This document shows, piece after piece, positions 1-64,000 of a stretch of DNA of 64,000 bases. How positions within the stretch are numbered: the first letter of the stretch is position 1; every line of letters starts with the position of its first letter. The notes under the pieces are model-generated. The model had not been told where the DNA came from. It did no database searches and saw nothing but the letters and a program-made list of their open reading frames with translations. Location of the stretch: NCBI GenBank assembly GCA_029260295.1, contig JAJDDN010000008.1, positions 310,001-374,000 of the forward strand, written 5' to 3'. This DNA comes from Phycisphaerales bacterium. Lineage in GTDB: Bacteria > Planctomycetota > Phycisphaerae > Phycisphaerales > UBA1924. The position numbers and the translations under genes are program-made.

Positions 1-479
1 TCACAGTCGAGTTCGGTGGCTCTGAGCGAGGCGCAGGTGTCGGTGGTGAAGAAGGGGTTGCCGGTGCCTGCGGCGAGGATAACGACGCGGCCTTTCTCGA
101 GGTGGCGTATGGCGCGGCCTCGGATGAAGGGTTCGGCTACGGCTCGGATGTCCAGGGCGGACATGACTCTGGAATCGATGCCGATGGAGTCGAGTTTTTC
201 TTTGAGGGCTACGGCGTTCATGACGGTGCCGAGCATGCCCATGTAGTCTGCGGTGGCTTGCTGGATGTCGCCCGATTTGGCGAGCTCGGCGCCGCGGATG
301 ATGTTCCCCCCGCCAACGACGACGGCGATTTGGGTTCCAGTTTGGGCTGCGGACTTGATTTCATTGGCGATGGAGTTGAGTTCTTCTGTGGAGATCCCGA
401 AGCCTCCGGGGGAGCAGAAGGCTTCTCCTGAGAGTTTGAGGAGGACGCGGCTGGGTTTGGGTCGCTTGGCTTTGGACAT
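1..479 (-). CDS. pyrH: UMP kinase, N-terminal 159 residues (runs off the window)
   Basis: PyrH phosphorylates UMP to UDP with ATP in cytosolic pyrimidine nucleotide synthesis. The reverse-strand frame starts at the ATG at 479 ([20 protein letters not shown]) and shows the amino-acid-kinase hallmarks: the KLSGEA phosphate loop, GGGNIIRG, the [12 protein letters not shown] segment and [38 protein letters not shown]. The frame is open to the window edge, so about the last third is missing. tsf, a common upstream neighbour in other bacteria, is not here; the upstream side faces a divergent operon. Confidence 0.96.
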
Positions 480-719
480 GGTTGCTCCGGGCGTTGTTCT
501 GGATCGGTGGATTGAACACCTTGGAAGGGTGATCGTCAACCGATTGGGGATGTATTTGATCGGAATGAACAAGAACCGGAGGGGCTGGCGTACGAATGGT
601 TCAGAAAGGTGGGGGATTGGCTGTGCCAATTGTGCAAGGGGGGGCGATATTGGGTATTGTGAACAGCAGATTGACGATCAATTTTGACGGGCTGAAAGGA
701 ATCGGCTCAGGACGGGACA

Positions 720-1754
720 TTGGATTTGACACAGTTTCAGCAACAACCACATGGCCCACAAGATGGGCCTCAGGCTGACGAACTCTGTGATGAGGGTTTG
801 GGCAAGTCGAGGCGGCGGCGGATTATCGAGCAGGCGACGATTGCTGGGCTCGGGATCTCTGTGTTGGTACATCTGGTGCTGCTTGGGATTGCATTGCTTG
901 TGCGGATTGATTACAAGTCTGCCGATGCCGGCGGCGGCGGAGCCGAGCCTGTTGAGTTTGCGATTATATCAGAATCGGATCTCAATGAGCAGATGGCCGT
1001 TGATCACGATGTGGTAGAGTTTGTGGAGATCGAGTCTGAGTCAACGGTGGATCTGAACCTGCTCTCTGAGATCGGGACTCAGCAATCGGTCAATGATCTG
1101 GCCGATGCGATCGCTCCTGAACTGAGTGTTGGCGGGGCGTCCATTTCAAGTATTGATATGCAGTCTGGATCGAGCGGGGCCGGGACCGGGGAAGGGGCGA
1201 GTTTCTTTGGGCTCGAGGCGACGGGGAAGCGGTTCGCGTACATCGTGGATCGGTCGGGGTCGATGGATACCTATTTGCAATCTGGTGAGATGACCCGGTG
1301 GGAGTTGACCCAGATTGAGTTGATCCGTTCGGTTCATGGGCTGGCGGTGAACGCTGAGTACTTTGTGGTTTTGTATTCTTCGGGCGCGACGCCTTTGTTT
1401 GGTGGGGACGAGTGGATAAAGGGGACGGGCCGGAATAAAGCGTCTACGAGTGTTGCGGTGATGACTCAGTTTCCAAATGGCGGGACTTTCCCGGGGGAAG
1501 CGTTTGAGATGGTCTTTGCGCTTGAGCCTCGGCCTGATGCGATCTACTTTATGACTGACGGGGAGTTCAAAGAGCGGGTGCCGGCGCAGATTGCACAGCT
1601 GAATCGGAAACACCGGGTGCCGATCCATTGCATTCTGTTTGGGGAGTCGCAGAACTTGCAGAACTTTAATAAGGTCGAGGGGATGCTCAAGAATATTGCT
1701 AAGACTTCCAATGGGCGGTATCAGCATGTGCGTGGCGTTGGGAGGAGGCCATGA
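720..1754 (+). CDS. membrane-anchored von Willebrand factor A domain protein
   Basis: Unnamed 344-residue protein with a charged cytosolic N-terminus (RRRR at 31-34), one membrane helix at about 41-62, an acidic linker, and a C-terminal vWA domain from about 168. The MIDAS motif DRSGS (177-181) and a later TDGEF loop are present, so metal-dependent ligand binding is likely. The start is a TTG at 720; no in-frame ATG precedes the membrane helix. The last bases overlap the next ATG (ATGA). It heads an operon with ExbB/ExbD-type proteins and has the single-helix topology of TonB/TolA. It may therefore be the protein driven by the proton channel; that role is inference. Confidence 0.8.
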   Translation: MDLTQFQQQPHGPQDGPQADELCDEGLGKSRRRRIIEQATIAGLGISVLVHLVLLGIALLVRIDYKSADAGGGGAEPVEFAIISESDLNEQMAVDHDVVEFVEIESESTVDLNLLSEIGTQQSVNDLADAIAPELSVGGASISSIDMQSGSSGAGTGEGASFFGLEATGKRFAYIVDRSGSMDTYLQSGEMTRWELTQIELIRSVHGLAVNAEYFVVLYSSGATPLFGGDEWIKGTGRNKASTSVAVMTQFPNGGTFPGEAFEMVFALEPRPDAIYFMTDGEFKERVPAQIAQLNRKHRVPIHCILFGESQNLQNFNKVEGMLKNIAKTSNGRYQHVRGVGRRP

Positions 1755-2818
1755 TTTTTTGGACTCCTATGGCTGTTGTTTGTGTTGCCTCGATGGCGGT
1801 TGGGGCTGATGTTGTGTCGGTGGGGACGGTCGATGGGGTGGTTGAGGGTGAAGATGTGAAGGTGTCGGTCGATGGGGTGTCGATACGGATCGTGCGTGAG
1901 GGGGCGGCGAGCCGCACGAAGGTTGTGCCTTGGTATGCGGTGCGGGTTGTAGCTGATGGGTGGGAAGTTCCCGTTGAATATCAAGAGATGGCTCGGGCTT
2001 CGGCTATGGGGCATGCGAGGAGAGCCCGGGGGGATTTGAGTGGATGTGCTGATTTGTATGCTGGTCTTGCGGCTGGGTTGGTTGGGTCAGAATCAGATAT
2101 GGCGATCGAAGTCTTTGGGGGTCTGCTTGATGAAGCGGTGATTCGCGGGGATTTTTATGACGCAGCGGTGGCGATGGTGGCTCTGGAATCGCTCCCGGCG
2201 TTGGTGCTCAAGTCTGGTGTTGAGGGCTTTGATGGGCGGTACCGGGTTCATGTTGGGGTTCCGTTGCTTGAAGGCAAGGTAGGTGTGCACCGGTTGGAAG
2301 CTGCGGGTGGAGTGATTCAGGAGCGTGGGTTGAGCGGGGGCGTGCTGGTTCGGGCCTTTGGGTATTTGAATGGTGCTGTGGATGGCAGTGAAGATTTGCG
2401 GGGGTTGATCGAGGATCTAGCGACCCAGCAGGGCGTGGATGTGCAGTTTCGGCAGGGGCTTGAGCTGTACTTGAACATGCTGATTGTTCAGGTGCATCCA
2501 GAAGCGGACGCGCGGGATGATGCTCGGAGGTGGCTGAGGTCGCGGAGTTCGCAAAAGTCTGGGACTTGGATCGATGCATGGTGTCGGCTTGCGTTGGGGG
2601 TTTCGTATTTGAACGAATCGGATCAGGCCCAAAATGGCGAAATGCTTTCGCGGGGGGTCGTGGAGTTGGTTCATGTGATGGTCCGGTTCGGGGAGAGTCA
2701 TCCGAATCTAGCGAGGGTGGCTCGGGGGTTGGCAATAGAGAGTTTGACAGAAAGCGGACGGATAGACGAGGCTTCGGAGCTGGCACGGAGTTTCGATGCG
2801 ATTGGATTGACAGAATAA
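1751..2818 (+). CDS. exported protein of unknown function, helical repeat-like
   Basis: 355 residues. The N-terminus MIFWTPMAVVCVASMAVGA is a probable signal peptide. After a short beta-rich segment (SVGTVDGVVEGEDVKVSVDG) the rest is helical with Ala/Leu periodicity reminiscent of TPR or solenoid proteins (for example around ARRARGDLSGCADLYAGLAA), but I see no assignable family. The start overlaps the vWA gene by 4 nt, and 16 nt separate it from the ExbB-like gene, so it is translated from the same mRNA. Probably a periplasmic component of the same machine. Confidence 0.7.
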   Translation: MIFWTPMAVVCVASMAVGADVVSVGTVDGVVEGEDVKVSVDGVSIRIVREGAASRTKVVPWYAVRVVADGWEVPVEYQEMARASAMGHARRARGDLSGCADLYAGLAAGLVGSESDMAIEVFGGLLDEAVIRGDFYDAAVAMVALESLPALVLKSGVEGFDGRYRVHVGVPLLEGKVGVHRLEAAGGVIQERGLSGGVLVRAFGYLNGAVDGSEDLRGLIEDLATQQGVDVQFRQGLELYLNMLIVQVHPEADARDDARRWLRSRSSQKSGTWIDAWCRLALGVSYLNESDQAQNGEMLSRGVVELVHVMVRFGESHPNLARVARGLAIESLTESGRIDEASELARSFDAIGLTE

Positions 2819-2834
2819 CGAGAGGATTTACAGG

Positions 2835-3557
2835 ATGAATACTGTGTTGAGTTTGATGGAACCCGGATTGGTGCTTGGGCAGAGTGAAGACTCTGGGCGG
2901 TCGCTGCTTGAATACATCATGCAGGGCGGGGCGATCGGGATGATAATCCTGCTGATCTCGCTTGGAGCTGTAGGGATGATCGGGGCGCAGCTGATGCGGA
3001 TCCGGCGTGTTCGGCTTGCTCCAGAAGAACTGATCGAGGAACTCAGGCCGGTGCTTGCTGCACGGAATGTACAGGCGGCGATCGATCTGTGTGCTGATCA
3101 GGAAACGAGCAGCTTTGTGGCGCGGGTGCTTGGATTGTCTTTGACTCGGGCGGCCAGGTCGCCGTTCGGGATGCTGGAGCTGCGGTCTACGGTTGAGGAA
3201 ATCGGGCAGCTGGAGACCGACCGGCTGTACCGTTTGACTGATGGGATCGGGCTGATTGCTTCGATTGCTCCGATGCTTGGGTTGCTCGGGACGGTGGTGG
3301 GGATGGTCGGGGCGTTTGATGCGATCACGATGGCCGAGGGACCGGCTCGGCCAGATGAGCTTGCGGGGAGTATTTCTCAGGCTTTGATAACGACGGTGCT
3401 GGGATTGATTGTTGCGATACCCTGTACTTCTGCTTATACCTATCTACGGAACCGGATTGATCATCTGACGACTGAGATCGGCGAGGTGATTGACGAGTTG
3501 ATTGCGCCGATTGAATCTGCGAGTGCACAGAAATCTTCAACACGGATGGATAGCTGA
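2835..3557 (+). CDS. MotA/TolQ/ExbB-family proton channel protein
   Basis: 240 residues with the family layout: a first membrane helix at about 31-55 (GGAIGMIILLISLGAVGMIGAQLM), a cytosolic helical region, and two C-terminal helices. One contains IGLIASIAPMLGLLGTVVGM and the other ISQALITTVLGLIVAIPCTSAY, the conserved pore-lining signatures of ExbB/TolQ. These inner-membrane channels use proton flow together with ExbD/TolR to move a periplasm-spanning partner. Two ExbD-like genes follow directly (3-nt gap). Which Ton/Tol/gliding subtype it is cannot be read from the sequence. Confidence 0.93.
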   Translation: MNTVLSLMEPGLVLGQSEDSGRSLLEYIMQGGAIGMIILLISLGAVGMIGAQLMRIRRVRLAPEELIEELRPVLAARNVQAAIDLCADQETSSFVARVLGLSLTRAARSPFGMLELRSTVEEIGQLETDRLYRLTDGIGLIASIAPMLGLLGTVVGMVGAFDAITMAEGPARPDELAGSISQALITTVLGLIVAIPCTSAYTYLRNRIDHLTTEIGEVIDELIAPIESASAQKSSTRMDS

Positions 3558-3560
3558 TCG

Positions 3561-3995
3561 ATGATTTCGTCGAGGAAACAATCCGGGCATCACAAAGCGG
3601 TTGATCTGACGCCGATGATCGATGTGGTCTTTCAGCTGATTATTTTCTTTATGCTGACATCGCATCTTGGGCAGCTCCGTCGTACCGAGGTTGACCTGCC
3701 GGTGCAGCCCGGGCAGGAGCAGCGTGATGGTGAAGACGCGGCGATGATTATTGATATTGGTCCAGGCGGGGGGTACATGGTTGAGTCGATCGAGGTGAAT
3801 CTTAACGAGATCCATCGGCTGGCCAGTGCTGGGATTGGAAAAGAATCTGAGCCTGCGAACTTTGATGTGTTGATTCGGCCCGACCGGAATGCTCCGGCGG
3901 TGTTCCTTGATCGGTTGCTCAATAAGCTCGCCGGTGTTGGGGTGACTCGATGGAAGCTCGGGACGATGGCTCCCGATGGAAGCGGGGGTGGGTGA
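3561..3995 (+). CDS. ExbD/TolR-family protein, first copy
   Basis: 144 residues with the ExbD architecture: a short cytosolic N-terminus, then VDLTPMIDVVFQLIIFFMLTSHL, a membrane helix whose Asp is the proton-carrying residue of the family, then a periplasmic domain with VLIRPDRNAPAVFLDRLLNKLAGVGV. Partner of the ExbB-like channel just upstream. Its TGA stop overlaps the ATG of the second ExbD-like gene, so the two are translationally coupled. Confidence 0.92.
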   Translation: MISSRKQSGHHKAVDLTPMIDVVFQLIIFFMLTSHLGQLRRTEVDLPVQPGQEQRDGEDAAMIIDIGPGGGYMVESIEVNLNEIHRLASAGIGKESEPANFDVLIRPDRNAPAVFLDRLLNKLAGVGVTRWKLGTMAPDGSGGG

Positions 3996-4408
3996 TGGCG
4001 CGGAAACGGTTTAAGCGTGGTTCGCATCTTGGTGCGTTGCCGCTGACGAGCATGATTGATGTGGTGTTTTTGTTGTTGGTGTATTTTTTGGTGACGGCGA
4101 ACTTTGCACAGCAGGAACGGGATTTGTCTTCGGCGGTTCAGGCCGAGGGCGGGGGCGTGCGGGTGAGTGATCTGCAGCCTCAGATTGTTGAGATTGTTCT
4201 GAGTAACAGTGTTGTGGAGTTCCGGATTGCGTCGCGTGCGGTGCGTTCGCAGGAAGCATTGGTTGGATTACTAAAGTCGCTGCCCAAGGAGCCTGGTGTG
4301 GCGATCCGGGCTCGGCGTGATGTCCCGATTAGTGCGGTGGCTGCGGCTATGCAGGCGTCTCAGGATGCCGGGTTTAGCCGAAGGAGCTATGTGCCTGCCG
4401 ATGAATAA
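3995..4408 (+). CDS. ExbD/TolR-family protein, second copy
   Basis: 137 residues starting at the ATG overlapping the previous stop (TGATG). An in-frame ATG 45 nt upstream lies inside the preceding gene and was not used. The helix LTSMIDVVFLLLVYFLVTANF carries the conserved Asp. The periplasmic part ends with VAIRARRDVPISAVAAAMQASQDAGF, the usual ExbD beta-alpha fold pattern. Two different ExbD-like subunits with one ExbB are common in planctomycete operons and suggest a hetero-oligomeric stator. Confidence 0.92.
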   Translation: MARKRFKRGSHLGALPLTSMIDVVFLLLVYFLVTANFAQQERDLSSAVQAEGGGVRVSDLQPQIVEIVLSNSVVEFRIASRAVRSQEALVGLLKSLPKEPGVAIRARRDVPISAVAAAMQASQDAGFSRRSYVPADE

Positions 4409-6995
4409 GCCGCGAATCAGCTTGGTGGCTTTTGGATGCGTCCTTGCATTGGTTGGCGGCGTGGGTATTGCTTTGGCGGCCTCTCCTGAGGATGATCGGG
4501 TGAGCAAGTACTTTGCTGATCGGGAGCTCAATGATTTGCTTGAGGTGCAGTTGTTCGATCGACTTACTGATGAGAAAGAGGCGGTTGCACGGTCGGTGAT
4601 TGCTCGGCGGCTCGGCGGGTTGTATTTGGCTGAGATGATGGATGAGACTTTGGCGGTTGATGCCAGGCGGGAAGTGCTGCTCAAAGGGCGGGTTCTTGTT
4701 GGGATGATGCCGAGCGATGAGTTGCTTGGTCTGAGGCTTGAGTTGTTGGTGGGGCTCTACAAGGACCATGAGCAGGATGCGGATCTTGATCGGATCGGGC
4801 TGCTGAATGACGACGACCGGGCTTTGGGCGTTGAGGTGATGAGTGGGATTGTGCCTGAGTTTGCTCGGATCGCGAAGGTTTCAAATGCCCAGGTTGAGAA
4901 GCTGGTTCGGAGTGTGTCCAGAGCTGTGGATCAACGGGTCGAAGAGCATGAGTCGATGCTTGCTGATGCTCGAGGGGACAGATCGCGTGCGAATTTTTTC
5001 CATGGTTGGGCTGGGTATTCTGAGGCGGTCTTGAGTGGTAATGGAGTTGGGCTGGGGGTATTCAAGGCGTTTGGGTGGGTGCTCGGCTTTGAGGGGAAGA
5101 TTCCCGTGCTGGACAGGATTGATATGGATTTGTTGGAGTATGACCATGTTGCGCGTGCGATGTTGGGGGTTGCTTTATCCAAGTTGAATAATGGCAATGC
5201 GGGCGAGGCCCGGGTTTGGCTGCAGGCTGTGGAGAACTCTGCTGATGCACCTGAGTTTGCGGTTCACTTTGCCAAACAGCGTTTGCTTGAGGTTTCTTTG
5301 GTTGAACGCGACTGGATCGCGAGCGAGCGGCTGGCGTTGCGATTGAGTGAGTTTTCGCCGGAATCGCTGCTTGGGGTTTCTCAGGCGAGGCTTTTGGTGA
5401 TGCAGACGATGGGGAATTTAGGCGGTCGCAAAAAGGGTAAAGGTGGCAGTGAGGGGGCGACGGAGCTTGCTCGGATTGGGCTTGGCAGGCTTGTTGAACT
5501 CGGTGAGATTGGGCATATTTTGGATTTGCATACCCGATATGGGGCGTTGCCTTTGCTTGAGTCAGGATTTGTGAGTTTGTATACGCAGGGGTTGTCGGAG
5601 CTTGAGGACGGTGATGCTGGGAAGGGGTCTGTTTCCTATTCCCAGGCATCGGTTAAGTTTGATCAGGCGTTGTCTTCGGGTGATGTCGAGCGGTACCCTG
5701 AGCATGCGGGGGACGCTGCTTTGAAGCTGGCGTACAGCGAGCTTCGTCTTGGGCGTCCTGGAGAGGCGGCGGGCGTGCTCGAAACATTTGGCCATCTGAT
5801 GCTCAACGAAACTCAGCAGCAAGAATCTGCTTGGATGCAGATTCTCGCGCACGATGCGGCGGTTCAGGGCGGGCAGGGTCAGATGAGCGAGCAGTTGACA
5901 TTGCGTGTTGGTCAATACATCCGGGCGTACCCATCTTCAGAGCGTGCAAATACACTCATCGTGCGTTATGCGATGACGGCTCATCTGGATGCGGGTGATG
6001 CGTTTGGTTCGCTTGCTATTGATGATCCATCGGACCCGCTTGCGGTTCCGGCTAGGCGGAAGCTGATTCAAATGCTTTACAAATCGCCTGAGTTGATCGG
6101 TGGCGGAGATGAGGCGTTATATCAGGCTGTTGTTGAGCATGCGGAATGGCTCTGGCGGAATGAGCCTCGGGAGATGACTGATGCGCGTGATGGGCAAGGT
6201 CGGTTGACGGTTTGCCGGATTGTTCTTGGTACGGGGCTGGAGCTTGACACGGTTGACCATGGATTTTTGATGGGGGTTATTGATCGGGGAGAGAGAATTG
6301 CGGCTGATGAGCCATCCCTTGCGGGGGCTCGGTCTGAGCTGGAGTTCCGGCGGGTGCAGGTGCTGTTGTTGCGGGGGGATATCGAGCGGGCCGGTGAGAT
6401 CGCGATGGGTTCGGGCGGGCTTGATGAGGCTGTGCGGTCTACCTCGTTGTTGATGGTGTATGAACAGGCGAGCCAGAGGTTTAATGACCGAGAGAGCGTT
6501 GCCTTTGCGCAGGCGGTGGTCCGGTACGGGCGTGGGGTTATTGATGAGCTGGGTAATGACCGAAGCAACGGGCTGGATAGACGGCTCTCGCTAGTGGCTG
6601 AGGGGATGGCGGCGGCGGCGGAGTATCTTGGGAATGAAGTTGGTACGGTCGGGATGCGTGAATATTCATCGGCGCTGAGTTTGCGGGTCTTTCATGAGGG
6701 CGTGCCGAGTTCGAAGGGGCTTGTGCGGACAGCCGTGCTTGGGGAGGAGTTTGGGCATTCCGATATTGCGCTGGAATGTTGGTTGAGGCTTGTTGGGCAG
6801 CTGCGTGGAAACGAAGATTTGTGGCACAGGGCGCGGTTTGAGTCGCTTCGATTGCTGATGTCGGTTGATCCTGAGCGGGGGAGAGCGGTGTACCGGCAGT
6901 ATGTGACGCTGTATCCTGAAGGGTCGCCAGAGCCTTGGGGGGCACAGATGAGCGAACTCTTCGGTACTGAGAATGTTGAGAGGAGTGAGCCTTGA
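4401..6995 (+). CDS. large exported helical-repeat protein, function unknown
   Basis: 864 residues from the ATG at 4401, which gives a clean signal peptide (MNKPRISLVAFGCVLALVGG then VGIALAAS). An AAGGAG lies 14 nt upstream, and the start overlaps the second ExbD-like gene by 8 nt. In-frame ATGs at 4296 and 4389 give no sensible leader. The body is almost entirely helical with TPR-like repeats (for example YPEHAGDAALKLAYSELRLG, then RPGEAAGVLETFG). No catalytic motif is visible. By topology it is periplasmic and probably a scaffold for the ExbB/ExbD/vWA machine; that role is inferred only from position. Confidence 0.75.
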   Translation: MNKPRISLVAFGCVLALVGGVGIALAASPEDDRVSKYFADRELNDLLEVQLFDRLTDEKEAVARSVIARRLGGLYLAEMMDETLAVDARREVLLKGRVLVGMMPSDELLGLRLELLVGLYKDHEQDADLDRIGLLNDDDRALGVEVMSGIVPEFARIAKVSNAQVEKLVRSVSRAVDQRVEEHESMLADARGDRSRANFFHGWAGYSEAVLSGNGVGLGVFKAFGWVLGFEGKIPVLDRIDMDLLEYDHVARAMLGVALSKLNNGNAGEARVWLQAVENSADAPEFAVHFAKQRLLEVSLVERDWIASERLALRLSEFSPESLLGVSQARLLVMQTMGNLGGRKKGKGGSEGATELARIGLGRLVELGEIGHILDLHTRYGALPLLESGFVSLYTQGLSELEDGDAGKGSVSYSQASVKFDQALSSGDVERYPEHAGDAALKLAYSELRLGRPGEAAGVLETFGHLMLNETQQQESAWMQILAHDAAVQGGQGQMSEQLTLRVGQYIRAYPSSERANTLIVRYAMTAHLDAGDAFGSLAIDDPSDPLAVPARRKLIQMLYKSPELIGGGDEALYQAVVEHAEWLWRNEPREMTDARDGQGRLTVCRIVLGTGLELDTVDHGFLMGVIDRGERIAADEPSLAGARSELEFRRVQVLLLRGDIERAGEIAMGSGGLDEAVRSTSLLMVYEQASQRFNDRESVAFAQAVVRYGRGVIDELGNDRSNGLDRRLSLVAEGMAAAAEYLGNEVGTVGMREYSSALSLRVFHEGVPSSKGLVRTAVLGEEFGHSDIALECWLRLVGQLRGNEDLWHRARFESLRLLMSVDPERGRAVYRQYVTLYPEGSPEPWGAQMSELFGTENVERSEP

Positions 6996-9598
6996 CTCGT
7001 ATGGACTCTCAATCTGATAGGGATGTGGCGGAGTTTCTCGGGAGCGACGCTGCGATCGGTGGGCCGTTTGCGGTTCTTGGGTTGAAATATGCGCCGATAG
7101 ATCAGGCGATGATTCTTCGTGCTTGTCAGTTGCGGCTTGGTCGAATCAGCGAGCACCGTCGTTCCCAGACGCCGGCTGCTGACGAGGTTCGGCTGGCGGT
7201 GCATGCGGCGGCGTCACAGCTTCTTGATCCTGAACTTCGTGAAGAGCTTGCAAAGCATTGGCCTGAAGGAAGTGGTGAGATTAGTTTGGTGGGTGAGTCG
7301 CCCAAGGCGTGGAGGGTTGAGCCGACGAGCCGGCTTGATGAGCGGCTCAAGCAGCAGGCATTGACTTTGCTCGGTGCGTGCGGGGGATGGAATACGCGAT
7401 CGCGAAAGCGGCTCGGCCAGTTTGCGAGAATGAATCAGATCTCTGCTGCCCAGCTCGTTGCGGGGATCATCGGTGAACAAAGTGATGATGGGAAGCAGGG
7501 CGAGACGCGAGATGGAGGGGGGAATCAGGTGGTTCGTGGGCCTTCGCTTATTGATCCGGCGGCGGGGTCGTTGCCTTGGGCGATGATTCCTGTTGTGTAT
7601 GTGATGATGGGGCTGCTTCTGATTTCGGTGGGATACATGAAATCTTCCGAGGTTGATGGAAGGGCAGATGGCGGAGTTGCAGCGATCAAGGATTTGGACG
7701 GCGGCTCGGAGATTGGGTCAAGATTTCCAAGCTCGGAAACAAGAGGTGGCGAGAAGCTTGTGGTTTCCGAACGGAGGCATTACTCCGCGATCTTGTTTGA
7801 ACTGGAGAAGGCCAATAGCGTTGGTGTCTCTGAAATAGAAGCGGGGCGGGCATTCTCTGAGATTGGCGAGCGATTGGGTGAGCAGTGGACAGAGTTTACT
7901 GTCGAGGAGTTGGATCGTGCTGTGGTTGCGGTTGACGGCGTGCTCGGTGGGATTCTCAATCCCGAGGTGTTTGATGCGGCGGGTTCATTCTTAAGTTTGG
8001 ATGATCCCGATCGTCCGGGGTCGGTCTTTCGTTTGGCGGTTCGATCTTTGCTGTTCGGAACTCGGATTGATGGGGGCGGGGTTGTTGAGTATTCGGTGAT
8101 GTCGAGGCGTGCTGGGGTGCGTTCGGGCGAGGGTGCGTTTGATCAGTATTTGCTTACAGAGTTTGTGCGGCTTGCGAAACTGAGCAGTGATGACCCGGCG
8201 TGGTGGGCGTGGTGGATTGGGCAGCTCAGGCCGATGGCGGATCGGGTTGAGGGGTTTGATGAGTCGAGGATATTTGAAGCGGCCTACTGGCGATTGACCA
8301 ATGGGCGGATTGGGGATGGGTGGACAGAGTGCACCAAGCAGATCGTTCAAGAACTCGAATGGCGGGAGGGATCCGCGGCAAGATCGTGGATGATGGGGCT
8401 GGTTGTTGATCCTAAGGTTCGGAGCGATCGGCTTGCGATCTTGACACAAGCGATGGTCGTCCATTCCTCGGCCAAGGGGCTCGAGGTTGGTATGGTGGTT
8501 GGCAAAGATGATTCAATGGCGGAGCGGGAGGCGTATCTTGGAAAGCTTCGTCAGCGGTGGGCCACAGATCGCGGGGCGTCTGATGGGGTTCGGGGGCAGT
8601 TGGTTGAGCGGATTGAGTTATTGATGAGGATGACCCAGAGTCCTACGAGGCCGAGCCAGGCGTTGAGCAGGGGGGTTGAGCTGGCGCGGGTCAACAGTGC
8701 GTGCTTGGCGTATCAAAGAAATGATGAAGCGTCGGTGATTGGGATGATCCAACTCTTTGATACTCCCATGAACTCGGGTCAGGTTTCGGGGAAGGCCTTG
8801 GATTTATCGAGTTCTGCGGGCGATGAGTTGTGGGCGACCAAGGCGCGGAACCTGGATGATGCTGATGAGTTGTTTGCGCACCTGAGGGCGATGGACCAGT
8901 TTGATGTGGTTGGGCCCAAGAGTGCCCATGCGCTGGTGTATCTTGCGATGCAGGCCCCGAACCTGCAGGTCCGCGCCGGGGCGGAGCGGGCGATGATGGT
9001 GCGCCGGGATGAGGTTGCAATTCTGATCGCGCTCGACCGGATCGCGGGTGCCAAGAGGACGACCCGTCGGATGGCCGAGTTGATTCATGGGTATATTGAG
9101 TTCGATGGTGATCTTGGTGATGCGGCGGCGTCTCGGCGAGCGTTGCTTGAGCGTCTGGTGTTAGCGGGGATGCTAGATGGCGGTTCTTCGACCGGGATTG
9201 TTGATGGGTACTGGCGTTCGATGGAAGAGAGTTACCGCTTGAGGACTCGGAGCGGTGGCGACGAGGGAGCCAAGGGCTACTTTAACGAACAGGTACTCGG
9301 ATTGATGACGGATGGCGGCGAGGTTCCCGGGCAAACACGGGCGGGTCTATTGATTCGATTGCGTCAGGCGAGAGGGCCGATTCAGGAGTTTGTTGCATAC
9401 CAAGCGGCGGCTCTTGAACTGCTTGCGACGGATGTTGCTTCACGGCATCCTGGGCTTGGCGCTCGGGTTGATCGTGTGATGAATGAGAACTCAGACAAGA
9501 TGAAGCAGACGGTGGATGCTGTTGTGCAAATTATGCTCAACGAGCGAGCGATGGCGGAGTTGTGGATGCTTGTTCTTGAATCGGAGGGGGTGTCATGA
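6992..9598 (+). CDS. large single-pass membrane protein with divergent J-domain-like N-terminus
   Basis: 868 residues. The TTG at 6992 overlaps the previous stop and has AGGAG 6 nt upstream; the ATG at 7001 is the alternative. Residues about 22-95 (GPFAVLGLKYAPIDQAMILRA, then DPELREELAKHW) resemble a J-domain-like fold, but no HPD tripeptide is visible. One membrane helix at about 190-212 (PWAMIPVVYVMMGLLLISVG) separates it from a periplasmic helical region of about 650 residues without recognised motifs. Fully embedded in the operon (ATGA overlap with the next gene). The function is not recognised; the J-domain likeness is tentative. Confidence 0.7.
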   Translation: MTRMDSQSDRDVAEFLGSDAAIGGPFAVLGLKYAPIDQAMILRACQLRLGRISEHRRSQTPAADEVRLAVHAAASQLLDPELREELAKHWPEGSGEISLVGESPKAWRVEPTSRLDERLKQQALTLLGACGGWNTRSRKRLGQFARMNQISAAQLVAGIIGEQSDDGKQGETRDGGGNQVVRGPSLIDPAAGSLPWAMIPVVYVMMGLLLISVGYMKSSEVDGRADGGVAAIKDLDGGSEIGSRFPSSETRGGEKLVVSERRHYSAILFELEKANSVGVSEIEAGRAFSEIGERLGEQWTEFTVEELDRAVVAVDGVLGGILNPEVFDAAGSFLSLDDPDRPGSVFRLAVRSLLFGTRIDGGGVVEYSVMSRRAGVRSGEGAFDQYLLTEFVRLAKLSSDDPAWWAWWIGQLRPMADRVEGFDESRIFEAAYWRLTNGRIGDGWTECTKQIVQELEWREGSAARSWMMGLVVDPKVRSDRLAILTQAMVVHSSAKGLEVGMVVGKDDSMAEREAYLGKLRQRWATDRGASDGVRGQLVERIELLMRMTQSPTRPSQALSRGVELARVNSACLAYQRNDEASVIGMIQLFDTPMNSGQVSGKALDLSSSAGDELWATKARNLDDADELFAHLRAMDQFDVVGPKSAHALVYLAMQAPNLQVRAGAERAMMVRRDEVAILIALDRIAGAKRTTRRMAELIHGYIEFDGDLGDAAASRRALLERLVLAGMLDGGSSTGIVDGYWRSMEESYRLRTRSGGDEGAKGYFNEQVLGLMTDGGEVPGQTRAGLLIRLRQARGPIQEFVAYQAAALELLATDVASRHPGLGARVDRVMNENSDKMKQTVDAVVQIMLNERAMAELWMLVLESEGVS

Positions 9599-10455
9599 AG
9601 CTGGCTTGGATCGGGATTGCTTGGTTGATGGGTGCGACTGTGTTTGCTTCTGTAGTTCAAGAGCAGGGGGCGGACTCGGAGTTGGCGGATCTGAGTCCTG
9701 AGAATCCGGTGTTGTATCTGGAACTTGGAGAGCTGGAGTTGCTTGATGATGTGCTGAGCCGAGATCGGGGGCTTGGGATCGAGTTGCTTGTTCGCGCGGT
9801 GTACTGGGCCGAGCAGAATGGCGATAACTCTGTCGCGTCGTCTGGGTGTATCGCGCTCACAGAAATTGTTGAGAGTGATATGGCTCGGCTTTGGCTCTGG
9901 GATTTGGCGTTATTGCTGGATCCGTCACGCGAGAAAGAGTGGGAGCGGATGCGTGCCCAAAGAACGGATGTCACTCAGGAGCTGGATCTGGAAGCGGCGC
10001 AGTGCTTGTATGCGATCAGGTACCATCAGCAGCCTTTGGGCGGGGAACTCTTTTCTCGGCCAGAAGTTCGGGCCAGGATACTCGAAGCGGCGGTTCTTGG
10101 GGGGATAGACCGGGATGACTTGATCCGGGTATTGGAACTGGAGATCGAGCGTGGGAATGAGGATTCTTGCAGGGGGCGGCTGTATATTGCTGATCGGAGT
10201 TCTCCCGGTCGGCGGCTGGCTTGCCCGGACCATTTGCGTGGTTTGGGGATGTGCGCCAATAATGATGAGCTGAGGCTGTTGCTGAGAACGGAGATGGTGC
10301 TCGGCGGTGTTGAGGTGGAATCATGGGGTGCGGCTGCGTCGATGTCGATGGATGGGGCGATCAATATGCCCGCGGTGTCGGATCTTGTGCGATTGTTTCG
10401 GGTCGAGGCGGATAAAGCGTTCTATCGTGATGATCAATGGGTTGCGACGCCGTGA
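9595..10455 (+). CDS. exported protein, unknown function, last gene of the Exb/vWA operon
   Basis: 286 residues. Starts at ATG 9595 overlapping the previous TGA. MKLAWIGIAWLMGATVFASV is a plausible signal peptide. The mature part is acidic and helical with several Cys residues (SCRGRLYIADR, RRLACPDHLRGLGMCANN) that could form disulphides. No family recognised. The short gap before the next gene and the change in gene type suggest the operon ends here. Confidence 0.65.
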   Translation: MKLAWIGIAWLMGATVFASVVQEQGADSELADLSPENPVLYLELGELELLDDVLSRDRGLGIELLVRAVYWAEQNGDNSVASSGCIALTEIVESDMARLWLWDLALLLDPSREKEWERMRAQRTDVTQELDLEAAQCLYAIRYHQQPLGGELFSRPEVRARILEAAVLGGIDRDDLIRVLELEIERGNEDSCRGRLYIADRSSPGRRLACPDHLRGLGMCANNDELRLLLRTEMVLGGVEVESWGAAASMSMDGAINMPAVSDLVRLFRVEADKAFYRDDQWVATP

Positions 10456-10486
10456 GTGGTGACCGGATTAGATGAATGGAGCCGAC

Positions 10487-10879
10487 ATGAGCGAACAAGC
10501 ACAAGCCAAGCCAGAGACCGATTCGATATTCAAGCCTGAGGTCACCTTTGATGAGTTTGCCAAGGTGGATTTGCGTGTGGCCAAGATTCTTGAGGCCGAG
10601 CCGCATCCTGATGCTGATCGGCTTGTGAAGCTGCAGGTTGATGATGGGTCTGGGAAGCCTCGTCAGATCTGCGCAGGGATCCGTGAGTATTACGAGCCTG
10701 CGGATCTTGTTGGAAAGTCGATTGTGATTGTTGCCAACCTCGCGCCTCGGACGATCCGTGGCGAAGAATCGCGTGGGATGCTGATCGCGGCTTCTGATGC
10801 GGTCAAAGGTAGCGATGAGCGGTCGGTGGTTGTGATGACACCGATGAGCGAGATCGGTGCCGGATCAGTGGTTTCTTGA
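10487..10879 (+). CDS. stand-alone tRNA-binding domain protein (MetRS beta / CsaA type)
   Basis: 130 residues with the OB-fold tRNA-binding domain seen at the C-terminus of methionyl-tRNA synthetases and in CsaA: FDEFAKVDLRVAKILEAEPH, then PDADRLVKLQVDDG, ICAGIREYYEPADLVGKSIVIVANL and RGEESRGMLIAAS. The ATG at 10487 has GGAG 5 nt upstream, better than the in-frame ATG at 10472. It probably works in trans to help MetRS bind tRNA, or as a CsaA-like protein; the sequence does not separate these. Confidence 0.88.
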   Translation: MSEQAQAKPETDSIFKPEVTFDEFAKVDLRVAKILEAEPHPDADRLVKLQVDDGSGKPRQICAGIREYYEPADLVGKSIVIVANLAPRTIRGEESRGMLIAASDAVKGSDERSVVVMTPMSEIGAGSVVS

Positions 10880-10906
10880 TCAGAATATAACTTTCAGACG
10901 GCTGGA

Positions 10907-11815
10907 TCAATCGTCCGCACTCTTGGATTGTGGCTTTTCATCGCTTTGAGATCGGCGTTTTGGTTGTCTATTGAATCTTGGGCGTGGGGCACTCTTTGCT
11001 GTGAGCACCTGCGCTTGGACTTGCTCGTCCCGCTGGGCGTTGAGTTCTTCGAGGGCTTCGTGGAGTTGGTTGATGCGGGATGAGAGTTGATGGATCTCGT
11101 ACTGCTTGATGTGGACCTGCGCATCAAACCGTGCGTTGGCGGCTTTTTCAACCTTCTGCTTTGCCAAGTCAATTTGGCTTTGATCTTGAGATCCTGATCG
11201 CAGCAGGCTTCGGTATTTGCGAGCGGCATCGACATACGAGAGCCCGGCCTTGAGATCTTCGAGTTTGAGTGATGCCATGGCGGGATCGCTTTTTCTGAGC
11301 CGGACCACATCGAGGATCTTTGGAGAGAGCTGGGCGGCGAGGCGTTCTGCAGCTTTGGGGTTGAGGCTCTCGATTTGCTGAAGCTGGGCGTCGATTCTGG
11401 GGAGGTGTTCGGTGATGAACGCGCGGGTGTCTTTGAGATCGTGCTCAGAGAGTGTTGGTGGACTGGGGCGTTGGCCTCGGGCAGATTGGTGGTCTTGGCT
11501 TTGGGTTGAAGCTTGTGATCGCTTTGCGTCACGCATCATTTGTTGGTTCTGGGGTGAGCGGAGTTCTCGCATGACTTCGCTTGGGCTTTGGCCAGCGTCG
11601 AGTTGTTCTAGGGCAGCCTCATGTTTTTCTACGATTCGTTTGGCAAACTCGAGGGTCTGCGAGAGGCGTTTCTGGAGTGCTTCCTTCGATTCTGCGGAAT
11701 CATGATTCGCTCGTTGTCGTTCTGGTGGCGACGAGGGTTGTTGATCGTTTGCCGGCTGGGCGAGTACGGCAGTGCATGAGATAGCGAGGATGGCGAGGGT
11801 TTTGGTGAGCATCAC
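10907..11815 (-). CDS. exported helical protein of the ECF sigma operon
   Basis: 302 residues. A signal peptide (MMLTKTLAILAISCTAVLA) is followed by a long, charged, Gln-rich helical region with coiled-coil character. Two stretches (EALQKRLSQTLEFAKRIVEK and the region around TRAFITEHLPRIDAQLQQIE) recall periplasmic stress proteins of the Spy/CpxP kind, but no diagnostic LTxxQ motif is clear. Its start overlaps the anti-sigma-like gene by 4 nt, so it is the third gene of a sigma/anti-sigma/periplasmic-protein operon. A periplasmic sensing or protective role is inferred. Confidence 0.65.
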   Translation of the reverse strand: MMLTKTLAILAISCTAVLAQPANDQQPSSPPERQRANHDSAESKEALQKRLSQTLEFAKRIVEKHEAALEQLDAGQSPSEVMRELRSPQNQQMMRDAKRSQASTQSQDHQSARGQRPSPPTLSEHDLKDTRAFITEHLPRIDAQLQQIESLNPKAAERLAAQLSPKILDVVRLRKSDPAMASLKLEDLKAGLSYVDAARKYRSLLRSGSQDQSQIDLAKQKVEKAANARFDAQVHIKQYEIHQLSSRINQLHEALEELNAQRDEQVQAQVLTAKSAPRPRFNRQPKRRSQSDEKPQSKSADD

Positions 11816-12303
11816 AGTGATCCTTCTTTGAGCGATGTGTCAGAGATCTCCATGAGCACGCTGGGGAGTGAGAGTTCGGTGTGCATTGCGTCGGTCATGA
11901 GATCGAGTTCGTCGATGTCGAACTCGAGGGCGTCAGCGAAGTCTGTCAGTTCGTAGAGGGCGTTGAGATCTTCTTCGAGCGATACAAGGAGGGTTTGAGA
12001 TGGGGATTGTGCTGGCAGGAGGGCAGCCGAGCGGCTGGATGACCAGATGAGCATGGTGGCGCTGCCGACGATGAGAATGGCCGCGGCGATGTTGAACTTC
12101 CATCCGGGCATAAAGTTCGGTTGGGCGACCGGTGCACTGGTAATAGGGAGCGGTGAGGGGGCGATCTGTTTGGAGATCGAGTCCATCATGCGTTGTTCGA
12201 ATCCCGCGTCGGGGGACCGGCGGTCTATGGAGCCCAGAGTGTCGAGTTGATCGATGATCGCTTCGGTTTCTGGGTCGTGATGGTTGAGGTTGTGGTCGTT
12301 CAT
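11812..12303 (-). CDS. probable anti-sigma factor (single membrane helix)
   Basis: 163 residues: a cytosolic acidic/His-rich N-terminus of about 70 residues, one membrane helix at about 70-92 (WKFNIAAAILIVGSATMLIW), and an extracytoplasmic tail rich in acidic residues. It overlaps the ECF sigma gene by 4 nt (ATGA), the usual arrangement for a cognate anti-sigma factor. There is no HxxxCxxC zinc motif, so it would be a non-ZAS type. The assignment rests on topology and position. Confidence 0.65.
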   Translation of the reverse strand: MNDHNLNHHDPETEAIIDQLDTLGSIDRRSPDAGFEQRMMDSISKQIAPSPLPITSAPVAQPNFMPGWKFNIAAAILIVGSATMLIWSSSRSAALLPAQSPSQTLLVSLEEDLNALYELTDFADALEFDIDELDLMTDAMHTELSLPSVLMEISDTSLKEGSL

Positions 12304-12911
12304 GATTGGGTCTCACTGGATTCACTTTGGGGGGTCATGAATGCTTTAAGTTTCTTTAATGCTCGGTGGTGACGGGCGAGGAGGGTGCCGACGGGTTGGT
12401 TGAGGATTTCGCTGATTTGTTTGAAGCTGAGCTGGCCGTGATGTCGAAGTTCGATGATTTCTCGGTCGGTGTCGTTGAGTTGCTCGATTGCGGCTCTGAG
12501 GGGGGCGGCGTTGATTGGTTTGGAGTCGTTGTGGTTGTTGGCGTTCTGGATACGGGCGTCTTGGAGGTGGCTGGGGTCTGTAGGTCGTGCGTGGCGACCG
12601 CGTCGTCTGAACTCATCTCGGACGCGGTTCATGGTGATGCGGAATAGCCAAGGCTCAAATCGGCCTTGTTCGTTGTAGCCGTCTTGGCAGAGTTTGGTCG
12701 CTACGGTGACAAACACGGACTGGGTAATCTCCTCGGCGAGGTCGTCGTCATGAAGCCGGGAGCGTGCCATTGCAAAGACCCGGCGGGAATACGCGTCCAC
12801 GAGTCCGCGCCAGGCGTCCTCCTCGCCAGTGGCGGCGCGTTTGACGAGGAGACGGATCGCCTCGTCTTCGTGACTCACTGATTCGGGTTGGACACTCAAT
12901 GCGGACACCAT
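12300..12911 (-). CDS. ECF-subfamily RNA polymerase sigma factor
   Basis: 203 residues from the ATG at 12911; the frame stays open upstream to 13367, but that extension is antisense to the divergent sigma gene and low in complexity. Region 2 is DAWRGLVDAYSRRVFAMARS with DDLAEEITQSVFVTVATKL. Region 4 is QLNDTDREIIELRHHGQLSF then KQISEILNQPVGTLLARHHR. It directs RNA polymerase to a stress regulon, is held by the anti-sigma-like product of the overlapping gene, and probably autoregulates the operon. Confidence 0.92.
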   Translation of the reverse strand: MVSALSVQPESVSHEDEAIRLLVKRAATGEEDAWRGLVDAYSRRVFAMARSRLHDDDLAEEITQSVFVTVATKLCQDGYNEQGRFEPWLFRITMNRVRDEFRRRGRHARPTDPSHLQDARIQNANNHNDSKPINAAPLRAAIEQLNDTDREIIELRHHGQLSFKQISEILNQPVGTLLARHHRALKKLKAFMTPQSESSETQS

Positions 12912-13114
12912 CCTTACAGGCACAACGCGGTTCACGCCCTTGTATTGCCCGAACCGATACTTTACTTGAGAACTTGTCGGCGTGTTGGGGCTTACCGGGC
13001 CAGCATGGGGTGATTCCCGGACGATCGGTGTCAGAATGATGGAATGTGGGTTTCGGCGATCCGAATACCCATTGGCGTCGTATGATGCGGCATCTGAGAG
13101 TGGAAAGGACCCGA

Positions 13115-13750
13115 TTGAGCGATTCAGTGCCAGAATTTCGAACCAGTGCCTTTGATGGGCAAGCCGATGAGAAGGTGTTTGTCGCGTTCCGTTCGGGTGA
13201 TACGGCTGCATACAAGGAGCTGATCGAGCGGTATCACGATGATCTGCTGCGGTTTTTGACGCGATTGGTAGGGGACCGGGCGGCTGCGGAGGACCTGTTT
13301 CAGGAGACCTTTTTGCAGATTCACTTATCGGCTGATACATTCGATGCCAGCAGGCGATTTCGGCCATGGCTTTTTACAATTGCAGCGAACAAAGGGCGGG
13401 ACTTGTTGCGTAAGAAGAAGCGGAGACGCACGGTAGAACTCTCGGCCCCACTGAGAGGGTCCGACCGTGGGACTTCGATGGTTGATTTGCTGGAGATTGA
13501 TGTCCCGGCACCGGATGAAAGGATGGACGCGGATGAACAGGATCGGCTGGTGCAACTCGCGCTTGATGATCTTGGGGCTCCGCTCCGTGAGGTCTTGGTG
13601 CTTGGGTATTTTCAGCGGTTGAGCTATGCGAGGATTGCTGAGGATTTGGGTATCCCGCTTGGGACGGTCAAATCTCGGATGCACGCCGCGGTCGCGGCGT
13701 TTGCGAGAAGCTGGCAGCGGGTTTCGAAACCTGATGCTGGGGATGAGTAG
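13115..13750 (+). CDS. ECF-subfamily RNA polymerase sigma factor, second, divergent
   Basis: Region 2 (YKELIERYHDDLLRFLTRLV, DRAAAEDLFQETFLQIHLSA, RRFRPWLFTIAANKGRDLLR) and region 4 (LREVLVLGYFQRLSYARIAE then DLGIPLGTVKSRMHAA) are complete. I chose the TTG at 13115 because GGAAAGGA lies 5 nt upstream. In-frame ATG 13082 or GTG 13046 would add 11 or 23 residues without a ribosome site. It is divergent from the other ECF operon and followed 34 nt later by a membrane protein that is probably its partner regulator. Confidence 0.9.
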   Translation: MSDSVPEFRTSAFDGQADEKVFVAFRSGDTAAYKELIERYHDDLLRFLTRLVGDRAAAEDLFQETFLQIHLSADTFDASRRFRPWLFTIAANKGRDLLRKKKRRRTVELSAPLRGSDRGTSMVDLLEIDVPAPDERMDADEQDRLVQLALDDLGAPLREVLVLGYFQRLSYARIAEDLGIPLGTVKSRMHAAVAAFARSWQRVSKPDAGDE

Positions 13751-13784
13751 TTTCGTGGTTTGGGGTGTGTGTGGAGTTTATTGA

Positions 13785-14975
13785 ATGAATGATGTCAATG
13801 GGTCAAACGATCAATCGGATTACCAACTGAGTGATGCGGACAAGGCAGCGGTCGACGCCCTCTTTGAGGGGACTGATGCTGATGCGGGCCGTTTGGACCG
13901 CGTGACTCGATTGATGGGTCTGCTCGATACGCCGATTGCTGATGATGGGCAGCGGGGGGCCCGGATTGATGTGGTTGGTTTGCGGGCGGCTTCGGTGGGA
14001 AATGAACCAGTGCTTGATTCTTCCTCGGCGTCATCGGTGGATGACTGGATGGAATCAGAAGTGGCTTGCACAGAGCGTGATTCGGTTCATGGGCAATTGG
14101 CGGAGCTGATCACTGGTGGTGCGGGATACAGCGATTCTGAGCGTGAGTCGCTTGTGAATCGAACAATTGGGATGATCCAGGACGAGATTAATCGTTCTGA
14201 GAAACGATACATCATGGATATGCCGATCTCGCCTGGCGGGCGGTTCCGGCTTGCGGATCTGGTGACATTGGCGGCGACGCTGCTGCTGATTGCATCGGTC
14301 ACAATACCTGTCCTTGGGGGGATGCGTTCGCGGACCATGCAGGCTCAGTGTCTTGATAATATGGCGAGCACCGGGCGGGCGTTCGGGACATATGCCGGGT
14401 CGAACCGGGATCTGCTCCCGATGGCGACAGCCGGGTTTGGATCTGGTTCAGGTGCGACATGGATGGATGTGGGCACGACTCCTGAGCGGTCGAACTCGTC
14501 AAACTTGTACATGCTCGTTCGGACGAATCATGTGACCCTGGCAGATCTGGCGTGCCCGACCAATCCGGATGCTTTGATTGCTGGCCAGGCCCAGTCTCAG
14601 CAGGACTGGAGATCGCTCGATGAGATTTCGTACAGCTACAGGATCATGGCTCAGGGTGGCATGAAGGCGCACGGACCAACGCAGCCTGTACGGGTCGTTC
14701 TACTGGCAGATCGGAGCCCGGTGATCCGGCGGATCGTCAATGGGCAGAAGGTGCGGCCTGAAGAGAACACCCCGAACCACGATCGGGGCGGTCAGCATGT
14801 GCTTGGGCTTGATGGGGGCTCGGTCTGGCATCGGGATCCGGTGCTGGATCAGGGGGATAACTTGTGGTTGCCACGGCCGATCGAACAGGCGATCTTCAAT
14901 GTCCGGGACAAGATGGGTATTATTGAGGGCAACGAGCTGCCTTCTGGGCCAACCGATGCGTTTGTCGGGCCCTAA
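13785..14975 (+). CDS. membrane protein with cytosolic anti-sigma-like part and DUF1559-like prepilin-type domain
   Basis: 396 residues. The acidic cytosolic N-terminus (about 1-148) is followed by one membrane helix (about 150-174, LVTLAATLLLIASVTIPVLG). An extracytoplasmic part then begins with AQCLDNMASTGRAFGTYAGS and continues NRDLLPMAT, the pattern that follows the helix in planctomycete DUF1559/H-X9-DG pseudopilin-like proteins. Near the end NHDRGGQHVLGLDGGSVWHR gives an H-x10-DG variant. GGAG sits 8 nt before the ATG. It lies directly behind an ECF sigma gene, so the N-terminus may be the anti-sigma module. The fused architecture is seen; the role is inferred. Confidence 0.7.
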   Translation: MNDVNGSNDQSDYQLSDADKAAVDALFEGTDADAGRLDRVTRLMGLLDTPIADDGQRGARIDVVGLRAASVGNEPVLDSSSASSVDDWMESEVACTERDSVHGQLAELITGGAGYSDSERESLVNRTIGMIQDEINRSEKRYIMDMPISPGGRFRLADLVTLAATLLLIASVTIPVLGGMRSRTMQAQCLDNMASTGRAFGTYAGSNRDLLPMATAGFGSGSGATWMDVGTTPERSNSSNLYMLVRTNHVTLADLACPTNPDALIAGQAQSQQDWRSLDEISYSYRIMAQGGMKAHGPTQPVRVVLLADRSPVIRRIVNGQKVRPEENTPNHDRGGQHVLGLDGGSVWHRDPVLDQGDNLWLPRPIEQAIFNVRDKMGIIEGNELPSGPTDAFVGP

Positions 14976-15105
14976 CGGATACAGAGAAATGTGGGATTCG
15001 GGGTGGTTTGGGTGGTTTATGACCGATGATGGGGCTATCCTCACCTCCTGCCTTGCTCTGTGAGCGGGGCGTTTACGAGTTGATTTCACTACGCCGGAGA
15101 GCGTT

Positions 15106-15402
15106 ATGCCGAAGAATAAGATTCATAAAGGTTTGTCCAAGCGGATCCGTATTTCCAAGACGGGCAAAGTCCGTCACCGGAGCGCGTACCACAAGCACTT
15201 GTCTTCTCGCAAGAGTGGCAAGCGTTTGCGTCAGCTCCGTAAGGATCGTCGGGTCTCTGGCTCCGAAGCCAAGCGATTTGAGAAGATGTTGTTCCGCCGT
15301 CTGCGTGGACGCAACCAGCCTCGTTTGTCGATGCGTCGGAGCCCGTCTCCTGAGCAGCGTCGCGAGATGAAGGCCGCTGCCAAGGCAACCGCCAACGATT
15401 GA
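15106..15402 (+). CDS. rpmI: 50S ribosomal protein L35, with C-terminal extension
   Basis: MPKNKIHKGLSKRIRISKTG, KVRHRSAYHKHLSSRKSGKR and RLRQLRKDRRVSGSEAKRFE match the basic L35 fold. The protein is 98 residues, whereas L35 is usually about 65. The extra roughly 35 residues (FRRLRGRNQPRLSMRRSPSP and on) are basic and Pro/Arg-rich. Followed by rplT in the conserved rpmI-rplT order. The missing infC upstream means this pair is detached from the usual infC-rpmI-rplT cluster. Confidence 0.93.
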   Translation: MPKNKIHKGLSKRIRISKTGKVRHRSAYHKHLSSRKSGKRLRQLRKDRRVSGSEAKRFEKMLFRRLRGRNQPRLSMRRSPSPEQRREMKAAAKATAND

Positions 15403-15416
15403 TTGATTTACTTTCT

Positions 15417-15438
15417 GAGTCATCGATGTAGATGACTC
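15417..15438 (+). other. 8-bp hairpin between rpmI and rplT
   Basis: GAGTCATC, a 6-nt loop and GATGACTC form a perfect stem. No U-run follows, so it is not a standard terminator. It could be an L20 autoregulatory site, an attenuator or an mRNA-processing hairpin. Only the stem itself is visible. Confidence 0.5.
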
Positions 15439-15516
15439 GGGTTGTTCCACCCCGTTTGCCGGGATGACAAGATCGGCTTGATTGCCGGCTCCGTCAGACA
15501 AACATGGAGACGAGCT

Positions 15517-15897
15517 ATGCCTCGCGTACGCAAAGGTGCTGCCAGAACTCAGGCACGCAAAAGAATTCTTCGACAGGCCCGTGGTTACTTCGGTACCAAA
15601 TCGCGCCATAAGTATCAAGCCAAGATTGCTGTCCGCCGTGCGGGCTGCTATGCCTACCGTGACCGCCGCGCCCGCAAGCGTGAGATGCGTGCACTCTGGA
15701 TCACCCGTATCACTGCTGCTTGCAAGATGCGTGGGACCCGGTACTCGTTGTTCATCAACGGGCTCAAGATGTCGGGCAACAACCTGAATCGGAAGATGCT
15801 CTCGCAGATCGCGATTGATGATCCGAAACTTTTCGATCGTTTGGTCGAGCAGGCCGTGAAGGCATCGACCGCTGTTCCTGCTGCTAACGCTGGGTGA
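15517..15897 (+). CDS. rplT: 50S ribosomal protein L20
   Basis: 126 residues starting MPRVRKGAARTQARKRILRQ, with ARGYFGTKSRHKYQAKIAVR and the C-terminal RALWITRITAACKMRGTRYS typical of L20. GGAGA lies 6 nt before the ATG at 15517; the in-frame upstream ATG at 15442 is inside the intergenic region and not L20-like. L20 binds 23S rRNA early in assembly and in many bacteria represses its own operon. Ended by a strong intrinsic terminator. Confidence 0.97.
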   Translation: MPRVRKGAARTQARKRILRQARGYFGTKSRHKYQAKIAVRRAGCYAYRDRRARKREMRALWITRITAACKMRGTRYSLFINGLKMSGNNLNRKMLSQIAIDDPKLFDRLVEQAVKASTAVPAANAG

Positions 15898-15921
15898 ATC
15901 GGTTGATTTGATAGACTATTG

Positions 15922-15954
15922 ATGCCCGGCTGTTTCGATGGCCGGGCATTTTTT
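15922..15954 (+). terminator. intrinsic terminator after rplT
   Basis: ATGCCCGGC / GCCGGGCAT stem (9 bp) with a 10-nt loop followed by six T residues. Confidence 0.9.
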
Positions 15955-15967
15955 ATGGAGTTCTTGA

Positions 15968-16663
15968 ATGAATGGATGGTGGATAACAGATTGGCTGGCG
16001 GCCCCCAACGGCAAGGTGGTCGTTGTGTCTTGGCTGGTCTGGGTAGTGGTATCCATTACGCTTCATGAGCTTGCCCACGGCTGGGCCGCGATCAAGCTTG
16101 GTGATGACACGCCGATCCGCAGCGGGCACATGACCTGGAATCCGATGGTGCATATGGGGCCGTATTCGTTGGGGGCGTTGTTGTTGGTGGGTATCGCGTG
16201 GGGTGCGATGCCGGTGGATCCGTCACGATTGCGTGGGAAGTACGCCGATACGCTTGTCACGGTGGCGGGGCCTGTAATGAATCTTGCGTTGGGTGTGATT
16301 GCGATCACTGCATTGATTTTCTGGGAGCCCTTGGCCGGGGGGCACATTATTTCGACGGTTGCTATTGGGGACCCGCTTAAGACGAATCTGGAGATTTTCT
16401 TCCGAGCCGGGGCGTTCTTGAACTTTGTGCTGATGTTGTTTAACTTGCTGCCAGTGCCGCCGCTTGATGGAGGTCGGATTCTGATGAATCTTTGGCCGTC
16501 GTTTAATCGGCTGATGCGTTCAGAGAACGGGCAATGGATCGGGCTTGGTATCTTTATATTGTTCTTTGTTGCGGGGGCTCCGCTTCTGTTTGAGGTATCA
16601 ATGGCATTGGTTTTTGGGATTACGGATTTGGCTCAGTCACTGATGTTCCCCTCCATGTATTAA
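15968..16663 (+). CDS. site-2 protease-type M50 metallopeptidase, membrane
   Basis: 231 residues with four to six membrane helices. The zinc motif HELAHG (His33, Glu34, His37) lies in the first helix, and NLLPVPPLDGGRI, with the third metal ligand Asp167, in a later helix. These are the two signature motifs of the M50B/site-2 protease family that cleaves inside the membrane. No PDZ or CBS domain, so it belongs to the minimal rhomboid-sized group. Its substrate is unknown; nearby ECF/anti-sigma proteins make regulated intramembrane proteolysis possible. Confidence 0.92.
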   Translation: MNGWWITDWLAAPNGKVVVVSWLVWVVVSITLHELAHGWAAIKLGDDTPIRSGHMTWNPMVHMGPYSLGALLLVGIAWGAMPVDPSRLRGKYADTLVTVAGPVMNLALGVIAITALIFWEPLAGGHIISTVAIGDPLKTNLEIFFRAGAFLNFVLMLFNLLPVPPLDGGRILMNLWPSFNRLMRSENGQWIGLGIFILFFVAGAPLLFEVSMALVFGITDLAQSLMFPSMY

Positions 16664-16697
16664 ACGGTTTGCGTGGTTCATACGGGTATGATCAGTA

Positions 16698-17984
16698 GTG
16701 AAGTATGTCGTCATTATTTTGGGCGGGGGGGCTGATAAGCCGCTGGATGAGCTCGACGGACTCACGCCCTTAGAGGCGGCAGATACTCCGAATCTTGATC
16801 GGCTGGCCAGGGCGGGGCGGATTGGAACTGTGGCGACAACCCCTAAGGGGTTCGGAGTGGGGGCTGATGTTTGTGTGCTGGATTTGCTTGGGTATGAACC
16901 GGGTGTGTTTCATAATGGTCGGGCACCATTTGAAGCGGCGGGGATGGGGCTCGAGGTTGCTCCTGAGGATTGGATTCTTTGCGTGAGTTTGGTGACGGTG
17001 GGCGCAGAGGGAACTGATCAAAAAGGCTTAATGCTTGATCATTCCGCCGGTGCGATCCCAAATGCAGAGGCGGGGGTTCTTTTTGAAGGGCTTGCTGAGT
17101 ATTGGGCTGAGCAGGAGCCGGGTGTTGGGGCGAAAGTTGAGTTGGTGCCCGGAGCAGGCTATCGATCGATTTTGGTTGACCGATCGGGCCGGGACTACTC
17201 GAGCGTTGATTGTACGGCTCCGCATGAGATATTGGATCGGCCTTGGGATGCAGCGATGCCTCGGGGAGGGACGAGTGATGAGGGGGCGGTGTTGAATAGA
17301 TTGATGCGGCTGTCGCATGAATATCTGAGTGGGCACGAGGTGAATCTGGCCCGGGTTGAGCAGGGGCTGCGGCCCGCGAATATGGTTTGGATCTGGGGAC
17401 AGGGGATGGGGATCGAACTGCCGAGCTTTGAATTGCGATATGGGCTTAAGGGCGGGATGATTGTTTCTGGTAATTTGCTCTCGGGAATCGGCAAGACGAT
17501 TGGGTGGGATCAGATCGAGTGTGCCGGGCTTACTGGATTTCAGGATACGGATTACGGGATGCAGGGGAAGGTGGCGGTCGATTCGATTCGGAAATATGGC
17601 ATGGTATGCTGTCATGTTGAGGCCTCGGATGAAGCATCGCACCAGGCGGATTACATGACCAAGGTGGCGTCTTTGGAAGCGGTAGACCGGGAGATCATCG
17701 GGCCTGTGATGAAGGCTCTTGTGCGGTATGGCGATCCTGCTGTAGATCACAACGCTGAGGGGTGGCGGGTGCTGGTGGTTCCGGATCATTACACGCTCTG
17801 CAGCACACGGAAGCATGACGCGGCTCCTGTACCCTTTGCGATGGGAGGGGCTTGGGTGCGGTCGGTGGTGGATCGGGTGATGACGGAGAAGCAGGCGGGG
17901 GAGTCTGATCTGCATATTGATCCGGGGGCTGATCTGATGGAGTATTTTTTGCATTCGGGGCTGGTGCGGGTGGATACGAAATAA
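16698..17984 (+). CDS. ApgM-like alkaline-phosphatase-superfamily protein with altered active site
   Basis: 428 residues related to archaeal-type cofactor-independent phosphoglycerate mutase and the proposed homoserine kinase group. The family layout is clear: TPLEAADTPNLDRLARAGRI, LLGYEPGVFHNGRAPFEAAG, HVEASDEASHQAD and VVPDHYTLCSTRKHDAAPVP. However, the N-terminal GDG/LDG metal-binding Asp reads GGGAD here. The nucleophile Ser of the usual GSDVA motif is Ala (GADVC). The C-terminal DH and His ligands remain. Start is GTG at 16698 with no clear ribosome site. Either an inactive paralogue or an enzyme of changed chemistry. Confidence 0.8.
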   Translation: MKYVVIILGGGADKPLDELDGLTPLEAADTPNLDRLARAGRIGTVATTPKGFGVGADVCVLDLLGYEPGVFHNGRAPFEAAGMGLEVAPEDWILCVSLVTVGAEGTDQKGLMLDHSAGAIPNAEAGVLFEGLAEYWAEQEPGVGAKVELVPGAGYRSILVDRSGRDYSSVDCTAPHEILDRPWDAAMPRGGTSDEGAVLNRLMRLSHEYLSGHEVNLARVEQGLRPANMVWIWGQGMGIELPSFELRYGLKGGMIVSGNLLSGIGKTIGWDQIECAGLTGFQDTDYGMQGKVAVDSIRKYGMVCCHVEASDEASHQADYMTKVASLEAVDREIIGPVMKALVRYGDPAVDHNAEGWRVLVVPDHYTLCSTRKHDAAPVPFAMGGAWVRSVVDRVMTEKQAGESDLHIDPGADLMEYFLHSGLVRVDTK

Positions 17985-17992
17985 CTATTTAC

Positions 17993-18023
17993 AAAAAAGC
18001 ACCCGCAGAGAATGCGGGTGCTT
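17993..18023 (-). terminator. intrinsic terminator of the POT transporter gene
   Basis: AAGCACCCGCA / TGCGGGTGCTT stem with a 5-nt loop. Read on the minus strand it is followed by six T residues (the A-run at 17993-17998). Confidence 0.88.
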
Positions 18024-18045
18024 GTGGGATTGGATTGGAAGTTGA

Positions 18046-20157
18046 TTATCGAGCTTCGGTGCCTTCTGCTTCGGCCTCGGCTCCGATGACTTCGAGATCA
18101 TCTTCGCCTTGGATGAAGGTTTCGCCTTTGTAGGTTTTGGCAAAGAGGACAAATCCAAATGATGCAAGGAGCATGAGTCCTGCGAAGAACCAGTAATAGT
18201 TTGCTCCATCGAGTGGTGTTGCGCCCTCTGCATCTTTGATGCCGTTGAGCCCGAAGTTCACACCTGATACGAATAGATTGCCCAGTGAAACTCCGAGGAA
18301 ATAGATTCCCATGATAAAGCTTTTCATTTTCTTTGGGCTCTGCGTATAGGCGAACTCAAGGCAAACAATTGAGACAAGGATTTCAGCGCAGGTGAGTACC
18401 AAGTAGGCCAAGATTTGCCAGGCAATACTGGGCATGTATCCGAGAGCCGCGACATCGGGCCAGACTCCATCGGATTGGGCCTTTGATGATGCTGGGAACT
18501 CGGTGTCGGCGATGACGCGTACTCTGCCGAGCTTCATGATTGGGCTGTTGCCTTGGTTCGATTCGACAACAATCTTGACCTTTGATGCTTGTATGCTGGG
18601 GAAGTCGAGGCGTTGGAGTTTGTTCTCGCCGGTGAGTTCGAGGAGTCCGATCTCGGTCCATGCAATTTCTTCAGATTCGGTGATGCTGCCATCATCGTTT
18701 GTGGTAGAGATTGTTTCCATCTCGCCGGGCATGTGAGCGAATACCCGGACAGTCTTTGCCATGGAATCGAGATCGGGGAGTTGCTCAATGGCAGTTCGTT
18801 CATCATCTGCCAATGCATCCAAACGATTAGTTTCGAGTTTGTACGCGGTGTATTCCTCGAAACCATCGGAGCCTTCGATTGCTGATTCGACCGGTTCGAG
18901 TTCGCCTACAAATGCAAATGGATTGATTTCAATTGCATTGATGTTCCAGGAGTTTCGTTCACGCAAACGGACGACGAGTTCTGGCGATTTGTAATCGTCA
19001 GCTTCGAGATCGAGATAACCCGATGACCAACCCGATCCATCCGCGTCCCCATCGAGAAGCTGAGAGGCAGACCACGAAGAAAGACCAGATTTCGCGCTGA
19101 CTCCTTCAAAATTTCCTCCAGAGATTCGGGTTTCGATCATGCCCGAGACGCCGAAGGCGGCCACAGTGAGGAACATACCGATCCCGATTTTGCGTAATGG
19201 AGTTGGGTTGAAGAACTTGCCCATAAATGGGTAGAGTACATATGTGAACAGCGGGATACATGTGAGGATAAGTATCGGATTGATTGCTTGAATTTGGGAT
19301 TCGAGCCAGTGAATACCGGCAAAGTTTCGGTCCATGCCTTGCGCTTGGAGTACCCATGCCGATCCGGTCTGATCGAAGAGTGCCCAGAATACGGGGACGA
19401 ATATGAGGAAGAGTGGAGCGAGATTTCTGAGTGCTCTTTTGCCTTCAGGTGAGAATGTTTCTTGTTTCCAATGCGCCCATCCCGCTGCCGGGACATGGAC
19501 AAATCTGTGGCGTCCCATCCAGAACAGGAAGGTGGCGATGGCCATGAGCACGCCGGGTAAACCGAACGCGGCCCAAGGACCATAGATACTCAGGAGGACC
19601 GGCGTGAGCAGGGTACTTGCGGCGGCGCCGACATTGATTGAGAAATAGAACCAGTTAAAGATTTGTGTCAGGAGGTGTTTGTTGCCTTGTCCGAACTGAT
19701 CGCCGACATGGGCGCTCACGCAGGGTTTGATGCCTCCGGCACCAATTGCGATCATGATGAGTCCCGCAAACATGAATGGTTTCATGTCCCAGAGTCCGTA
19801 GTGGGGGCCGAGATCCATGAGTGCGAGCATGCCGTGTCCGAGGCAGTACATGAGACTGATCCAGAGGATGGTTTTGTACTTTCCCCAGAGGATGTCGGCC
19901 AGCATTGCACCAATCAGTGGGAAGAAGTATGCGCCTGCTGTGAAAAGGTGGTATATCCCCTTGGCGGTTTCGTCATCAAAGAAATCGGGCTTTCCTGAGG
20001 AGTCGAGGAGGTGCTTGGTCATGAAGATAACGAGGATGCCCTTCATGCCGTAGAAGGAGAAGCGTTCGGCGAGTTCGTTGCCGATGATGAACTTGACACC
20101 TTTGGGGAACTTCGTCTCGGCGGGGTCTGGGGCGGTGAGGTATTGTTTTTCGCTCAT
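18046..20157 (-). CDS. POT/PTR-family proton-dependent oligopeptide transporter with extracytoplasmic insertion
   Basis: 703 residues; POT transporters are usually about 450-520. The ExxERF signature is at 28-33 (ELAERFSFYGMKGILVIFMT) and the helices continue normally to about 340. Then about 220 soluble residues are inserted before the last helices (ILAYLVLTCAEILVSIVCLE onward). The insert contains SASQLLDGDADGSGWSSGYL and IQASKVKIVVESN, which resemble discoidin (F5/8 type C) domains. The core imports di/tripeptides with protons across the inner membrane. The insertion may bind surface polymers or scaffold partners (inference). Own terminator downstream. Confidence 0.88.
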   Translation of the reverse strand: MSEKQYLTAPDPAETKFPKGVKFIIGNELAERFSFYGMKGILVIFMTKHLLDSSGKPDFFDDETAKGIYHLFTAGAYFFPLIGAMLADILWGKYKTILWISLMYCLGHGMLALMDLGPHYGLWDMKPFMFAGLIMIAIGAGGIKPCVSAHVGDQFGQGNKHLLTQIFNWFYFSINVGAAASTLLTPVLLSIYGPWAAFGLPGVLMAIATFLFWMGRHRFVHVPAAGWAHWKQETFSPEGKRALRNLAPLFLIFVPVFWALFDQTGSAWVLQAQGMDRNFAGIHWLESQIQAINPILILTCIPLFTYVLYPFMGKFFNPTPLRKIGIGMFLTVAAFGVSGMIETRISGGNFEGVSAKSGLSSWSASQLLDGDADGSGWSSGYLDLEADDYKSPELVVRLRERNSWNINAIEINPFAFVGELEPVESAIEGSDGFEEYTAYKLETNRLDALADDERTAIEQLPDLDSMAKTVRVFAHMPGEMETISTTNDDGSITESEEIAWTEIGLLELTGENKLQRLDFPSIQASKVKIVVESNQGNSPIMKLGRVRVIADTEFPASSKAQSDGVWPDVAALGYMPSIAWQILAYLVLTCAEILVSIVCLEFAYTQSPKKMKSFIMGIYFLGVSLGNLFVSGVNFGLNGIKDAEGATPLDGANYYWFFAGLMLLASFGFVLFAKTYKGETFIQGEDDLEVIGAEAEAEGTEAR

Positions 20158-20358
20158 GAGTCGTGAAACCTTGGGGAGTGTGGTCTGAGGTGAGTGTTTG
20201 GATACACAAAGTATGCGAATTGGAGGGAATTCACAAGCCGGGAATGGTAGAAATGTGGGGCTATTGTGTATTTATGTGGGTGTTGGGGGGTTTGGGGGCA
20301 AGAATCGCTGGTAGGGCTTTTTGAGCCATCAGATTGAACACGAATCACGAGGTTATTT

Positions 20359-21171
20359 ATGCATCAGAACCTGACTTCCATCATGCCCGGCGACTCGACC
20401 AAACTCATCGGGATGGTCCATGTGGGTGCCTTGCCTGGGACACCGGCGAGCGTGCTGCCTGTTGCTGAGCTAGTCAAGCAGGCGGTCGTTGAGGCCAAGA
20501 TGATCGAGGATGCGGGGTTTGATTCGTTGATTGTGGAGAACATGCACGACTCGCCGTATGTGCATGGTGATGAGCTTGGGCCTGAGATTGTTGCCGGGAT
20601 GGCTTGTGTTTGTAAGGCCGTGACTGAGGCGGTGAAGATTCCGGTTGGTGTGCAGATTTTGTCGGGTGGGAATAAGCATGCGATGTCGGTGGCGAGTGCT
20701 GTGGGAGGTCGGTATATCCGGTGCGAGAACTTTGTGTTTGCTCATGTCGCTGATGAGGGTTTGCTTGAACGAGCGGAGGCGGGGCCTTTGTTGCGGTATC
20801 GGAAGTCGATCGGTGCTGAGGATGTTAAGGTGTTTTGTGACATCAAGAAGAAGCACGCGTCGCATGCGATTACTGGGGATCTGAGTATTGCAGAGTTTGC
20901 CCATGGCGGGGAGTTCTTTGGGGCTGATGGCTTTATTGTCACCGGTGTGACGACGGGGATGGCGGCGGATCTGGATGATGTGAAAGCTGTACGCGAGGCG
21001 ACGAAGCTGCCGGTGCTGGTGGGTTCTGGGGTTACGCCGGAGAGTGTTTTGGCGCTGAGTGAATATGCGGATGCGTTGATCGTTGGTTCGTGGATCAAGA
21101 GTGATGGGTACTGGAAGAACGCGGTGGACCCCAAGAGGGCGGCGGAAATGGTGAAGGCGGGGCGTGGGTGA
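20359..21171 (+). CDS. BtpA/SgcQ-family protein
   Basis: 270 residues of TIM-barrel type. KLIGMVHVGALPGTPAS near the start, DAGFDSLIVENMHDSPYV, PVGVQILSGGNKHAMSVASA, and the barrel end PVLVGSGVTPESVLAL with ADALIVGSWIKSDGYWKNAV are the BtpA/SgcQ signature. BtpA affects photosystem I accumulation in cyanobacteria; in non-phototrophs the substrate is unknown. Overlaps the start of hrpA by 8 nt, so the two are co-translated. Confidence 0.9.
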   Translation: MHQNLTSIMPGDSTKLIGMVHVGALPGTPASVLPVAELVKQAVVEAKMIEDAGFDSLIVENMHDSPYVHGDELGPEIVAGMACVCKAVTEAVKIPVGVQILSGGNKHAMSVASAVGGRYIRCENFVFAHVADEGLLERAEAGPLLRYRKSIGAEDVKVFCDIKKKHASHAITGDLSIAEFAHGGEFFGADGFIVTGVTTGMAADLDDVKAVREATKLPVLVGSGVTPESVLALSEYADALIVGSWIKSDGYWKNAVDPKRAAEMVKAGRG

Positions 21172-24100
21172 ATCTGATTCCAATCTTGAGGCGTTGATCC
21201 GGCAGGCACCGAAGTCGGTGCGGGGGTTGTATCGTGCGCGGCTTCGTGGCCTTGAAAATCGGAAACAGGATGGGCAATCTGTTGTCAAGATTGAAGATTC
21301 GATCCGTGCGGATTTGACCAAGGCGATCGAGTCGTATGAGCGGCGGGTTCGGAATAGACCCAAATGTGCATATCCTGAGGAACTGCCGGTTAGTGAGCAT
21401 CGGGAGGAGATTGCGGCGGCGATCCGGGATCATCAGGTGGTGATTTTGTGCGGGGAGACGGGGTCGGGGAAGACGACGCAGTTGCCGAAGATTTGTTTGG
21501 ATTTGGGGCGTGGGGTCGAGGCGATGATCGGGCATACGCAGCCAAGGCGGATCGCGGCGCGGAATGTGGCGGCTCGGGTTGCTGAGGAACTCGGTGTTGG
21601 GTTGGGGACGGCGGTTGGATACAAGATGCGGTTCGGGGATCAGACGAGCGATGACACGCTGGTCAAAGTGATGACCGATGGGATTCTGCTGGCCGAGACT
21701 CGGCGTGATCCGGATCTACGGAAGTACGACACGATCATCGTGGATGAGGCGCATGAGCGTTCGCTCAATATTGATTTCTTGATGGGGTATCTGCACCGGC
21801 TGGTCGCCAAGCGGCGGGATCTGAAGGTGATCATCACCTCGGCGACGATCGATTCGGATCGGTTTGCGGAGTACTTTGGGACGAGCGATGGACCGGCGCC
21901 GGTGATTGAGGTTTCGGGGCGGATGTATCCGGTTGAGCAGCGGTACGACGCGTCGATGATTATGGACGGGACGCCTATGCCTGAGGCGGCGTCGTATGCG
22001 GCGGCGCAGTTGATGATCGAGGGGCACGGGGATGTGCTGGTGTTTATGCCTGGGGAGCGGGAGATTCGGCAGACGGCTCATGAGCTGAACAAGCTGGATT
22101 ACTTGCCGCATAATGTGGAGATTTTGCCGTTGTATGCGCGGTTGTCGCCTCAAGAGCAGCAGCGGGTTTTCAAAGCGGGGCGGAGTGGGGGGTCACGGAT
22201 TGTGATCGCGACCAATGTTGCGGAGACATCGATTACGGTGCCGAACATTCGGAGTGTGGTTGATCCGGGTGTGGCTCGGCTCAAGCGGTACAACGCTCGG
22301 ACGAAGCTGCACGGGTTGCAGGTGGAGCCGGTGTCGCAGGCGTCGGCGAACCAGCGGGCTGGGCGGTGTGGGCGTATTGCATCTGGGGTGTGTTTGCGGC
22401 TGTATGAGCAGAATGATTATGAGGGACGCGATGAGTTCACGCAGCCGGAGTTGTTGCGGTCGAATCTTGCTTCGGTGATTCTGCAGATGATTGATCTTGG
22501 GCTTGGGGAGCCCAATGAGTTCCCGTTTTTGGATCCGCCTGATAGCCGGCAGTGGCGGGATGGCTATGAAACGCTTCACGAACTGGGCGCGATAGATGAT
22601 GATCACAAGCTGACAGCGATCGGGAAGAAGATGGCGCGGCTGCCTGTGGATCCGCGGGTGGGGCGGATGATCCTGGCGGGGCAGGAGGAAAACTGTCTGA
22701 ACGATGTTCTTATTATCGCGTCGGTATTGTCGACGCAGGATCCTCGGGTGCGGCCGCATGACAAGCAGCAGCTTGCTGATGAGGCGCATGCTGAGTTTGC
22801 GGTTGAGGGGTCGGATTTTTTATCGTACCTTAAGATTTGGGATTGGTACCACGAGCAACACAAGAACCTGACGCGGCGAAAGCTTGGGCGGGCGTGCGAG
22901 GCCGCGTACTTTGCGGTGCGGCGGATTGATGAGTGGCGAGAGGTGTATAGGCAACTCCGGGGGATGTGCCTTGAGATGAAGCTTGATCCTGAGGTTGGGC
23001 ATACGGATCATGATGCGGTGCATCGGGCTTTATTGACTGGGCTGCTGACGAACCTTGGCAAGAAGGGGGATCGGCATGAGTACAAGGGGACGCGAGGGTC
23101 GGCGTACTCGATTATTCCGGGGTCGTCGGTGTTCGAGTCGAGGCCCGAATGGGTGATGGCGGGGGAGGTTGTGCGGACGACTAAGGTGTACGCGCGGACC
23201 GTGGCGCGGATTAATCCCAAGTGGGTTGAGGATGCGGCGGGGCACCTGATCAAAAGGACGCACACGAATCCTCGGTGGGAGGACAAGAATAATCGCGTGG
23301 TGGCCGATGAGCGGGTGTCGTTGTATGGGCTAGATATTGTGCCTCGACGGACGGTCCATTATGGGCCGATTGATCCGGCGGCGTCGCGTGAGTTGTTTAT
23401 TCATCATGCGCTTGTTGAAGAGGAGATGCCGAGCAAGTGTGTGCAGATTAAGCAGAATCGGCAGTTGCTCGCCTCGCTGCGGACGCTTGAAGACAAGGCG
23501 AGGCGTGGGGATCTGATCGCGGATCATCAAGCGATCTTCCGGTTTTATGATGAACGATTGCCCGCGGAGATGTACAGCGGGCAGAAGTTTGAGAAATGGG
23601 CGAAGGACAACGGGGCGTGTCTGCAGATGAGCGAGCAGGATCTGGTGCTTGCCGATGATGCCGGGGTGACGGGGAAGACGCATCCGGATTCGGTGTCGGT
23701 TGGGTCAAGGCATGCGGGGTTGAGTTATAAATTCGAGCCGGGGGAGGATGTTGATGGGGTGTCGGTGCGGGTTCGGGTGGAGGATCTGCCTCACTTGTCG
23801 CGGGATGTGCTCGAGTGGTCGGTGCCTGGGTTTGTGATGCAGCGGGTCGAAGCGATGATCCGGTCTTTGCCCAAGCAGTACCGCCGGCAGTTTGATGCTC
23901 CGGTTGTGGCTCGGGAGCTGATGCCGATACTTGACAAGGACAAGGGGTCGATAGCGAGTCAACTTGCAGGGTTGCTCACGGCCAAGGCGGGGGTGGCGAT
24001 CCGGGCGGATCAGTTCCGGGAGGATCAGGTGCCTGGGTACTTGTCGCCGAGGATTGTGGTGCTTGATGGGAAGGGCAAGGAGCTGGCGTCGGGGCGGGAG

Positions 24101-25045
24101 CTCAAGGCGATCAAGGACGAGTTCAAGGAGCAGTCGCACAAGGCGATTGATGAAGCCGCCGACGAGTTCCATGTTGATGGGATGCGGTCTTGGGAGATCG
24201 AAGCGTTTGAAGAGCGGGTTGAGTTTGAGGACCACGGACGGAAGGTGCTTGGGTATCCGACGATGGTGATTGATGGGGCGGGCGTCAATGTTCGTGTTCG
24301 GACATCGAGGTGGATCGCGGAGCGAGAGACACGCGCGGGGCAGGGGTTGCTGCTTGGGATTGCGCTCAAATCCGAACTCAAGATTCGTCCTCAGCAGATG
24401 CCGGGGTACAGCCCGATGACGGTCAATGGATCGGCGTGCGGGTTTGGCCCTGACGAAATTCAGGCGGCCATGTACTCTCGGGCTGGGATGTTGGTTGGGA
24501 TTGATGGGAAGCCGGTGATCAGGTCAAAGGAGGACTTTGAGGCGCGGCTGCTGAGCGGTATGGACAAGGGGTTGCAAGCGGTGCAGGGGAGTATTTCGAA
24601 CCTGTTAAAAGTATACGGGGCGGTTCTGCAAGGGCGGTCGCTGGCGACTTCGAAGCACCCGGCGGCGTGGCGGGTGACTATTTTGGATCTTCAGGAGCAG
24701 ATAAAGGTGTTGGCGAGGGATGGGTGTTTGCTCAATACACCGACGCGGTGGCTGTGGTGTTTGCCTCGGTATGTGCGGGCGATGGAGGTGCGGCTTACAC
24801 GGATGCGGAGCAGCGGGCCTGAACGAGACGAGCAGATGATCCGGAGTGTGGCTCCCTGGGTGAAGTGCGTGAAGGAGTTGCAGTCGCAGGGTGCTGATAC
24901 GGATGATTCGGTGGCCGATTCGTATGAGGAGCTGTTCTGGATGGTGCAGGAGTTCCGGGTGGCGGTTTTTGCTCAGGAGCTCAAAACGGTGGTGCCTGTT
25001 TCGGATAAGCGGCTGCGGAAGCAACTCGAAAGAATCACCGGATAA
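21164..25045 (+). CDS. hrpA: ATP-dependent RNA helicase HrpA
   Basis: 1293 residues, the normal length of bacterial HrpA. Walker A GETGSGKTT at 97-105, DEAH box at 194-197, SAT motif (IITSATIDSDRF), motif V/VI segments RIVIATNVAETSITVPNIRS and NQRAGRCGRIASGVC, then the HA2/OB-fold and the long C-terminal domain typical of HrpA (DUF3418-type). It unwinds RNA and rescues colliding or stalled ribosomes. Start GTG at 21164 overlaps the previous gene. No disruption seen. Confidence 0.96.
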   Translation: MGESDSNLEALIRQAPKSVRGLYRARLRGLENRKQDGQSVVKIEDSIRADLTKAIESYERRVRNRPKCAYPEELPVSEHREEIAAAIRDHQVVILCGETGSGKTTQLPKICLDLGRGVEAMIGHTQPRRIAARNVAARVAEELGVGLGTAVGYKMRFGDQTSDDTLVKVMTDGILLAETRRDPDLRKYDTIIVDEAHERSLNIDFLMGYLHRLVAKRRDLKVIITSATIDSDRFAEYFGTSDGPAPVIEVSGRMYPVEQRYDASMIMDGTPMPEAASYAAAQLMIEGHGDVLVFMPGEREIRQTAHELNKLDYLPHNVEILPLYARLSPQEQQRVFKAGRSGGSRIVIATNVAETSITVPNIRSVVDPGVARLKRYNARTKLHGLQVEPVSQASANQRAGRCGRIASGVCLRLYEQNDYEGRDEFTQPELLRSNLASVILQMIDLGLGEPNEFPFLDPPDSRQWRDGYETLHELGAIDDDHKLTAIGKKMARLPVDPRVGRMILAGQEENCLNDVLIIASVLSTQDPRVRPHDKQQLADEAHAEFAVEGSDFLSYLKIWDWYHEQHKNLTRRKLGRACEAAYFAVRRIDEWREVYRQLRGMCLEMKLDPEVGHTDHDAVHRALLTGLLTNLGKKGDRHEYKGTRGSAYSIIPGSSVFESRPEWVMAGEVVRTTKVYARTVARINPKWVEDAAGHLIKRTHTNPRWEDKNNRVVADERVSLYGLDIVPRRTVHYGPIDPAASRELFIHHALVEEEMPSKCVQIKQNRQLLASLRTLEDKARRGDLIADHQAIFRFYDERLPAEMYSGQKFEKWAKDNGACLQMSEQDLVLADDAGVTGKTHPDSVSVGSRHAGLSYKFEPGEDVDGVSVRVRVEDLPHLSRDVLEWSVPGFVMQRVEAMIRSLPKQYRRQFDAPVVARELMPILDKDKGSIASQLAGLLTAKAGVAIRADQFREDQVPGYLSPRIVVLDGKGKELASGRELKAIKDEFKEQSHKAIDEAADEFHVDGMRSWEIEAFEERVEFEDHGRKVLGYPTMVIDGAGVNVRVRTSRWIAERETRAGQGLLLGIALKSELKIRPQQMPGYSPMTVNGSACGFGPDEIQAAMYSRAGMLVGIDGKPVIRSKEDFEARLLSGMDKGLQAVQGSISNLLKVYGAVLQGRSLATSKHPAAWRVTILDLQEQIKVLARDGCLLNTPTRWLWCLPRYVRAMEVRLTRMRSSGPERDEQMIRSVAPWVKCVKELQSQGADTDDSVADSYEELFWMVQEFRVAVFAQELKTVVPVSDKRLRKQLERITG

Positions 25046-25080
25046 AAAAAGACAGGCGGAGGTCACAATGACACTCCGCC
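25044..25080 (-). terminator. intrinsic terminator of the peroxiredoxin-like gene
   Basis: GGCGGA / TCCGCC outer stem with inner GTCA / TGAC pairing. On the minus strand it is followed within 4 nt by seven T residues (the A-run at 25044-25050). Confidence 0.75.
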
Positions 25081-25114
25081 CATCAAGAGGGGGTATTTGA
25101 ATGGTCCTTTTAGA

Positions 25115-25780
25115 TCAGTCCTCGGCGGTAATTTCTTTGATGACCTTGAGTACCTTTTTGTAGTTGGCTCGTTTGGAGTAGTTATCGTCGTCATAGACAA
25201 ACTTGACCGTTAAATCTTGAGCGATCACATAAGTTGCAGGAATGGGGAGTTCCCATTTTCGTGTGCCGTTGGCTTTGGGTACATTGATGTCGTAGTTCTT
25301 GTATTTTTTGATCGTTTGCGCGTCGAGCTTGAATGTGAGGCCGAGTTCGCGGGCGAGTTCGTTGTTCTCATCGTGTCCGATGTAGAATCCAAGTTCGAGG
25401 TCATTTCCGAGCTCTACGCTTTTTTCATCCATCTCTGGTGAAATCGCGAGCACAGTCGCTCCTAGTGCGTCGAATTTTTCGAGGTTGTCTTGGATTTCAG
25501 AGAGTTCGCCACGGCAGTATGGGCACCAACTTCCACGGAAGAAGGTGAGTACGACGGGGCCGCTTTCGAGTAGTGTGCTGAGCGAGACTTCCTCGGATCC
25601 AGCAGGAGAGAGGGGAGTGGTGATCGTAAAGTCTTCGATGGAATCGCCGATCGTAAGAAGAGGCGTACTAGCTGAATCGAGAGTGTTTTCTTGAATCACT
25701 TCGCTGTGTGCATTGAACTCTAATGGGAGCTCGGCTCCGAAGATGGTCGATGCAGCGATGATTGAAAGCAGTGCGTTCAT
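25115..25780 (-). CDS. exported peroxiredoxin-like (AhpC/TSA) protein
   Basis: 221 residues: a signal peptide-like N-terminus (MNALLSIIAASTIFGAELPL), then a thioredoxin fold with VVLTFFRGSWCPYCRGELSE, the WCPYC motif of the AhpC/TSA peroxiredoxin-like group, and ATVLAISPEMDEKSVELGND. It probably reduces peroxides or organises thiols in the periplasm. Monocistronic, with its own terminator. Confidence 0.88.
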   Translation of the reverse strand: MNALLSIIAASTIFGAELPLEFNAHSEVIQENTLDSASTPLLTIGDSIEDFTITTPLSPAGSEEVSLSTLLESGPVVLTFFRGSWCPYCRGELSEIQDNLEKFDALGATVLAISPEMDEKSVELGNDLELGFYIGHDENNELARELGLTFKLDAQTIKKYKNYDINVPKANGTRKWELPIPATYVIAQDLTVKFVYDDDNYSKRANYKKVLKVIKEITAED

Positions 25781-25859
25781 ACCAAGAGAAGTGGTCTGGG
25801 AAGGTGGGTATTCCTGAATAAAGAAATATTTTACAAATGGTAATCAGGGATGATTTCGG

Positions 25860-26696
25860 CTATTTGGGGCGACGGCCACCGGTCTGCTCGCCTGGGATAG
25901 CCCCTGGGCTTGCCATTAGAGTATCTGGGTCTATCTGGGAGGCAGATCGCTGGATATCGGCGGTCATCGTCCCTTTGCGGCCGCCGGTTTGTTCTCCAGC
26001 GATGGCCGAGGAGGAACTGACCGAAATCGAAAGGATCACGAGTGTTGCCAGCATGAAGACTGGCATCTTGGCGGCGTCTTGGAGGATCTGGGCGGCACGC
26101 TTGCGGGCACGGGAACGCATCTGCTGGATGGCGTTCTCATTCATGCCGCCTCCGGAGGTTTTGGTAATCATTCGGTCATCCTCCCTGCGGGTGGCTCCCA
26201 GAACCATGGCGACTCTTTGACGATCTGCCTTATCGATGTAGGAGGCCGCGAGTTTTTGTTTTTCGCTGGCTGAGAGGGAGTCTCTGAGTGAAGAGATGGC
26301 CTGATCGAGATCTGAGCGGTCTTCGATACTGGTATCGACGGCTGAGGTCATGGCCAGGCGTTGGGCTTGGGAGAGGCCGGTGATGTACTGGCTGGTGCGA
26401 TTGAGGCGGCGGAAATGCTTTCGGCACAATGCGAGGTAGGACCAGCGGGCGAGTGTTGGGGCGTGGGTGGTGAGGCGTTCGATGGCTTGGTCGACCGAAG
26501 GATTGTCGTGAAAGGTTGGGTAGCCGTCGTTTTCGAGCATCTTCCAGACCTTGGTGTCGGTCCATGCGATCATGTCGTCGATGTCCATGGTTGAATCGGT
26601 CAGGGTTCTGGAGGCGTTGCGGCAGGAGCCTTCGATCGCGGGACGGACCTTTGATTCGTAGAGACGCCAGAACTGGTCGTGGTCGGAGCGTTTCAT
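25860..26696 (-). CDS. membrane-anchored sigma-70-like protein with C-terminal repeat
   Basis: 278 residues. The first 120 resemble ECF region 2 (TMDIDDMIAWTDTKVWKMLE). Residues about 150-215 resemble region 4 (LSASEKQKLAASYIDKADRQ, then NENAIQQMRSRARKRAAQIL). A membrane helix follows (MPVFMLATLVILSISVSSSS), and then a tail with the heptad GEQTGGR twice (AIAGEQTGGRKG and AIPGEQTGGRRPK at the very end). Sigma factors are normally soluble, so a built-in anchor could keep it inactive until cleaved. Overlaps the upstream TPR-like gene by 4 nt. Divergent; the sigma assignment is by pattern only. Confidence 0.6.
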   Translation of the reverse strand: MKRSDHDQFWRLYESKVRPAIEGSCRNASRTLTDSTMDIDDMIAWTDTKVWKMLENDGYPTFHDNPSVDQAIERLTTHAPTLARWSYLALCRKHFRRLNRTSQYITGLSQAQRLAMTSAVDTSIEDRSDLDQAISSLRDSLSASEKQKLAASYIDKADRQRVAMVLGATRREDDRMITKTSGGGMNENAIQQMRSRARKRAAQILQDAAKMPVFMLATLVILSISVSSSSAIAGEQTGGRKGTMTADIQRSASQIDPDTLMASPGAIPGEQTGGRRPK

Positions 26697-27364
26697 GATT
26701 GGGCTCCGTTCTCTCGCTTCATGATTTCTAGCCTGGCGAGGAGTTTGAGTCCGGACTCTAGAGATTGAGCGACTTGCTGAGTTCTTGGGTCAAGGTCGAG
26801 GTATGCGGCGAGTTCTGAGTCTGGGGTGAGGAGCTTTGGGTTGTTGAGCAGGGTTTTGAAGATGACTTCGGCTTGCTGGGTGTATCCGGCATCGAAGACC
26901 GCCACGGCTCCGGTCAGGAGGACTGGGATCGAATCTGGGTTCTCTTCTTGTGCATCGAGGAAGTAGGCTATGGCACTCGATGGATCACCGAGGCGGATGA
27001 ATCGGTCGGCGATGTTGCCGCTGGAGATTTCTCGTCGGCGTGGGGTATCGGCGTATTTGAGTGCGGCGAGTTCGAGTGCAATGGCTTTGTCGAGATTACC
27101 CATGGCGCTGTTTGCCAAGGCGCGTTGGTTTGCACGGGCCCATGCTGGGTTTGGGTGGTTGTCGCCGTCGGTGGCGTCGTAGGTGCCGAGGAGTGAGAGC
27201 AGGGTTTGTGTGAAAATCTCGGTGCCCTCGTGATTGTTTGTGTCACGGGCGGCGTGGAGTTCGTTGCAGGCGTCCATGATCGCTGCTTCGAGATTTGAGA
27301 GTTCGTCGTGCTTGGAGGCGGTGACGATTGTGGTGGTCTTGTTGGTTGGGATCATCTGGGTCAT
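26693..27364 (-). CDS. TPR-like protein coupled to the membrane sigma-like gene
   Basis: 223 residues, cytosolic, all-helical. NQRALANSAMGNLDKAIALE, IADRFIRLGDPSSAIAYFLD and LLTGAVAVFDAGYTQQAEVI look like consecutive TPR motifs. First gene of a two-gene unit, with the downstream sigma-like start overlapping its stop. Probably a partner or regulator of that protein; no direct evidence. Confidence 0.65.
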   Translation of the reverse strand: MTQMIPTNKTTTIVTASKHDELSNLEAAIMDACNELHAARDTNNHEGTEIFTQTLLSLLGTYDATDGDNHPNPAWARANQRALANSAMGNLDKAIALELAALKYADTPRRREISSGNIADRFIRLGDPSSAIAYFLDAQEENPDSIPVLLTGAVAVFDAGYTQQAEVIFKTLLNNPKLLTPDSELAAYLDLDPRTQQVAQSLESGLKLLARLEIMKRENGAQS

Positions 27365-27607
27365 GGTATCGGCCTTTTCTGATTGTCATGGTCAGATACG
27401 CACGGGTCACAGATGTGGGTGCGTATATATATTTGTACCGCATGGGGGATGGAATGCTGACACAACAATCAGAAAAACAATCAAAAACACTGTTTATTGC
27501 GTATTACCGGTACAAAAACATAAATTCTTTCGTGTTTGGTCAATGGAGAGTGGTGGTGTCGGTTTGTGTGTGAATGTGCTTCACAACACCAACACAAGGA
27601 GAATCAA
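27365..27607. promoter_or_regulatory. AT-rich divergent regulatory region
   Basis: About 240 nt between divergent genes, notably AT-rich against its surroundings (TATATATATTTG). An inverted repeat TTTGTACC / GGTACAAA lies at 27432-27439 and 27509-27516. Probably holds both promoters; specific boxes cannot be assigned with confidence. Confidence 0.45.
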
Positions 27608-28105
27608 ATGAAGACTTCACGAAATATTTGGGCCATGATGGTTCTTGGATCGGCGACTATTCTGGCTGGAATGGCACCAGCAGCGGATGCGGGATCGGAT
27701 GTTCGAGTTCATTACAGTAACTCATCGAGCGGATACCAGCATTCTTCAGCGGCTGGAATTCTGATGATTGATGGGCGTAAGTACACGATTCGTTCGTATG
27801 ACAATATTGGCCGGCAAATTGTTCATGCGTTCCGGCGGAGCGGTTACGAGGCTTCGATCGATTATGGGAAGTTGGTTGTGTGCTTTGATCCGTACAACTC
27901 GCCACGCGTCCGGTGGTACAACCGAGGGTATCGTGCGTCGTTCTATAGGGATCATGGGCAGTTGACTGTATCTTGGAATCGGATACCGCGGTCCAGTTAT
28001 TCGTCCGGGTACTACTACGACAATGGGCACGGCTGGGGTGATAAGAAGCGTCGCGGGCGTCATCATAAGCCAAGGCGGCGGGTGAGCCGACAGTGGTGCG
28101 ACTGA
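27608..28105 (+). CDS. small secreted basic protein, unknown function
   Basis: 165 residues from ATG 27608, which has AAGGAG 7 nt upstream. Signal peptide MKTSRNIWAMMVLGSATILA then GMAPAADAG. The mature protein is Tyr/Ser/Arg-rich and ends in a very basic His/Arg tail (DKKRRGRHHKPRRRVSRQWC). The charged tail suggests binding to a polyanion. Not a recognised family. Followed by a strong terminator, so monocistronic. Confidence 0.7.
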   Translation: MKTSRNIWAMMVLGSATILAGMAPAADAGSDVRVHYSNSSSGYQHSSAAGILMIDGRKYTIRSYDNIGRQIVHAFRRSGYEASIDYGKLVVCFDPYNSPRVRWYNRGYRASFYRDHGQLTVSWNRIPRSSYSSGYYYDNGHGWGDKKRRGRHHKPRRRVSRQWCD

Positions 28106-28110
28106 TCTTG

Positions 28111-28137
28111 AGCCCGGGTTTAGGCCCGGGCTTTTTT
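28111..28137 (+). terminator. intrinsic terminator after the small secreted protein
   Basis: AGCCCGGG / CCCGGGCT stem, 6-nt loop, followed by a run of six T residues. Confidence 0.92.
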
Positions 28138-28176
28138 ATGCGCGTACGATGGTGTCATTCGTAGAAAGGAATCAGC

Positions 28177-28758
28177 ATGACAGATCAAATCCGGGTTGGT
28201 GTATTGTGGGGGTCGCTTCGGAAGGACTCGATGAACGGGAAGCTTGCGAAGTTTGTTGGGCGAAAGCTGCAAGACTTCGGTGGAGTTGAGATTATTGAAA
28301 TCGACCTCGTGGCTCTTGATCTTCCGATGTTTTCGGGAGATATAGAGGGGATGCCTTCGGAGGTGTCTGAGTTTATCAGCATATTGGTCGGGTGTGATGC
28401 GTTGCTTGTGGCTTCGCCTGAGTACAACGGATCGCTGACGGGGGTGCTTAAGAATGCGATCGATTGGGCGTCTGTTGGGCGTGACGGGGATGAGCCCTTG
28501 GCGTGTTTTAAAGGGAAGGTGTCTGGGTTGCTTTCTTCATCACCTGGAGCCATTGGCGGGTTGCAGGGGCTGGTACATGTGCGTCAGATTCTTACACGAT
28601 TGCAGATGTTGGTAGTCCCGGATCAGTATGCGCTTGGTGGCGGGCACGAGGCGTTTGATGATGCGGGGGATATGAAGGACGCCAAGAAGGCGAAGATGGC
28701 GGTGGATGTTGGTCGGGAGATGGTGCGGGTGTGCCGGGCACTTAAGGCAACGGACTGA
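28177..28758 (+). CDS. NADPH-dependent FMN reductase family protein
   Basis: 193 residues of flavodoxin fold. VGVLWGSLRKDSMNGKLAKF is the FMN phosphate loop, and DALLVASPEYNGSLTGVLKN then AIDWASVG is the hallmark of the NADPH-dependent FMN reductase/ArsH-like group. Reduces FMN or quinones with NAD(P)H in the cytosol. An AAAGGAATCAGC ribosome site precedes the ATG. Its 3' end overlaps hutI, which converges on it, by 17 nt. Confidence 0.92.
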   Translation: MTDQIRVGVLWGSLRKDSMNGKLAKFVGRKLQDFGGVEIIEIDLVALDLPMFSGDIEGMPSEVSEFISILVGCDALLVASPEYNGSLTGVLKNAIDWASVGRDGDEPLACFKGKVSGLLSSSPGAIGGLQGLVHVRQILTRLQMLVVPDQYALGGGHEAFDDAGDMKDAKKAKMAVDVGREMVRVCRALKATD

Positions 28759-29926
28759 CGACCTGGCCATTGCAGATGACGAGGTCTACATGGGAGCCGC
28801 CGAACTCATAGCCGAGTTGGCGTTCGTCTGTGTGGCGGAGCATGATGAGATCGGCGCGGTTGCCGGGTGTGAGTGATCCCATGTCTGAAAATCCGAGCAA
28901 ATTTGCCGCGTTTGTGGTGCAGGCGGTGATTGCTTCTGCAGCGGTGATGCCGAGATTGCGGACCGCCAGTGCGATGGACATGGGCATCGAGAGGCATGGG
29001 GCCGAGCCGGGGTTGGCGTTGGTGGCGATTACGAGGGTGCCGCCATTGTCGAGAAATTTTCGGCCATCGGCGTAGCGGCCATCGACATGGAATCCGGAGC
29101 AGGGGAGCATCACGCCAATCGAGTTTGATTGGGCGAGGTGTCTGAGGGAATCGGGTTTGGTGGCTTCGAGGTGATCGACACTCAATGCGCCGAGTTCGAC
29201 GGCGGCTTCGAGCATGCCCAGTGCATTAAACTGATCGGCGTGAATTCGGAGTGGGTGACCGAGGTCTTTGGCGGCTTTGAACAGACGGACGGTTTCATCG
29301 ACGGACCACGCGCCTTCTTCGGTGTAGGCGTCGATGGTGATGCCGGGGTATTTTTCGTGGATCGCTGGGAGGGTTTCGTTGATGGTTTGATCGACGAAAT
29401 TTTTAACATCGGGGTCTTTGGCGTGGCCAATGCAGGCGGTAGGGGAGATTCGGCCTAGCCATGACTTGGAGGCGAGGGTGATGGCGTCGAGCATTTTGAG
29501 TTCGTCGATGGTGGAAAGGCCGTAGCCGGATTTGATCTCGCAGGCGGTGGTGCCCTCGTTGAGCATTGCATTGAGGCGGAGTGAGAGATCTCTGGCAAGT
29601 TCTTCGGTGGTTGCATTGCGGACAGCGCGGACAGTGGACATGATGCCGCCGCCGGATTTTAGGATTTCTAGGTAGGTTGCGCCGCGTTGTTTGAGTTCCC
29701 ATTCATCGAGGCGATCGCCGGCCCAGCAGGCGTGGGTGTGGGCGTCGATGAAGGACGGCATGACGACGCGGCCTTTGGCGTTAATGGTCTGTGCATCTGG
29801 AGCGTCGATTGTTGAATCACTGATTTGGGCGATGGTGCCGTCTTGGATGAGTATTGAAGCACTGTCAATGGGGCTGAGCCCATCGGTCATGGTGAGGATG
29901 CGGGCGTTTGTGATGAGGATGCTCAT
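28742..29926 (-). CDS. hutI: imidazolonepropionase
   Basis: 394 residues from the ATG at 29926; upstream in-frame sequence is antisense to hutG and not used. An amidohydrolase-fold enzyme that opens 4-imidazolone-5-propionate to N-formimino-L-glutamate, the third step of histidine breakdown. PSFIDAHTHACWAGDRLDEW holds the metal-binding HxH; GGGIMSTVRAVR, EIKSGYGL and LRIHADQFNALGMLEAAVEL are family signatures. Start overlaps the hutG stop by 4 nt. Confidence 0.96.
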   Translation of the reverse strand: MSILITNARILTMTDGLSPIDSASILIQDGTIAQISDSTIDAPDAQTINAKGRVVMPSFIDAHTHACWAGDRLDEWELKQRGATYLEILKSGGGIMSTVRAVRNATTEELARDLSLRLNAMLNEGTTACEIKSGYGLSTIDELKMLDAITLASKSWLGRISPTACIGHAKDPDVKNFVDQTINETLPAIHEKYPGITIDAYTEEGAWSVDETVRLFKAAKDLGHPLRIHADQFNALGMLEAAVELGALSVDHLEATKPDSLRHLAQSNSIGVMLPCSGFHVDGRYADGRKFLDNGGTLVIATNANPGSAPCLSMPMSIALAVRNLGITAAEAITACTTNAANLLGFSDMGSLTPGNRADLIMLRHTDERQLGYEFGGSHVDLVICNGQVVSPLP

Positions 29927-30801
29927 GATGTTCGCTCCGCGAATCCTTGGAGGAAGGTGAGGAACATCTTGGCGGCGACTCGGGCGGTTCGGTTGCGGTC
30001 GTCGTTTGGCGGGGAGAGTTCCATGATGTCGAAGCAGCGGACATTTGGATTGAGCCCGGCTTCGTGGACCCACCGGGCGGTATATTTAGGTGACCATCCG
30101 TTGGGGTTCATCGCGCTTACGCCTGGTGCGTGGGCGGCGTCGATGACATCGAGATCGAGGGAGACGAATGCGTTGCCGGTTGGCCAGAGGTCTTCGGGAG
30201 TCGTGTTGGTGTCGATATGCCCGCCGTGGGATTGGAAGTATTGAACATGGTCGGCGGTGTTACTCATGGGGTCGAAACCATGAATGCGTAGGGATTTGGC
30301 GGCTCCGGACTCGATGAGTCTGCGGAAGGGCATTCCTGAGCCGTCGGTCTCGCGGACATCGAGGTGGGGGTCGAAGTAGATGCCGGTCATTGGGCCAAAC
30401 TTGTTGGCAACGGCGCGGACGAAGGGGAAGGTGAGGTCGTGCCCGCCGCCGATGGCGATGGGGAAAAGACCGAGTTCGAGAATTGCTTCGACGGCTTGGG
30501 TGATGCGGTCGTGAGTTGTGTGGAGATCGCCTGGGACAACATCGACATCGCCTGCATCGAAGACCTTGGGCCAAGACCAGCTGTGTGGATCGGCGATGCC
30601 CATTGAGGCGAGTGCCGCGCGAAATGCGGTTGGGCCTTCTTTGGCGCCTGGGCGGCCATTGTTGAGCTTTACCCCGGTGTCGTCAGGGAGCCCGATGAGT
30701 GCGATTTGGCAATCGTTTGGATTGGACTGGATTAGGGAAGCGTATTTTGACTTCGGGGTATCCGGGCTCCAGTGATGCGGGTTGAGGTGGGGGAGTGCCA
30801 T
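29923..30801 (-). CDS. hutG: formimidoylglutamase (arginase/ureohydrolase family)
   Basis: 292 residues. Ureohydrolase motifs: AIGGGHDLTFPFVRAVANKF, YFDPHLDVRE and SLDLDVIDAAHAPGVSAMNP carry the binuclear-metal ligands. In a hut operon next to hutI it should hydrolyse N-formimino-glutamate to glutamate plus formamide. Arginase or agmatinase activity is less likely by context. Coupled to hutI by a 4-nt overlap. Confidence 0.9.
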   Translation of the reverse strand: MALPHLNPHHWSPDTPKSKYASLIQSNPNDCQIALIGLPDDTGVKLNNGRPGAKEGPTAFRAALASMGIADPHSWSWPKVFDAGDVDVVPGDLHTTHDRITQAVEAILELGLFPIAIGGGHDLTFPFVRAVANKFGPMTGIYFDPHLDVRETDGSGMPFRRLIESGAAKSLRIHGFDPMSNTADHVQYFQSHGGHIDTNTTPEDLWPTGNAFVSLDLDVIDAAHAPGVSAMNPNGWSPKYTARWVHEAGLNPNVRCFDIMELSPPNDDRNRTARVAAKMFLTFLQGFAERTS

Positions 30802-30880
30802 TGCATTAGTGTATCGTCTGGTTAATCGACTTCCGCGTGGTCGGATTAATTCTGGTCGAAAATGGTGGTTTCTGATCGGA

Positions 30881-31759
30881 TCAGGGATCCGTGGTTGAGA
30901 TCAGGATTCTTGCCCAGACAGGGAAGTGATCCGATGGGTAGCGTCCGTTTTTATTTGTGCGGTCAATGTCGGCGTCGAGCACGGTGACTCCGATGGGAAC
31001 GAGGAGGTGGTCGATCATCTCCCCGGAGGTTTCGCCTGTGAAGGCGTTGAAGGTGCCGGTGTTTCGCTCGTTGGGATGGATAACGCGATAAGTGTTTATG
31101 AGTTTGAGGGTAGCGGCATCACCGGTCTGAGCTGTGAGGGAGGTGATCGCTGGATTCGACTCCCCGGCGTTGAAATCGCCCATGAGCACAAACGGGTCAG
31201 CGTGGTCACGGTTTGCAATGCGGTTGGCAATGAGTTGTGTGCTCTTCTCACGCGAAGGTTGTGAACGGTGGTCGAGGTGGGTATTGAAAATGTAGAATGC
31301 CTCGCCAGATTGTCTATTGATCAAACGGGCCCATGTGCAGATGCGGGGGATAGAGTTCCCCCAAGAGGTTGAGGCGATGTGTTCTGGGGTATCGGAGAGC
31401 CAGAAGGTGCCTGATGAATCGATATTGAAGCGGTCGGTGCGGTAGAGGATCGCGGAATACTCGCCTTTGGTGCGTCCATCGTCGCGTCCGACACCGATGA
31501 CGCTGTAGTTTGGGAATCTGGTTGTGATTTCGTCGAGTTGGGAGCCCAGGGCTTCCTGCAGTCCAACGATGTCCGCGTCTCGATCCTTAAAAACATTCAA
31601 AACGAGTTCGTTACGATGCGGCCAGTTGTTGTCACCGTCGTTTGCGGTTGCGTATCGGAGATTAAAGCTCATGATAGTGAGCTCGACCCCTTCTTGGTGC
31701 GAGTGCAAGGGCAGGGACAGCATGGCAAGCACTACGGCGAATAGATGAACAATAAACAT
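30881..31759 (-). CDS. exported endonuclease/exonuclease/phosphatase-fold protein
   Basis: 292 residues. Signal peptide (MFIVHLFAVVLAMLSLPLHS) followed by the EEP fold: LTIMSFNLRYATANDGDNNW, DIVGLQEALGSQLDEI, NTHLDHRSQPSREKS, VLMGDFNAGESNPAI and the final YPSDHFPVWARI. All metal and catalytic positions of the DNase I-like superfamily (N, E, H, D-N, D-H) are in place. It sits inside the hut operon, 22 nt after hutU, though its activity (phosphodiester or sugar phosphate) has no obvious link to histidine. Confidence 0.9.
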   Translation of the reverse strand: MFIVHLFAVVLAMLSLPLHSHQEGVELTIMSFNLRYATANDGDNNWPHRNELVLNVFKDRDADIVGLQEALGSQLDEITTRFPNYSVIGVGRDDGRTKGEYSAILYRTDRFNIDSSGTFWLSDTPEHIASTSWGNSIPRICTWARLINRQSGEAFYIFNTHLDHRSQPSREKSTQLIANRIANRDHADPFVLMGDFNAGESNPAITSLTAQTGDAATLKLINTYRVIHPNERNTGTFNAFTGETSGEMIDHLLVPIGVTVLDADIDRTNKNGRYPSDHFPVWARILISTTDP

Positions 31760-31781
31760 GCGATATTTCCTTTAGGATTTA

Positions 31782-33527
31782 TTAGCCCATTGGGATGTCG
31801 ACGCCTTGGTCGTTGCCGCATTGAATCGCGTCTTCGTATCCTGCGTCGGCGTGGCGGAAGATGCCCATCATGGGGTCGTTCTTGAGGACGCGTTCGAGTC
31901 TATTAGCGGCTTCTGGGGTGCCGTCGGCGACGATGACTTGTCCTGCGTGTTGGGAAAATCCGATACCGACGCCCCCGCCGTGGTGGAAGCTAACCCAGCT
32001 TGCACCCGAGGCGATGTTGGCGGCGAAGTTAAGGAGCGGCCAATCGGAGACGGCGTCGGTGCCGTCTTTCATGGATTCGGTTTCGCGGTTTGGTGAGGCG
32101 ACCGATCCGCAGTCGAGGTGGTCGCGTCCGATGACGATTGGTGCGGAGACCGCGCCGGCTTGGACCATATTGTTAAACATCAGCCCGGCCTTGTCGCGTT
32201 CGCCGAGCCCGAACCAGCAGATGCGGCAGGGGAGGCCTTGGAATGCAAACTTTGGTTCGCAGTTTCTGAAATCGCCCGCGAGGAGTGCTTCTGGGTTTTT
32301 GTGGCATCCGAGGATCCATTGGTGGAGTCGTTCGTTGTAACCGCCGTCTTCTTTGGGGAAGAGTTGGAGGAGGGCGTAGTCGGTTTTGTAGATGTCAACA
32401 GGATCGCCAGACAAAGCACACCAGCGGAACGGGCCGCGTCCTAGGCAGAATTGGGGGCGGATGTAGGCGGGGACGAATCCTGGGAAGGCGAAGGCGTCTT
32501 TGAAACCTTCGTCGAAGGCGCGTTGGCGGATGTTGTTGCCGTAGTCGAAGGTGATAGCGCCGAGGGATTGGAGTTTGACCATCGCTTCGACATGGCGACG
32601 CATTGAGGAGAGTGCTCGTTTCTGGTAATCTGCTGCGTCCTTTTGGCGTGCAGCCTCGGCTTCTTCGAAGGTGTATTCAGCGGGGCAGTAGCCTTGGAGT
32701 GGATCGTGCGCACTGGTTTGGTCGGTTAAGGTATCGGGGATGATGTCGCGTTCGATGAGGCGTTCAAGGAGGGTGATTGCGTTTCCACACCAGCCGACGG
32801 AGGTGGCGGATTTGCTCGCTTTGAGTTCGAGGGATCGGTCGATCGCAGCATCGAGGTCATCGACGAGTTCGTCGAGGTAGTTGTCGTCGTGGCGGCGTTT
32901 GAGTCTTGATTTGTCGACATCGGCGATCAAACAAGTACCGCCGTTGAGGGTGATTGATAAGGGTTGCGCCCCGCCCATGCCGCCGCAGCCGGCGGTGACA
33001 TTGAGGGTGCCGGCGAGGGTGCCGTTGAAGTTCATGCGGGCGCATTCTGCGTAGGTTTCGAATGTGCCTTGGAGGATGCCTTGGGTTCCGATGTAGATCC
33101 ATGACCCGGCGGTCATCTGGCCGTACATCATGAGGCCTTTGGAAGCCAACTCGTCGAAGTGGTTTTGGGTTGCCCAGTGGGGGACGAGATTGGAGTTGGC
33201 GATCATGACGCGGGGGGCGTCTTCGGTGGTTTGGATGACGCCGACGGGCTTTCCGGATTGGACGAGGAGTGTTTCGTCTGGTTTGAGGCGTTGGAGGGTT
33301 TCGATGATTGCGTCGTAGGCTTCCCATGAGCGGGCGGCTTGTCCGCGGCCGCCGTAGACGATGAGGGACTCTGGGTGTTCTGCGACCTCGGGGTCGAGGT
33401 TGTTCATCAGCATCCGCATCGCGGCTTCGGTCTGCCAAGTGGAGCAGGTACGCTCCGAACCGCGCGGGGCGCGGATGGTTCTGTCTTGGGGTTTCGGGAT
33501 GAGTGATGATGCTTGGATGGTGGTCAT
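31782..33527 (-). CDS. hutU: urocanate hydratase
   Basis: 581 residues, slightly longer than the usual 550-560. Converts urocanate to imidazolonepropionate using tightly bound NAD as an electrophile. Signatures: [30 protein letters not shown]-like [40 protein letters not shown] and [20 protein letters not shown]. Second gene of the hut operon. Confidence 0.97.
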
Positions 33528-33561
33528 AGATACCTCGGGGTGGATTGAGAATAGTAGGGGA

Positions 33562-35088
33562 TTAGAGGGTGAATGCGAAGCGATTGTCTTTGATGAGTTG
33601 TTCGATCGCGGCGATGTCTGGAGATGGGGAGCGGTCTTCGGTTAATGGGGGGACGACCGTCCGGATGGTTTCGATCGCGCCTTCGACGCGGTCGCCAGAC
33701 CGGTGTGGTCGATGGGCCTCGATGCCTTCTGCACTGCACAAGAGTTCTGCGGCGATGACGGAGCGGGCGAGTTTGAGGGCGCGGGCGGCTTTGGCGGCGG
33801 AGCGAGGCCCGAAGGAGTTGTAGTCTTCCATGCCGGCGCAGGTCGAGAGATTTACAACGCTGGCGGGATTGGCCAATCCGATCAGCTCGTTGCACACCGC
33901 GGCGGCGGAATACTGGACGATCATGAATCCTGACATGACGCCGGGCTTTGGACTCATGAAAGCACGGAGGTTGGATTCTGGATCGAACACGGACAGGATG
34001 TGGTACATGCGTCGTTCGGCGATGCCCGCGAGATGGGCGATGCCGATGGCGAGGGTGTCGAGGGGGATGGCGACGGGCATGCCGTGGAAGCAGCCGGCCG
34101 AGACGATGTCGGGTACTCCGGAATCGGTGTCAAAGATGAGTGGGTTGTCGGTGACGGCTCCGAGTTCGTTCAGGAGACTCGCGTGGCAGGAACGGAGGGA
34201 ATCGAGAACTGCGCCCATTACTAAAGGTGCACAGCGGAAGGAGTAGGGGTCTTGGACCCGGGGATCATTCTCGGCGTGAGATGTGACGATCGTGCTGCCA
34301 GATAAGAGCGAACGCATGGTTGAGGCAACCTCGGCTGCGCCGGGTTGGTTGCGGGCTTGGTAGATGCGCTGATCGAGATACCCATGCGAGGCGCGTGCGG
34401 CGTCGATGGACATGGCGTTTGCGAGGAGGGCGGCGTCTACGAGTTGGGTGAGGTCTTGTTCTATGAGGGCGAAGCGGGCGGTCATCAGGTGGGTGCCGTT
34501 GATGAGGGCGAGGCCTTCTTTGGCTTGGAGGGTGAGGGGTTTGAGGTTCGCGGCGGTGAGAGCTTGGGAACCAGAAATGGCGCTGCCGTTGTGGATTGCT
34601 TCGCCTTCGCCGATCATGACTTGGGCGATGTGTGCGAGGGGGGCGAGGTCGCCTGATGCTCCAACGGAACCGAGTTCGGGGACGATGGGGGTGATGCCTG
34701 CGTTGAGCATGGAGAGGATTTGTTGGACTGTCTCCGCTCGGACGCCGGACTTGGCACGGCTCAGTGAGCAGGCGAGGACGAGCATCATGCCTCGGACGAC
34801 TTCGCTTTCGAGTGGATCGCCGATCCCGGCGGCGTGGGAGCGGATGAGGTTGCGTTGGAGGTTTTCGAGGTCTCCGGCGGCGATACTTTTGTTGGCGAGT
34901 GATCCGAATCCGGTGTTGATGCCGTAATGGGGGAGGCCGTCGGTTAGGACGGATTCGAGGCCCTCTCGGCATTTGGTGATCTGGGCGGCGGATTCGTCTG
35001 AAAGCTGGACCTGGGCACCATTGCGGGCGACGGCGGCGACCATCGCAGGGGTGAGGGTTAGGTCTGGTGTGATGATGATGGTTTCCAT
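33562..35088 (-). CDS. hutH: histidine ammonia-lyase
   Basis: 508 residues starting [10 protein letters not shown] at 35088. The Ala-Ser-Gly triad that cyclises to the MIO electrophile is at 144-146 ([20 protein letters not shown]). [15 protein letters not shown] and PQDPYSFRC-like [20 protein letters not shown] also fit. Removes ammonia from histidine to give urocanate, the first step of the pathway. The frame stays open for another 330 nt upstream, but that part runs into the divergent gene and has no HAL similarity. Confidence 0.96.
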
Positions 35089-35145
35089 GGATGATTGTGG
35101 GCAGTGGATGCCGGTTCGTCCAGTCTGGACTCTATATGATGGGGC

Positions 35146-36090
35146 ATGGACTTCCAGATTTCCCCAGAACGGTACCAGACGGCTTCTCGTGTTTTGATGA
35201 TTCGACCTAGTGCGTTTGGTTATCACCCGCAAGCGGCGTCCAGCAATGCGTTTATGAACGAGCCGAGTGGTGATGAAGCGAAGATTGCATCGTTGGCTCT
35301 GAATGAGTTTAATGGGTTGGTGGATGGATTGCAGGGGGCGGGGGTCGATGTGCTGGTCTATCAAGACACCAAGGGACTGCCAGATTGTGTGTTTCCCAAT
35401 AACTGGATGAGTTGGCATACGCCGCAGCAGGGTGAGCCGGTGGTGGTGACTTATCCGATGTGCGACGAGCTCCGGCGTATAGAGCGGTCAGATGAGGTGC
35501 TCGATCTGCTTGTGAAGAGTCTGGGGGAGGCCGGTCATCTGGATCTGAGTGGTTTGGAAGATGATGGGGAGATTCTGGAAGGGACGGGGTCGTTGGTGCT
35601 GGATCGGGTCAATGGGGTGGCTTTTGGGTGTGTGTCACCCCGGACAACGATGGTGGCGTTTGATGCGTGGTGTGATGAGACGGGATATGAGCCGATCGTG
35701 TTTGAGGCCTTGGACAGCGATGGTGGACGGATCTATCACACCAATGTCCTGCTGAGCGTTGGGGAGCGGGTTGCGGTGGTGTGTAGCGCGTGCATCGCGG
35801 ATGCTGAGGACCGGGATCGGGTTGTGGCTGCTTTGAAAGCAGGTGGGCACCGGGTTATAGAAATCAGCATGGCTCAGATGGGATCATTCTGTGGCAATAT
35901 TCTCGAACTTGCTGACAGAGATGGGAATGCGGTGTTTGCGATGTCTTCGCGGGCATGGGGGGCATTTACGGCTCAGCAGCAACAGATTCTGCATGAAGCG
36001 GGGACTGTGGTTCAAGCGGCGATCCCGACGATCGAGGATGTGGGCGGGGGGAGTGTTCGGTGCATGATTGCTGAGCTGGGTAGAGGGTAA
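35146..36090 (+). CDS. CtlX-type amidinotransferase/citrullinase-like protein
   Basis: 314 residues of the pentein fold. DCVFPNNWMSWH, EGTGSLVLDRVNGVAFGCVS, the catalytic His in RIYHTNVLLSVGERVAVVCS and the catalytic Cys near the end (GGGSVRCMIAEL) match arginine-deiminase-related CtlX proteins. These are linked to hydrolysis of citrulline or related guanidino/ureido compounds. Divergent from hutH (57-nt gap), consistent with an amino-acid catabolic role. The exact substrate is not decidable from the sequence. Confidence 0.85.
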   Translation: MDFQISPERYQTASRVLMIRPSAFGYHPQAASSNAFMNEPSGDEAKIASLALNEFNGLVDGLQGAGVDVLVYQDTKGLPDCVFPNNWMSWHTPQQGEPVVVTYPMCDELRRIERSDEVLDLLVKSLGEAGHLDLSGLEDDGEILEGTGSLVLDRVNGVAFGCVSPRTTMVAFDAWCDETGYEPIVFEALDSDGGRIYHTNVLLSVGERVAVVCSACIADAEDRDRVVAALKAGGHRVIEISMAQMGSFCGNILELADRDGNAVFAMSSRAWGAFTAQQQQILHEAGTVVQAAIPTIEDVGGGSVRCMIAELGRG

Positions 36091-36218
36091 GTTAGAGGGT
36101 GAGATTCGGGCAGTTTAGTGCATCGTTTTGGTGATTGACCGGTATCATTGATCCCCCGCTGACTCTGTGTCTGCGGGCGGACGGTCTCATTTCACGCTTC
36201 ACAGACTCAGGAGGAAGC

Positions 36219-38006
36219 ATGCGGACAGCATTATTAACAGCGGGTGCCATACTGGCAACATCGTCGATGGCGATCGCTCAGCAGGTCGAGCCCATCGAAT
36301 ACACCCTCGACAACGGCATGCATTTCTTGCTCATGCCACGCGACGAGCAACCCAACATCATCACAGCAGGCTGGATCAGCCCTGTGGGTTCGGTCAACGA
36401 GCGTCCAGGAATCACCGGCGTCTCGCACCTTCTCGAGCACCTGCTCTTTAAGGGTACCGACAACCTTGGTACTTCTGATGCAGTCGCTGATAAGCAGTTC
36501 CGTGATGATCTGACCGTCATCCGTGAACAGATGCGGGCTCACACGCTCGATGTGCAGTACAAGCGGTTCTATGAAGGGGAGATCGACAACCCTTGGGACC
36601 CCGTCCACGATACCGACGAGCTCCGCGATCTGCGTGCTCAGATGACCGTGCTCCAAGATGAGCAAGGGGCGATCACGATTAAGAATGAGTTTGACAAGGT
36701 CTACACCGGCAATGGTGGTTCGGGCATGAATGCCGGGACATCGAACGACTTTACTGTGTTCTACATCAATGTCCCGTCCAACAAGCTTGAGCTTTGGGCG
36801 TGGATGGAATCAGATCGGCTTGACAATCCATCGCTTCGCGAGCTTGACGCTGAGCGGTTTGTGGTTATTGAAGAACGCCGCCAGCGGCTCGAAGCTACTG
36901 CGACGGGCAAGCTCGACGAGCAGTTTGATTCGATGTTCTGGGTGGCTTCGCCTTATAACTTCCCGGTCATCGGCTGGATGAGCGATCTGATGGCGTACAC
37001 GGAAGATGAAATCCGTGAGTACTTTGAGACCTACTACCAGCCAGCAAACCTCACCGGCGTGATCGTTGGTGACTTTGATGTCGACGAAGCGAAGCAGTTG
37101 ATTGATTCGTACTTTGGGCCCCTTGAGAACAAGCGTGCGGCGGCTGCTCCGATGGTAACCCATTCGGTCCCGTTGCTCGGCCAGTTGCGGTATACAGGTG
37201 AGTGTGATTGTCAGGATCAGGTTGAGGCCCGGTACCGTTCGGTGGCTTTCGGGCACCCGGACGAAGCGGCGTTTGATGTGATCTCGTCATTGCTCAACGG
37301 CCGGACCGGTCGTTTGTACAAGGCATTGGTTGAAGATCAAGAGATTGCAGCGTCGGCGCGTTCATCACACCGGGCCCAGAAGTATGCCGGATCGTTCTCG
37401 TTCTCGGCTACACCCAAGGGCGATGCATCGCTTGAAGACCTAGAAATCGCTTGGCTGGAGCAGATCGATCTGCTTAAGAGCGAGCTGGTTTCTGAGCGTG
37501 AGCTTCAGAAGATCAAGAACCAGGCCGCGGCTGATACTTTCCGTGGTTTGCAGGACAACTCTTCGTTGTTCTTCCAGCTTGCGATTACAGAGGCGTATGG
37601 GAGTTACGAGTATCTCAATGAGATGCCTCGGGCGGTCCAGGCGGTAACGGCTGAAGATATTCAGCGTGTGGCCAATGAGTACTTTGCCAGCGATACCCGT
37701 GCGGTTTCGATGTACACCCGCAAGGCGGGCGGCGAAGTCGCTTTGATTACTATTGAAGAGGTCGAAGCGTCACTTCCTGAGGAGATGGCGGCGATGATCA
37801 TGTCACAGATCGAGCCTCAGTTGGCACAGCTGGACACATTGAGTGCTCAGGAGCTGGCTGAGGGGCTGGCTGAGATTGAAGCGCAGTCCGAGATGGTCCC
37901 GCCACCAATGAAGAAGCTGATGGAGTTTATGAAACAAGAAATGCAGATCCGTCTCGACGCGATCGAGAGCAATGGGGCTGATGCCTCGGAAGGCGGTGAC
38001 GAATGA
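36219..38006 (+). CDS. M16-family zinc peptidase, active subunit
   Basis: 595 residues from ATG 36219, preceded by AGGAGGAAGC; a 28-residue in-frame upstream extension lacks a ribosome site. Signal peptide MRTALLTAGAILATSSMAIA. The inverted zinc motif HLLEH is at 70-74, with the downstream Glu in the following helix and ERRQRLEATATGKLDE further on. Overlaps the next M16 gene by 4 nt. The two should form the usual active/inactive heterodimer that degrades peptides in the periplasm. Confidence 0.93.
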   Translation: MRTALLTAGAILATSSMAIAQQVEPIEYTLDNGMHFLLMPRDEQPNIITAGWISPVGSVNERPGITGVSHLLEHLLFKGTDNLGTSDAVADKQFRDDLTVIREQMRAHTLDVQYKRFYEGEIDNPWDPVHDTDELRDLRAQMTVLQDEQGAITIKNEFDKVYTGNGGSGMNAGTSNDFTVFYINVPSNKLELWAWMESDRLDNPSLRELDAERFVVIEERRQRLEATATGKLDEQFDSMFWVASPYNFPVIGWMSDLMAYTEDEIREYFETYYQPANLTGVIVGDFDVDEAKQLIDSYFGPLENKRAAAAPMVTHSVPLLGQLRYTGECDCQDQVEARYRSVAFGHPDEAAFDVISSLLNGRTGRLYKALVEDQEIAASARSSHRAQKYAGSFSFSATPKGDASLEDLEIAWLEQIDLLKSELVSERELQKIKNQAAADTFRGLQDNSSLFFQLAITEAYGSYEYLNEMPRAVQAVTAEDIQRVANEYFASDTRAVSMYTRKAGGEVALITIEEVEASLPEEMAAMIMSQIEPQLAQLDTLSAQELAEGLAEIEAQSEMVPPPMKKLMEFMKQEMQIRLDAIESNGADASEGGDE

Positions 38007-39502
38007 GAACTTTCTTTACAACAGCATTGGTTGCGGCTTCATTGTCCGCAACATCATTGACGATGGCGGCTGACCGACCATCTCACCCGTCAGATATTCA
38101 GTTTTCTGAACTGAACTTCACCCCGCCGATGGCATCCGATTTTCGCCATGAACTTTCCAATGGCGTGCCTGTGTTTATCGCAGAATCCCATGAGTTCCCT
38201 TTGATCACCATCCGGTTTAGTTTCCGGGGCGGTGAGTACATGGTTCCTGTCGAAAGAACAGGGATGAGCGGGCTCACCGGTGGCTTGATGCGTTCGGGGG
38301 GTACGGCCTCAATGACTCCTGACAAGCTCGATGAAGAGTTTGATTTCCTCGCGGCCAATGTATCGGCCAATATTGGTGATACGACTGCGGGTGCTTCTCT
38401 GAACTGCTTGACGAGCAATCTCGATCAGGCGTTCGGGTTGTTTATGGAGATGATTCAGAACCCGCGTTTCGACGAGGATCGCTTTGAGATCCGCCGGGGG
38501 CAGATTCTTGAGTCGTTTGAGTCTCGCAACGATGCGGGCATCGGGATCGCGATCCGTGAACTCGGGTACCTGATGTGGGGCGATGAACACTTCGAAGGTC
38601 GCCAGCCTACGCGTGAAACGATCGAATCGATCACCATTGATGACATGAAGGCGCTGCATGCGAAGATTTTCCATCCTGGGAATCTGATGATCGCGGTGAC
38701 CGGCGATGTTGATCAGGGCGAGATTCTGGCGTTCCTTGAGGAGTCCATGAATAGTTGGTCGGTTGGTGATATCTCACCTGAGATTCCGCAGCCGGTCCAG
38801 GCATATGAGCCCGGCGTGTACTACTACGAGAAGGATCAGCCTCAGGTGCAGGTTCTGATCGCGCATCGTGGTATCGAGCGTGATGATGCCGATGCGGTTG
38901 ATGTTGAGGTGATGAATCAGATTCTTGGTGGATCGGGCTTTACGAGCCGGATTACCAATACTGTCCGTACACAGGAAGGGCTCGCATACACCGCAGGTTC
39001 GGTATTCTCAAACCGTGTCGATTATCCCGGCATGTTTATGTCGTACTTCTTTACCAAGACGGCGACGACCGCTTTGGCGACGCGTCTGGTCTTCGGCGAG
39101 ATCGACAAGATCCAGACCGAGGAAGCGACGACAGAAGAGATCGAGATCATTCAGAACTCGCTTGTTGAAACCTTCCCACGCAACTTTGAATCCAAGGGTG
39201 CAATGATGGGCTTGTTTATGAGTGACGAGCGGACCGGTCGTCCAGATGATTACTGGCAGACTTATCGCGACAAGGTTCGTGCGGTTTCTGCTTCTGATGT
39301 CCAGGAGGCCGCGCTTGAGTACCTGAATCCGGCGTCGGCGGTCATCATGGTCGTTGGGCCCGTTGACGAAATCAAGGCCGGAAACGCTGAATCGGAGGCT
39401 GATGCGAATCGGATCTCAACGATGGTGGAGTTCTTTGGTGGTAAATCCACCGTGCTCCCGGAGCGTGATCCAGAATCTTTGAAACCCGTCGATTCTGAGT
39501 GA
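38003..39502 (+). CDS. M16-family peptidase-like protein, inactive partner
   Basis: 499 residues with a signal peptide (MRTFFTTALVAASLSATSLT). The M16 fold is clear (FRGGEYMVPVERTGMSGLTG, LMRSGGTASMTPDKLDEEFD, NTVRTQEGLAYTAGSVFSNR), but the HxxEH zinc motif is absent: the equivalent stretch reads TGGLM. Such subunits pair with the active one, here the upstream gene, to complete the chamber. Terminated by a strong hairpin. Confidence 0.92.
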   Translation: MRTFFTTALVAASLSATSLTMAADRPSHPSDIQFSELNFTPPMASDFRHELSNGVPVFIAESHEFPLITIRFSFRGGEYMVPVERTGMSGLTGGLMRSGGTASMTPDKLDEEFDFLAANVSANIGDTTAGASLNCLTSNLDQAFGLFMEMIQNPRFDEDRFEIRRGQILESFESRNDAGIGIAIRELGYLMWGDEHFEGRQPTRETIESITIDDMKALHAKIFHPGNLMIAVTGDVDQGEILAFLEESMNSWSVGDISPEIPQPVQAYEPGVYYYEKDQPQVQVLIAHRGIERDDADAVDVEVMNQILGGSGFTSRITNTVRTQEGLAYTAGSVFSNRVDYPGMFMSYFFTKTATTALATRLVFGEIDKIQTEEATTEEIEIIQNSLVETFPRNFESKGAMMGLFMSDERTGRPDDYWQTYRDKVRAVSASDVQEAALEYLNPASAVIMVVGPVDEIKAGNAESEADANRISTMVEFFGGKSTVLPERDPESLKPVDSE

Positions 39503-39540
39503 TTATCTGAACCGTAAGGGTGTCAGATCTGGTATATTCA

Positions 39541-39573
39541 AGGGCCCATCCGATTCTCGGATGGGCCTTTCTT
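39541..39573 (+). terminator. intrinsic terminator after the M16 pair
   Basis: GGCCCATCCGA / TCGGATGGGCC perfect 11-bp stem with a 3-nt loop, then TTTCTT. Confidence 0.92.
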
Positions 39574-39612
39574 GTACACCAACCAGTCGCAGGATTTCAG
39601 AAGGAGATCAGC

Positions 39613-42600
39613 GTGAAGACACGAACGATATTGATGGGTATGTTTGCCGGGCTTGCTGCGGGATTCGCGGGGGCCGGGCAGAGTGACGGGCATCCTGGTT
39701 TGATTCAGTATCCTGCGTTGTCGCCTGATGGGAATACGGTCGTATTTTCCGCGGCAGGGGATCTGTGGGGGATGGATATTGCGGGTGGGACCGCCAGCCG
39801 GTTGACGGCACACCCGGCGATCGAAGGGCGGGCAAAGTTTGATGCTGAGGGATCCCGTCTCGCGTTTGAATCGAATCGTGGCGGGGTCGCCAATATCTTT
39901 ATGGCTGATGTCGCTGGGGCCGGTGCTTCGACTGTTCTGAGCGGGATTGATCGGGTGACGACTTCTGACCGGACGCAGTGGCTTGGCGGGTTCAGCAGCG
40001 ATGGGGAATCGGTGTTGTTCTCGGCGTATTTGTATCCCGAGATTTATCGACAGCCGCGGATGTATTCTGCACCGATCGATGGCGGGCCGTTGTCTGATCT
40101 GACGGGGTCGTTTGGGCGGGCGCCGTACCAGTCGGTTGATGGGGACTCGGTGTACTTTATTCGTGGGTACTACTACCCGCATCGTGTGATCTACCGCGGA
40201 CCAGGGAATCTTGATATCTGGAAGTTCTCTCAGGGTAGTGGGGAGTTTGAACAGGTGACCGGGTTTGACGGGAACGACATGGACCCGTGCCCGCTTCCTG
40301 ATGGTTCTTTGCTGTATCTTTCGTCGAAGGACGGGCAATACAACCTGTACCGGATGGATGCGGGGAAGTCGGATGCGAAGGGTCGCAAGCCCGGAAAGCA
40401 ACTGACGAACTTTGCTCCGGGCGAGGGCGAGCACACCATCATGGCTGGCGTTCGAGATCTGAGTGTTTCGCGTGACGGTTCTGTGGCGGTGTTTGTGGTG
40501 GTCAATTCGCTCTACACGCTTGACCTGACGGACAGCAAGGCGTCGCCTGTAGCCGTGGAGTTCTCGATGGGGACAGACTCGGACCGTGATCTTGTGCGTT
40601 CGATTGATGCATCGAAGAAGGTTTCCGAAGGTGCGATGCATCCATCAGGTGATGCGATCGCTGTTGTTGCTCGAAATGAACTGTTTATTCGGTCTACCTC
40701 AGAAGATTATCCTTCGAGGCGTATTACCGATACGCCGGTACGCGAGCGTGATATTGCATGGTCGCCTGATGGGGAGGTGCTGTACTTTGTTGCTGATGAT
40801 GAGGATTCGCTTGGTTCAATATTCGCGGCTCGGGTAACTTTGAGCAGCGAGGATCTCAAGCCGGAAGAAGTTGAAGGACCTGAAGAGGAAACAGCTGAAG
40901 AAGATGAAGTTGTTGATGGAACCGAAGAGGCAGAATCCGGTGATGGAACTGAGACGAGTGAAGACTCGGATAACGAAGATGTTGAGGAAGAAGAAATCGA
41001 AGTAGAAACCGTTGATCATGCGGCCCGCTGGGCGGGGGCTCTGCGGTTTGAGGTTTCGCCGGTTGTTGTAGATAACGGATTGGCTTACGGCCCAACGCCG
41101 TCGCCTGATGGCAAGAAGCTGATGTACAAGCGGGATCGTGGTGATGTGGTGATCCGTGATCTTGAATCAGGTGATGAGCGGGTCATTCTTGAAGCGTGGT
41201 CTGATCCTGAGATACTCTGGGCGAGCGATTCGGTTCATGTGGTGTATTCGAGTTATGACCTGAACTTCAATGTTGATATTTACTTGCTTGATACTCGGCT
41301 CGACGAGAACGGTGACTCACAAGAAGCCCAGAACCTGACGCGGCATCCTGACCTGGATCACACGCCTCAGCTTTCGGCGGACGGGAAGGTTCTGACTTTC
41401 CTATCCGATCGTGGGGGCAACAACTGGGAATGGGATGTGTACGCGATCAATCTGGACAGCGATCTTGACGGGATGCGTGGGTATGAGATTGATTCTTACT
41501 ACGAGGATGCAGTGGGGGCTGTTAAAAAGCGCGAGCCTCTGGATGTGAATGATCCGCCTGAGATTGAGCCTTTGGAGTTCGATGTTGATGACGCGTATCT
41601 GCGTGTGCGTCGGATCACTTCGACCCCGGAGACCGAGGACAACTTGGTGATGTCGCCGGGGGGGAACCGGATCGCCTTTACGGTTGATGGGTCGTTTGTG
41701 TCGGTTGATCAGCATGGTAAGGAGATGAAGACGATCCATAAGAGCTCGGTGTCTAATCCGCGTGTATCGCTTGATGGCAAATCTGTTTCGTTTGTCAGCG
41801 GCGGGCAGGCCCACAGTTCTGGCATGACTGGTGGGGACTCGGATACCTATTCAATCAATGGGAAGATTCAAGTTGATTCTAGTGCGGAGCTCTCGCAGAA
41901 GTTCCAGGAGGCGGCTGGGCGGTTCGGGGTGGCGTTCTATCACCCGACGCTCAAGGGTCTTGATTGGGACGGGATTACTGATCGCTATGGTGATCTGGTC
42001 ATGCAGACGCGGACCAACGCAGCGTTCCAGCGCATCATGAACTTTATGTTCGGTGAGGTAGATGGTTCGCATACCGGGATCTGGGGTGGCGATGGATTCA
42101 GTGCCAGTTCTGCACGCAATGGATATCTCGGGATCGATTCCACACCTGTTGCTGATGGCCACAGAGTAGACCGGATTTATGTTCGGGGTGCTGTTGAGAA
42201 AATGGATGATGGGATACAGATTGGCGATGTCATCGTTGCGATTGGTGATGCCAATCTTGTTGAAGCAGGACTCCGCGACTTGCATATGTCCATGGCGGGC
42301 ATGAGCGGTTCTGAAGTGCTTGTTGAGTATCTTCGGATGAACGATGAGTCCGGAGAAATAGAGACCGAGTTCGGGATGGTGACTCCACTCAGCTATGGCG
42401 GCAACTCGATAGTTCGGTACCGCCAGGAAGTGCTTGATCGCCAGGACGAGGTTGATGCGATGTCGGACGGGAAGCTCGGGTATCTGCATATCCGCTCTAT
42501 GGGTGCGGCGTCGGTTCGTGACTTTGAGCGTGATCTGTTTGCGGCCGCCGATGGGAAGGATGGGCTGATCATTGATGTCCGGGATAACGGTGGGGGATGG

Positions 42601-43050
42601 ACGACCGATGTGCTGCTCGCTTCGCTCACGGCCCCGACGCATGCCTACACCATTCCTCGCGGAGCGAATCCCGATGATGTTCGGTCGGATTCGTATCCAC
42701 GCGATCGCCGGTTGATCTATGCGTACTCCCGTCCGATTGTGGTGTTGATCAATGAGAACTCATTCTCGAATGCAGAGATCTTTGCTCACTCAATCCGCTA
42801 CGCCAAGCGTGGTCGTTTGATTGGCGTGCAGACCTTTGGCGGCGTGATCTCTACTGGGTCGTTCTCGTTGATTGATGGTACGACTGTTCGTCGGCCATTC
42901 CGTGGGTGGTACCTGCCGGACGGGACTGATATGGAGAGCAACGGTGCCAAGCCGGATGTTCATGTCAGGCAGACTCCTGGTGATGAAGCCGCTGGCCAAG
43001 ACCCTCAGCTTGAGGCGGCGGTGAAGGATTTGCTCAAGACGATTAAGTAA
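39613..43050 (+). CDS. tricorn protease homologue with PDZ and S41 core
   Basis: 1145 residues from a GTG at 39613, with AAGGAGA 5 nt upstream and a signal peptide (MKTRTILMGMFAGLAAGFAG pattern after the start). Two propeller regions of PD40/WD40-like repeats (IQYPALSPDGNTVVFSAAGD and similar) are separated by an acidic linker at about 415-470. A tricorn core domain, a PDZ segment (YLGIDSTPVADGHRVDRIYV) and an S41 protease core with INENSFSNAEIFAHSIRY, containing the probable catalytic Ser, follow. Processes oligopeptides in the periplasm, complementing the M16 pair and the peptide transporter. Confidence 0.92.
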   Translation: MKTRTILMGMFAGLAAGFAGAGQSDGHPGLIQYPALSPDGNTVVFSAAGDLWGMDIAGGTASRLTAHPAIEGRAKFDAEGSRLAFESNRGGVANIFMADVAGAGASTVLSGIDRVTTSDRTQWLGGFSSDGESVLFSAYLYPEIYRQPRMYSAPIDGGPLSDLTGSFGRAPYQSVDGDSVYFIRGYYYPHRVIYRGPGNLDIWKFSQGSGEFEQVTGFDGNDMDPCPLPDGSLLYLSSKDGQYNLYRMDAGKSDAKGRKPGKQLTNFAPGEGEHTIMAGVRDLSVSRDGSVAVFVVVNSLYTLDLTDSKASPVAVEFSMGTDSDRDLVRSIDASKKVSEGAMHPSGDAIAVVARNELFIRSTSEDYPSRRITDTPVRERDIAWSPDGEVLYFVADDEDSLGSIFAARVTLSSEDLKPEEVEGPEEETAEEDEVVDGTEEAESGDGTETSEDSDNEDVEEEEIEVETVDHAARWAGALRFEVSPVVVDNGLAYGPTPSPDGKKLMYKRDRGDVVIRDLESGDERVILEAWSDPEILWASDSVHVVYSSYDLNFNVDIYLLDTRLDENGDSQEAQNLTRHPDLDHTPQLSADGKVLTFLSDRGGNNWEWDVYAINLDSDLDGMRGYEIDSYYEDAVGAVKKREPLDVNDPPEIEPLEFDVDDAYLRVRRITSTPETEDNLVMSPGGNRIAFTVDGSFVSVDQHGKEMKTIHKSSVSNPRVSLDGKSVSFVSGGQAHSSGMTGGDSDTYSINGKIQVDSSAELSQKFQEAAGRFGVAFYHPTLKGLDWDGITDRYGDLVMQTRTNAAFQRIMNFMFGEVDGSHTGIWGGDGFSASSARNGYLGIDSTPVADGHRVDRIYVRGAVEKMDDGIQIGDVIVAIGDANLVEAGLRDLHMSMAGMSGSEVLVEYLRMNDESGEIETEFGMVTPLSYGGNSIVRYRQEVLDRQDEVDAMSDGKLGYLHIRSMGAASVRDFERDLFAAADGKDGLIIDVRDNGGGWTTDVLLASLTAPTHAYTIPRGANPDDVRSDSYPRDRRLIYAYSRPIVVLINENSFSNAEIFAHSIRYAKRGRLIGVQTFGGVISTGSFSLIDGTTVRRPFRGWYLPDGTDMESNGAKPDVHVRQTPGDEAAGQDPQLEAAVKDLLKTIK

Positions 43051-43072
43051 TCAACTTGGTTAAGGACAATTG

Positions 43073-43108
43073 AAAAGGCCCCGCGATGTGAATCGCGGGG
43101 CCTTGTTT
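43073..43108. terminator. bidirectional terminator between convergent tricorn genes
   Basis: AAGGCCCCGCGAT / ATCGCGGGGCCTT 13-bp perfect stem with a 4-nt loop. T-rich on the plus side, and an A-run on the left side serves the minus-strand gene. Confidence 0.92.
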
Positions 43109-43127
43109 ATGAAGTGACCAAGTCGGC

Positions 43128-46100
43128 TTACTCGTCTGCTTTTTCGATGCCAACACCAGTACGAATTGGTTCAGCAGGACGCTGAGGTGGGTGGTAGCCG
43201 TTGGTTTTGATCTCGCTGAGGAGATGCTCGACGGCTACATCGAGTTGTGGATCAGAACCATCGGCCATCTTCGATGGATCGGCGATGACTTCAATGTCTG
43301 GGTCAACGCCGTGGCCTTCGATGCCCCAAGTACCATCGAGTTCATAGAAACCGAAGTTGGGGACGGTGGTGACCCCGCCGTCGATGAGCGATGGGACGCC
43401 GGAGATTCCGACGAGTCCGCCCCAGGTCCGGGTACCGATCAGAGCGCCGAGGCCGGCGTTCTTGAAGAGCCATGGGAACATGTCGCCACCGGAGCCTGCG
43501 TTGCCGTTGATGAGCATCGCCTTGGGGCCTTGGTGTGAGTCGTAGGGCCATGGCCAGTCATTCCCGTCGCGGCGGTACCAGTAGTTGGTGCGTGGACGGT
43601 TGAGGAGTTCGATGAAGCGGTTGGGGATCTGCCCGCCGCCGTTCCAGCGTTCGTCGATGAGCAGTGCTTCTTTGCCGGCTTGGCCGTAGAACTGGCGGAA
43701 CAGTTCGTTCTGGCCTTGGACGCCGGTGTTGGGGACATAGATGTACCCGATCTTGCCGTCCGAGGCTTCTTCTACATACCGGCGGTTGTCTTCGATCCAG
43801 TCGCGGTATCTGAGGTTTGATTCAGATCCCATCGGTTTGATGGTGACTGTACGCTCGTTGGCGATGACTTCGTCCTCATCGTTGGTATCAGCCGAGACGA
43901 GCGTGATGTTCGTTTCTGCTCCAGCGGTTCCGATGAATGCCGCCCATGGGTCCACGGTGGTATCGACGGCCATGCCGTTGACATGGGTGATGATGTCGCC
44001 TTCGTTGACATCAAGACCGTGGGCGTTGAGTGGGTTCCGTGCATCGGAATCCCATGCGGCACCTTCGTAGATGGTGTCGATACGGAACCCTGTGTACTGG
44101 GTATCGGCGATGGTTTCGCTGGCGACCGAGAAATCTACGCCGAGCATGCCGACATTGGTAAAGGGCTGGCCTTCGGTGTCGCCGCCGTAGTAGTACGAGT
44201 GGCCGACATTGAGTTCGCCGATGAGTTCACCGATGATGTAGCTGATGTCTTCTCTTGAGACAGCGTCTTCAACCATTGGGAGGTAATGTGCGAGGACAGC
44301 GTCCCAGTCCACGCCGTGCATGTTTTCAACATAGAAGAAGTCGCGATGACGACGCCATGCGTCGGTGACGAGCTGACGCCATTCTTCTTTGAGATTTACG
44401 GTTTTCATCAGTTTGGCGTTCATGCCGCTGACTGATTGGCCAGCCGAGGCATCGGCAAACCCAAATCCTGACGGTGTCATGGCGATGATCTTCTTGCCAT
44501 CGCCTGAGACCGCGTAGCCCATGCATACGGGGAGTACGGTCTTTTCTGATGGTTCGTCAGCGTTGATGTCGTAGAGCTTTAGTGAAGGTGCTCCGCCAGA
44601 TGTTCTGAGGTACAACAGGTTACCCTTGTCGTTCGATGAGAGACTCCCGAAGTTGCCCGCCGCAATTGGTAGTTCAATTCCACGGCGTTCGAAGTCCTCA
44701 AAGTTGATTTCAACGACCTCTGCGGCTTCGGTCTCTGAATCCGCGACTTCTTCAATTTCTTCTTCACTGATTTCGCTGGATACACGCTCGGCGGTCCAGT
44801 TTGCGGAGAAGCTCATCGCAGGGATTTCGAGCGTGCCGGTCATGGTGTTACCGCTGAGCGTACCGGTTTGAATCATTTTCAGACCATTTTCGGTAGACTC
44901 AGAGCGGAACTCCATGGTGTCTTCGTCGAAGGTGACGAGGTCGCCGAGGTCATCGGTTTCGCCCATTGATTCGGATTGACCAGTGATGTTGCCGTCGTCG
45001 TCAATGATAAAGAGAAGCTTGAATTCAACCTCATCCATAGGGGCGCCGAGTGCGGCCATGCCTGTGACGCTGCCTTCCCACTTGCCCCATAATGGGTGCT
45101 CGGTGTTGTAGCCTTCGAGGTATGCTGGGGTTTCGTCATCCGACTCGGCATCTGCGTCATCTTCGGACTCTGCGTCTTCGCTCTCGTCGGCGGAGTCTTC
45201 GGTGTCTTCTTCGTCTTCCCAAGTTTCCTCGTCGGATTCGAGAAGATGCTTGTTCTCTACCTCGTCATTGAGTGGGACAGCGATGATCCGGCCGGTTTCG
45301 GCGTAGATGAAGGTTGAGCCGACATCTTCGTACTGTGGTGAGGTGAAGTTGCGATTTGAGGTGTAGTACAGGTAATCGCCCTTCGATGAGAAGGCCGGGC
45401 TGGCGTCTGCGAAGAATCCTGAGGTGACTTGGTGCTTGTCACCTGTTTCGGTGTCAAAGATCCAGATGGATGTCATGAGAGATTCTTCGGAGCCTTTTTC
45501 GTAGGCGATCCATTTGGAATCATTGGACCACGAAACATTTGGTTGGTTGGCCCATGGGTCTGTATCGATCTCGCTCATGTCACCGGTTTCGACATCGACC
45601 AGGCTCATCACGCCGGCTTTGTCGATGACGATGATTGATTCTGAATCTGGGGACCAGGACGAGTTCATCCAGAAGGTCTTGTTGCCTTCGGTGAGTTGGC
45701 GTGTTTCGCCTTTGCCATCGGACTGGGTGATGTAGAGTTCGTATTCGCCGTTCTTATCGGAGAAGTACGAGATCCATCGGCCATCGGGGCTCCATTCTGG
45801 ATTGCGGTCTGCAGCCCCGGAGGAGTTTGTAATCTGACGGACGGGGCCGTTTTCTTCTGGTACGGTGAAGATGTCGCCTCGGGCTTCAACGACGGCACGC
45901 TTGCCGGTCGAAGAAATGCCGCCACCTGCGAGTTGAGCGAATGCGTTGATACGCTTTGGTCTCAATGATTCGCGTGCTCCTGGGATTTCAATCTCTATTT
46001 CTTTGGTTTTGGAGTTGCGAAGGTCGAGCAGGTGGATCTGTGAACCAAGCTGGAACACAATCTCACCCTTGCCTGAGGACCCGGGGCCCATGGAGGCGAA

Positions 46101-46883
46101 CTTGACATCATCATCAGCAAAATTCGTGACTTGCTCTGTGCGATTATTCTTGGTGTCGTAGCTCCAGACATTTAGGCGTGCTTCGTCACCTTGATCAGAG
46201 AGAAAGTAAACTTTGTCGCCGTTCCACATAGGGGTGGTGTCGGTGCCTTCCCAGTCGGTGACCTTTTGAGACTCGTTGGTGTTCAGGTTGTAGAGCCAGA
46301 TATCGGTCGCGAGTCCGCCGCGGTAGCGTTTCCAAGATCGGAAATCTCGGGAGTCGGTTGTGTAGGCGACCCATTCGCCCGAGTCATTGATAGATCCTAC
46401 GGCTCCGTATGGGATCGGTAGTTTGTTCGGCATGCCGCCATCGGGGTTTACGGTGAACAGGTTCTGTTGAGACGGGTTCCCGGCCATCGCGTTGTATGAG
46501 AACAGCAGATCGTTTGTGTTAGTCCAGTCGTTGAGCCGTTCGTTACTCGGGTGGTGGGTTACACGGAAGGGGATGCCGCCATTGATGTTGACGGTATAGA
46601 GGTCGCGGTCGCCTTCATAGTTCCCAATGAAAGCAACCGCTGTGCCATCGGGATTGAACTTTGGGAAGGATTCTTGCCCGGGAGGGCTCGCGAGTGGGCG
46701 GGCGGTGCCGCCCTTTTTGTCAACAATCCAGAGGTCGTTTGCGTAGACAAATACGACCTCTGTTTTGGAGACATCCGGGAAGCGGAACATCCCGGAGTTT
46801 GGTTCGGTATCCTGAGCAAGCGTGCCCGCTGAGATCATCAGCGGCAGCCCGCTCGCCAGTGCGAGTATGGTGGTTTTTTTCAT
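43128..46883 (-). CDS. second tricorn protease homologue, with acidic/beta insertion
   Basis: 1251 residues with signal peptide MKKTTILALASGLPLMISAG. Propeller repeats (FPKFNPDGTAVAFIGNYEGD; NPEWSPDGRWISYFSDKNGE; SPAFSSKGDYLYYTSNRNFT), then a highly acidic low-complexity stretch (EDEEDTEDSADESEDAESED). A beta-rich insert of about 130 residues (LWGKWEGSVTGMAALGAPMD to MSFSANWTAERV), a second propeller, a PDZ segment and a C-terminal S41 core follow. Catalytic Ser probably in INGNAGSGGDMFPWLFKNAG. Convergent with the other tricorn gene; the two are clearly divergent paralogues, not a recent duplication. Confidence 0.92.
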   Translation of the reverse strand: MKKTTILALASGLPLMISAGTLAQDTEPNSGMFRFPDVSKTEVVFVYANDLWIVDKKGGTARPLASPPGQESFPKFNPDGTAVAFIGNYEGDRDLYTVNINGGIPFRVTHHPSNERLNDWTNTNDLLFSYNAMAGNPSQQNLFTVNPDGGMPNKLPIPYGAVGSINDSGEWVAYTTDSRDFRSWKRYRGGLATDIWLYNLNTNESQKVTDWEGTDTTPMWNGDKVYFLSDQGDEARLNVWSYDTKNNRTEQVTNFADDDVKFASMGPGSSGKGEIVFQLGSQIHLLDLRNSKTKEIEIEIPGARESLRPKRINAFAQLAGGGISSTGKRAVVEARGDIFTVPEENGPVRQITNSSGAADRNPEWSPDGRWISYFSDKNGEYELYITQSDGKGETRQLTEGNKTFWMNSSWSPDSESIIVIDKAGVMSLVDVETGDMSEIDTDPWANQPNVSWSNDSKWIAYEKGSEESLMTSIWIFDTETGDKHQVTSGFFADASPAFSSKGDYLYYTSNRNFTSPQYEDVGSTFIYAETGRIIAVPLNDEVENKHLLESDEETWEDEEDTEDSADESEDAESEDDADAESDDETPAYLEGYNTEHPLWGKWEGSVTGMAALGAPMDEVEFKLLFIIDDDGNITGQSESMGETDDLGDLVTFDEDTMEFRSESTENGLKMIQTGTLSGNTMTGTLEIPAMSFSANWTAERVSSEISEEEIEEVADSETEAAEVVEINFEDFERRGIELPIAAGNFGSLSSNDKGNLLYLRTSGGAPSLKLYDINADEPSEKTVLPVCMGYAVSGDGKKIIAMTPSGFGFADASAGQSVSGMNAKLMKTVNLKEEWRQLVTDAWRRHRDFFYVENMHGVDWDAVLAHYLPMVEDAVSREDISYIIGELIGELNVGHSYYYGGDTEGQPFTNVGMLGVDFSVASETIADTQYTGFRIDTIYEGAAWDSDARNPLNAHGLDVNEGDIITHVNGMAVDTTVDPWAAFIGTAGAETNITLVSADTNDEDEVIANERTVTIKPMGSESNLRYRDWIEDNRRYVEEASDGKIGYIYVPNTGVQGQNELFRQFYGQAGKEALLIDERWNGGGQIPNRFIELLNRPRTNYWYRRDGNDWPWPYDSHQGPKAMLINGNAGSGGDMFPWLFKNAGLGALIGTRTWGGLVGISGVPSLIDGGVTTVPNFGFYELDGTWGIEGHGVDPDIEVIADPSKMADGSDPQLDVAVEHLLSEIKTNGYHPPQRPAEPIRTGVGIEKADE

Positions 46884-47061
46884 GTTTCCCCATTTTGGAG
46901 TAAGGGTTTCTTCATAGTCAAGGCGACACGCCTCGATTACCAGTTGTATGGATTTTTATCATACAGGTTTCAGCCTCAGAGTGAGAAATGGAGGATTTAC
47001 TGGCTTGTCTGGCAAGGAATCTTGACTTTGGAGTTCAGGCGGCAATGATACTGATCCTGAT

Positions 47062-47206
<145 letters not shown>

Positions 47207-47274
47207 TGATTTGTACACACGATCAGAGCATCAAACGAGACTCGCCAAACGAAGCACCGCTTCAAAGGCAAGTC

Positions 47275-48462
47275 ATGGCATTTCTAATCCAACGCAACGG
47301 AAACTACTCCATCCAATACTCGGTCGGTAAACGATCGAAACGAAAGGCACTCCGCACCAATTGCAAACAGATTGCTGAGGAGATGCTTCGGCAGTTTAAG
47401 TCTGCCGAGTACCAAGGGCTTCCATCTCCGCTCCCGACTAAAACCAACATCAGCGATGTGGTGGGGGCCTATGTTCGAAAGATGCGGACAACCAAAACGG
47501 TGAAAAGCGCCAAAGCGGATGTTCAGTACCTTCGCGCGGCCTTTGGAGAGTGCTGTGAGGAGCTTGAGTACTCTGAGTACCGCAAGGGAGCCCGATACGA
47601 CAAGAAGCCCGTCAGGAAGGGTAAGCGGGCCATGCGGGTCATTGAGAAGTCCTGCTTCGAAGCGGTCACCACCCAGGACATCGCGGACTTCATCACCGGC
47701 ATGGTCGATGCCAAGGGTCTAGAGCCGACCACGGCCAACCGATACCGCGAGGTCTTGCACACGCTCTTCAGCTGGGCGATCAGCGAAGGCCGGGTGAAGA
47801 TGCCCAACGACAAGAATCCCGTCACAGCCTTCAAGCGGCTCAGAGAGCATGCACCCCAGATCAGCTATCTGAACCTCGAACAGATCGATGAGCAGCTTCA
47901 AGCCTTGGAGTACCATCGGTTGGTGCAGACAGCGGTTACCATGTACATCTATGCGGGGATTCGCCGTGAGGAAGCATCTTGGCTGACACTGGCTGATGTT
48001 GATCTCCATGCTGGCATGATCCGTATTCGGGCCAAGACCATTGGCGGGGATATGTGGCAACCCAAGACCAATAAGAATCGAGTTGTCCCAATCAGTCGAT
48101 CCCTCCTGCCTTACCTGATGCGATACAAACCGGCCGAGACTGAACAGGGCTGGTATTTCCCAAGCCCTCGGAGTCATGCGTGGTGGGACCCTGACAACCT
48201 CTCAAGAGCCATTCGGGTGGCAAACAAGCTGGGCGGGTTGAAATGGACATGCCTCGAATACCGCCACACATTTGGGAGCCAGCTTGCTCAGAAGGGGGTG
48301 AGTTTGTATAAGATCAGTGCATTGATGGGGAACTCGCCAGAAATCTGCAGGAAGCATTATGCCGCGTTGGTGCCAGAAGCGATGGGGGATGAGGTGGAGT
48401 TTGGAGCAGCCATACTACCCAAAACGGACGCAAAAATGTCACCTCCTGTGATGATAGGGTGA
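47275..48462 (+). CDS. tyrosine-family integrase of the element
   Basis: 395 residues from ATG 47275 with AAAGG 6 nt upstream; an in-frame ATG at 47140 lies in the att repeat and gives an unlikely leader. An N-terminal arm-binding part and core-binding domain precede the catalytic domain: Arg230 (AGIRREEASWLTLADVD), Arg330 in CLEYRHTFGSQLAQKGVSLY and nucleophile Tyr362 (CRKHYAALVPEA). The HxxR His position appears to be Leu (LEYR), a tolerated variation. It recombines attP with the tRNA-fMet attB and lies next to attL as usual. Confidence 0.94.
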   Translation: MAFLIQRNGNYSIQYSVGKRSKRKALRTNCKQIAEEMLRQFKSAEYQGLPSPLPTKTNISDVVGAYVRKMRTTKTVKSAKADVQYLRAAFGECCEELEYSEYRKGARYDKKPVRKGKRAMRVIEKSCFEAVTTQDIADFITGMVDAKGLEPTTANRYREVLHTLFSWAISEGRVKMPNDKNPVTAFKRLREHAPQISYLNLEQIDEQLQALEYHRLVQTAVTMYIYAGIRREEASWLTLADVDLHAGMIRIRAKTIGGDMWQPKTNKNRVVPISRSLLPYLMRYKPAETEQGWYFPSPRSHAWWDPDNLSRAIRVANKLGGLKWTCLEYRHTFGSQLAQKGVSLYKISALMGNSPEICRKHYAALVPEAMGDEVEFGAAILPKTDAKMSPPVMIG

Positions 48463-48500
48463 TGAACTATTTGCTACACTAAAGACGGAAGGTGTACTTG

Positions 48501-50123
48501 ATGATTCTTCGTGAAAATGTTGATGCTAACAAACTGAGAGGGGGCTACTACACCGATGCTCATGTGGTAGATTTTTGCATTCGCCAAATTCTTCGAATTT
48601 CGAGCGAGAGCCCAAAGCGTTGGCTTGAACCATCTGCAGGCGATGGGGCATTTATCCGTGGATTTTCAAATCGAATGGGCAAACAGGATTTATGCGGAAT
48701 GCATCTACAAGCGGTAGAGCTGATTGAAAGTGAAGCTGCAAAATGTGAATCAGAACGGTTGCGATTGGGTATTGCTGGGGAAGTTATTCAAGGCAGCTTT
48801 TTTGAATGGGCTGCTGATTCTCATGAGTCATTTGATGCGGTTGTCGGGAATCCGCCATATGTGCGTTATCAATTTGTAGACGAAATGGATCGCGCTTTAG
48901 CCGAGCAGCAGATCGGCAATTTAGATTTGATTCTCCGAGGAGTGTCTAATTTATGGATTCCATTTGCAATTTTGAGCATCGAAAAGCTTCGAGTTGGGGG
49001 ATGCTTTTCGCTTGTCTTGCCCAGCGAACTTTTTTGCACCAGTAGCGGAGGTCAGTTTAGAAAATACCTTCTAGAGAAATTTTCATCCCTTGAGATAGAT
49101 TTATTTCCGCGAGGTACTTTTTCAGAAATTTTGCAAGATGTAGTGGTAGTAAGCGGTAAGCGTGTATCTCGAACAGCAGCCGTGAGACCAGTTCGTTTCA
49201 CGGACCATGCAGATGGCACAAGGCAATCATGGAAACACAAAGTTGCAGTATGTTCTGATTCCTGGACCCGCTTCCTTTTAACCGAAGATGAACTCGCGGC
49301 ATTTATTGAGGCTAAATCTCTGCCTGGATTCCATAGCCTTGGCAACATGGCAAAAATCGAAGTAGCCATTGTTACTGGGGCAAATAAGTTTTTTACTATT
49401 ACCGACAGCGAAGTAGAAGATTTTAAACTTCATCCATGGGCGGTTCCTCTTCTGGCTAAAACAGTTGATTCTCCTGGCGTTGTGTTCTCAGAGAGTGATT
49501 TTGAAAGAGCTTGTGGTAAAGGGAGTAGGTCTTGGCTTCTTGATTTTTCCGCAGAACGACCGCCGGTAAATGGGCGAGGTAGAGTTTCGGAGTATCTAAA
49601 GATTGGCTTGGAACAGGGATTGCAAGACCGCTACAAATGTCGCATTCGTGAGCCTTGGTATCGTGTTCCACATATCAAACAAGGAGGGCTGATGTTGACG
49701 AAGCGTGCTCATCATTTTCATCGTCTTCTCCTCAATTCAGCAGGTGTGTATACAACTGATACCATCTACAGAGGTGTCATGAACCCCTTGTATGAAAAGC
49801 GTGAAACTGATTTGGTTGCCACATTTCAAAATACACTGACACTTTTGTCTACAGAAATCGAGGGGAGAACCTACGGAGGTGGTGTCCTTGAGTTGGTACC
49901 GTCTGAGGTGGCAAGATTGTCGGTACCCCTTGTTGAAACAAATGGTTTGATCAACCAAATTGATGAAATAAGTCGCATGGTTGATGGGCAGCAGGATTCA
50001 TCTCATTCAGTCATGGTTGTTACCGACAAATTTTTGTGTGAAATAGTTCCCGGATATGCTCAGTTGCTCCCACGACTTGATGCAGCGAGAAAACGATTGC
50101 AATCAAAGCGTCAATCAAGTTGA
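48501..50123 (+). CDS. N6-adenine DNA methyltransferase (type II, TaqI/Eco57I-like)
   Basis: 540 residues from ATG 48501 (GGAAGG 8 nt upstream; an in-frame GTG at 48492 is the alternative). GGYYTDAHVVDFCIRQ, SAM motif I LEPSAGDGAFIRGFSNR and the catalytic NPPYVRY (Asn117-Tyr120) give the gamma-class order of adenine methyltransferases. The C-terminal half with PWYRVPHIKQGGLMLTKRAH is the target-recognition part. It protects the host against the convergent nuclease gene; the 3' ends overlap by 9 nt. Confidence 0.93.
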   Translation: MILRENVDANKLRGGYYTDAHVVDFCIRQILRISSESPKRWLEPSAGDGAFIRGFSNRMGKQDLCGMHLQAVELIESEAAKCESERLRLGIAGEVIQGSFFEWAADSHESFDAVVGNPPYVRYQFVDEMDRALAEQQIGNLDLILRGVSNLWIPFAILSIEKLRVGGCFSLVLPSELFCTSSGGQFRKYLLEKFSSLEIDLFPRGTFSEILQDVVVVSGKRVSRTAAVRPVRFTDHADGTRQSWKHKVAVCSDSWTRFLLTEDELAAFIEAKSLPGFHSLGNMAKIEVAIVTGANKFFTITDSEVEDFKLHPWAVPLLAKTVDSPGVVFSESDFERACGKGSRSWLLDFSAERPPVNGRGRVSEYLKIGLEQGLQDRYKCRIREPWYRVPHIKQGGLMLTKRAHHFHRLLLNSAGVYTTDTIYRGVMNPLYEKRETDLVATFQNTLTLLSTEIEGRTYGGGVLELVPSEVARLSVPLVETNGLINQIDEISRMVDGQQDSSHSVMVVTDKFLCEIVPGYAQLLPRLDAARKRLQSKRQSS

Positions 50124-51311
50124 ATCGCTGTCAATTTTGATTATAAATTGCGAGTTATTAGAATTATTGTGATACAGTGACATCGTGCTTCCAATGAGTT
50201 CGCTTTGAGCGATTATTGACTGTGCCGGACCCCAGCTCAATCGTGTCATCGCATTTCTCTGCTCATATGATCGAGTATTAGTGCTTGTCGTATGCCCTAT
50301 TCTCAGGTCGAAAATGCCGAAACCTATTTCGTTGATGACAAGTTGAAATTTTGCAAATGACTCTTCAACAGTGGCTGTGCTTGCAGGTTCCCATTCTAAT
50401 TCAGAAAATACGGAGTCTCGGAAGTAATGCCTGTGATCAATCTCAGAATCAAGCAACCCTTTGTCAAGATTCATTGATCCTGTTTTATGTGTTCCATCAG
50501 CTTCTGGAATATTCAAATCTCGTTGAGTTAACGGTTTGCTTTGCCAAAGCAGTTCCCCTTGTTCACCGATTGCAGGTGCGTTTTGATTTTCGCCAACTGC
50601 TTCTGGTAATTCATCAACAAGGTCAGTAGGGTCTTGTTCATTTGGTTTAGCCTGTGGAACCCATCCCACTGGTCTGGTGCCTCTTCCGGTATTCGTCGTT
50701 CGATCAGTGCGTTGCCTTTGTTTGATTCTGCGACGGGTGGCAGGATCTACTGCAAGCATGTGTTCAACAAGATTATCGATGTCCTCGGCGGATCGAATTT
50801 GATGAATGCCATTGTCTGTTGAAGTTGCCCATTGGTCGATGGCTGCTGCGATTTGATTAATGCTTTCGCTTTCTCCAGCAGCAGAATCAAGAATCAACCC
50901 GGCTTCAACATTGCGACCAAGGCCACTCCGGGTAAAGTTGGCTGAACTGACGACGGAAACTTCGGTTCCATTCTCGCGAACAAGATGAATAGTTTTCGGA
51001 TGAAATAGTGCGCCTGAGTAAGCGACCAATGTGAGGGACGAATTGTCTGAATCACCAGTTAGCGAAAGTATGGATTCTAAATCATCCTTTGACGCAGGGT
51101 CGCCTGGGTTAGCACCAATAACAAGTTTGAGAGTTCCACCATTGTTTACCATGTGCTCTAGAACAGGTAGATATGGATTAAGCGCTGCACCATCGAAGTA
51201 ACCAAACTGGCCACGAAAGGACTGGATACCTGTGACAATTTCTTGATCGAGCATGAAGCCAAGAGAATCTTCGGGACCATTTAGCCCAGTATCGAAATAG
51301 CGATTTGTCAT
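50115..51311 (-). CDS. PLD-fold restriction endonuclease (NgoFVII-like)
   Basis: 398 residues. The N-terminal half has a phospholipase-D-type motif: His104-x-Lys106 in ALFHPKTIHLVRENG and Asn125 in VVSSANFTRSGLGRNVEAGL. One HKD-like motif implies action as a dimer. The C-terminal half is probably the DNA-recognition domain. Convergent with a modification methyltransferase and coupled to a C-protein gene, so a type II restriction enzyme is the best reading. The recognition sequence cannot be read. Confidence 0.8.
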   Translation of the reverse strand: MTNRYFDTGLNGPEDSLGFMLDQEIVTGIQSFRGQFGYFDGAALNPYLPVLEHMVNNGGTLKLVIGANPGDPASKDDLESILSLTGDSDNSSLTLVAYSGALFHPKTIHLVRENGTEVSVVSSANFTRSGLGRNVEAGLILDSAAGESESINQIAAAIDQWATSTDNGIHQIRSAEDIDNLVEHMLAVDPATRRRIKQRQRTDRTTNTGRGTRPVGWVPQAKPNEQDPTDLVDELPEAVGENQNAPAIGEQGELLWQSKPLTQRDLNIPEADGTHKTGSMNLDKGLLDSEIDHRHYFRDSVFSELEWEPASTATVEESFAKFQLVINEIGFGIFDLRIGHTTSTNTRSYEQRNAMTRLSWGPAQSIIAQSELIGSTMSLYHNNSNNSQFIIKIDSDST

Positions 51312-51538
51312 AATTTGGCCTCCACAAGTGTTAGTAGGGATGATGCAGACATGTCGAGAGCCTCAGCTATTCGCCATGTAGAGTTCAGGGTGATATTCCG
51401 TTCCCCTCTTTCAACGCTTCCAACATATGTGCGATGCAATCCTGCTTCTACAGCAAACTGCTCTTGTGACCAGCCATGACTTTCACGAAGTTCACGAACC
51501 GTTTCGCCAAATATTGTCATGAGTTCTTTTTTAGGCAT
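51308..51538 (-). CDS. controller (C) protein, XRE-type helix-turn-helix
   Basis: 76 residues from ATG 51538: the HTH core GWSQEQFAVEAGLHRTYVGS, then VERGERNITLNST, is the standard restriction-modification C-protein pattern. No ribosome site precedes the ATG, which suits the leaderless translation known for several C genes; an internal ATG at 51520 is possible. It overlaps the nuclease gene by 4 nt and should delay and then limit nuclease expression through the C-box just upstream. Confidence 0.9.
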   Translation of the reverse strand: MPKKELMTIFGETVRELRESHGWSQEQFAVEAGLHRTYVGSVERGERNITLNSTWRIAEALDMSASSLLTLVEAKL

Positions 51539-51560
51539 TAAGGAAGAGTACAATCTTGAT

Positions 51561-51586
51561 GACTCATAGTCGACAGACTAGTAGTA
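51561..51586. promoter_or_regulatory. C-box operator pair
   Basis: GACTcatAGTC, 4-nt spacer, GACTagtAGTa: two half-palindromic GACTnnnAGTC boxes in tandem, the classic layout of C-protein operators (OL and OR), 23 nt upstream of the C gene start. Confidence 0.88.
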
Positions 51587-51650
51587 GCACGACCACCCCG
51601 GCGGACTTGCAATGCCAGGGTGGGTGCGGGGTAAAGATTTGAATGGCTGA

Positions 51651-51854
51651 TCAAATCAGCCGAGTTTGTTCTTTGGTTTCGATCTCCTCTCTGAGATACC
51701 GCACCATCCCGTTTGGGCCAACTCCGGTCAATAGCCGTCGAAGACCGAGGCGGGTGGCGATGCGTGGGACTTGTGATCTAGAGCACTGCCAGCGAATCAT
51801 GAGTTCTTTGGCGGCGACATACTTTGATGGTTGAGTTTGTTCAGGATGGGGCAT
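51651..51854 (-). CDS. excisionase-like small helix-turn-helix protein
   Basis: 67 residues from ATG 51854, with GGAG 9 nt upstream, overlapping the Rep-like gene end by 14 nt; an ATG at 51884 is the longer alternative. KYVAAKELMIRWQCSRSQVP then RIATRLGLRRLLTGVGPNG looks like the winged-helix DNA-binding fold of excisionases and AlpA-type regulators. Likely Xis for the element or a copy-control protein. Confidence 0.65.
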   Translation of the reverse strand: MPHPEQTQPSKYVAAKELMIRWQCSRSQVPRIATRLGLRRLLTGVGPNGMVRYLREEIETKEQTRLI

Positions 51855-52920
51855 TGGGCTTGGCTCCAAACTTTGCCATGGCAAGGACTTGAACAGGACG
51901 GCCAGCGGCTTTGTTGATTTCCTCTATCGCTTTGTGACCTTGATTCACCCAGATTGCAGCTCTACGCGATCCGATTTCACAGAACTCATCGAGCACTTGG
52001 AATATGTCAGTTGATACGGCTAGCCGAGCAATCCACTGGCGTTGTTCTTTGACTTCTTCATCTGGCATCACAAATCGGGTCACGCCAAACAAGTTGGTGG
52101 TACTTCCGCATTGTTCAAGTCGAAGTCCATAACTAACGGAGTTTGATCGAACTCGGGCTCGCCTGCGACTCTTTCGCTCTTGCTTCGGTCGGTTCCAGAA
52201 CTTCCGGCTTGCCCCGTATCGCGGTACTCTCTTGTCAGATCCCAGTTTGAGCACCCATTCAGGCCAGCCATATTCCGGTACCTTGACAAGGTATTTCGTT
52301 GCGTATCTCGCGGCGTGCAGTGCGCCACCTGCAAAGTGCCTTTTCGAGATCCAGACCAGCCCAAAGGGTGGACGGTTCAGTTCAGGTGCTGGCTTGTCAG
52401 GTGGTCGATTCTTGCTCCACTCGGCTAGCAGATCCTCATGAGGGATACGGCTGGCATCAACCAGCAGGTGGTAGTGGGGGTTGCCCGATTCCTGAAACTC
52501 GAGAACATAGAAATACTGTCGTGAGTTGAGATGTCCTAGCCGGTCAAGCCCTTGCATGAGCACGCTGATACACCGGTTCTCACGCAGATAGAAGTACGCT
52601 TCCTCATGTGAGTCAAATAACTCTGGGTCGACCGTCAGGGTGATCATCAACAGGTTCTGAAACGAATCTAGGGCTCCGATGAGTTCCTTGCGGAGGTTGT
52701 ACCCTTTCCGTTCACAGCAATCGTCGCAGTACCAACAATCACAGCCACATTTTGCCAGTTCGTATCGTGTGCTCAGTTGGGTTGGTTCTGTTACAACATT
52801 CTGTAAGTATTCAAGTGAAGTATCGGCACCGCCTTCGGCGGGGCCGATAGCTTCGGTCTTGAATGGTTCCTGAGAATTCCGATCGTCATGTGGAAAAGCC
52901 AAAGTGACCTCCCGATGCAT
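51841..52920 (-). CDS. HUH-type replication initiator-like protein
   Basis: 359 residues. An N-terminal Cys cluster (CGCDCWYCDDCCERKGYN) could bind zinc. LMITLTVDPELF, the HUH motif in ESGNPHYHLLVDASRI (His149-Tyr-His151), and ARYATKYLVKVPEYGW with a candidate catalytic Tyr form the rolling-circle Rep pattern. It would nick a replication origin of the excised circular element. No relaxase/coupling genes are present, so it is Rep rather than Mob. Confidence 0.8.
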   Translation of the reverse strand: MHREVTLAFPHDDRNSQEPFKTEAIGPAEGGADTSLEYLQNVVTEPTQLSTRYELAKCGCDCWYCDDCCERKGYNLRKELIGALDSFQNLLMITLTVDPELFDSHEEAYFYLRENRCISVLMQGLDRLGHLNSRQYFYVLEFQESGNPHYHLLVDASRIPHEDLLAEWSKNRPPDKPAPELNRPPFGLVWISKRHFAGGALHAARYATKYLVKVPEYGWPEWVLKLGSDKRVPRYGASRKFWNRPKQERKSRRRARVRSNSVSYGLRLEQCGSTTNLFGVTRFVMPDEEVKEQRQWIARLAVSTDIFQVLDEFCEIGSRRAAIWVNQGHKAIEEINKAAGRPVQVLAMAKFGAKPNAPS

Positions 52921-52976
52921 TGCATCGTGGTGTCCTTTGGCTTGCTCTCAGCTACATGCTGCGCTGGCTACTTGGT

Positions 52977-53153
52977 TTAGTTTCGTGTTTTGTTGTTGTA
53001 GGGCATATCCGGTTTTTTTAGAAACATACCGGATTTATTTCTTGATGGATGAAGGGCATAGTCCTCTTCGGATTTGTTTCTCCGGTTGACAAACCGTACT
53101 TTGAGTGGGAGTTGGTCGGCATACACAACGATCTCATGGTCTTTCTGGTTCAT
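52977..53153 (-). CDS. 58-residue small protein, unknown function
   Basis: Too short for ordinary ORF lists but with a perfect ribosome site AGGAGG 7 nt before the ATG at 53153. It starts 2 nt after the RHH gene's stop codon. The sequence starts MNQKDHEIVVYADQLPLKVR and ends in a Lys/Asn-rich tail. The start sits in an operon-like position between the RHH and Rep-like genes. A 7-bp inverted repeat (ATCCGGT/ACCGGAT) lies in its coding region. No family is recognised. Confidence 0.6.
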   Translation of the reverse strand: MNQKDHEIVVYADQLPLKVRFVNRRNKSEEDYALHPSRNKSGMFLKKPDMPYNNKTRN

Positions 53154-53155
53154 GT

Positions 53156-53485
53156 CTATGCCTCCTCATTACAAAATTCATAGGGTGTCCGAATCGCACG
53201 CCTCGAACTGAAATCAAAAACTGCGATGAGTTCACCGTGTTCAGATTTCTCGTCGTACATAGTGTGGCCCAGCCAAAGCATCCCGTCACAATCCTCTTTG
53301 TCGATGAACTCATTGTGAACTTGGACAGGTTTGCCGGTTTGCAGGTTTTCCGCTGCCCACATAGACAATGTGTTGATGAGTTGGTTCAAGCTGATCCCAG
53401 CTTCGCTTGCTCTTTTCTTGAGCGTGCTTGCGGCATCGGGATCAAGCCGTACTTCCATGCGTGTCATTGTTGGTTTCTTTGCCAT
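53156..53485 (-). CDS. ribbon-helix-helix protein with C-terminal unknown domain
   Basis: 109 residues from ATG 53485. MTRMEVRLDPDAASTLKKRA then SEAGISLNQLINTLSMWAAEN is an Arc/CopG ribbon-helix-helix DNA-binding motif. The last 50 residues (VHNEFIDKEDCDGMLWLGHT and on) form a separate small domain. Possible plasmid-type copy control or partner of the 58-residue product (antitoxin-like arrangement, inference). First gene of the unit running toward Rep. Confidence 0.75.
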   Translation of the reverse strand: MAKKPTMTRMEVRLDPDAASTLKKRASEAGISLNQLINTLSMWAAENLQTGKPVQVHNEFIDKEDCDGMLWLGHTMYDEKSEHGELIAVFDFSSRRAIRTPYEFCNEEA

Positions 53486-53544
53486 ACCACTAAGATACCC
53501 ACTAAAAGTAGTGGTGTCAATAGTGGTGTGCAAATAAATCTTCC

Positions 53545-53671
53545 GCCTTGCTCTCTGGCTGGTCACATTTTACCGCCCGGTACTCGCTGTCAAGGCTCGC
53601 TCGCTCCGCTCGCTATCCACCTTGACAGCTCCGTGCCGAACGAAATGCGTCCCGCCAAGAGAGAGCAAGGC
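53545..53671. repeat. large imperfect palindrome, candidate replication origin
   Basis: The region can fold into one extended hairpin. The outer arms are GCCTTGCTCTCTGGC and GCCAAGAGAGAGCAAGGC. Inside, CATTT pairs with AAATG and CGGTAC with GTGCCG, and the innermost stem is GCTGTCAAGG/CCTTGACAGC (53586-53595 and 53620-53629). The 24-nt loop has tandem CGCT units. Located in the noncoding end of the element, near the HUH Rep-like gene, as expected for a rolling-circle origin. Confidence 0.65.
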
Positions 53672-53867
53672 TCGGTCTGTTGACCTCCGGGTTCAGACCC
53701 AGTTGCACACCGGTTTTTCGGGTGATTATTTGTACACACATTGGTCAGGCTGAGTTGACAAACATGACACTTTATGTCAATATGAACACAGTCAACGGAA
53801 ATCGTAACCCGTTGCGTTTACTGCAAGTGCAGCAGCTTCAAGACTTAGCAAAAACCGCCGGAAACCA

Positions 53868-53980
53868 CTCATAACCCGGAGGTCGTTGGTTCAAATCCAG
53901 CCCCCGCTATTGTTTGAAACTAAAGGACTTGCATTCATTTGCGAGTCCTTTTTTTGTGCCCTAATTCGACCGATGTACAG
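53868..53980 (+). repeat. attR (displaced 3' half of tRNA-fMet and terminator)
   Basis: Right copy of the repeat, starting at CTCATAACCCGGAGG. It is not a complete tRNA: the sequence before it does not supply the 5' half. A further shared short motif, TTTGTACACAC, lies at 47210-47220 and around 53729-53739, a possible integrase arm site. Confidence 0.9.
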
Positions 53981-53987
53981 AGTAGCT

Positions 53988-55321
53988 GTCCAGCGACTTT
54001 GTGCGCTTCTGTTTTCGGTGTTTGAGAGGCTGTTCACGCGGCTTTCTTTCGCTCTCTGACTTGGAACTCAAGCCGGAAGAGCTTCGGGTCACCGCGTGTA
54101 GATTGACGTGTTACTCTGATCTCTGGTTCGATGCCTCCGTTCACTGTATAAAGGATAGGACTCTGATCCACGCCTCTGATTCTATTCTCCGGTGTGTGTG
54201 CACCCGGTGCTCATTGTACCAGATCCGATACGCGTTGAGTCTTCTCTGCATTCCATCGGTTGACGGGATCATCCAGGTCGATCGCATCCATGATTTCAAG
54301 GTTCGGAAGAATCGCTCGATCTTCCCGTTGAGCTGCCAGACACGGACCTTGCCCCGTACCCGTACATGGATGATCCCTTGGTGTTCGCAGGCCTCCTTGA
54401 AGCGCCTCTGAAACTGCGAGCCATGGTCGCTGATCAGAAGCATAGGAGACGCTTCCGATCTTCTCACCGATTCCTTGATCAGTAGATTCATGGCATTTGT
54501 GTTCGGTCTACGGGCGAAGGCTCTGATCGCCAGCAACTTGCGCGAATATCCATCCAGCACCGCCGCGATCACGAATCGCTTCCAAAGCACACGGATCTCG
54601 GTTATGTCGGTGTGCCAGACATGGTGGGGGTGGTTAGGCTTGAGCAGATGATGGGCCCGGAGTGACGGCGGGGACGGCGCAGGCAAATTCCTCCGCCCCG
54701 GCTCGACAAACTCCTCTTCGAGTATCCGGCGGACCGAGGCCCTGCTGATCTGGATCCAGGCCCGCACCATCTGCCTCGCGATGGATCGTGATCCGAAGTC
54801 TTTCTCAGGGCACAATCTTCTGGTCTGATGGACTGTTTGGCGGACTCTTTCATGCAGCCGATTCCAAGGCGGAGATCCGAGTAATCGATCCGCTCGTTCC
54901 TTATTGAGCAGGGCTTTCTTCCACGAGCTGATGGTATTAGCATGCAGCCCAAATCGATCGGCTGTATGTTTCGTGCTCCACTGTCTCAGGGCAGCCAACT
55001 GCATGATCTGTGCCCGCTGCTCGGGGGTGAAGTGGGGACGCTCACGGGGTGGTTTGGCCAGTCTGCTCGACCGGAAGACATCAGCTCCCTTTCGGGCAGG
55101 CGGATTCGGTATACAGATGGTCCCGCTGGGCCTTCATCCTGACTAATGCAAGTGGATCGGTCAATGCACGAGCTCTGACAATGCCGTATGATTGGGATAT
55201 GGCCGTAGAAACAGAGTCAACCAGGTGCCACACGCTTCGGGATCGAATACTGTATATGGCTGATGCTATTGCTGTTTTTAAACAAGAATCGACGATTTGG
55301 GATCATCACAAAGTGCTGGCC
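53988..55321 (-). mobile_element. IS element with IS3-like DDE transposase
   Basis: Imperfect terminal inverted repeats GTCCAGCGACTTTGTG (53988-54003) and, on the other strand, GGCCAGCACTTTGTG (55307-55321) enclose one transposase gene; length about 1.33 kb. It begins 8 nt after the attR repeat ends. A target-site duplication could not be recognised. The exact ends are uncertain by a few bases. Confidence 0.7.
54141..55004 (-). CDS. DDE (rve-fold) transposase, start unclear
   Basis: 287 residues from the first ATG. Integrase core with D, D, E in HHVWHTDITEIRVLWKRFVI, LLISDHGSQFQRRFKEACEH and NGKIERFFRTLKSW, as in IS3-type ORFB/IS481 transposases. The helix-turn-helix at the N-terminus is cut by the ATG. 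The frame remains open upstream for about 43 codons with convincing HTH-like sequence (RERPHFTPEQRAQIMQLAAL) but no ATG, GTG or TTG. An ATG in another frame near 55139 suggests either a frameshift lesion or programmed frameshifting. Confidence 0.75.
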   Translation of the reverse strand: MQLAALRQWSTKHTADRFGLHANTISSWKKALLNKERADRLLGSPPWNRLHERVRQTVHQTRRLCPEKDFGSRSIARQMVRAWIQISRASVRRILEEEFVEPGRRNLPAPSPPSLRAHHLLKPNHPHHVWHTDITEIRVLWKRFVIAAVLDGYSRKLLAIRAFARRPNTNAMNLLIKESVRRSEASPMLLISDHGSQFQRRFKEACEHQGIIHVRVRGKVRVWQLNGKIERFFRTLKSWMRSTWMIPSTDGMQRRLNAYRIWYNEHRVHTHRRIESEAWIRVLSFIQ

Positions 55322-55340
55322 CCCCCACATGGGAGCCTAA

Positions 55341-55955
55341 AAAGCACATAACCGGAGGGTCAACGTTCGTAACCTGCTCCAGATTTCGATAACAGCGGCG
55401 AGTGAACACGGCTGTCTTATTGGGGCGCACCCCTCGTACCCAGATCGGAAAGGCTTTGGACGAAGAGAGATCGAGATTGATCGAGCCACGCTGGGGTCTT
55501 CACTCAAGGACCAGCTTACTGCCTTCTCCAAAAATGCAAATGAGTGCGATGCAACGGTTTCGTACATCAAAGCCCACGGAGCGCTCTATCACGCCATCAA
55601 TCGTGACATTTCACTCGCTCGTTGGTACTGGGCTCTATGTACATCCATCTTCCCTCAAGCACGATTCGTCGGACCGATCGGTGCGTCGATTCTTAATGAG
55701 TTCAGGTCGTCGGGCATATCGGTACTCGCGGAGGGATTCTGTGATCGAGTGTATGAATCGGACGGGACGCTGCGTCCTCGGAGTACTGCTGGTGCGTGCA
55801 TCGAGAATCCCGAGCTCGCGGCAGCCCAAGCGGAGAGGCTCATAAATGAGTCCGAGTGCGAACTCCTGTGCGTTCACAGCGATACGAACAATGCAATCGA
55901 AATCGCACAAGCGGTTCGTGAACGACTCAGTCTTCTTGGATATCCCATGCGGTGA
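55341..55955 (+). pseudogene. pxpA: 5'-truncated 5-oxoprolinase subunit A (LamB/YcsF family)
   Basis: The reading frame has no start but encodes about 200 residues of the LamB/YcsF fold: GCLIGAHPSYPDRKGFGRRE, DATVSYIKAHGALYHAINRD, FVGPIGASILNEFRSSGISV, LAEGFCDRVYESDGTLRPRS and ELLCVHSDTNNAIEIAQAVR. The family starts about 45-60 residues earlier (metal-binding NCDMGE and GFHAGD segments), and that part is missing. The gene begins just beyond the IS right end, so insertion or an associated deletion removed it. No pxpB/pxpC in the window. Confidence 0.85.
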
Positions 55956-56021
55956 TCATAACGAGAGTGGGTCAAAATGTGAAAGAGCACAAGGGGAGTG
56001 TTGGATTGACAGAACTGATAT

Positions 56022-57629
56022 TTATTCAAGTATCAAATGATCCCAACTGAGCCCGAATTTTGCTAAATACTTCCGTACCCGATCAGAATCGTTTGTAGAC
56101 GACCGCCGGACGCGTGATGCGGCGAATAACTTTCGTCCGGCATCAGAAAGCGAGTTCGAATTTCGACACACTTCCAGTACAGATGCTAGTTGAGTTTGAT
56201 CAAAGAGATCTATCTCGGAGATTTGATCCTGGGTGAGCAGCTCTGAGAGCAAGCCGTTGTTGTTCGACTGGTCAGGGTCTTTCCATAGTGTGCATAGTCG
56301 GTTGGTTTCTTCCTCAACCGTGTCAACCGTGATGCGCCCGCCTGGTGCGAGAGTGGACATGCGGGTCAGGGCGGCGTTTAGGTCCCGGAAGTTCCCAGGC
56401 CAGGTTGCTTCTGGGGAGGTTGCAAAATCAAGAAAGCGGCGATGGGCTTCTTTGCTGAATCTCGCTTGCTGATTTCGGCTTTGGGAGAGCCGTTCGAGTT
56501 CGTACTCGATGTTTGGCTCGATGTCCTCGGGGCGATCGCGCAGTGCGGGGAGCTCAAATGTCCAAAGATTGATCCGTGAGAGCAGGTCGTCGCGGAATGT
56601 GCCTTGGCGGACATGCTCGATCAGGTCCCGATTTGTCCCTGCGATGAGCTGGAAGTCGCTCGATACTTCGACATCTGAGCCGAGTGGTGTAAATCGTTTC
56701 TCTTCTATTGCTCGAAGGAGCATGGCCTGCTCATCTACGCCTAGCTCGCCAATTTCGTCTAAGAATAGCGTTCCTCCATCTGCTCTACGAAGGAGTCCGG
56801 GGCGATCAGTCACCGCGCCGGTGAACGCGCCCTTTTTATGCCCGAAGAGCGTGGACATCGCTGAGTCGCCACGGATGGTGGCGCAGTTGACTTCAACAAG
56901 ATGGCCTGTGACGAGGTGTCTGTGCTTGCGGAGTTCGAAGATGCGATTGGCGAGCCGGGACTTGCCCGCACCTGTTGGCCCGGTGAGCAGGATCGGGTCG
57001 GTTGTCCGTGCGGCGACATGCTCAATGCGTTCTATAAGTGAGTTGAAAGCCTTGTTTCGGGTCTCGATACCGTCCTTGAGAGATTCGACCGCGTCTTCGT
57101 ACTCACGCTCAAATCGTGATGCGAGCCGATCATACTTTGTGAGATCAAGATCGATGATCTGGAACCGCCCGGGAGCTTCTTTAGTGCCTCGTGGTGGGGA
57201 GGTCTGGATGAGCTTGGCGGGGAAGTAGCTTGTTTCGGTGAGCAAGAAGTTGCAGATTTGGGCGACATGGGTGCCGGTAGTAATGTGTACGAGGTAGTCC
57301 TCGTGGTCGGTATCAAACGGGTACGCCTTGGCGAAGTCGTGGAGGGTGGTGTACACCTCCTCGAAGTCCCATGCGTCACGCATCTCCACGATGTGCCTGA
57401 CAACGGTTGTTTCTGGGGAGACTGAGAGGATGTCCTTCTCAACTTGCTCGGCAAGTGCCGTTGCGCGTTTGTTGTGGATGAGTTCGAGCCGATCGACTAC
57501 GAAGTCTTCGTGTTGGCACAACGAGACCGTTGGCCTCCAGCGTTCCCATCGCTTGGAGCCTTTTCCGGTGTCCAGGGTGGTGCCGAGGAGTCCGATGATC
57601 ACAGTTGGTTTGTGCTTTGGTGGTGACAT
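56022..57629 (-). CDS. rtcR: RtcR, CARF-domain sigma-54 activator of RNA repair
   Basis: 535 residues. The N-terminal CARF-type domain (about 1-185, TVIIGLLGTTLDTGKGSKRW; YLVHITTGTHVAQICNFLLT) is thought to sense cyclic-phosphate-ended RNA fragments. The AAA+ domain has Walker A GPTGAGKS (217-224), GAFTGA (267-272, the sigma-54 contact loop) and Walker B GGTLFLDEIGEL. The C-terminal region has a Fis-like helix. It activates the divergent -24/-12 promoter upstream of the RNA/slipin/rtcB/rtcA genes. Complete and intact. Confidence 0.96.
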   Translation of the reverse strand: MSPPKHKPTVIIGLLGTTLDTGKGSKRWERWRPTVSLCQHEDFVVDRLELIHNKRATALAEQVEKDILSVSPETTVVRHIVEMRDAWDFEEVYTTLHDFAKAYPFDTDHEDYLVHITTGTHVAQICNFLLTETSYFPAKLIQTSPPRGTKEAPGRFQIIDLDLTKYDRLASRFEREYEDAVESLKDGIETRNKAFNSLIERIEHVAARTTDPILLTGPTGAGKSRLANRIFELRKHRHLVTGHLVEVNCATIRGDSAMSTLFGHKKGAFTGAVTDRPGLLRRADGGTLFLDEIGELGVDEQAMLLRAIEEKRFTPLGSDVEVSSDFQLIAGTNRDLIEHVRQGTFRDDLLSRINLWTFELPALRDRPEDIEPNIEYELERLSQSRNQQARFSKEAHRRFLDFATSPEATWPGNFRDLNAALTRMSTLAPGGRITVDTVEEETNRLCTLWKDPDQSNNNGLLSELLTQDQISEIDLFDQTQLASVLEVCRNSNSLSDAGRKLFAASRVRRSSTNDSDRVRKYLAKFGLSWDHLILE

Positions 57630-57638
57630 GAATGATTA

Positions 57639-57657
57639 TATCGGATAGAATACGATA
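57639..57657. promoter_or_regulatory. candidate RtcR upstream activating site
   Basis: Inverted repeat TATCG-N9-CGATA about 85 nt upstream of the -24/-12 promoter, the normal distance for an enhancer of a sigma-54 activator. A second CGTTAT pair (CCGTTATGCCGTTATAAG) lies nearer the promoter. Confidence 0.4.
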
Positions 57658-57741
57658 AATATACATCATAACGACAGCATTTGAATCAGCTCATATCTTG
57701 CAAAAACAGCCGTTATGCCGTTATAAGCGTGTTTGCCTAGT

Positions 57742-57758
57742 TTGGCACAGCAACTGCA
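57742..57758 (+). promoter_or_regulatory. sigma-54 (-24/-12) promoter of the RNA-repair island
   Basis: TTGGCAC-N5-CTGCA, with GG at 57744-57745 and GC at 57756-57757, exactly 10 nt apart as required by RpoN. Predicted start near 57769. Lies between divergent rtcR and the structured RNA. Confidence 0.88.
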
Positions 57759-57817
57759 TAGGTGTATCCCAGCTCAACAAGCTGCCTCTTTGACAACTGA
57801 GACAACATAATCGATCA

Positions 57818-57892
57818 GGATCGCACATTGGCCATGCCGGGGGGAGGGATTGCATCTCCCCCCGGCTGAGGGTTCGATTCCCTCTGCATCCA
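57818..57892 (+). ncRNA. tRNA-like domain with extended anticodon-arm hairpin
   Basis: Acceptor GGAT-c-GCA pairs with TGCATCC (one bulged C), followed by a short D-like hairpin. A 10-bp stem CCGGGGGGAG/CTCCCCCCGG with the 9-nt loop GGATTGCAT replaces the anticodon arm. A perfect T arm GAGGG-TTCGATT-CCCTC and a discriminator A complete it. It is not a functional elongator tRNA but would look tRNA-like to T-arm/acceptor-binding proteins. Confidence 0.7.
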
Positions 57893-57979
57893 TTCCGCTT
57901 CGGTTCATCGTCCAGCGGCTCACGCTCCTTTGGAGTTCGCGAGTCCCGCGACTTGGGTTCTCCCGGTGTGCCAGAGCGT

Positions 57980-58052
57980 GTTGCGCTAGCTCAAATGGTA
58001 GAGCAATGAGCTGATAACTCATCTGTTGCGGGTTCGAGTCCCGCACGCACCA
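57980..58052 (+). tRNA. tRNA-Ile(GAT)-like domain, degenerate acceptor
   Basis: D arm GCTC/GAGC, anticodon arm ATGAG-CTGATAA-CTCAT (anticodon GAT), T arm GCGGG-TTCGAGT-CCCGC are all sound. The acceptor GTTGCGC/ACGCACC has two mismatches (2:71 and 7:66), or can pair with a 2-nt bulge. It is embedded in the large RNA, so it may be a mimic rather than a true isoleucine tRNA. Confidence 0.6.
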
Positions 58053-58486
58053 CAGGTAAGGTCGAAAGACCGAGGGGTTCGAATCCCCACCAGACTAAAC
58101 ATCTGGATCTATGCGTGGATTGAGGGCGGACTGATCGCGTGAACACAGCCGAATCGTGGTTCACTATGGCGCTTGCGTCATGATTGCTATGCATCGGCAC
58201 CAATGACTCAGCTCGCGGCTCGGTGGATACCGACTCATCACTCAAGGCTGACTACGGCTTGGCGTTGTAATCATCTGCACTTCGGTGCGGGTGTGAGCAC
58301 CGCCCAAAATGTACAAATCTTTGAGTGGCGAATCTTAAACCAAGTCCCGTTGAAGAACCGGGTGGACACGCGTGAGGACGCGCTCAATCTGCTTTAAATG
58401 ATCATGTTGTCTCAGTTGTCAAACAGTGTTTGTTTGATCTGATTGAAGTGCCTCATGCACAAACGCCCAACGAAAGGAGCCAAGCC

Positions 58487-59614
58487 ATGAGAAAGACTAT
58501 CCGTATCCGTAAGCATGAACTCGGACTGTGGTTCCGCCACTCCGAACTCTACCAAGTCCTCGAGCCAGGGAAGCACGCCGTTTGGTCGCTCCCATTTCGA
58601 GGCAGAATCAATGACTTTGAGGTTCTCAACACCCTCAGCCCTCGATTTGAGCACGAAGATCTCAAGGCCTTGGTACGCGATCAATGCGTCGCGTCACGGC
58701 TGAGCGTTGTCGACCTCAAGGACACCGAGCGAGCTTTGGTCTGGATTGATGGTCGCCTCGGCGCAATCCTTGCCGCTGGTGTGCACGCATTCTGGAATCA
58801 GAACGCAGAAGTGGTTGTCGAGCGTTTCAATGTGAGTGCTGGTCGTTTCGAGCACCCAAAGCTCGAGACCATCGAGAACTTCCCCGGCGGCGTTCGGTTC
58901 TTCACCGGCGTCCGGGTCGAGTCGCACGAGCAGGTCATGTTGTTCAAGGACGGCAAGCTTGTTGATCAACTCGGTGCAGGCCGATACGCGTTCTGGCGCG
59001 GTGGCCCAAACTTCACCTGGAAGTCCGTCGATCTGCGCGAGCAGGTCGAGGATATCCAAGGCCAAGAAATCATGACGGCTGACAAGGTGACCCTGCGGGT
59101 AAACCTCGTCGTGACGCATCGAGTCACCGATGCGGTCAAGGCAGTCACCGAAGTGGTGGACTGGTCACAGGCGTTGTACCGCGAGGCCCAGCTCGAACTC
59201 CGAGCCGCCATTGGCGGGCGATCGCTCGAGAAGTTGCTTGCCGACAAGGACGAAGTTGGAGGCGAGATCAAGAATCGGCTTGCAAAGCGCGTCGCCGAGT
59301 TCGGGGTTTCGGTCTCTGGTGTCGGTCTGCGAGACATCATCTTGCCGGGCGACATGAAGGTGATTCTTAATCAGGTCATCGTCGCCGAGAAGCAGGCGGA
59401 GGCAAACCTGATCCGTCGGCGAGAGGAAACCGCCGCCGCACGGTCCCAGGCGAATACCGCCAAGTTGCTTGAGCAGAATCCAGTGCTTGCACGCATGAAG
59501 GAACTCGAAGCCCTGCAGGAAATCCTGCGAGGAACTCAAGCAACCTTCGTGCTAGGTCAGGGTGATTTGAGCGAGCAGATCAGCAGCCTCATCAAGCGTG
59601 AGGCTGTGAAGTAA
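58487..59614 (+). CDS. slipin (SPFH/band 7 protein) of the RNA-repair island
   Basis: 375 residues from ATG 58487, with AAAGGAG 7 nt upstream. SPFH domain: RFFTGVRVESHEQVMLFKDG, KVTLRVNLVVTHRVTDAVKA, VDWSQALYREAQLELRAAIG, VAEFGVSVSGVGLRDIILPG, then a coiled-coil tail (NQVIVAEKQAEANLIRRREE). No clear membrane helix at the N-terminus. Slipins next to rtcB occur in other RNA-repair operons; their role there is unknown. The island's transcript reaches it through the large RNA. Confidence 0.92.
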   Translation: MRKTIRIRKHELGLWFRHSELYQVLEPGKHAVWSLPFRGRINDFEVLNTLSPRFEHEDLKALVRDQCVASRLSVVDLKDTERALVWIDGRLGAILAAGVHAFWNQNAEVVVERFNVSAGRFEHPKLETIENFPGGVRFFTGVRVESHEQVMLFKDGKLVDQLGAGRYAFWRGGPNFTWKSVDLREQVEDIQGQEIMTADKVTLRVNLVVTHRVTDAVKAVTEVVDWSQALYREAQLELRAAIGGRSLEKLLADKDEVGGEIKNRLAKRVAEFGVSVSGVGLRDIILPGDMKVILNQVIVAEKQAEANLIRRREETAAARSQANTAKLLEQNPVLARMKELEALQEILRGTQATFVLGQGDLSEQISSLIKREAVK

Positions 59615-59618
59615 AGAC

Positions 59619-59648
59619 GCGTCCCGCCCGTGAAGGTGGGTGGGACGC
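59619..59648 (+). other. hairpin after the slipin gene
   Basis: GCGTCCC / GGGACGC stem with inner pairing of CCC with GGG, followed only by TTTG. Possible partial terminator or processing site between slipin and downstream genes. Confidence 0.5.
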
Positions 59649-59683
59649 TTTGAAGAATGAGCAAGAACGATTGGAGTTTTAGT

Positions 59684-60061
59684 ATGGCTGCGGACTATGA
59701 AATCTTGCTGCGATTCATTGATTGGGCCGTTGTCAAGAATGCTCGTCAACGCTACCGAGCAGTTCTTGGAACGAAACATGGTGAAGCTGTGTTTACAGGT
59801 GCATTGTGCCATAAGTTCGAGTCGCAGGTGCGTACACAGATCATTGTGCCAAATCGTCCAATTGGTTCTTGGGATAGGCCATGTAGGCTGTACCGTGCCG
59901 GGCATGATTTTGGAAAAAGGTTTGATTCTATCAATGAAGCATATGAAGTGGTTGAAATGAGTGACAGTTGGCTGATCGTGGCGGAAGAATCAGACTATGG
60001 CCTTCATAGAGCCGAGACTTATTTCGATAGTACTCAACATCTCGCCCGTCGGAGTCCTTGA
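59684..60061 (+). CDS. unknown protein between slipin and tRNA cluster
   Basis: 125 residues from ATG 59684, with GGAG 7 nt upstream; an ATG at 59657 would add 9 residues. Soluble, mixed alpha/beta, with TKHGEAVFTGALCHKFESQV and MSDSWLIVAEESDYGLHRAE. No family recognised. Stop is 8 nt before the tRNA-Pro gene, so it shares the transcript with the tRNAs. Confidence 0.65.
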   Translation: MAADYEILLRFIDWAVVKNARQRYRAVLGTKHGEAVFTGALCHKFESQVRTQIIVPNRPIGSWDRPCRLYRAGHDFGKRFDSINEAYEVVEMSDSWLIVAEESDYGLHRAETYFDSTQHLARRSP

Positions 60062-60069
60062 ACTAGATT

Positions 60070-60143
60070 CTGGGTGAAGCTCAGCTTGGCAGAGCGTGTG
60101 CCTTGGATGCACAAAGTCGTAGGTTCGAATCCTGCCACTCAGA
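60070..60143 (+). tRNA. tRNA-Pro(TGG)
   Basis: Acceptor CTGGGTG/CACTCAG, D arm GCTC/GAGC, anticodon arm TGTGC-CTTGGAT-GCACA (anticodon TGG), T arm GTAGG-TTCGAAT-CCTGC. Position 8 is A rather than the near-universal T. Confidence 0.88.
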
Positions 60144-60158
60144 TTAGAAGGAAGATAA

Positions 60159-60232
60159 GGCTCTGTAGCCCAACTGGCAGAGGCGGTGGTTTTAGAAACC
60201 ACTCAGTGCAGGTTCGAATCCTGTCAGAGCCA
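60159..60232 (+). tRNA. tRNA with anticodon TAG (Leu codon CUA), short variable arm
   Basis: Acceptor GGCTCTG/CAGAGCC, anticodon arm GTGGT-TTTAGAA-ACCAC (anticodon TAG), T arm GCAGG-TTCGAAT-CCTGT. The variable region is only 5 nt (TCAGT), although bacterial leucine tRNAs normally carry a long variable arm. The D stem is GCC/GGC. Confidence 0.85.
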
Positions 60233-60244
60233 TTGAGAAAAATT

Positions 60245-60318
60245 TGCCCTGTAGCTCAGTTGGATAGAGTGCCGCACTACGAATGCGGAGGCCGCGGGTT
60301 CGAATCCTGCCGGGGCAG
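60245..60318 (+). tRNA. tRNA-Arg(ACG)
   Basis: Acceptor TGCCCTG/CGGGGCA, anticodon arm CCGCA-CTACGAA-TGCGG (anticodon ACG), T arm GCGGG-TTCGAAT-CCTGC. The G6-C pair is G-U type (T6-G67). Confidence 0.9.
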
Positions 60319-60333
60319 TTAGGAATGAAGATT

Positions 60334-60407
60334 GGCTCCGTAGCCCAATCGGTAGAGGCAGTGGTCTTAAAAACCACAAGGTGCTGGTTCGAATCCAGCC
60401 GGAGTCA
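60334..60407 (+). tRNA. tRNA with anticodon TAA (Leu codon UUA), short variable arm
   Basis: Acceptor GGCTCCG/CGGAGTC, anticodon arm GTGGT-CTTAAAA-ACCAC (anticodon TAA), T arm GCTGG-TTCGAAT-CCAGC. Close in sequence to the TAG tRNA 175 nt upstream and, like it, lacks the long variable arm expected for a leucine tRNA. Confidence 0.85.
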
Positions 60408-60800
60408 TTTGCGGAACGGTTTGGCGACAACCTGCCAGCCGTCTTCGTATATGACATACCCAGGTCGCTTTGTGGTGATTTGGTCAAAAACAATATCGTA
60501 CTCACGAAGGATCTCAATCATGGCACGCACGCGACGAATCGGCTCTTTAGCTCTTGGATGGAACCAAGATATTGCTCGTTCATTCTTGTCTTCTTTAAGG
60601 ATTGCTGGCGATTTCAGATGCATTTTTAGCCACGATAGATGTCGTTCGAGCTCTTCGGAGTGGTATGGAGTGAGTTGGTTTGAATCTCTCAGTTCATTCA
60701 CAGCCATAAAAACCCCAGAAGGCCTATGAGAATAGTCATTCTGGATCCGAGTCTGGAATCGTAAGTAAGTTACACTTGATTGTTGATCAGGCATTCCCAT
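60405..60800 (-). CDS. unknown protein encoded antisense inside the RNA-repair island
   Basis: 131 residues, helical and charged: YLRFQTRIQNDYSHRPSGVF, YHSEELERHLSWLKMHLKSP, ERAISWFHPRAKEPIRRVRA and TTKRPGYVIYEDGWQVVAKP. GAGG lies about 8 nt before the ATG at 60800. The composition and codon use look like a real gene. Its end overlaps the last tRNA by 3 nt and its start is only 27 nt from the divergent rtcB start, so read-through transcription of the island would run antisense to it. Confidence 0.75.
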   Translation of the reverse strand: MGMPDQQSSVTYLRFQTRIQNDYSHRPSGVFMAVNELRDSNQLTPYHSEELERHLSWLKMHLKSPAILKEDKNERAISWFHPRAKEPIRRVRAMIEILREYDIVFDQITTKRPGYVIYEDGWQVVAKPFRK

Positions 60801-60827
60801 GCCAAAACCTCATTGAAAGAAAAAGCT

Positions 60828-62354
60828 ATGAATATTGAGAACAATACTAGCCCATTAATCGAGACCGGCGAAGCAACCGCGATGCTGCCGCTTCCCAATA
60901 ATCAGAAACCGATCACCGTCATCGGAACGGAATCAATACGCGAAACCTTCGATGCGCCATGTTTGCAGCAGGCGATCAACTCGGCGATGGCGCCGGGCGT
61001 CTCGCAGGTGGTTCTTAACCCTGATGCACATGTTGGATACGGCGCACCAGTCGGCTGCGTCATGGCTTCGCCGACACATATCTACCCCGGCCCAGTCGGT
61101 GTGGACATCAAGTGCTCGATGTCGCTGCTTGCGGTCGATATCGACGAGGACGCGATTGTGGATCGAAAGATCCGCCGAGCATTGATCGAAGCGATCTGTG
61201 AGCGTACGCCTACAGGCACCGGTCGAGGGCAGCGTCATGTCAAGAAGGCGCGTCCTGTAACCGAAGAACTCGGTCGCCAGCTGGTGGTCGAGGGCGCGTC
61301 GGTTGATGTTTGCGAGCAGCTCGGAATCCCACCTGAGTGGGCACAGCGGTGTGAGGACAGCGCCCATGTTGGTCACGACGGAACGCATGATGCGCTTTCC
61401 GCTCGGCTGGAGCTGTTGTGCAACCATCCGCAGTTCAACACTGGAAAGCGTCTCCGATTCGGAGAGCGGTTCGCAGGAAAGATGCGTCAACTCGGCTCCT
61501 ACGGTGGTGGAAACCACTTCGGCGAGTGCGAAGTCGTCCGGGTTGGCGAGTCAGAACGAAGCAAGAAGGCCGCCGAGGTTTTCGGGCTTCGTGACGGCGG
61601 CGTCGCGTTCCTCTCGCACTGCGGATCACGCGGCTTTGGTCACGACCTGGCAGCAGGGCAGTTCCGACTTCTGCAAGATCACTTCGCCAAGTGGGATATC
61701 CCATTGCCCGGCGGCGATCGGAACCTCGTTTGTGCACCTCTGGGAACACCAGAGGCCGATGCATACATCGACGATATGTCGCTTGGTGCGAACTTTGCTA
61801 CGGTTAACCACCTCTTGATTAACTCGCTCGTACTCGAGGCATTTCAAGAGATCTTCCCCGGCATCGATGGTCGGCTGGTGTACTTCATCAGCCACAACAT
61901 CGCACGCCAGGAAGTCGTCAACGATCGGCTCGAGTGGGTCCACCGCAAGGGGGCGACCCGCGCATTCCCTGCGGGGCATCACGGTCTAAAGGGCACGCCG
62001 TTCGCCGATACCGGGCATCCGATTTTGCTCCCTGGGAACCCTCAGGATGGGTCGGCGGTCATGGTTGCCGATGCAGGCGCTGCATTGTCATGCTACAGCG
62101 TCAACCACGGTGCCGGGCGTGCGATGTCGCGTACAAAGGCAAAGAATCAGCTTGATCAGATTGAAGTCGATCAATCGTTCAAGGATCGTGATATCCTTTC
62201 GAACTGCCGAAACTACCCTATCGACGAAGCCCCGGCTGCCTACAAAGACTTTGAAGAAGTCCTGAAGTCAGTCAAGACTGCAGGCCTTGCAAGCGAGGTT
62301 GCTCGATTGGATGCGAAGTTTGTGATTAAAGATGGAGATAAAGCGGATGACTAA
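60828..62354 (+). CDS. rtcB: RNA-splicing ligase RtcB
   Basis: 508 residues from ATG 60828; an in-frame ATG at 60780 is antisense to the divergent gene. RtcB joins RNA 3'-phosphate or 2',3'-cyclic-phosphate ends to 5'-OH ends using GTP and Mn2+. Motifs: NPDAHVGYGAPVGCVMAS, GPVGVDIKCSM (metal Asp and Cys), GGGNHFGECEVV, SHCGSRGFGHDLA, SHNIARQEVV and YSVNHGAGRAMSRTKAKNQL with the guanylylated His at residue 427. All catalytic residues are present. Confidence 0.97.
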   Translation: MNIENNTSPLIETGEATAMLPLPNNQKPITVIGTESIRETFDAPCLQQAINSAMAPGVSQVVLNPDAHVGYGAPVGCVMASPTHIYPGPVGVDIKCSMSLLAVDIDEDAIVDRKIRRALIEAICERTPTGTGRGQRHVKKARPVTEELGRQLVVEGASVDVCEQLGIPPEWAQRCEDSAHVGHDGTHDALSARLELLCNHPQFNTGKRLRFGERFAGKMRQLGSYGGGNHFGECEVVRVGESERSKKAAEVFGLRDGGVAFLSHCGSRGFGHDLAAGQFRLLQDHFAKWDIPLPGGDRNLVCAPLGTPEADAYIDDMSLGANFATVNHLLINSLVLEAFQEIFPGIDGRLVYFISHNIARQEVVNDRLEWVHRKGATRAFPAGHHGLKGTPFADTGHPILLPGNPQDGSAVMVADAGAALSCYSVNHGAGRAMSRTKAKNQLDQIEVDQSFKDRDILSNCRNYPIDEAPAAYKDFEEVLKSVKTAGLASEVARLDAKFVIKDGDKADD

Positions 62355-62769
62355 TTCGGATACAAAGCTCATGAAGGTCATTTGTAGGCATTGCCGTAAA
62401 GATTTGTCACATCCACTGAGAGCGTTTACATCTGATGATCCGATTCGATTATTGGATCATGAAGCTCCATTTGATCCGGGGCTGATTTCTAGTGTTCAAG
62501 AGTTCAGATGCAGAGCAGGTGGGTTCCTCTACAAGTTTCCAGCAGATTGGATTGTAAACAATGCATCCGTGATTAATTGCACAGCCACTGATTCAACATT
62601 TGGGTGCTGTGGGTGTACTCCCAAAAGCGAGCCAAATCTCATGTGCAAGTGCGGCAGCATGGTTGGATTTGAATGGAGTGATTGTCTGGATGTTCGGTTT
62701 ACGATTTTCGAAAACATGATGGTTGGCATAGTACCAGTATCTTCTCCATCCGATGAGAGTGAATCTTGA
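62347..62769 (+). CDS. cysteine-rich unknown protein between rtcB and rtcA
   Basis: 140 residues from ATG 62347 (GGAG 9 nt upstream), overlapping rtcB by 8 nt. Cys pairs CRHC near the N-terminus and CCGC and CKCG near the middle suggest a zinc-ribbon-like metal site (KVICRHCRKDLSHPLRAF; DSTFGCCGCTPKSEPNLMCK). Cytosolic. Position between ligase and cyclase suggests a function on RNA or in recruiting substrate; no family recognised. Confidence 0.7.
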   Translation: MTNSDTKLMKVICRHCRKDLSHPLRAFTSDDPIRLLDHEAPFDPGLISSVQEFRCRAGGFLYKFPADWIVNNASVINCTATDSTFGCCGCTPKSEPNLMCKCGSMVGFEWSDCLDVRFTIFENMMVGIVPVSSPSDESES

Positions 62770-62770
62770 G

Positions 62771-63793
62771 ATGAAACCAATACAAATAAATGGCTCAACT
62801 GGCGAGGGCGGCGGGCAGATCCTTCGGAGTGCATTAGCACTTTCGATGGTGACCGCTCGCCCTTTTTGCATTGAGAATATTCGGGCCAACCGGCCAAAGC
62901 CCGGGCTACTGCGCCAGCACCTTACCGCGGTCAACGCTGCGGCTGCTGTGAGTAATGCTCAAGTCATGGGGGCTGAACTCGGGTCATCTACAGTCGAGTT
63001 TGTTCCTGGTGCAGTCAAAGGCGGCGAGTACTCATTTTCGATCGGGTCTGCAGGGAGCACGACGCTTGTGCTTCAGACGATCCTTCCTGCATTGATGATC
63101 GCTTCATCGCCTTCGGTGGTGATGATTGAGGGGGGGACGCACAATACCCATGCACCAAGTGTCGATTTTTTGTGTAAGTCGTTTTTACCGATCATCGAAC
63201 GGATGGGGCCGCGTGTGCGTGTAGAGATTGAGCGACACGGGTTTTATCCGGCTGGAGGCGGCCGGATCCGGGTTGAAATTGATCCAACGAAGAAGCTCAC
63301 GCCAGTTTCAATTATGGAGCGTGGTGATATAGTTGAACAAACGGCAACAGCAACAGTCGCTGGGCTATCCCCGGACATTGCCAAGCGAGAGTTGGAAGTG
63401 GTTGCCAAGAAGCTCGAGTGGGATGAGGATTCGCTCCGCATCGAGCAACTCGCCGATTCAGTCGGGCCAGGGAATGTGCTTAGCATCGGGATACAAAGTG
63501 AGCATGTGACCGAGGTCTTTACCGGTTTCGGCGAGCGTGGCCGATCCGCTGAGCGTGTGGCCAAATCAACAGTGGCGCAAGTCAATCATTATTTGCATAA
63601 GGGTACTCCAGTTTGGAGTCATCTCGCTGATCAACTCATGCTCCCGTTTGCAATGGCAGGAGCGGGGGAGTTCAGTACTTGTGCTCTGACTCCACACTCA
63701 GAGACGAATGCATCAGTGATCGAGCAATTTTTACAGATCAAAATTCAATCGAAAGAACTCGATCGGGGATTGAAAGCAGTCCGGATCATATAG
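62771..63793 (+). CDS. rtcA: RNA 3'-terminal phosphate cyclase
   Basis: 340 residues from ATG 62771, 1 nt after the previous stop; an upstream in-frame ATG at 62753 adds 6 residues. RtcA converts RNA 3'-phosphate to a 2',3'-cyclic phosphate through adenylylation. Signatures: INGSTGEGGGQILRSALALS, KPGLLRQHLTAVNAAAAVSN, SIGSAGSTTLVLQTILPALM, RHGFYPAGGGRIRVEI and LADQLMLPFAMAGAGEFSTC. With this start the His in TPHSETN is residue 309, the number of the known nucleophile in the E. coli enzyme. Confidence 0.96.
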   Translation: MKPIQINGSTGEGGGQILRSALALSMVTARPFCIENIRANRPKPGLLRQHLTAVNAAAAVSNAQVMGAELGSSTVEFVPGAVKGGEYSFSIGSAGSTTLVLQTILPALMIASSPSVVMIEGGTHNTHAPSVDFLCKSFLPIIERMGPRVRVEIERHGFYPAGGGRIRVEIDPTKKLTPVSIMERGDIVEQTATATVAGLSPDIAKRELEVVAKKLEWDEDSLRIEQLADSVGPGNVLSIGIQSEHVTEVFTGFGERGRSAERVAKSTVAQVNHYLHKGTPVWSHLADQLMLPFAMAGAGEFSTCALTPHSETNASVIEQFLQIKIQSKELDRGLKAVRII

Positions 63794-63800
63794 GTCATAA

Positions 63801-63971
63801 ATGGGAAACATAGATAGCAGTGGCGCCGTATCCTGGAGCCATGCCTATACAATTGACTCTATCTGGTTCCGTATTCCCGGAGAATTATGCAATAGATGCC
63901 ATAGAATAATACCAAAGTTCTATCAGGAGTTATTGCTTGTCAATGGTTGTCTCAACGAGAGTGTTAGGTAA
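63801..63971 (+). CDS. possible 56-residue ORF, low support
   Basis: An ATG frame 7 nt after rtcA encoding MGNIDSSGAVSWSHAYTIDS and continuing to a TAA. There is a CxxC (LCNRCHRI) in it, but no clear ribosome site and no family. Nothing else stands out in the last 200 nt. Confidence 0.25.
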   Translation: MGNIDSSGAVSWSHAYTIDSIWFRIPGELCNRCHRIIPKFYQELLLVNGCLNESVR

Positions 63972-64000
63972 ACGGAAGCCGCTACTAGCGGATTTCAGTG

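Follow-up and report, generated by a model that had tools for sequence, protein, structure and literature searches.

The RNA region studied here occupies positions 57769-58486 of a 64,000-nt stretch (the window) from a 2.9-Mb assembly with an estimated completeness of 92%. Beside it and divergently oriented lies rtcR (56022-57629, minus strand), encoding a sigma-54 activator with an RtcR (CARF-type) domain (Pfam PF06956, E 1.2e-82; PF00158, Sigma54_activat), and a 17-nt imperfect inverted repeat between the two (57667-57717, 76% complementary) is a possible RtcR upstream activating site. Downstream of a sigma-54 promoter and about 640 nt of RNA region, the operon continues with slipin (SPFH/Band 7; 58487-59614, plus strand; PF01145, Band_7, E 7.2e-28; stomatin chains matched in PDB), an ORF of 134 aa, four tRNA genes identified with ARAGORN and Rfam (Pro(tgg), Leu(tag), Arg(acg) and Leu(taa); 60069-60408, plus strand), rtcB (60828-62354, plus strand; PF01139), an ORF of 145 aa and rtcA (62768-63793, plus strand; PF01137). 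Divergent rtcR, a sigma-54 promoter, rtcB and rtcA, the marks of an RtcR-controlled RNA repair operon, are all present. ORFs at 59657-60061 (plus strand) and 60405-60800 (minus strand) had no Pfam match and are kept in relatives (70% in L032; 74% in L113). An ORF resembling, by eye, an IS3-type transposase or integrase lies about 1 kb past the rtcR end (54141-55004, minus strand).

Bacterial tRNA-Leu is expected to carry a long variable arm. The two operon tRNAs with Leu anticodons (60159-60232, tag; 60333-60408, taa) are 74-76 nt long and lack one, and comparably short Leu tRNAs were seen in L031, L032, L035, L113 and L122. Large arrays of tRNA genes also follow slipin at other slipin-RtcR loci, with 13 ARAGORN genes in L041 and 18 in L062.

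The -24/-12 (sigma-54) promoter described in the initial annotation was located by promoter search and sequence reading as TGGCACAGCAACTGCA (57743-57758, plus strand), downstream of the divergent rtcR and upstream of slipin. That annotation had also described a 20-bp inverted repeat with extra pairs past a 4-nt bulge, and inverted-repeat searching returned it as two arms of 27 nt each, 93% complementary (57786-57812 and 58400-58426, plus strand), which the minimum-energy fold joins through 20 pairs, the 4-nt bulge and further pairs. The arms scored 51.8 for pairing against a maximum of 33.2 among 200 mononucleotide shuffles, and the 715-nt strand folded with z = -8.39 relative to 20 shuffles. 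Three ORFs of at least 70 aa lie wholly inside 57774-58397; the two of them searched against Pfam had no match.

Between the arms the RNA (plus strand) was divided into several domains. A boxA-like sequence, CTCTTTGACAA (57786-57796), forms the first part of the 5' arm. Domain 1 (57818-57892) is a D-armless tRNA-like fold made of acceptor-like ends, an 11-bp hairpin (57836-57866) and a T-arm (57867-57884), the latter two returned by repeat search and the whole assembled by eye; in L178 its slot is filled by a full-length tRNA-like sequence (by eye). Domain 2 (57907-57967) has the form GTCCAGCGGC-hairpin-GAGTCCCG..GGGTTCT and is conserved before the tRNA-like domain in an alignment of 20 loci (A2). 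The tRNA-like domain itself (57980-58053; ARAGORN; Rfam tRNA, 55.3 bits) has the anticodon triplet GAT and 5 of 7 acceptor pairs, and is followed by domain 4 (58053-58094), a GNRA hairpin plus T-arm read from the sequence and assembled by eye. The tRNA-like folds and the GNRA-hairpin segment proposed earlier are thus present, as one full cloverleaf and two mini-tRNA folds recognized by eye (domains 1 and 4). A hairpin plus T-arm between the tRNA-like domain and the inner helix was found in the window's family, and a domain 4-like element was seen by eye in proteobacterial L065, L090 and L096. L114 (~205-400 nt from the rtcR start) and L122 (~666-900 nt) have, in place of domain 1, a short and basic stretch that may be coding, and the two stretches resemble each other by eye.

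The 3' half is closed by an inner helix, P1 (58115-58128 with 58379-58392), identified by helix comparison and covariation. It surrounds most of the conserved core (58182-58395) matched by a sequence model, R1 (65.2 bits, E 3e-18, this sequence being itself a training row). The core carries two motifs: the nearly invariant G motif GGATACCG (58225-58232) and the F motif CTTAAACCAAGTCCCGT (58334-58350; consensus CTCAAGN6CTCCGC), the latter starting 67-128 nt beyond the start of the former. Their columns are mostly invariant or nearly so in alignment A1, whose 24 loci (21 from the same phylum, two deltaproteobacterial-type and one ignavibacterial) were picked for having both motifs. The order of elements in relatives is, in the 5' part, boxA and outer 5' arm where present, domain 2 (CCAGCGGC...GTGTTCCG...GGGTTCT) and tRNA-like domain, and, in the 3' part, P1 5' strand, GGATACCG, F motif, P1 3' strand and outer 3' arm.

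Relatives were collected with RtcR queries (best 80 of 108 named loci; 34 of 301 genomes of the order) and a slipin query (matches in 54 of 392 genomes of the phylum, with 30 loci taken, and in 14 of 163 genomes of the family). The closest RtcR relatives (86-87%) among the best 80 of 108 were L031, a Phycisphaerales MAG, and L032, an unclassified bacterial MAG. At 17 loci (16 distinct, L033 being identical to L124), slipin came first among slipin, rtcB and rtcA, 548-1360 nt from the rtcR start. Of 27 new loci obtained with slipin (L147-L173), 25 had a tRNA-like element upstream of slipin by ARAGORN or motif (L153 and L168 being the exceptions), and 25 had no rtcR in the retrieved stretch (rtcR was present in L154 and L157).

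In the window, L113, L147, L148 and L176, the last three from congeners, the outer stem has a common position but is built from three different sequences. Across these five loci, which represent about three lineages, 90.3% of the cells of its 27 pairs are paired and 12 of the 27 pairs are changed on both sides; sliding the arms lowered pairing to 25-42%. For P1, 88.3% of cells are paired in 11 family loci and 9 of 14 pairs are changed on both sides. Shuffled controls equalled the outer stem in 0 of 500 cases on four of five measures and in 88 of 500 on the fifth (further pair types), and equalled P1 in 0 of 500 on four measures and 1 of 500 on the fifth, with the proviso that both helices were proposed from the sequences tested and that relatedness inflates such tests. 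Over 23 loci, P1 strands paired better with their own partners than with those of other loci by ungapped helix score (mean 28.0 vs 23.4; 0 of 20000 permutations), although the own score lay above every cross score in only 2 of the 23; RNAduplex energies computed with interior loops gave no separation between own and cross pairings, and RNAalifold on the all-phyla alignment A1 returned four pairs, none changed on both sides. Judged by sequence comparison, this is a conserved structured RNA in which compensatory changes have preserved both the outer stem and the inner helix. The large structured RNA first proposed is accordingly upheld, its closing stem being kept by compensatory changes in five family loci.

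The tRNA-like domain matches the RF00005 cloverleaf with T, D and anticodon arms, but it lacks the 7-bp acceptor stem and the anticodon stable across relatives that a working tRNA would have. In 42 loci with assignable arms (of 43 placed), 4.69 of 7 acceptor pairs were present on average, against 6.58 in 62 other motif-found tRNAs treated by the same method; the inner three pairs are kept (2.79 vs 2.94) and the outer four are not (1.90 vs 3.65). Another control, of 71 ARAGORN tRNAs, gave 6.73 of 7; this figure is biased towards the control, as good stems are preselected by ARAGORN and the best out of three registers was used. In the 35 loci whose anticodon stem has four or more pairs, 22 anticodon triplets were found (automatic assignment, a few uncertain), and CCA followed the domain in 7 of 42 loci. 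Because anticodons vary and the outer acceptor stem is open, the domain is probably no decoding tRNA.

Comparison with known RNAs was made with Rfam covariance models, and only tRNA scored above gathering in 57769-58486 and in 17 relatives; tmRNA and the large RNAs of Rfam had no match in the region at gathering score. A sub-threshold tmRNA match (24.4 bits, gathering 47) lies downstream of slipin at L085:750-838. GOLLD, ROOL, HEARO and OLE are large ornate bacterial RNAs, and GOLLD is tRNA-associated; the slipin-linked RNA is like them in size and complexity, and like GOLLD in its tRNA association, but these models had no match at E<=1 in the window, nor any in 8 relatives. Leaders of rRNA operons carry boxA and a long-range processing stem. 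The slipin-linked RNA likewise starts with a boxA-like sequence and has a long closing stem around structured RNA, but has no Rfam rRNA match, and its 5' arm includes boxA itself. YrlA of rsr-yrlBA-rtcBA operons is also a non-coding RNA with a tRNA-like module in an RtcR-controlled operon, adjoining the gene of a dedicated protein; the slipin-linked RNA differs in being several times larger and in having slipin as its partner gene. YrlA (RF02553) had no match inside 57769-58486 at E<=1 and none above gathering in the 17 relatives, its sub-threshold matches spanning pairs of neighbouring operon tRNAs, and no TROVE match to Rsr/Ro60 was found in the genome (assembly 92% complete). In Anabaena, a tRNA operon is under joint repression by TrcR with rtcB and a slipin gene (PMC10272220). 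This trn operon is similar in that tRNA genes are co-controlled with rtcB and slipin and respond to translational stress, and differs in having functional tRNA genes, the repressor TrcR and a megaplasmid location; the excerpted parts of that report mention no such RNA (PMC10272220). The initial annotation knew of no described RNA of this architecture; none came to light in Rfam 15 or in full-text searches of open-access papers either (a subscription paper may exist), and the slipin-linked RNA appears to be an undescribed family.

Linkage to slipin was measured with R1, which was built from the 24 A1 sequences without structure and run with five candidates scored per genome and strict filters, so that matches elsewhere may be missed. 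It matched 31 of 392 genomes of the phylum at E<=1e-4. Each of the 30 matches at E<=6.4e-8 precedes a slipin match of the same contig and strand by 53-2519 nt, in 26 cases by less than 600 nt (53-509 nt); 14 of the 30 are outside the training set (hypergeometric 9.5e-16), two of these (G584 and G655) sharing a genus with training rows. The 31st (G016, E 5.7e-5) had no slipin at the cut-off of the slipin query. R1 had no match in 24 of the 54 slipin genomes, nor at any of the 4 plasmid-record slipin loci. Non-training matches at E<1e-5 among fetched loci (L049, L158, L169 and L173) likewise lie at slipin, and the best match at a slipin-less locus among 81 + 70 sources was L088 (E 0.024), followed by L127 (0.12). 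G007 and G017 carry the RNA without an RtcR match, so RtcR control is not general. By genomic position, it is slipin and not the rtc promoter that the RNA accompanies. Of the co-control with RtcB and RtcA envisaged at the outset, the RtcR/sigma-54 context is real, but the RNA is tied to slipin.

An exact pattern of the core was also searched for in the 392 genomes and gave 21 matches against 14 for its reversed control, so that most of them are close to noise; at 10 of the 21, R1 has a match as well. Pattern matches on viral contigs (24) were taken as chance, since in the 330 nt upstream none has TAGCTC and four have GTTCGA by itself, and a GATACCG in L054 was rejected as a motif copy since it lies within the rtcB gene of that locus.

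Four close relatives (L031, L032, L116 and L121) have neither RNA core nor slipin. In L031 the alignment to the window jumps from 57786 to 59550, a single deletion that removes the RNA and most of slipin. In L032 two separate deletions have taken the core (57995-58381) and slipin (58594-59637); boxA, domains 1 and 2 and the outer stem, with 25 of 27 pairs, are retained. Within this L032 leader (157-407 nt from the rtcR start), a changed letter of the outer stem is matched on the other side, and the tRNA-like domain is gone. For L121 and L116, similarity to L113 is confined to two parts: the leader 5' end, as far as ~302 and ~250 nt from the rtcR start, respectively, and the tRNA region past slipin. 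Such joint loss of RNA and slipin fits a joint function or a cis role alike.

In other RtcR operons a different gene holds the place of slipin. After 9 of the 107 distinct RtcR loci had been set aside as too short, 98 were counted: 21 had slipin, 40 an Rsr-like first ORF, none both and 37 neither (Fisher 2.8e-6, a statistic weakened by shared ancestry). All seven Rsr-like ORFs sampled match Ro60 vWA/TROVE, and a tblastn recount over the 107 loci, within 8 kb, gave 45 Rsr, 21 slipin and none with both. G074 and G210 each have the two modules at different places, RtcR-Rsr at one locus and slipin with the RNA at another, so the modules are not exclusive genome-wide. The best reading, which we hold tentatively and at slightly less than an even chance, is that the RNA is an induced tRNA mimic dedicated to slipin, the counterpart of the Rsr-Y RNA pair.

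One alternative, which we consider unlikely, is a cis-acting leader (riboswitch or attenuator) that governs slipin translation, perhaps by sensing tRNA as a T-box does. The short spacing in 26 of the 30 loci and the common strand in all 30 favour such a leader, and the joint loss with slipin fits it too. Against it, in the other 4 loci the RNA and the matched stretch of slipin are 1.2-2.5 kb apart (three of them partial slipin matches, for which the true distance is maybe ~0.2 kb less), two tRNA genes separate the RNA from slipin in L157, and in L159 the RNA has a terminator-like hairpin after it (3 sites, both strands counted, vs 0.7 in shuffles). Moreover, the outer stem closes ahead of the slipin ribosome site, and T-box models had no match in the window at E<=1.

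A similarly small probability is given to a specialised sink or decoy that acts without slipin, the two sharing expression only through a common stress response. A tRNA mimic whose anticodons drift would suit this idea, as would the proposal that YrlA is a competitive inhibitor of a nuclease, put forward in passages of PMC7790460. Linkage to slipin nevertheless survives where RtcR is not adjoining, and L032 lost core and slipin by separate deletions.

How the RNA might be released bears on a further alternative. Ten of 15 leaders tested begin with a boxA-like sequence. Among 8 rRNA loci of relatives, CTCTTTGACA stands 323-363 nt ahead of the 16S gene in three, CTCTTTGAAA stands ahead of 16S in three more relatives, and no boxA was found ahead of 16S in two; in the same-genus G226, CTCTTTGACAA itself lies 355 nt upstream of 16S rRNA, the 16S gene of the assembly studied being missing. 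In the genome, exact CTCTTTGACAA has 5 occurrences and its reversed control 3; around the other four sites there is neither an Rfam match nor a tRNA gene. Since boxA and the leader 5' end persist in L032 and L121, both without core and slipin, boxA is not exclusive to the RNA. By analogy with rRNA leaders, boxA and the enclosing stem suggest rRNA-like antitermination and RNase III release, a simpler route than circularisation by RtcB. RNase III release cannot be universal, because 6 of the 11 family loci tested have no outer stem (L118, L124 and L178, which keep boxA, and L114, L122 and L149, which have none). Circularisation by RtcB, to which the presence of rtcB in the operon and a closing stem that would bring the ends together lend some appeal, is very unlikely, as the RNA occurs in L147 and L148 with no rtcB within 1.5 kb on either side of slipin.

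That the RNA consists of decaying tRNA genes of the operon's tRNA array is more improbable still: tRNA genes do flank the RNA or slipin in L041, L062, L149 and L165-L167, and domain 1 resembles a full tRNA in L178 by eye, but the invariant non-tRNA core motifs shared across phyla, the covarying helices and the constant position relative to slipin led us to disfavour tRNA debris. A MITE with terminal repeats, suggested by a 27-nt inverted repeat around ~600 nt, can practically be dismissed, as relatives have arms of different sequence at the same place and, apart from the two arms, the best genomic matches to the 18-nt repeat core have 3 mismatches (3 sites), whereas a MITE would be expected in multiple copies.

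A related-looking arrangement occurs in Escherichia coli and Citrobacter, where slipin and a nucleotidyltransferase gene come after a sigma-54-like promoter (by eye) and a short leader that contains a T-arm and GTGTTCCG. Leader and slipin are present in 1624 of 5426 complete E. coli genomes (~30%), 1621 of them over at least 80% of the query; the match in E. coli H17 covers the first 228 query bases only. No RNA is annotated at the leader in E. coli 042 (L246:4001-5449), where a zeta-toxin-family gene comes next on the opposite strand and no rtcR lies beside. R1 had no match in L242-L245, so the kinship of the E. coli leader with the slipin-linked RNA is a suggestion only. In L245, a Subdoligranulum plasmid record without an R1 match, the 430 nt upstream of slipin contain T-arms, GGATACCG and CTCCGC (by eye), and from this clostridial locus the RNA family may reach into Bacillota.

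For the reading as an induced tRNA mimic dedicated to slipin, sequence supports a conserved RNA, its slipin linkage and joint loss, a probably non-decoding tRNA-like domain, boxA and a sigma-54 promoter beside RtcR; induction, release, slipin binding and a decoy or scaffold role are steps that we infer with falling confidence. RtcR is activated by damaged tRNAs, according to passages of PMC7790460. Cleaved tRNAs, as they accumulate, would lead RtcR to switch the operon on, and boxA-type antitermination may carry the polymerase across ~640 untranslated bases. RNase III could then cut the closing stem and free the RNA from the slipin-rtcBA message, and RNA and slipin might assemble into a ribonucleoprotein at the membrane. 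There the tRNA mimic would engage factors that handle tRNA; its most likely part would be to bait anticodon nucleases or to serve damaged tRNAs as a docking scaffold, while RtcA and RtcB would carry out repair and the operon tRNAs would replace losses. Of the decoy, scaffold or substrate role originally imagined, the conserved tRNA-mimicking RNA has stood, and the role itself is conjectural.

The slipin-RNA pair would thereby fill the slot that Rsr and Y RNA occupy in other RtcR operons. It is conceivable, though doubtful, that bacteria have, alongside Ro60-Y RNA, a second widespread class of ribonucleoprotein that mimics tRNA, formed by slipin and its RNA and built at the membrane on tRNA damage, with the short E. 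coli leader included. To our knowledge, the slipin/SPFH family has no known RNA partner. If the proposal is true, a new large RNA family would extend across several phyla, tied to slipin/SPFH proteins, and RNA repair operons would gain a second RNA-protein arm besides Ro60-Y RNA. Its function could be tested directly through the locus of similar appearance that many E. coli strains carry.
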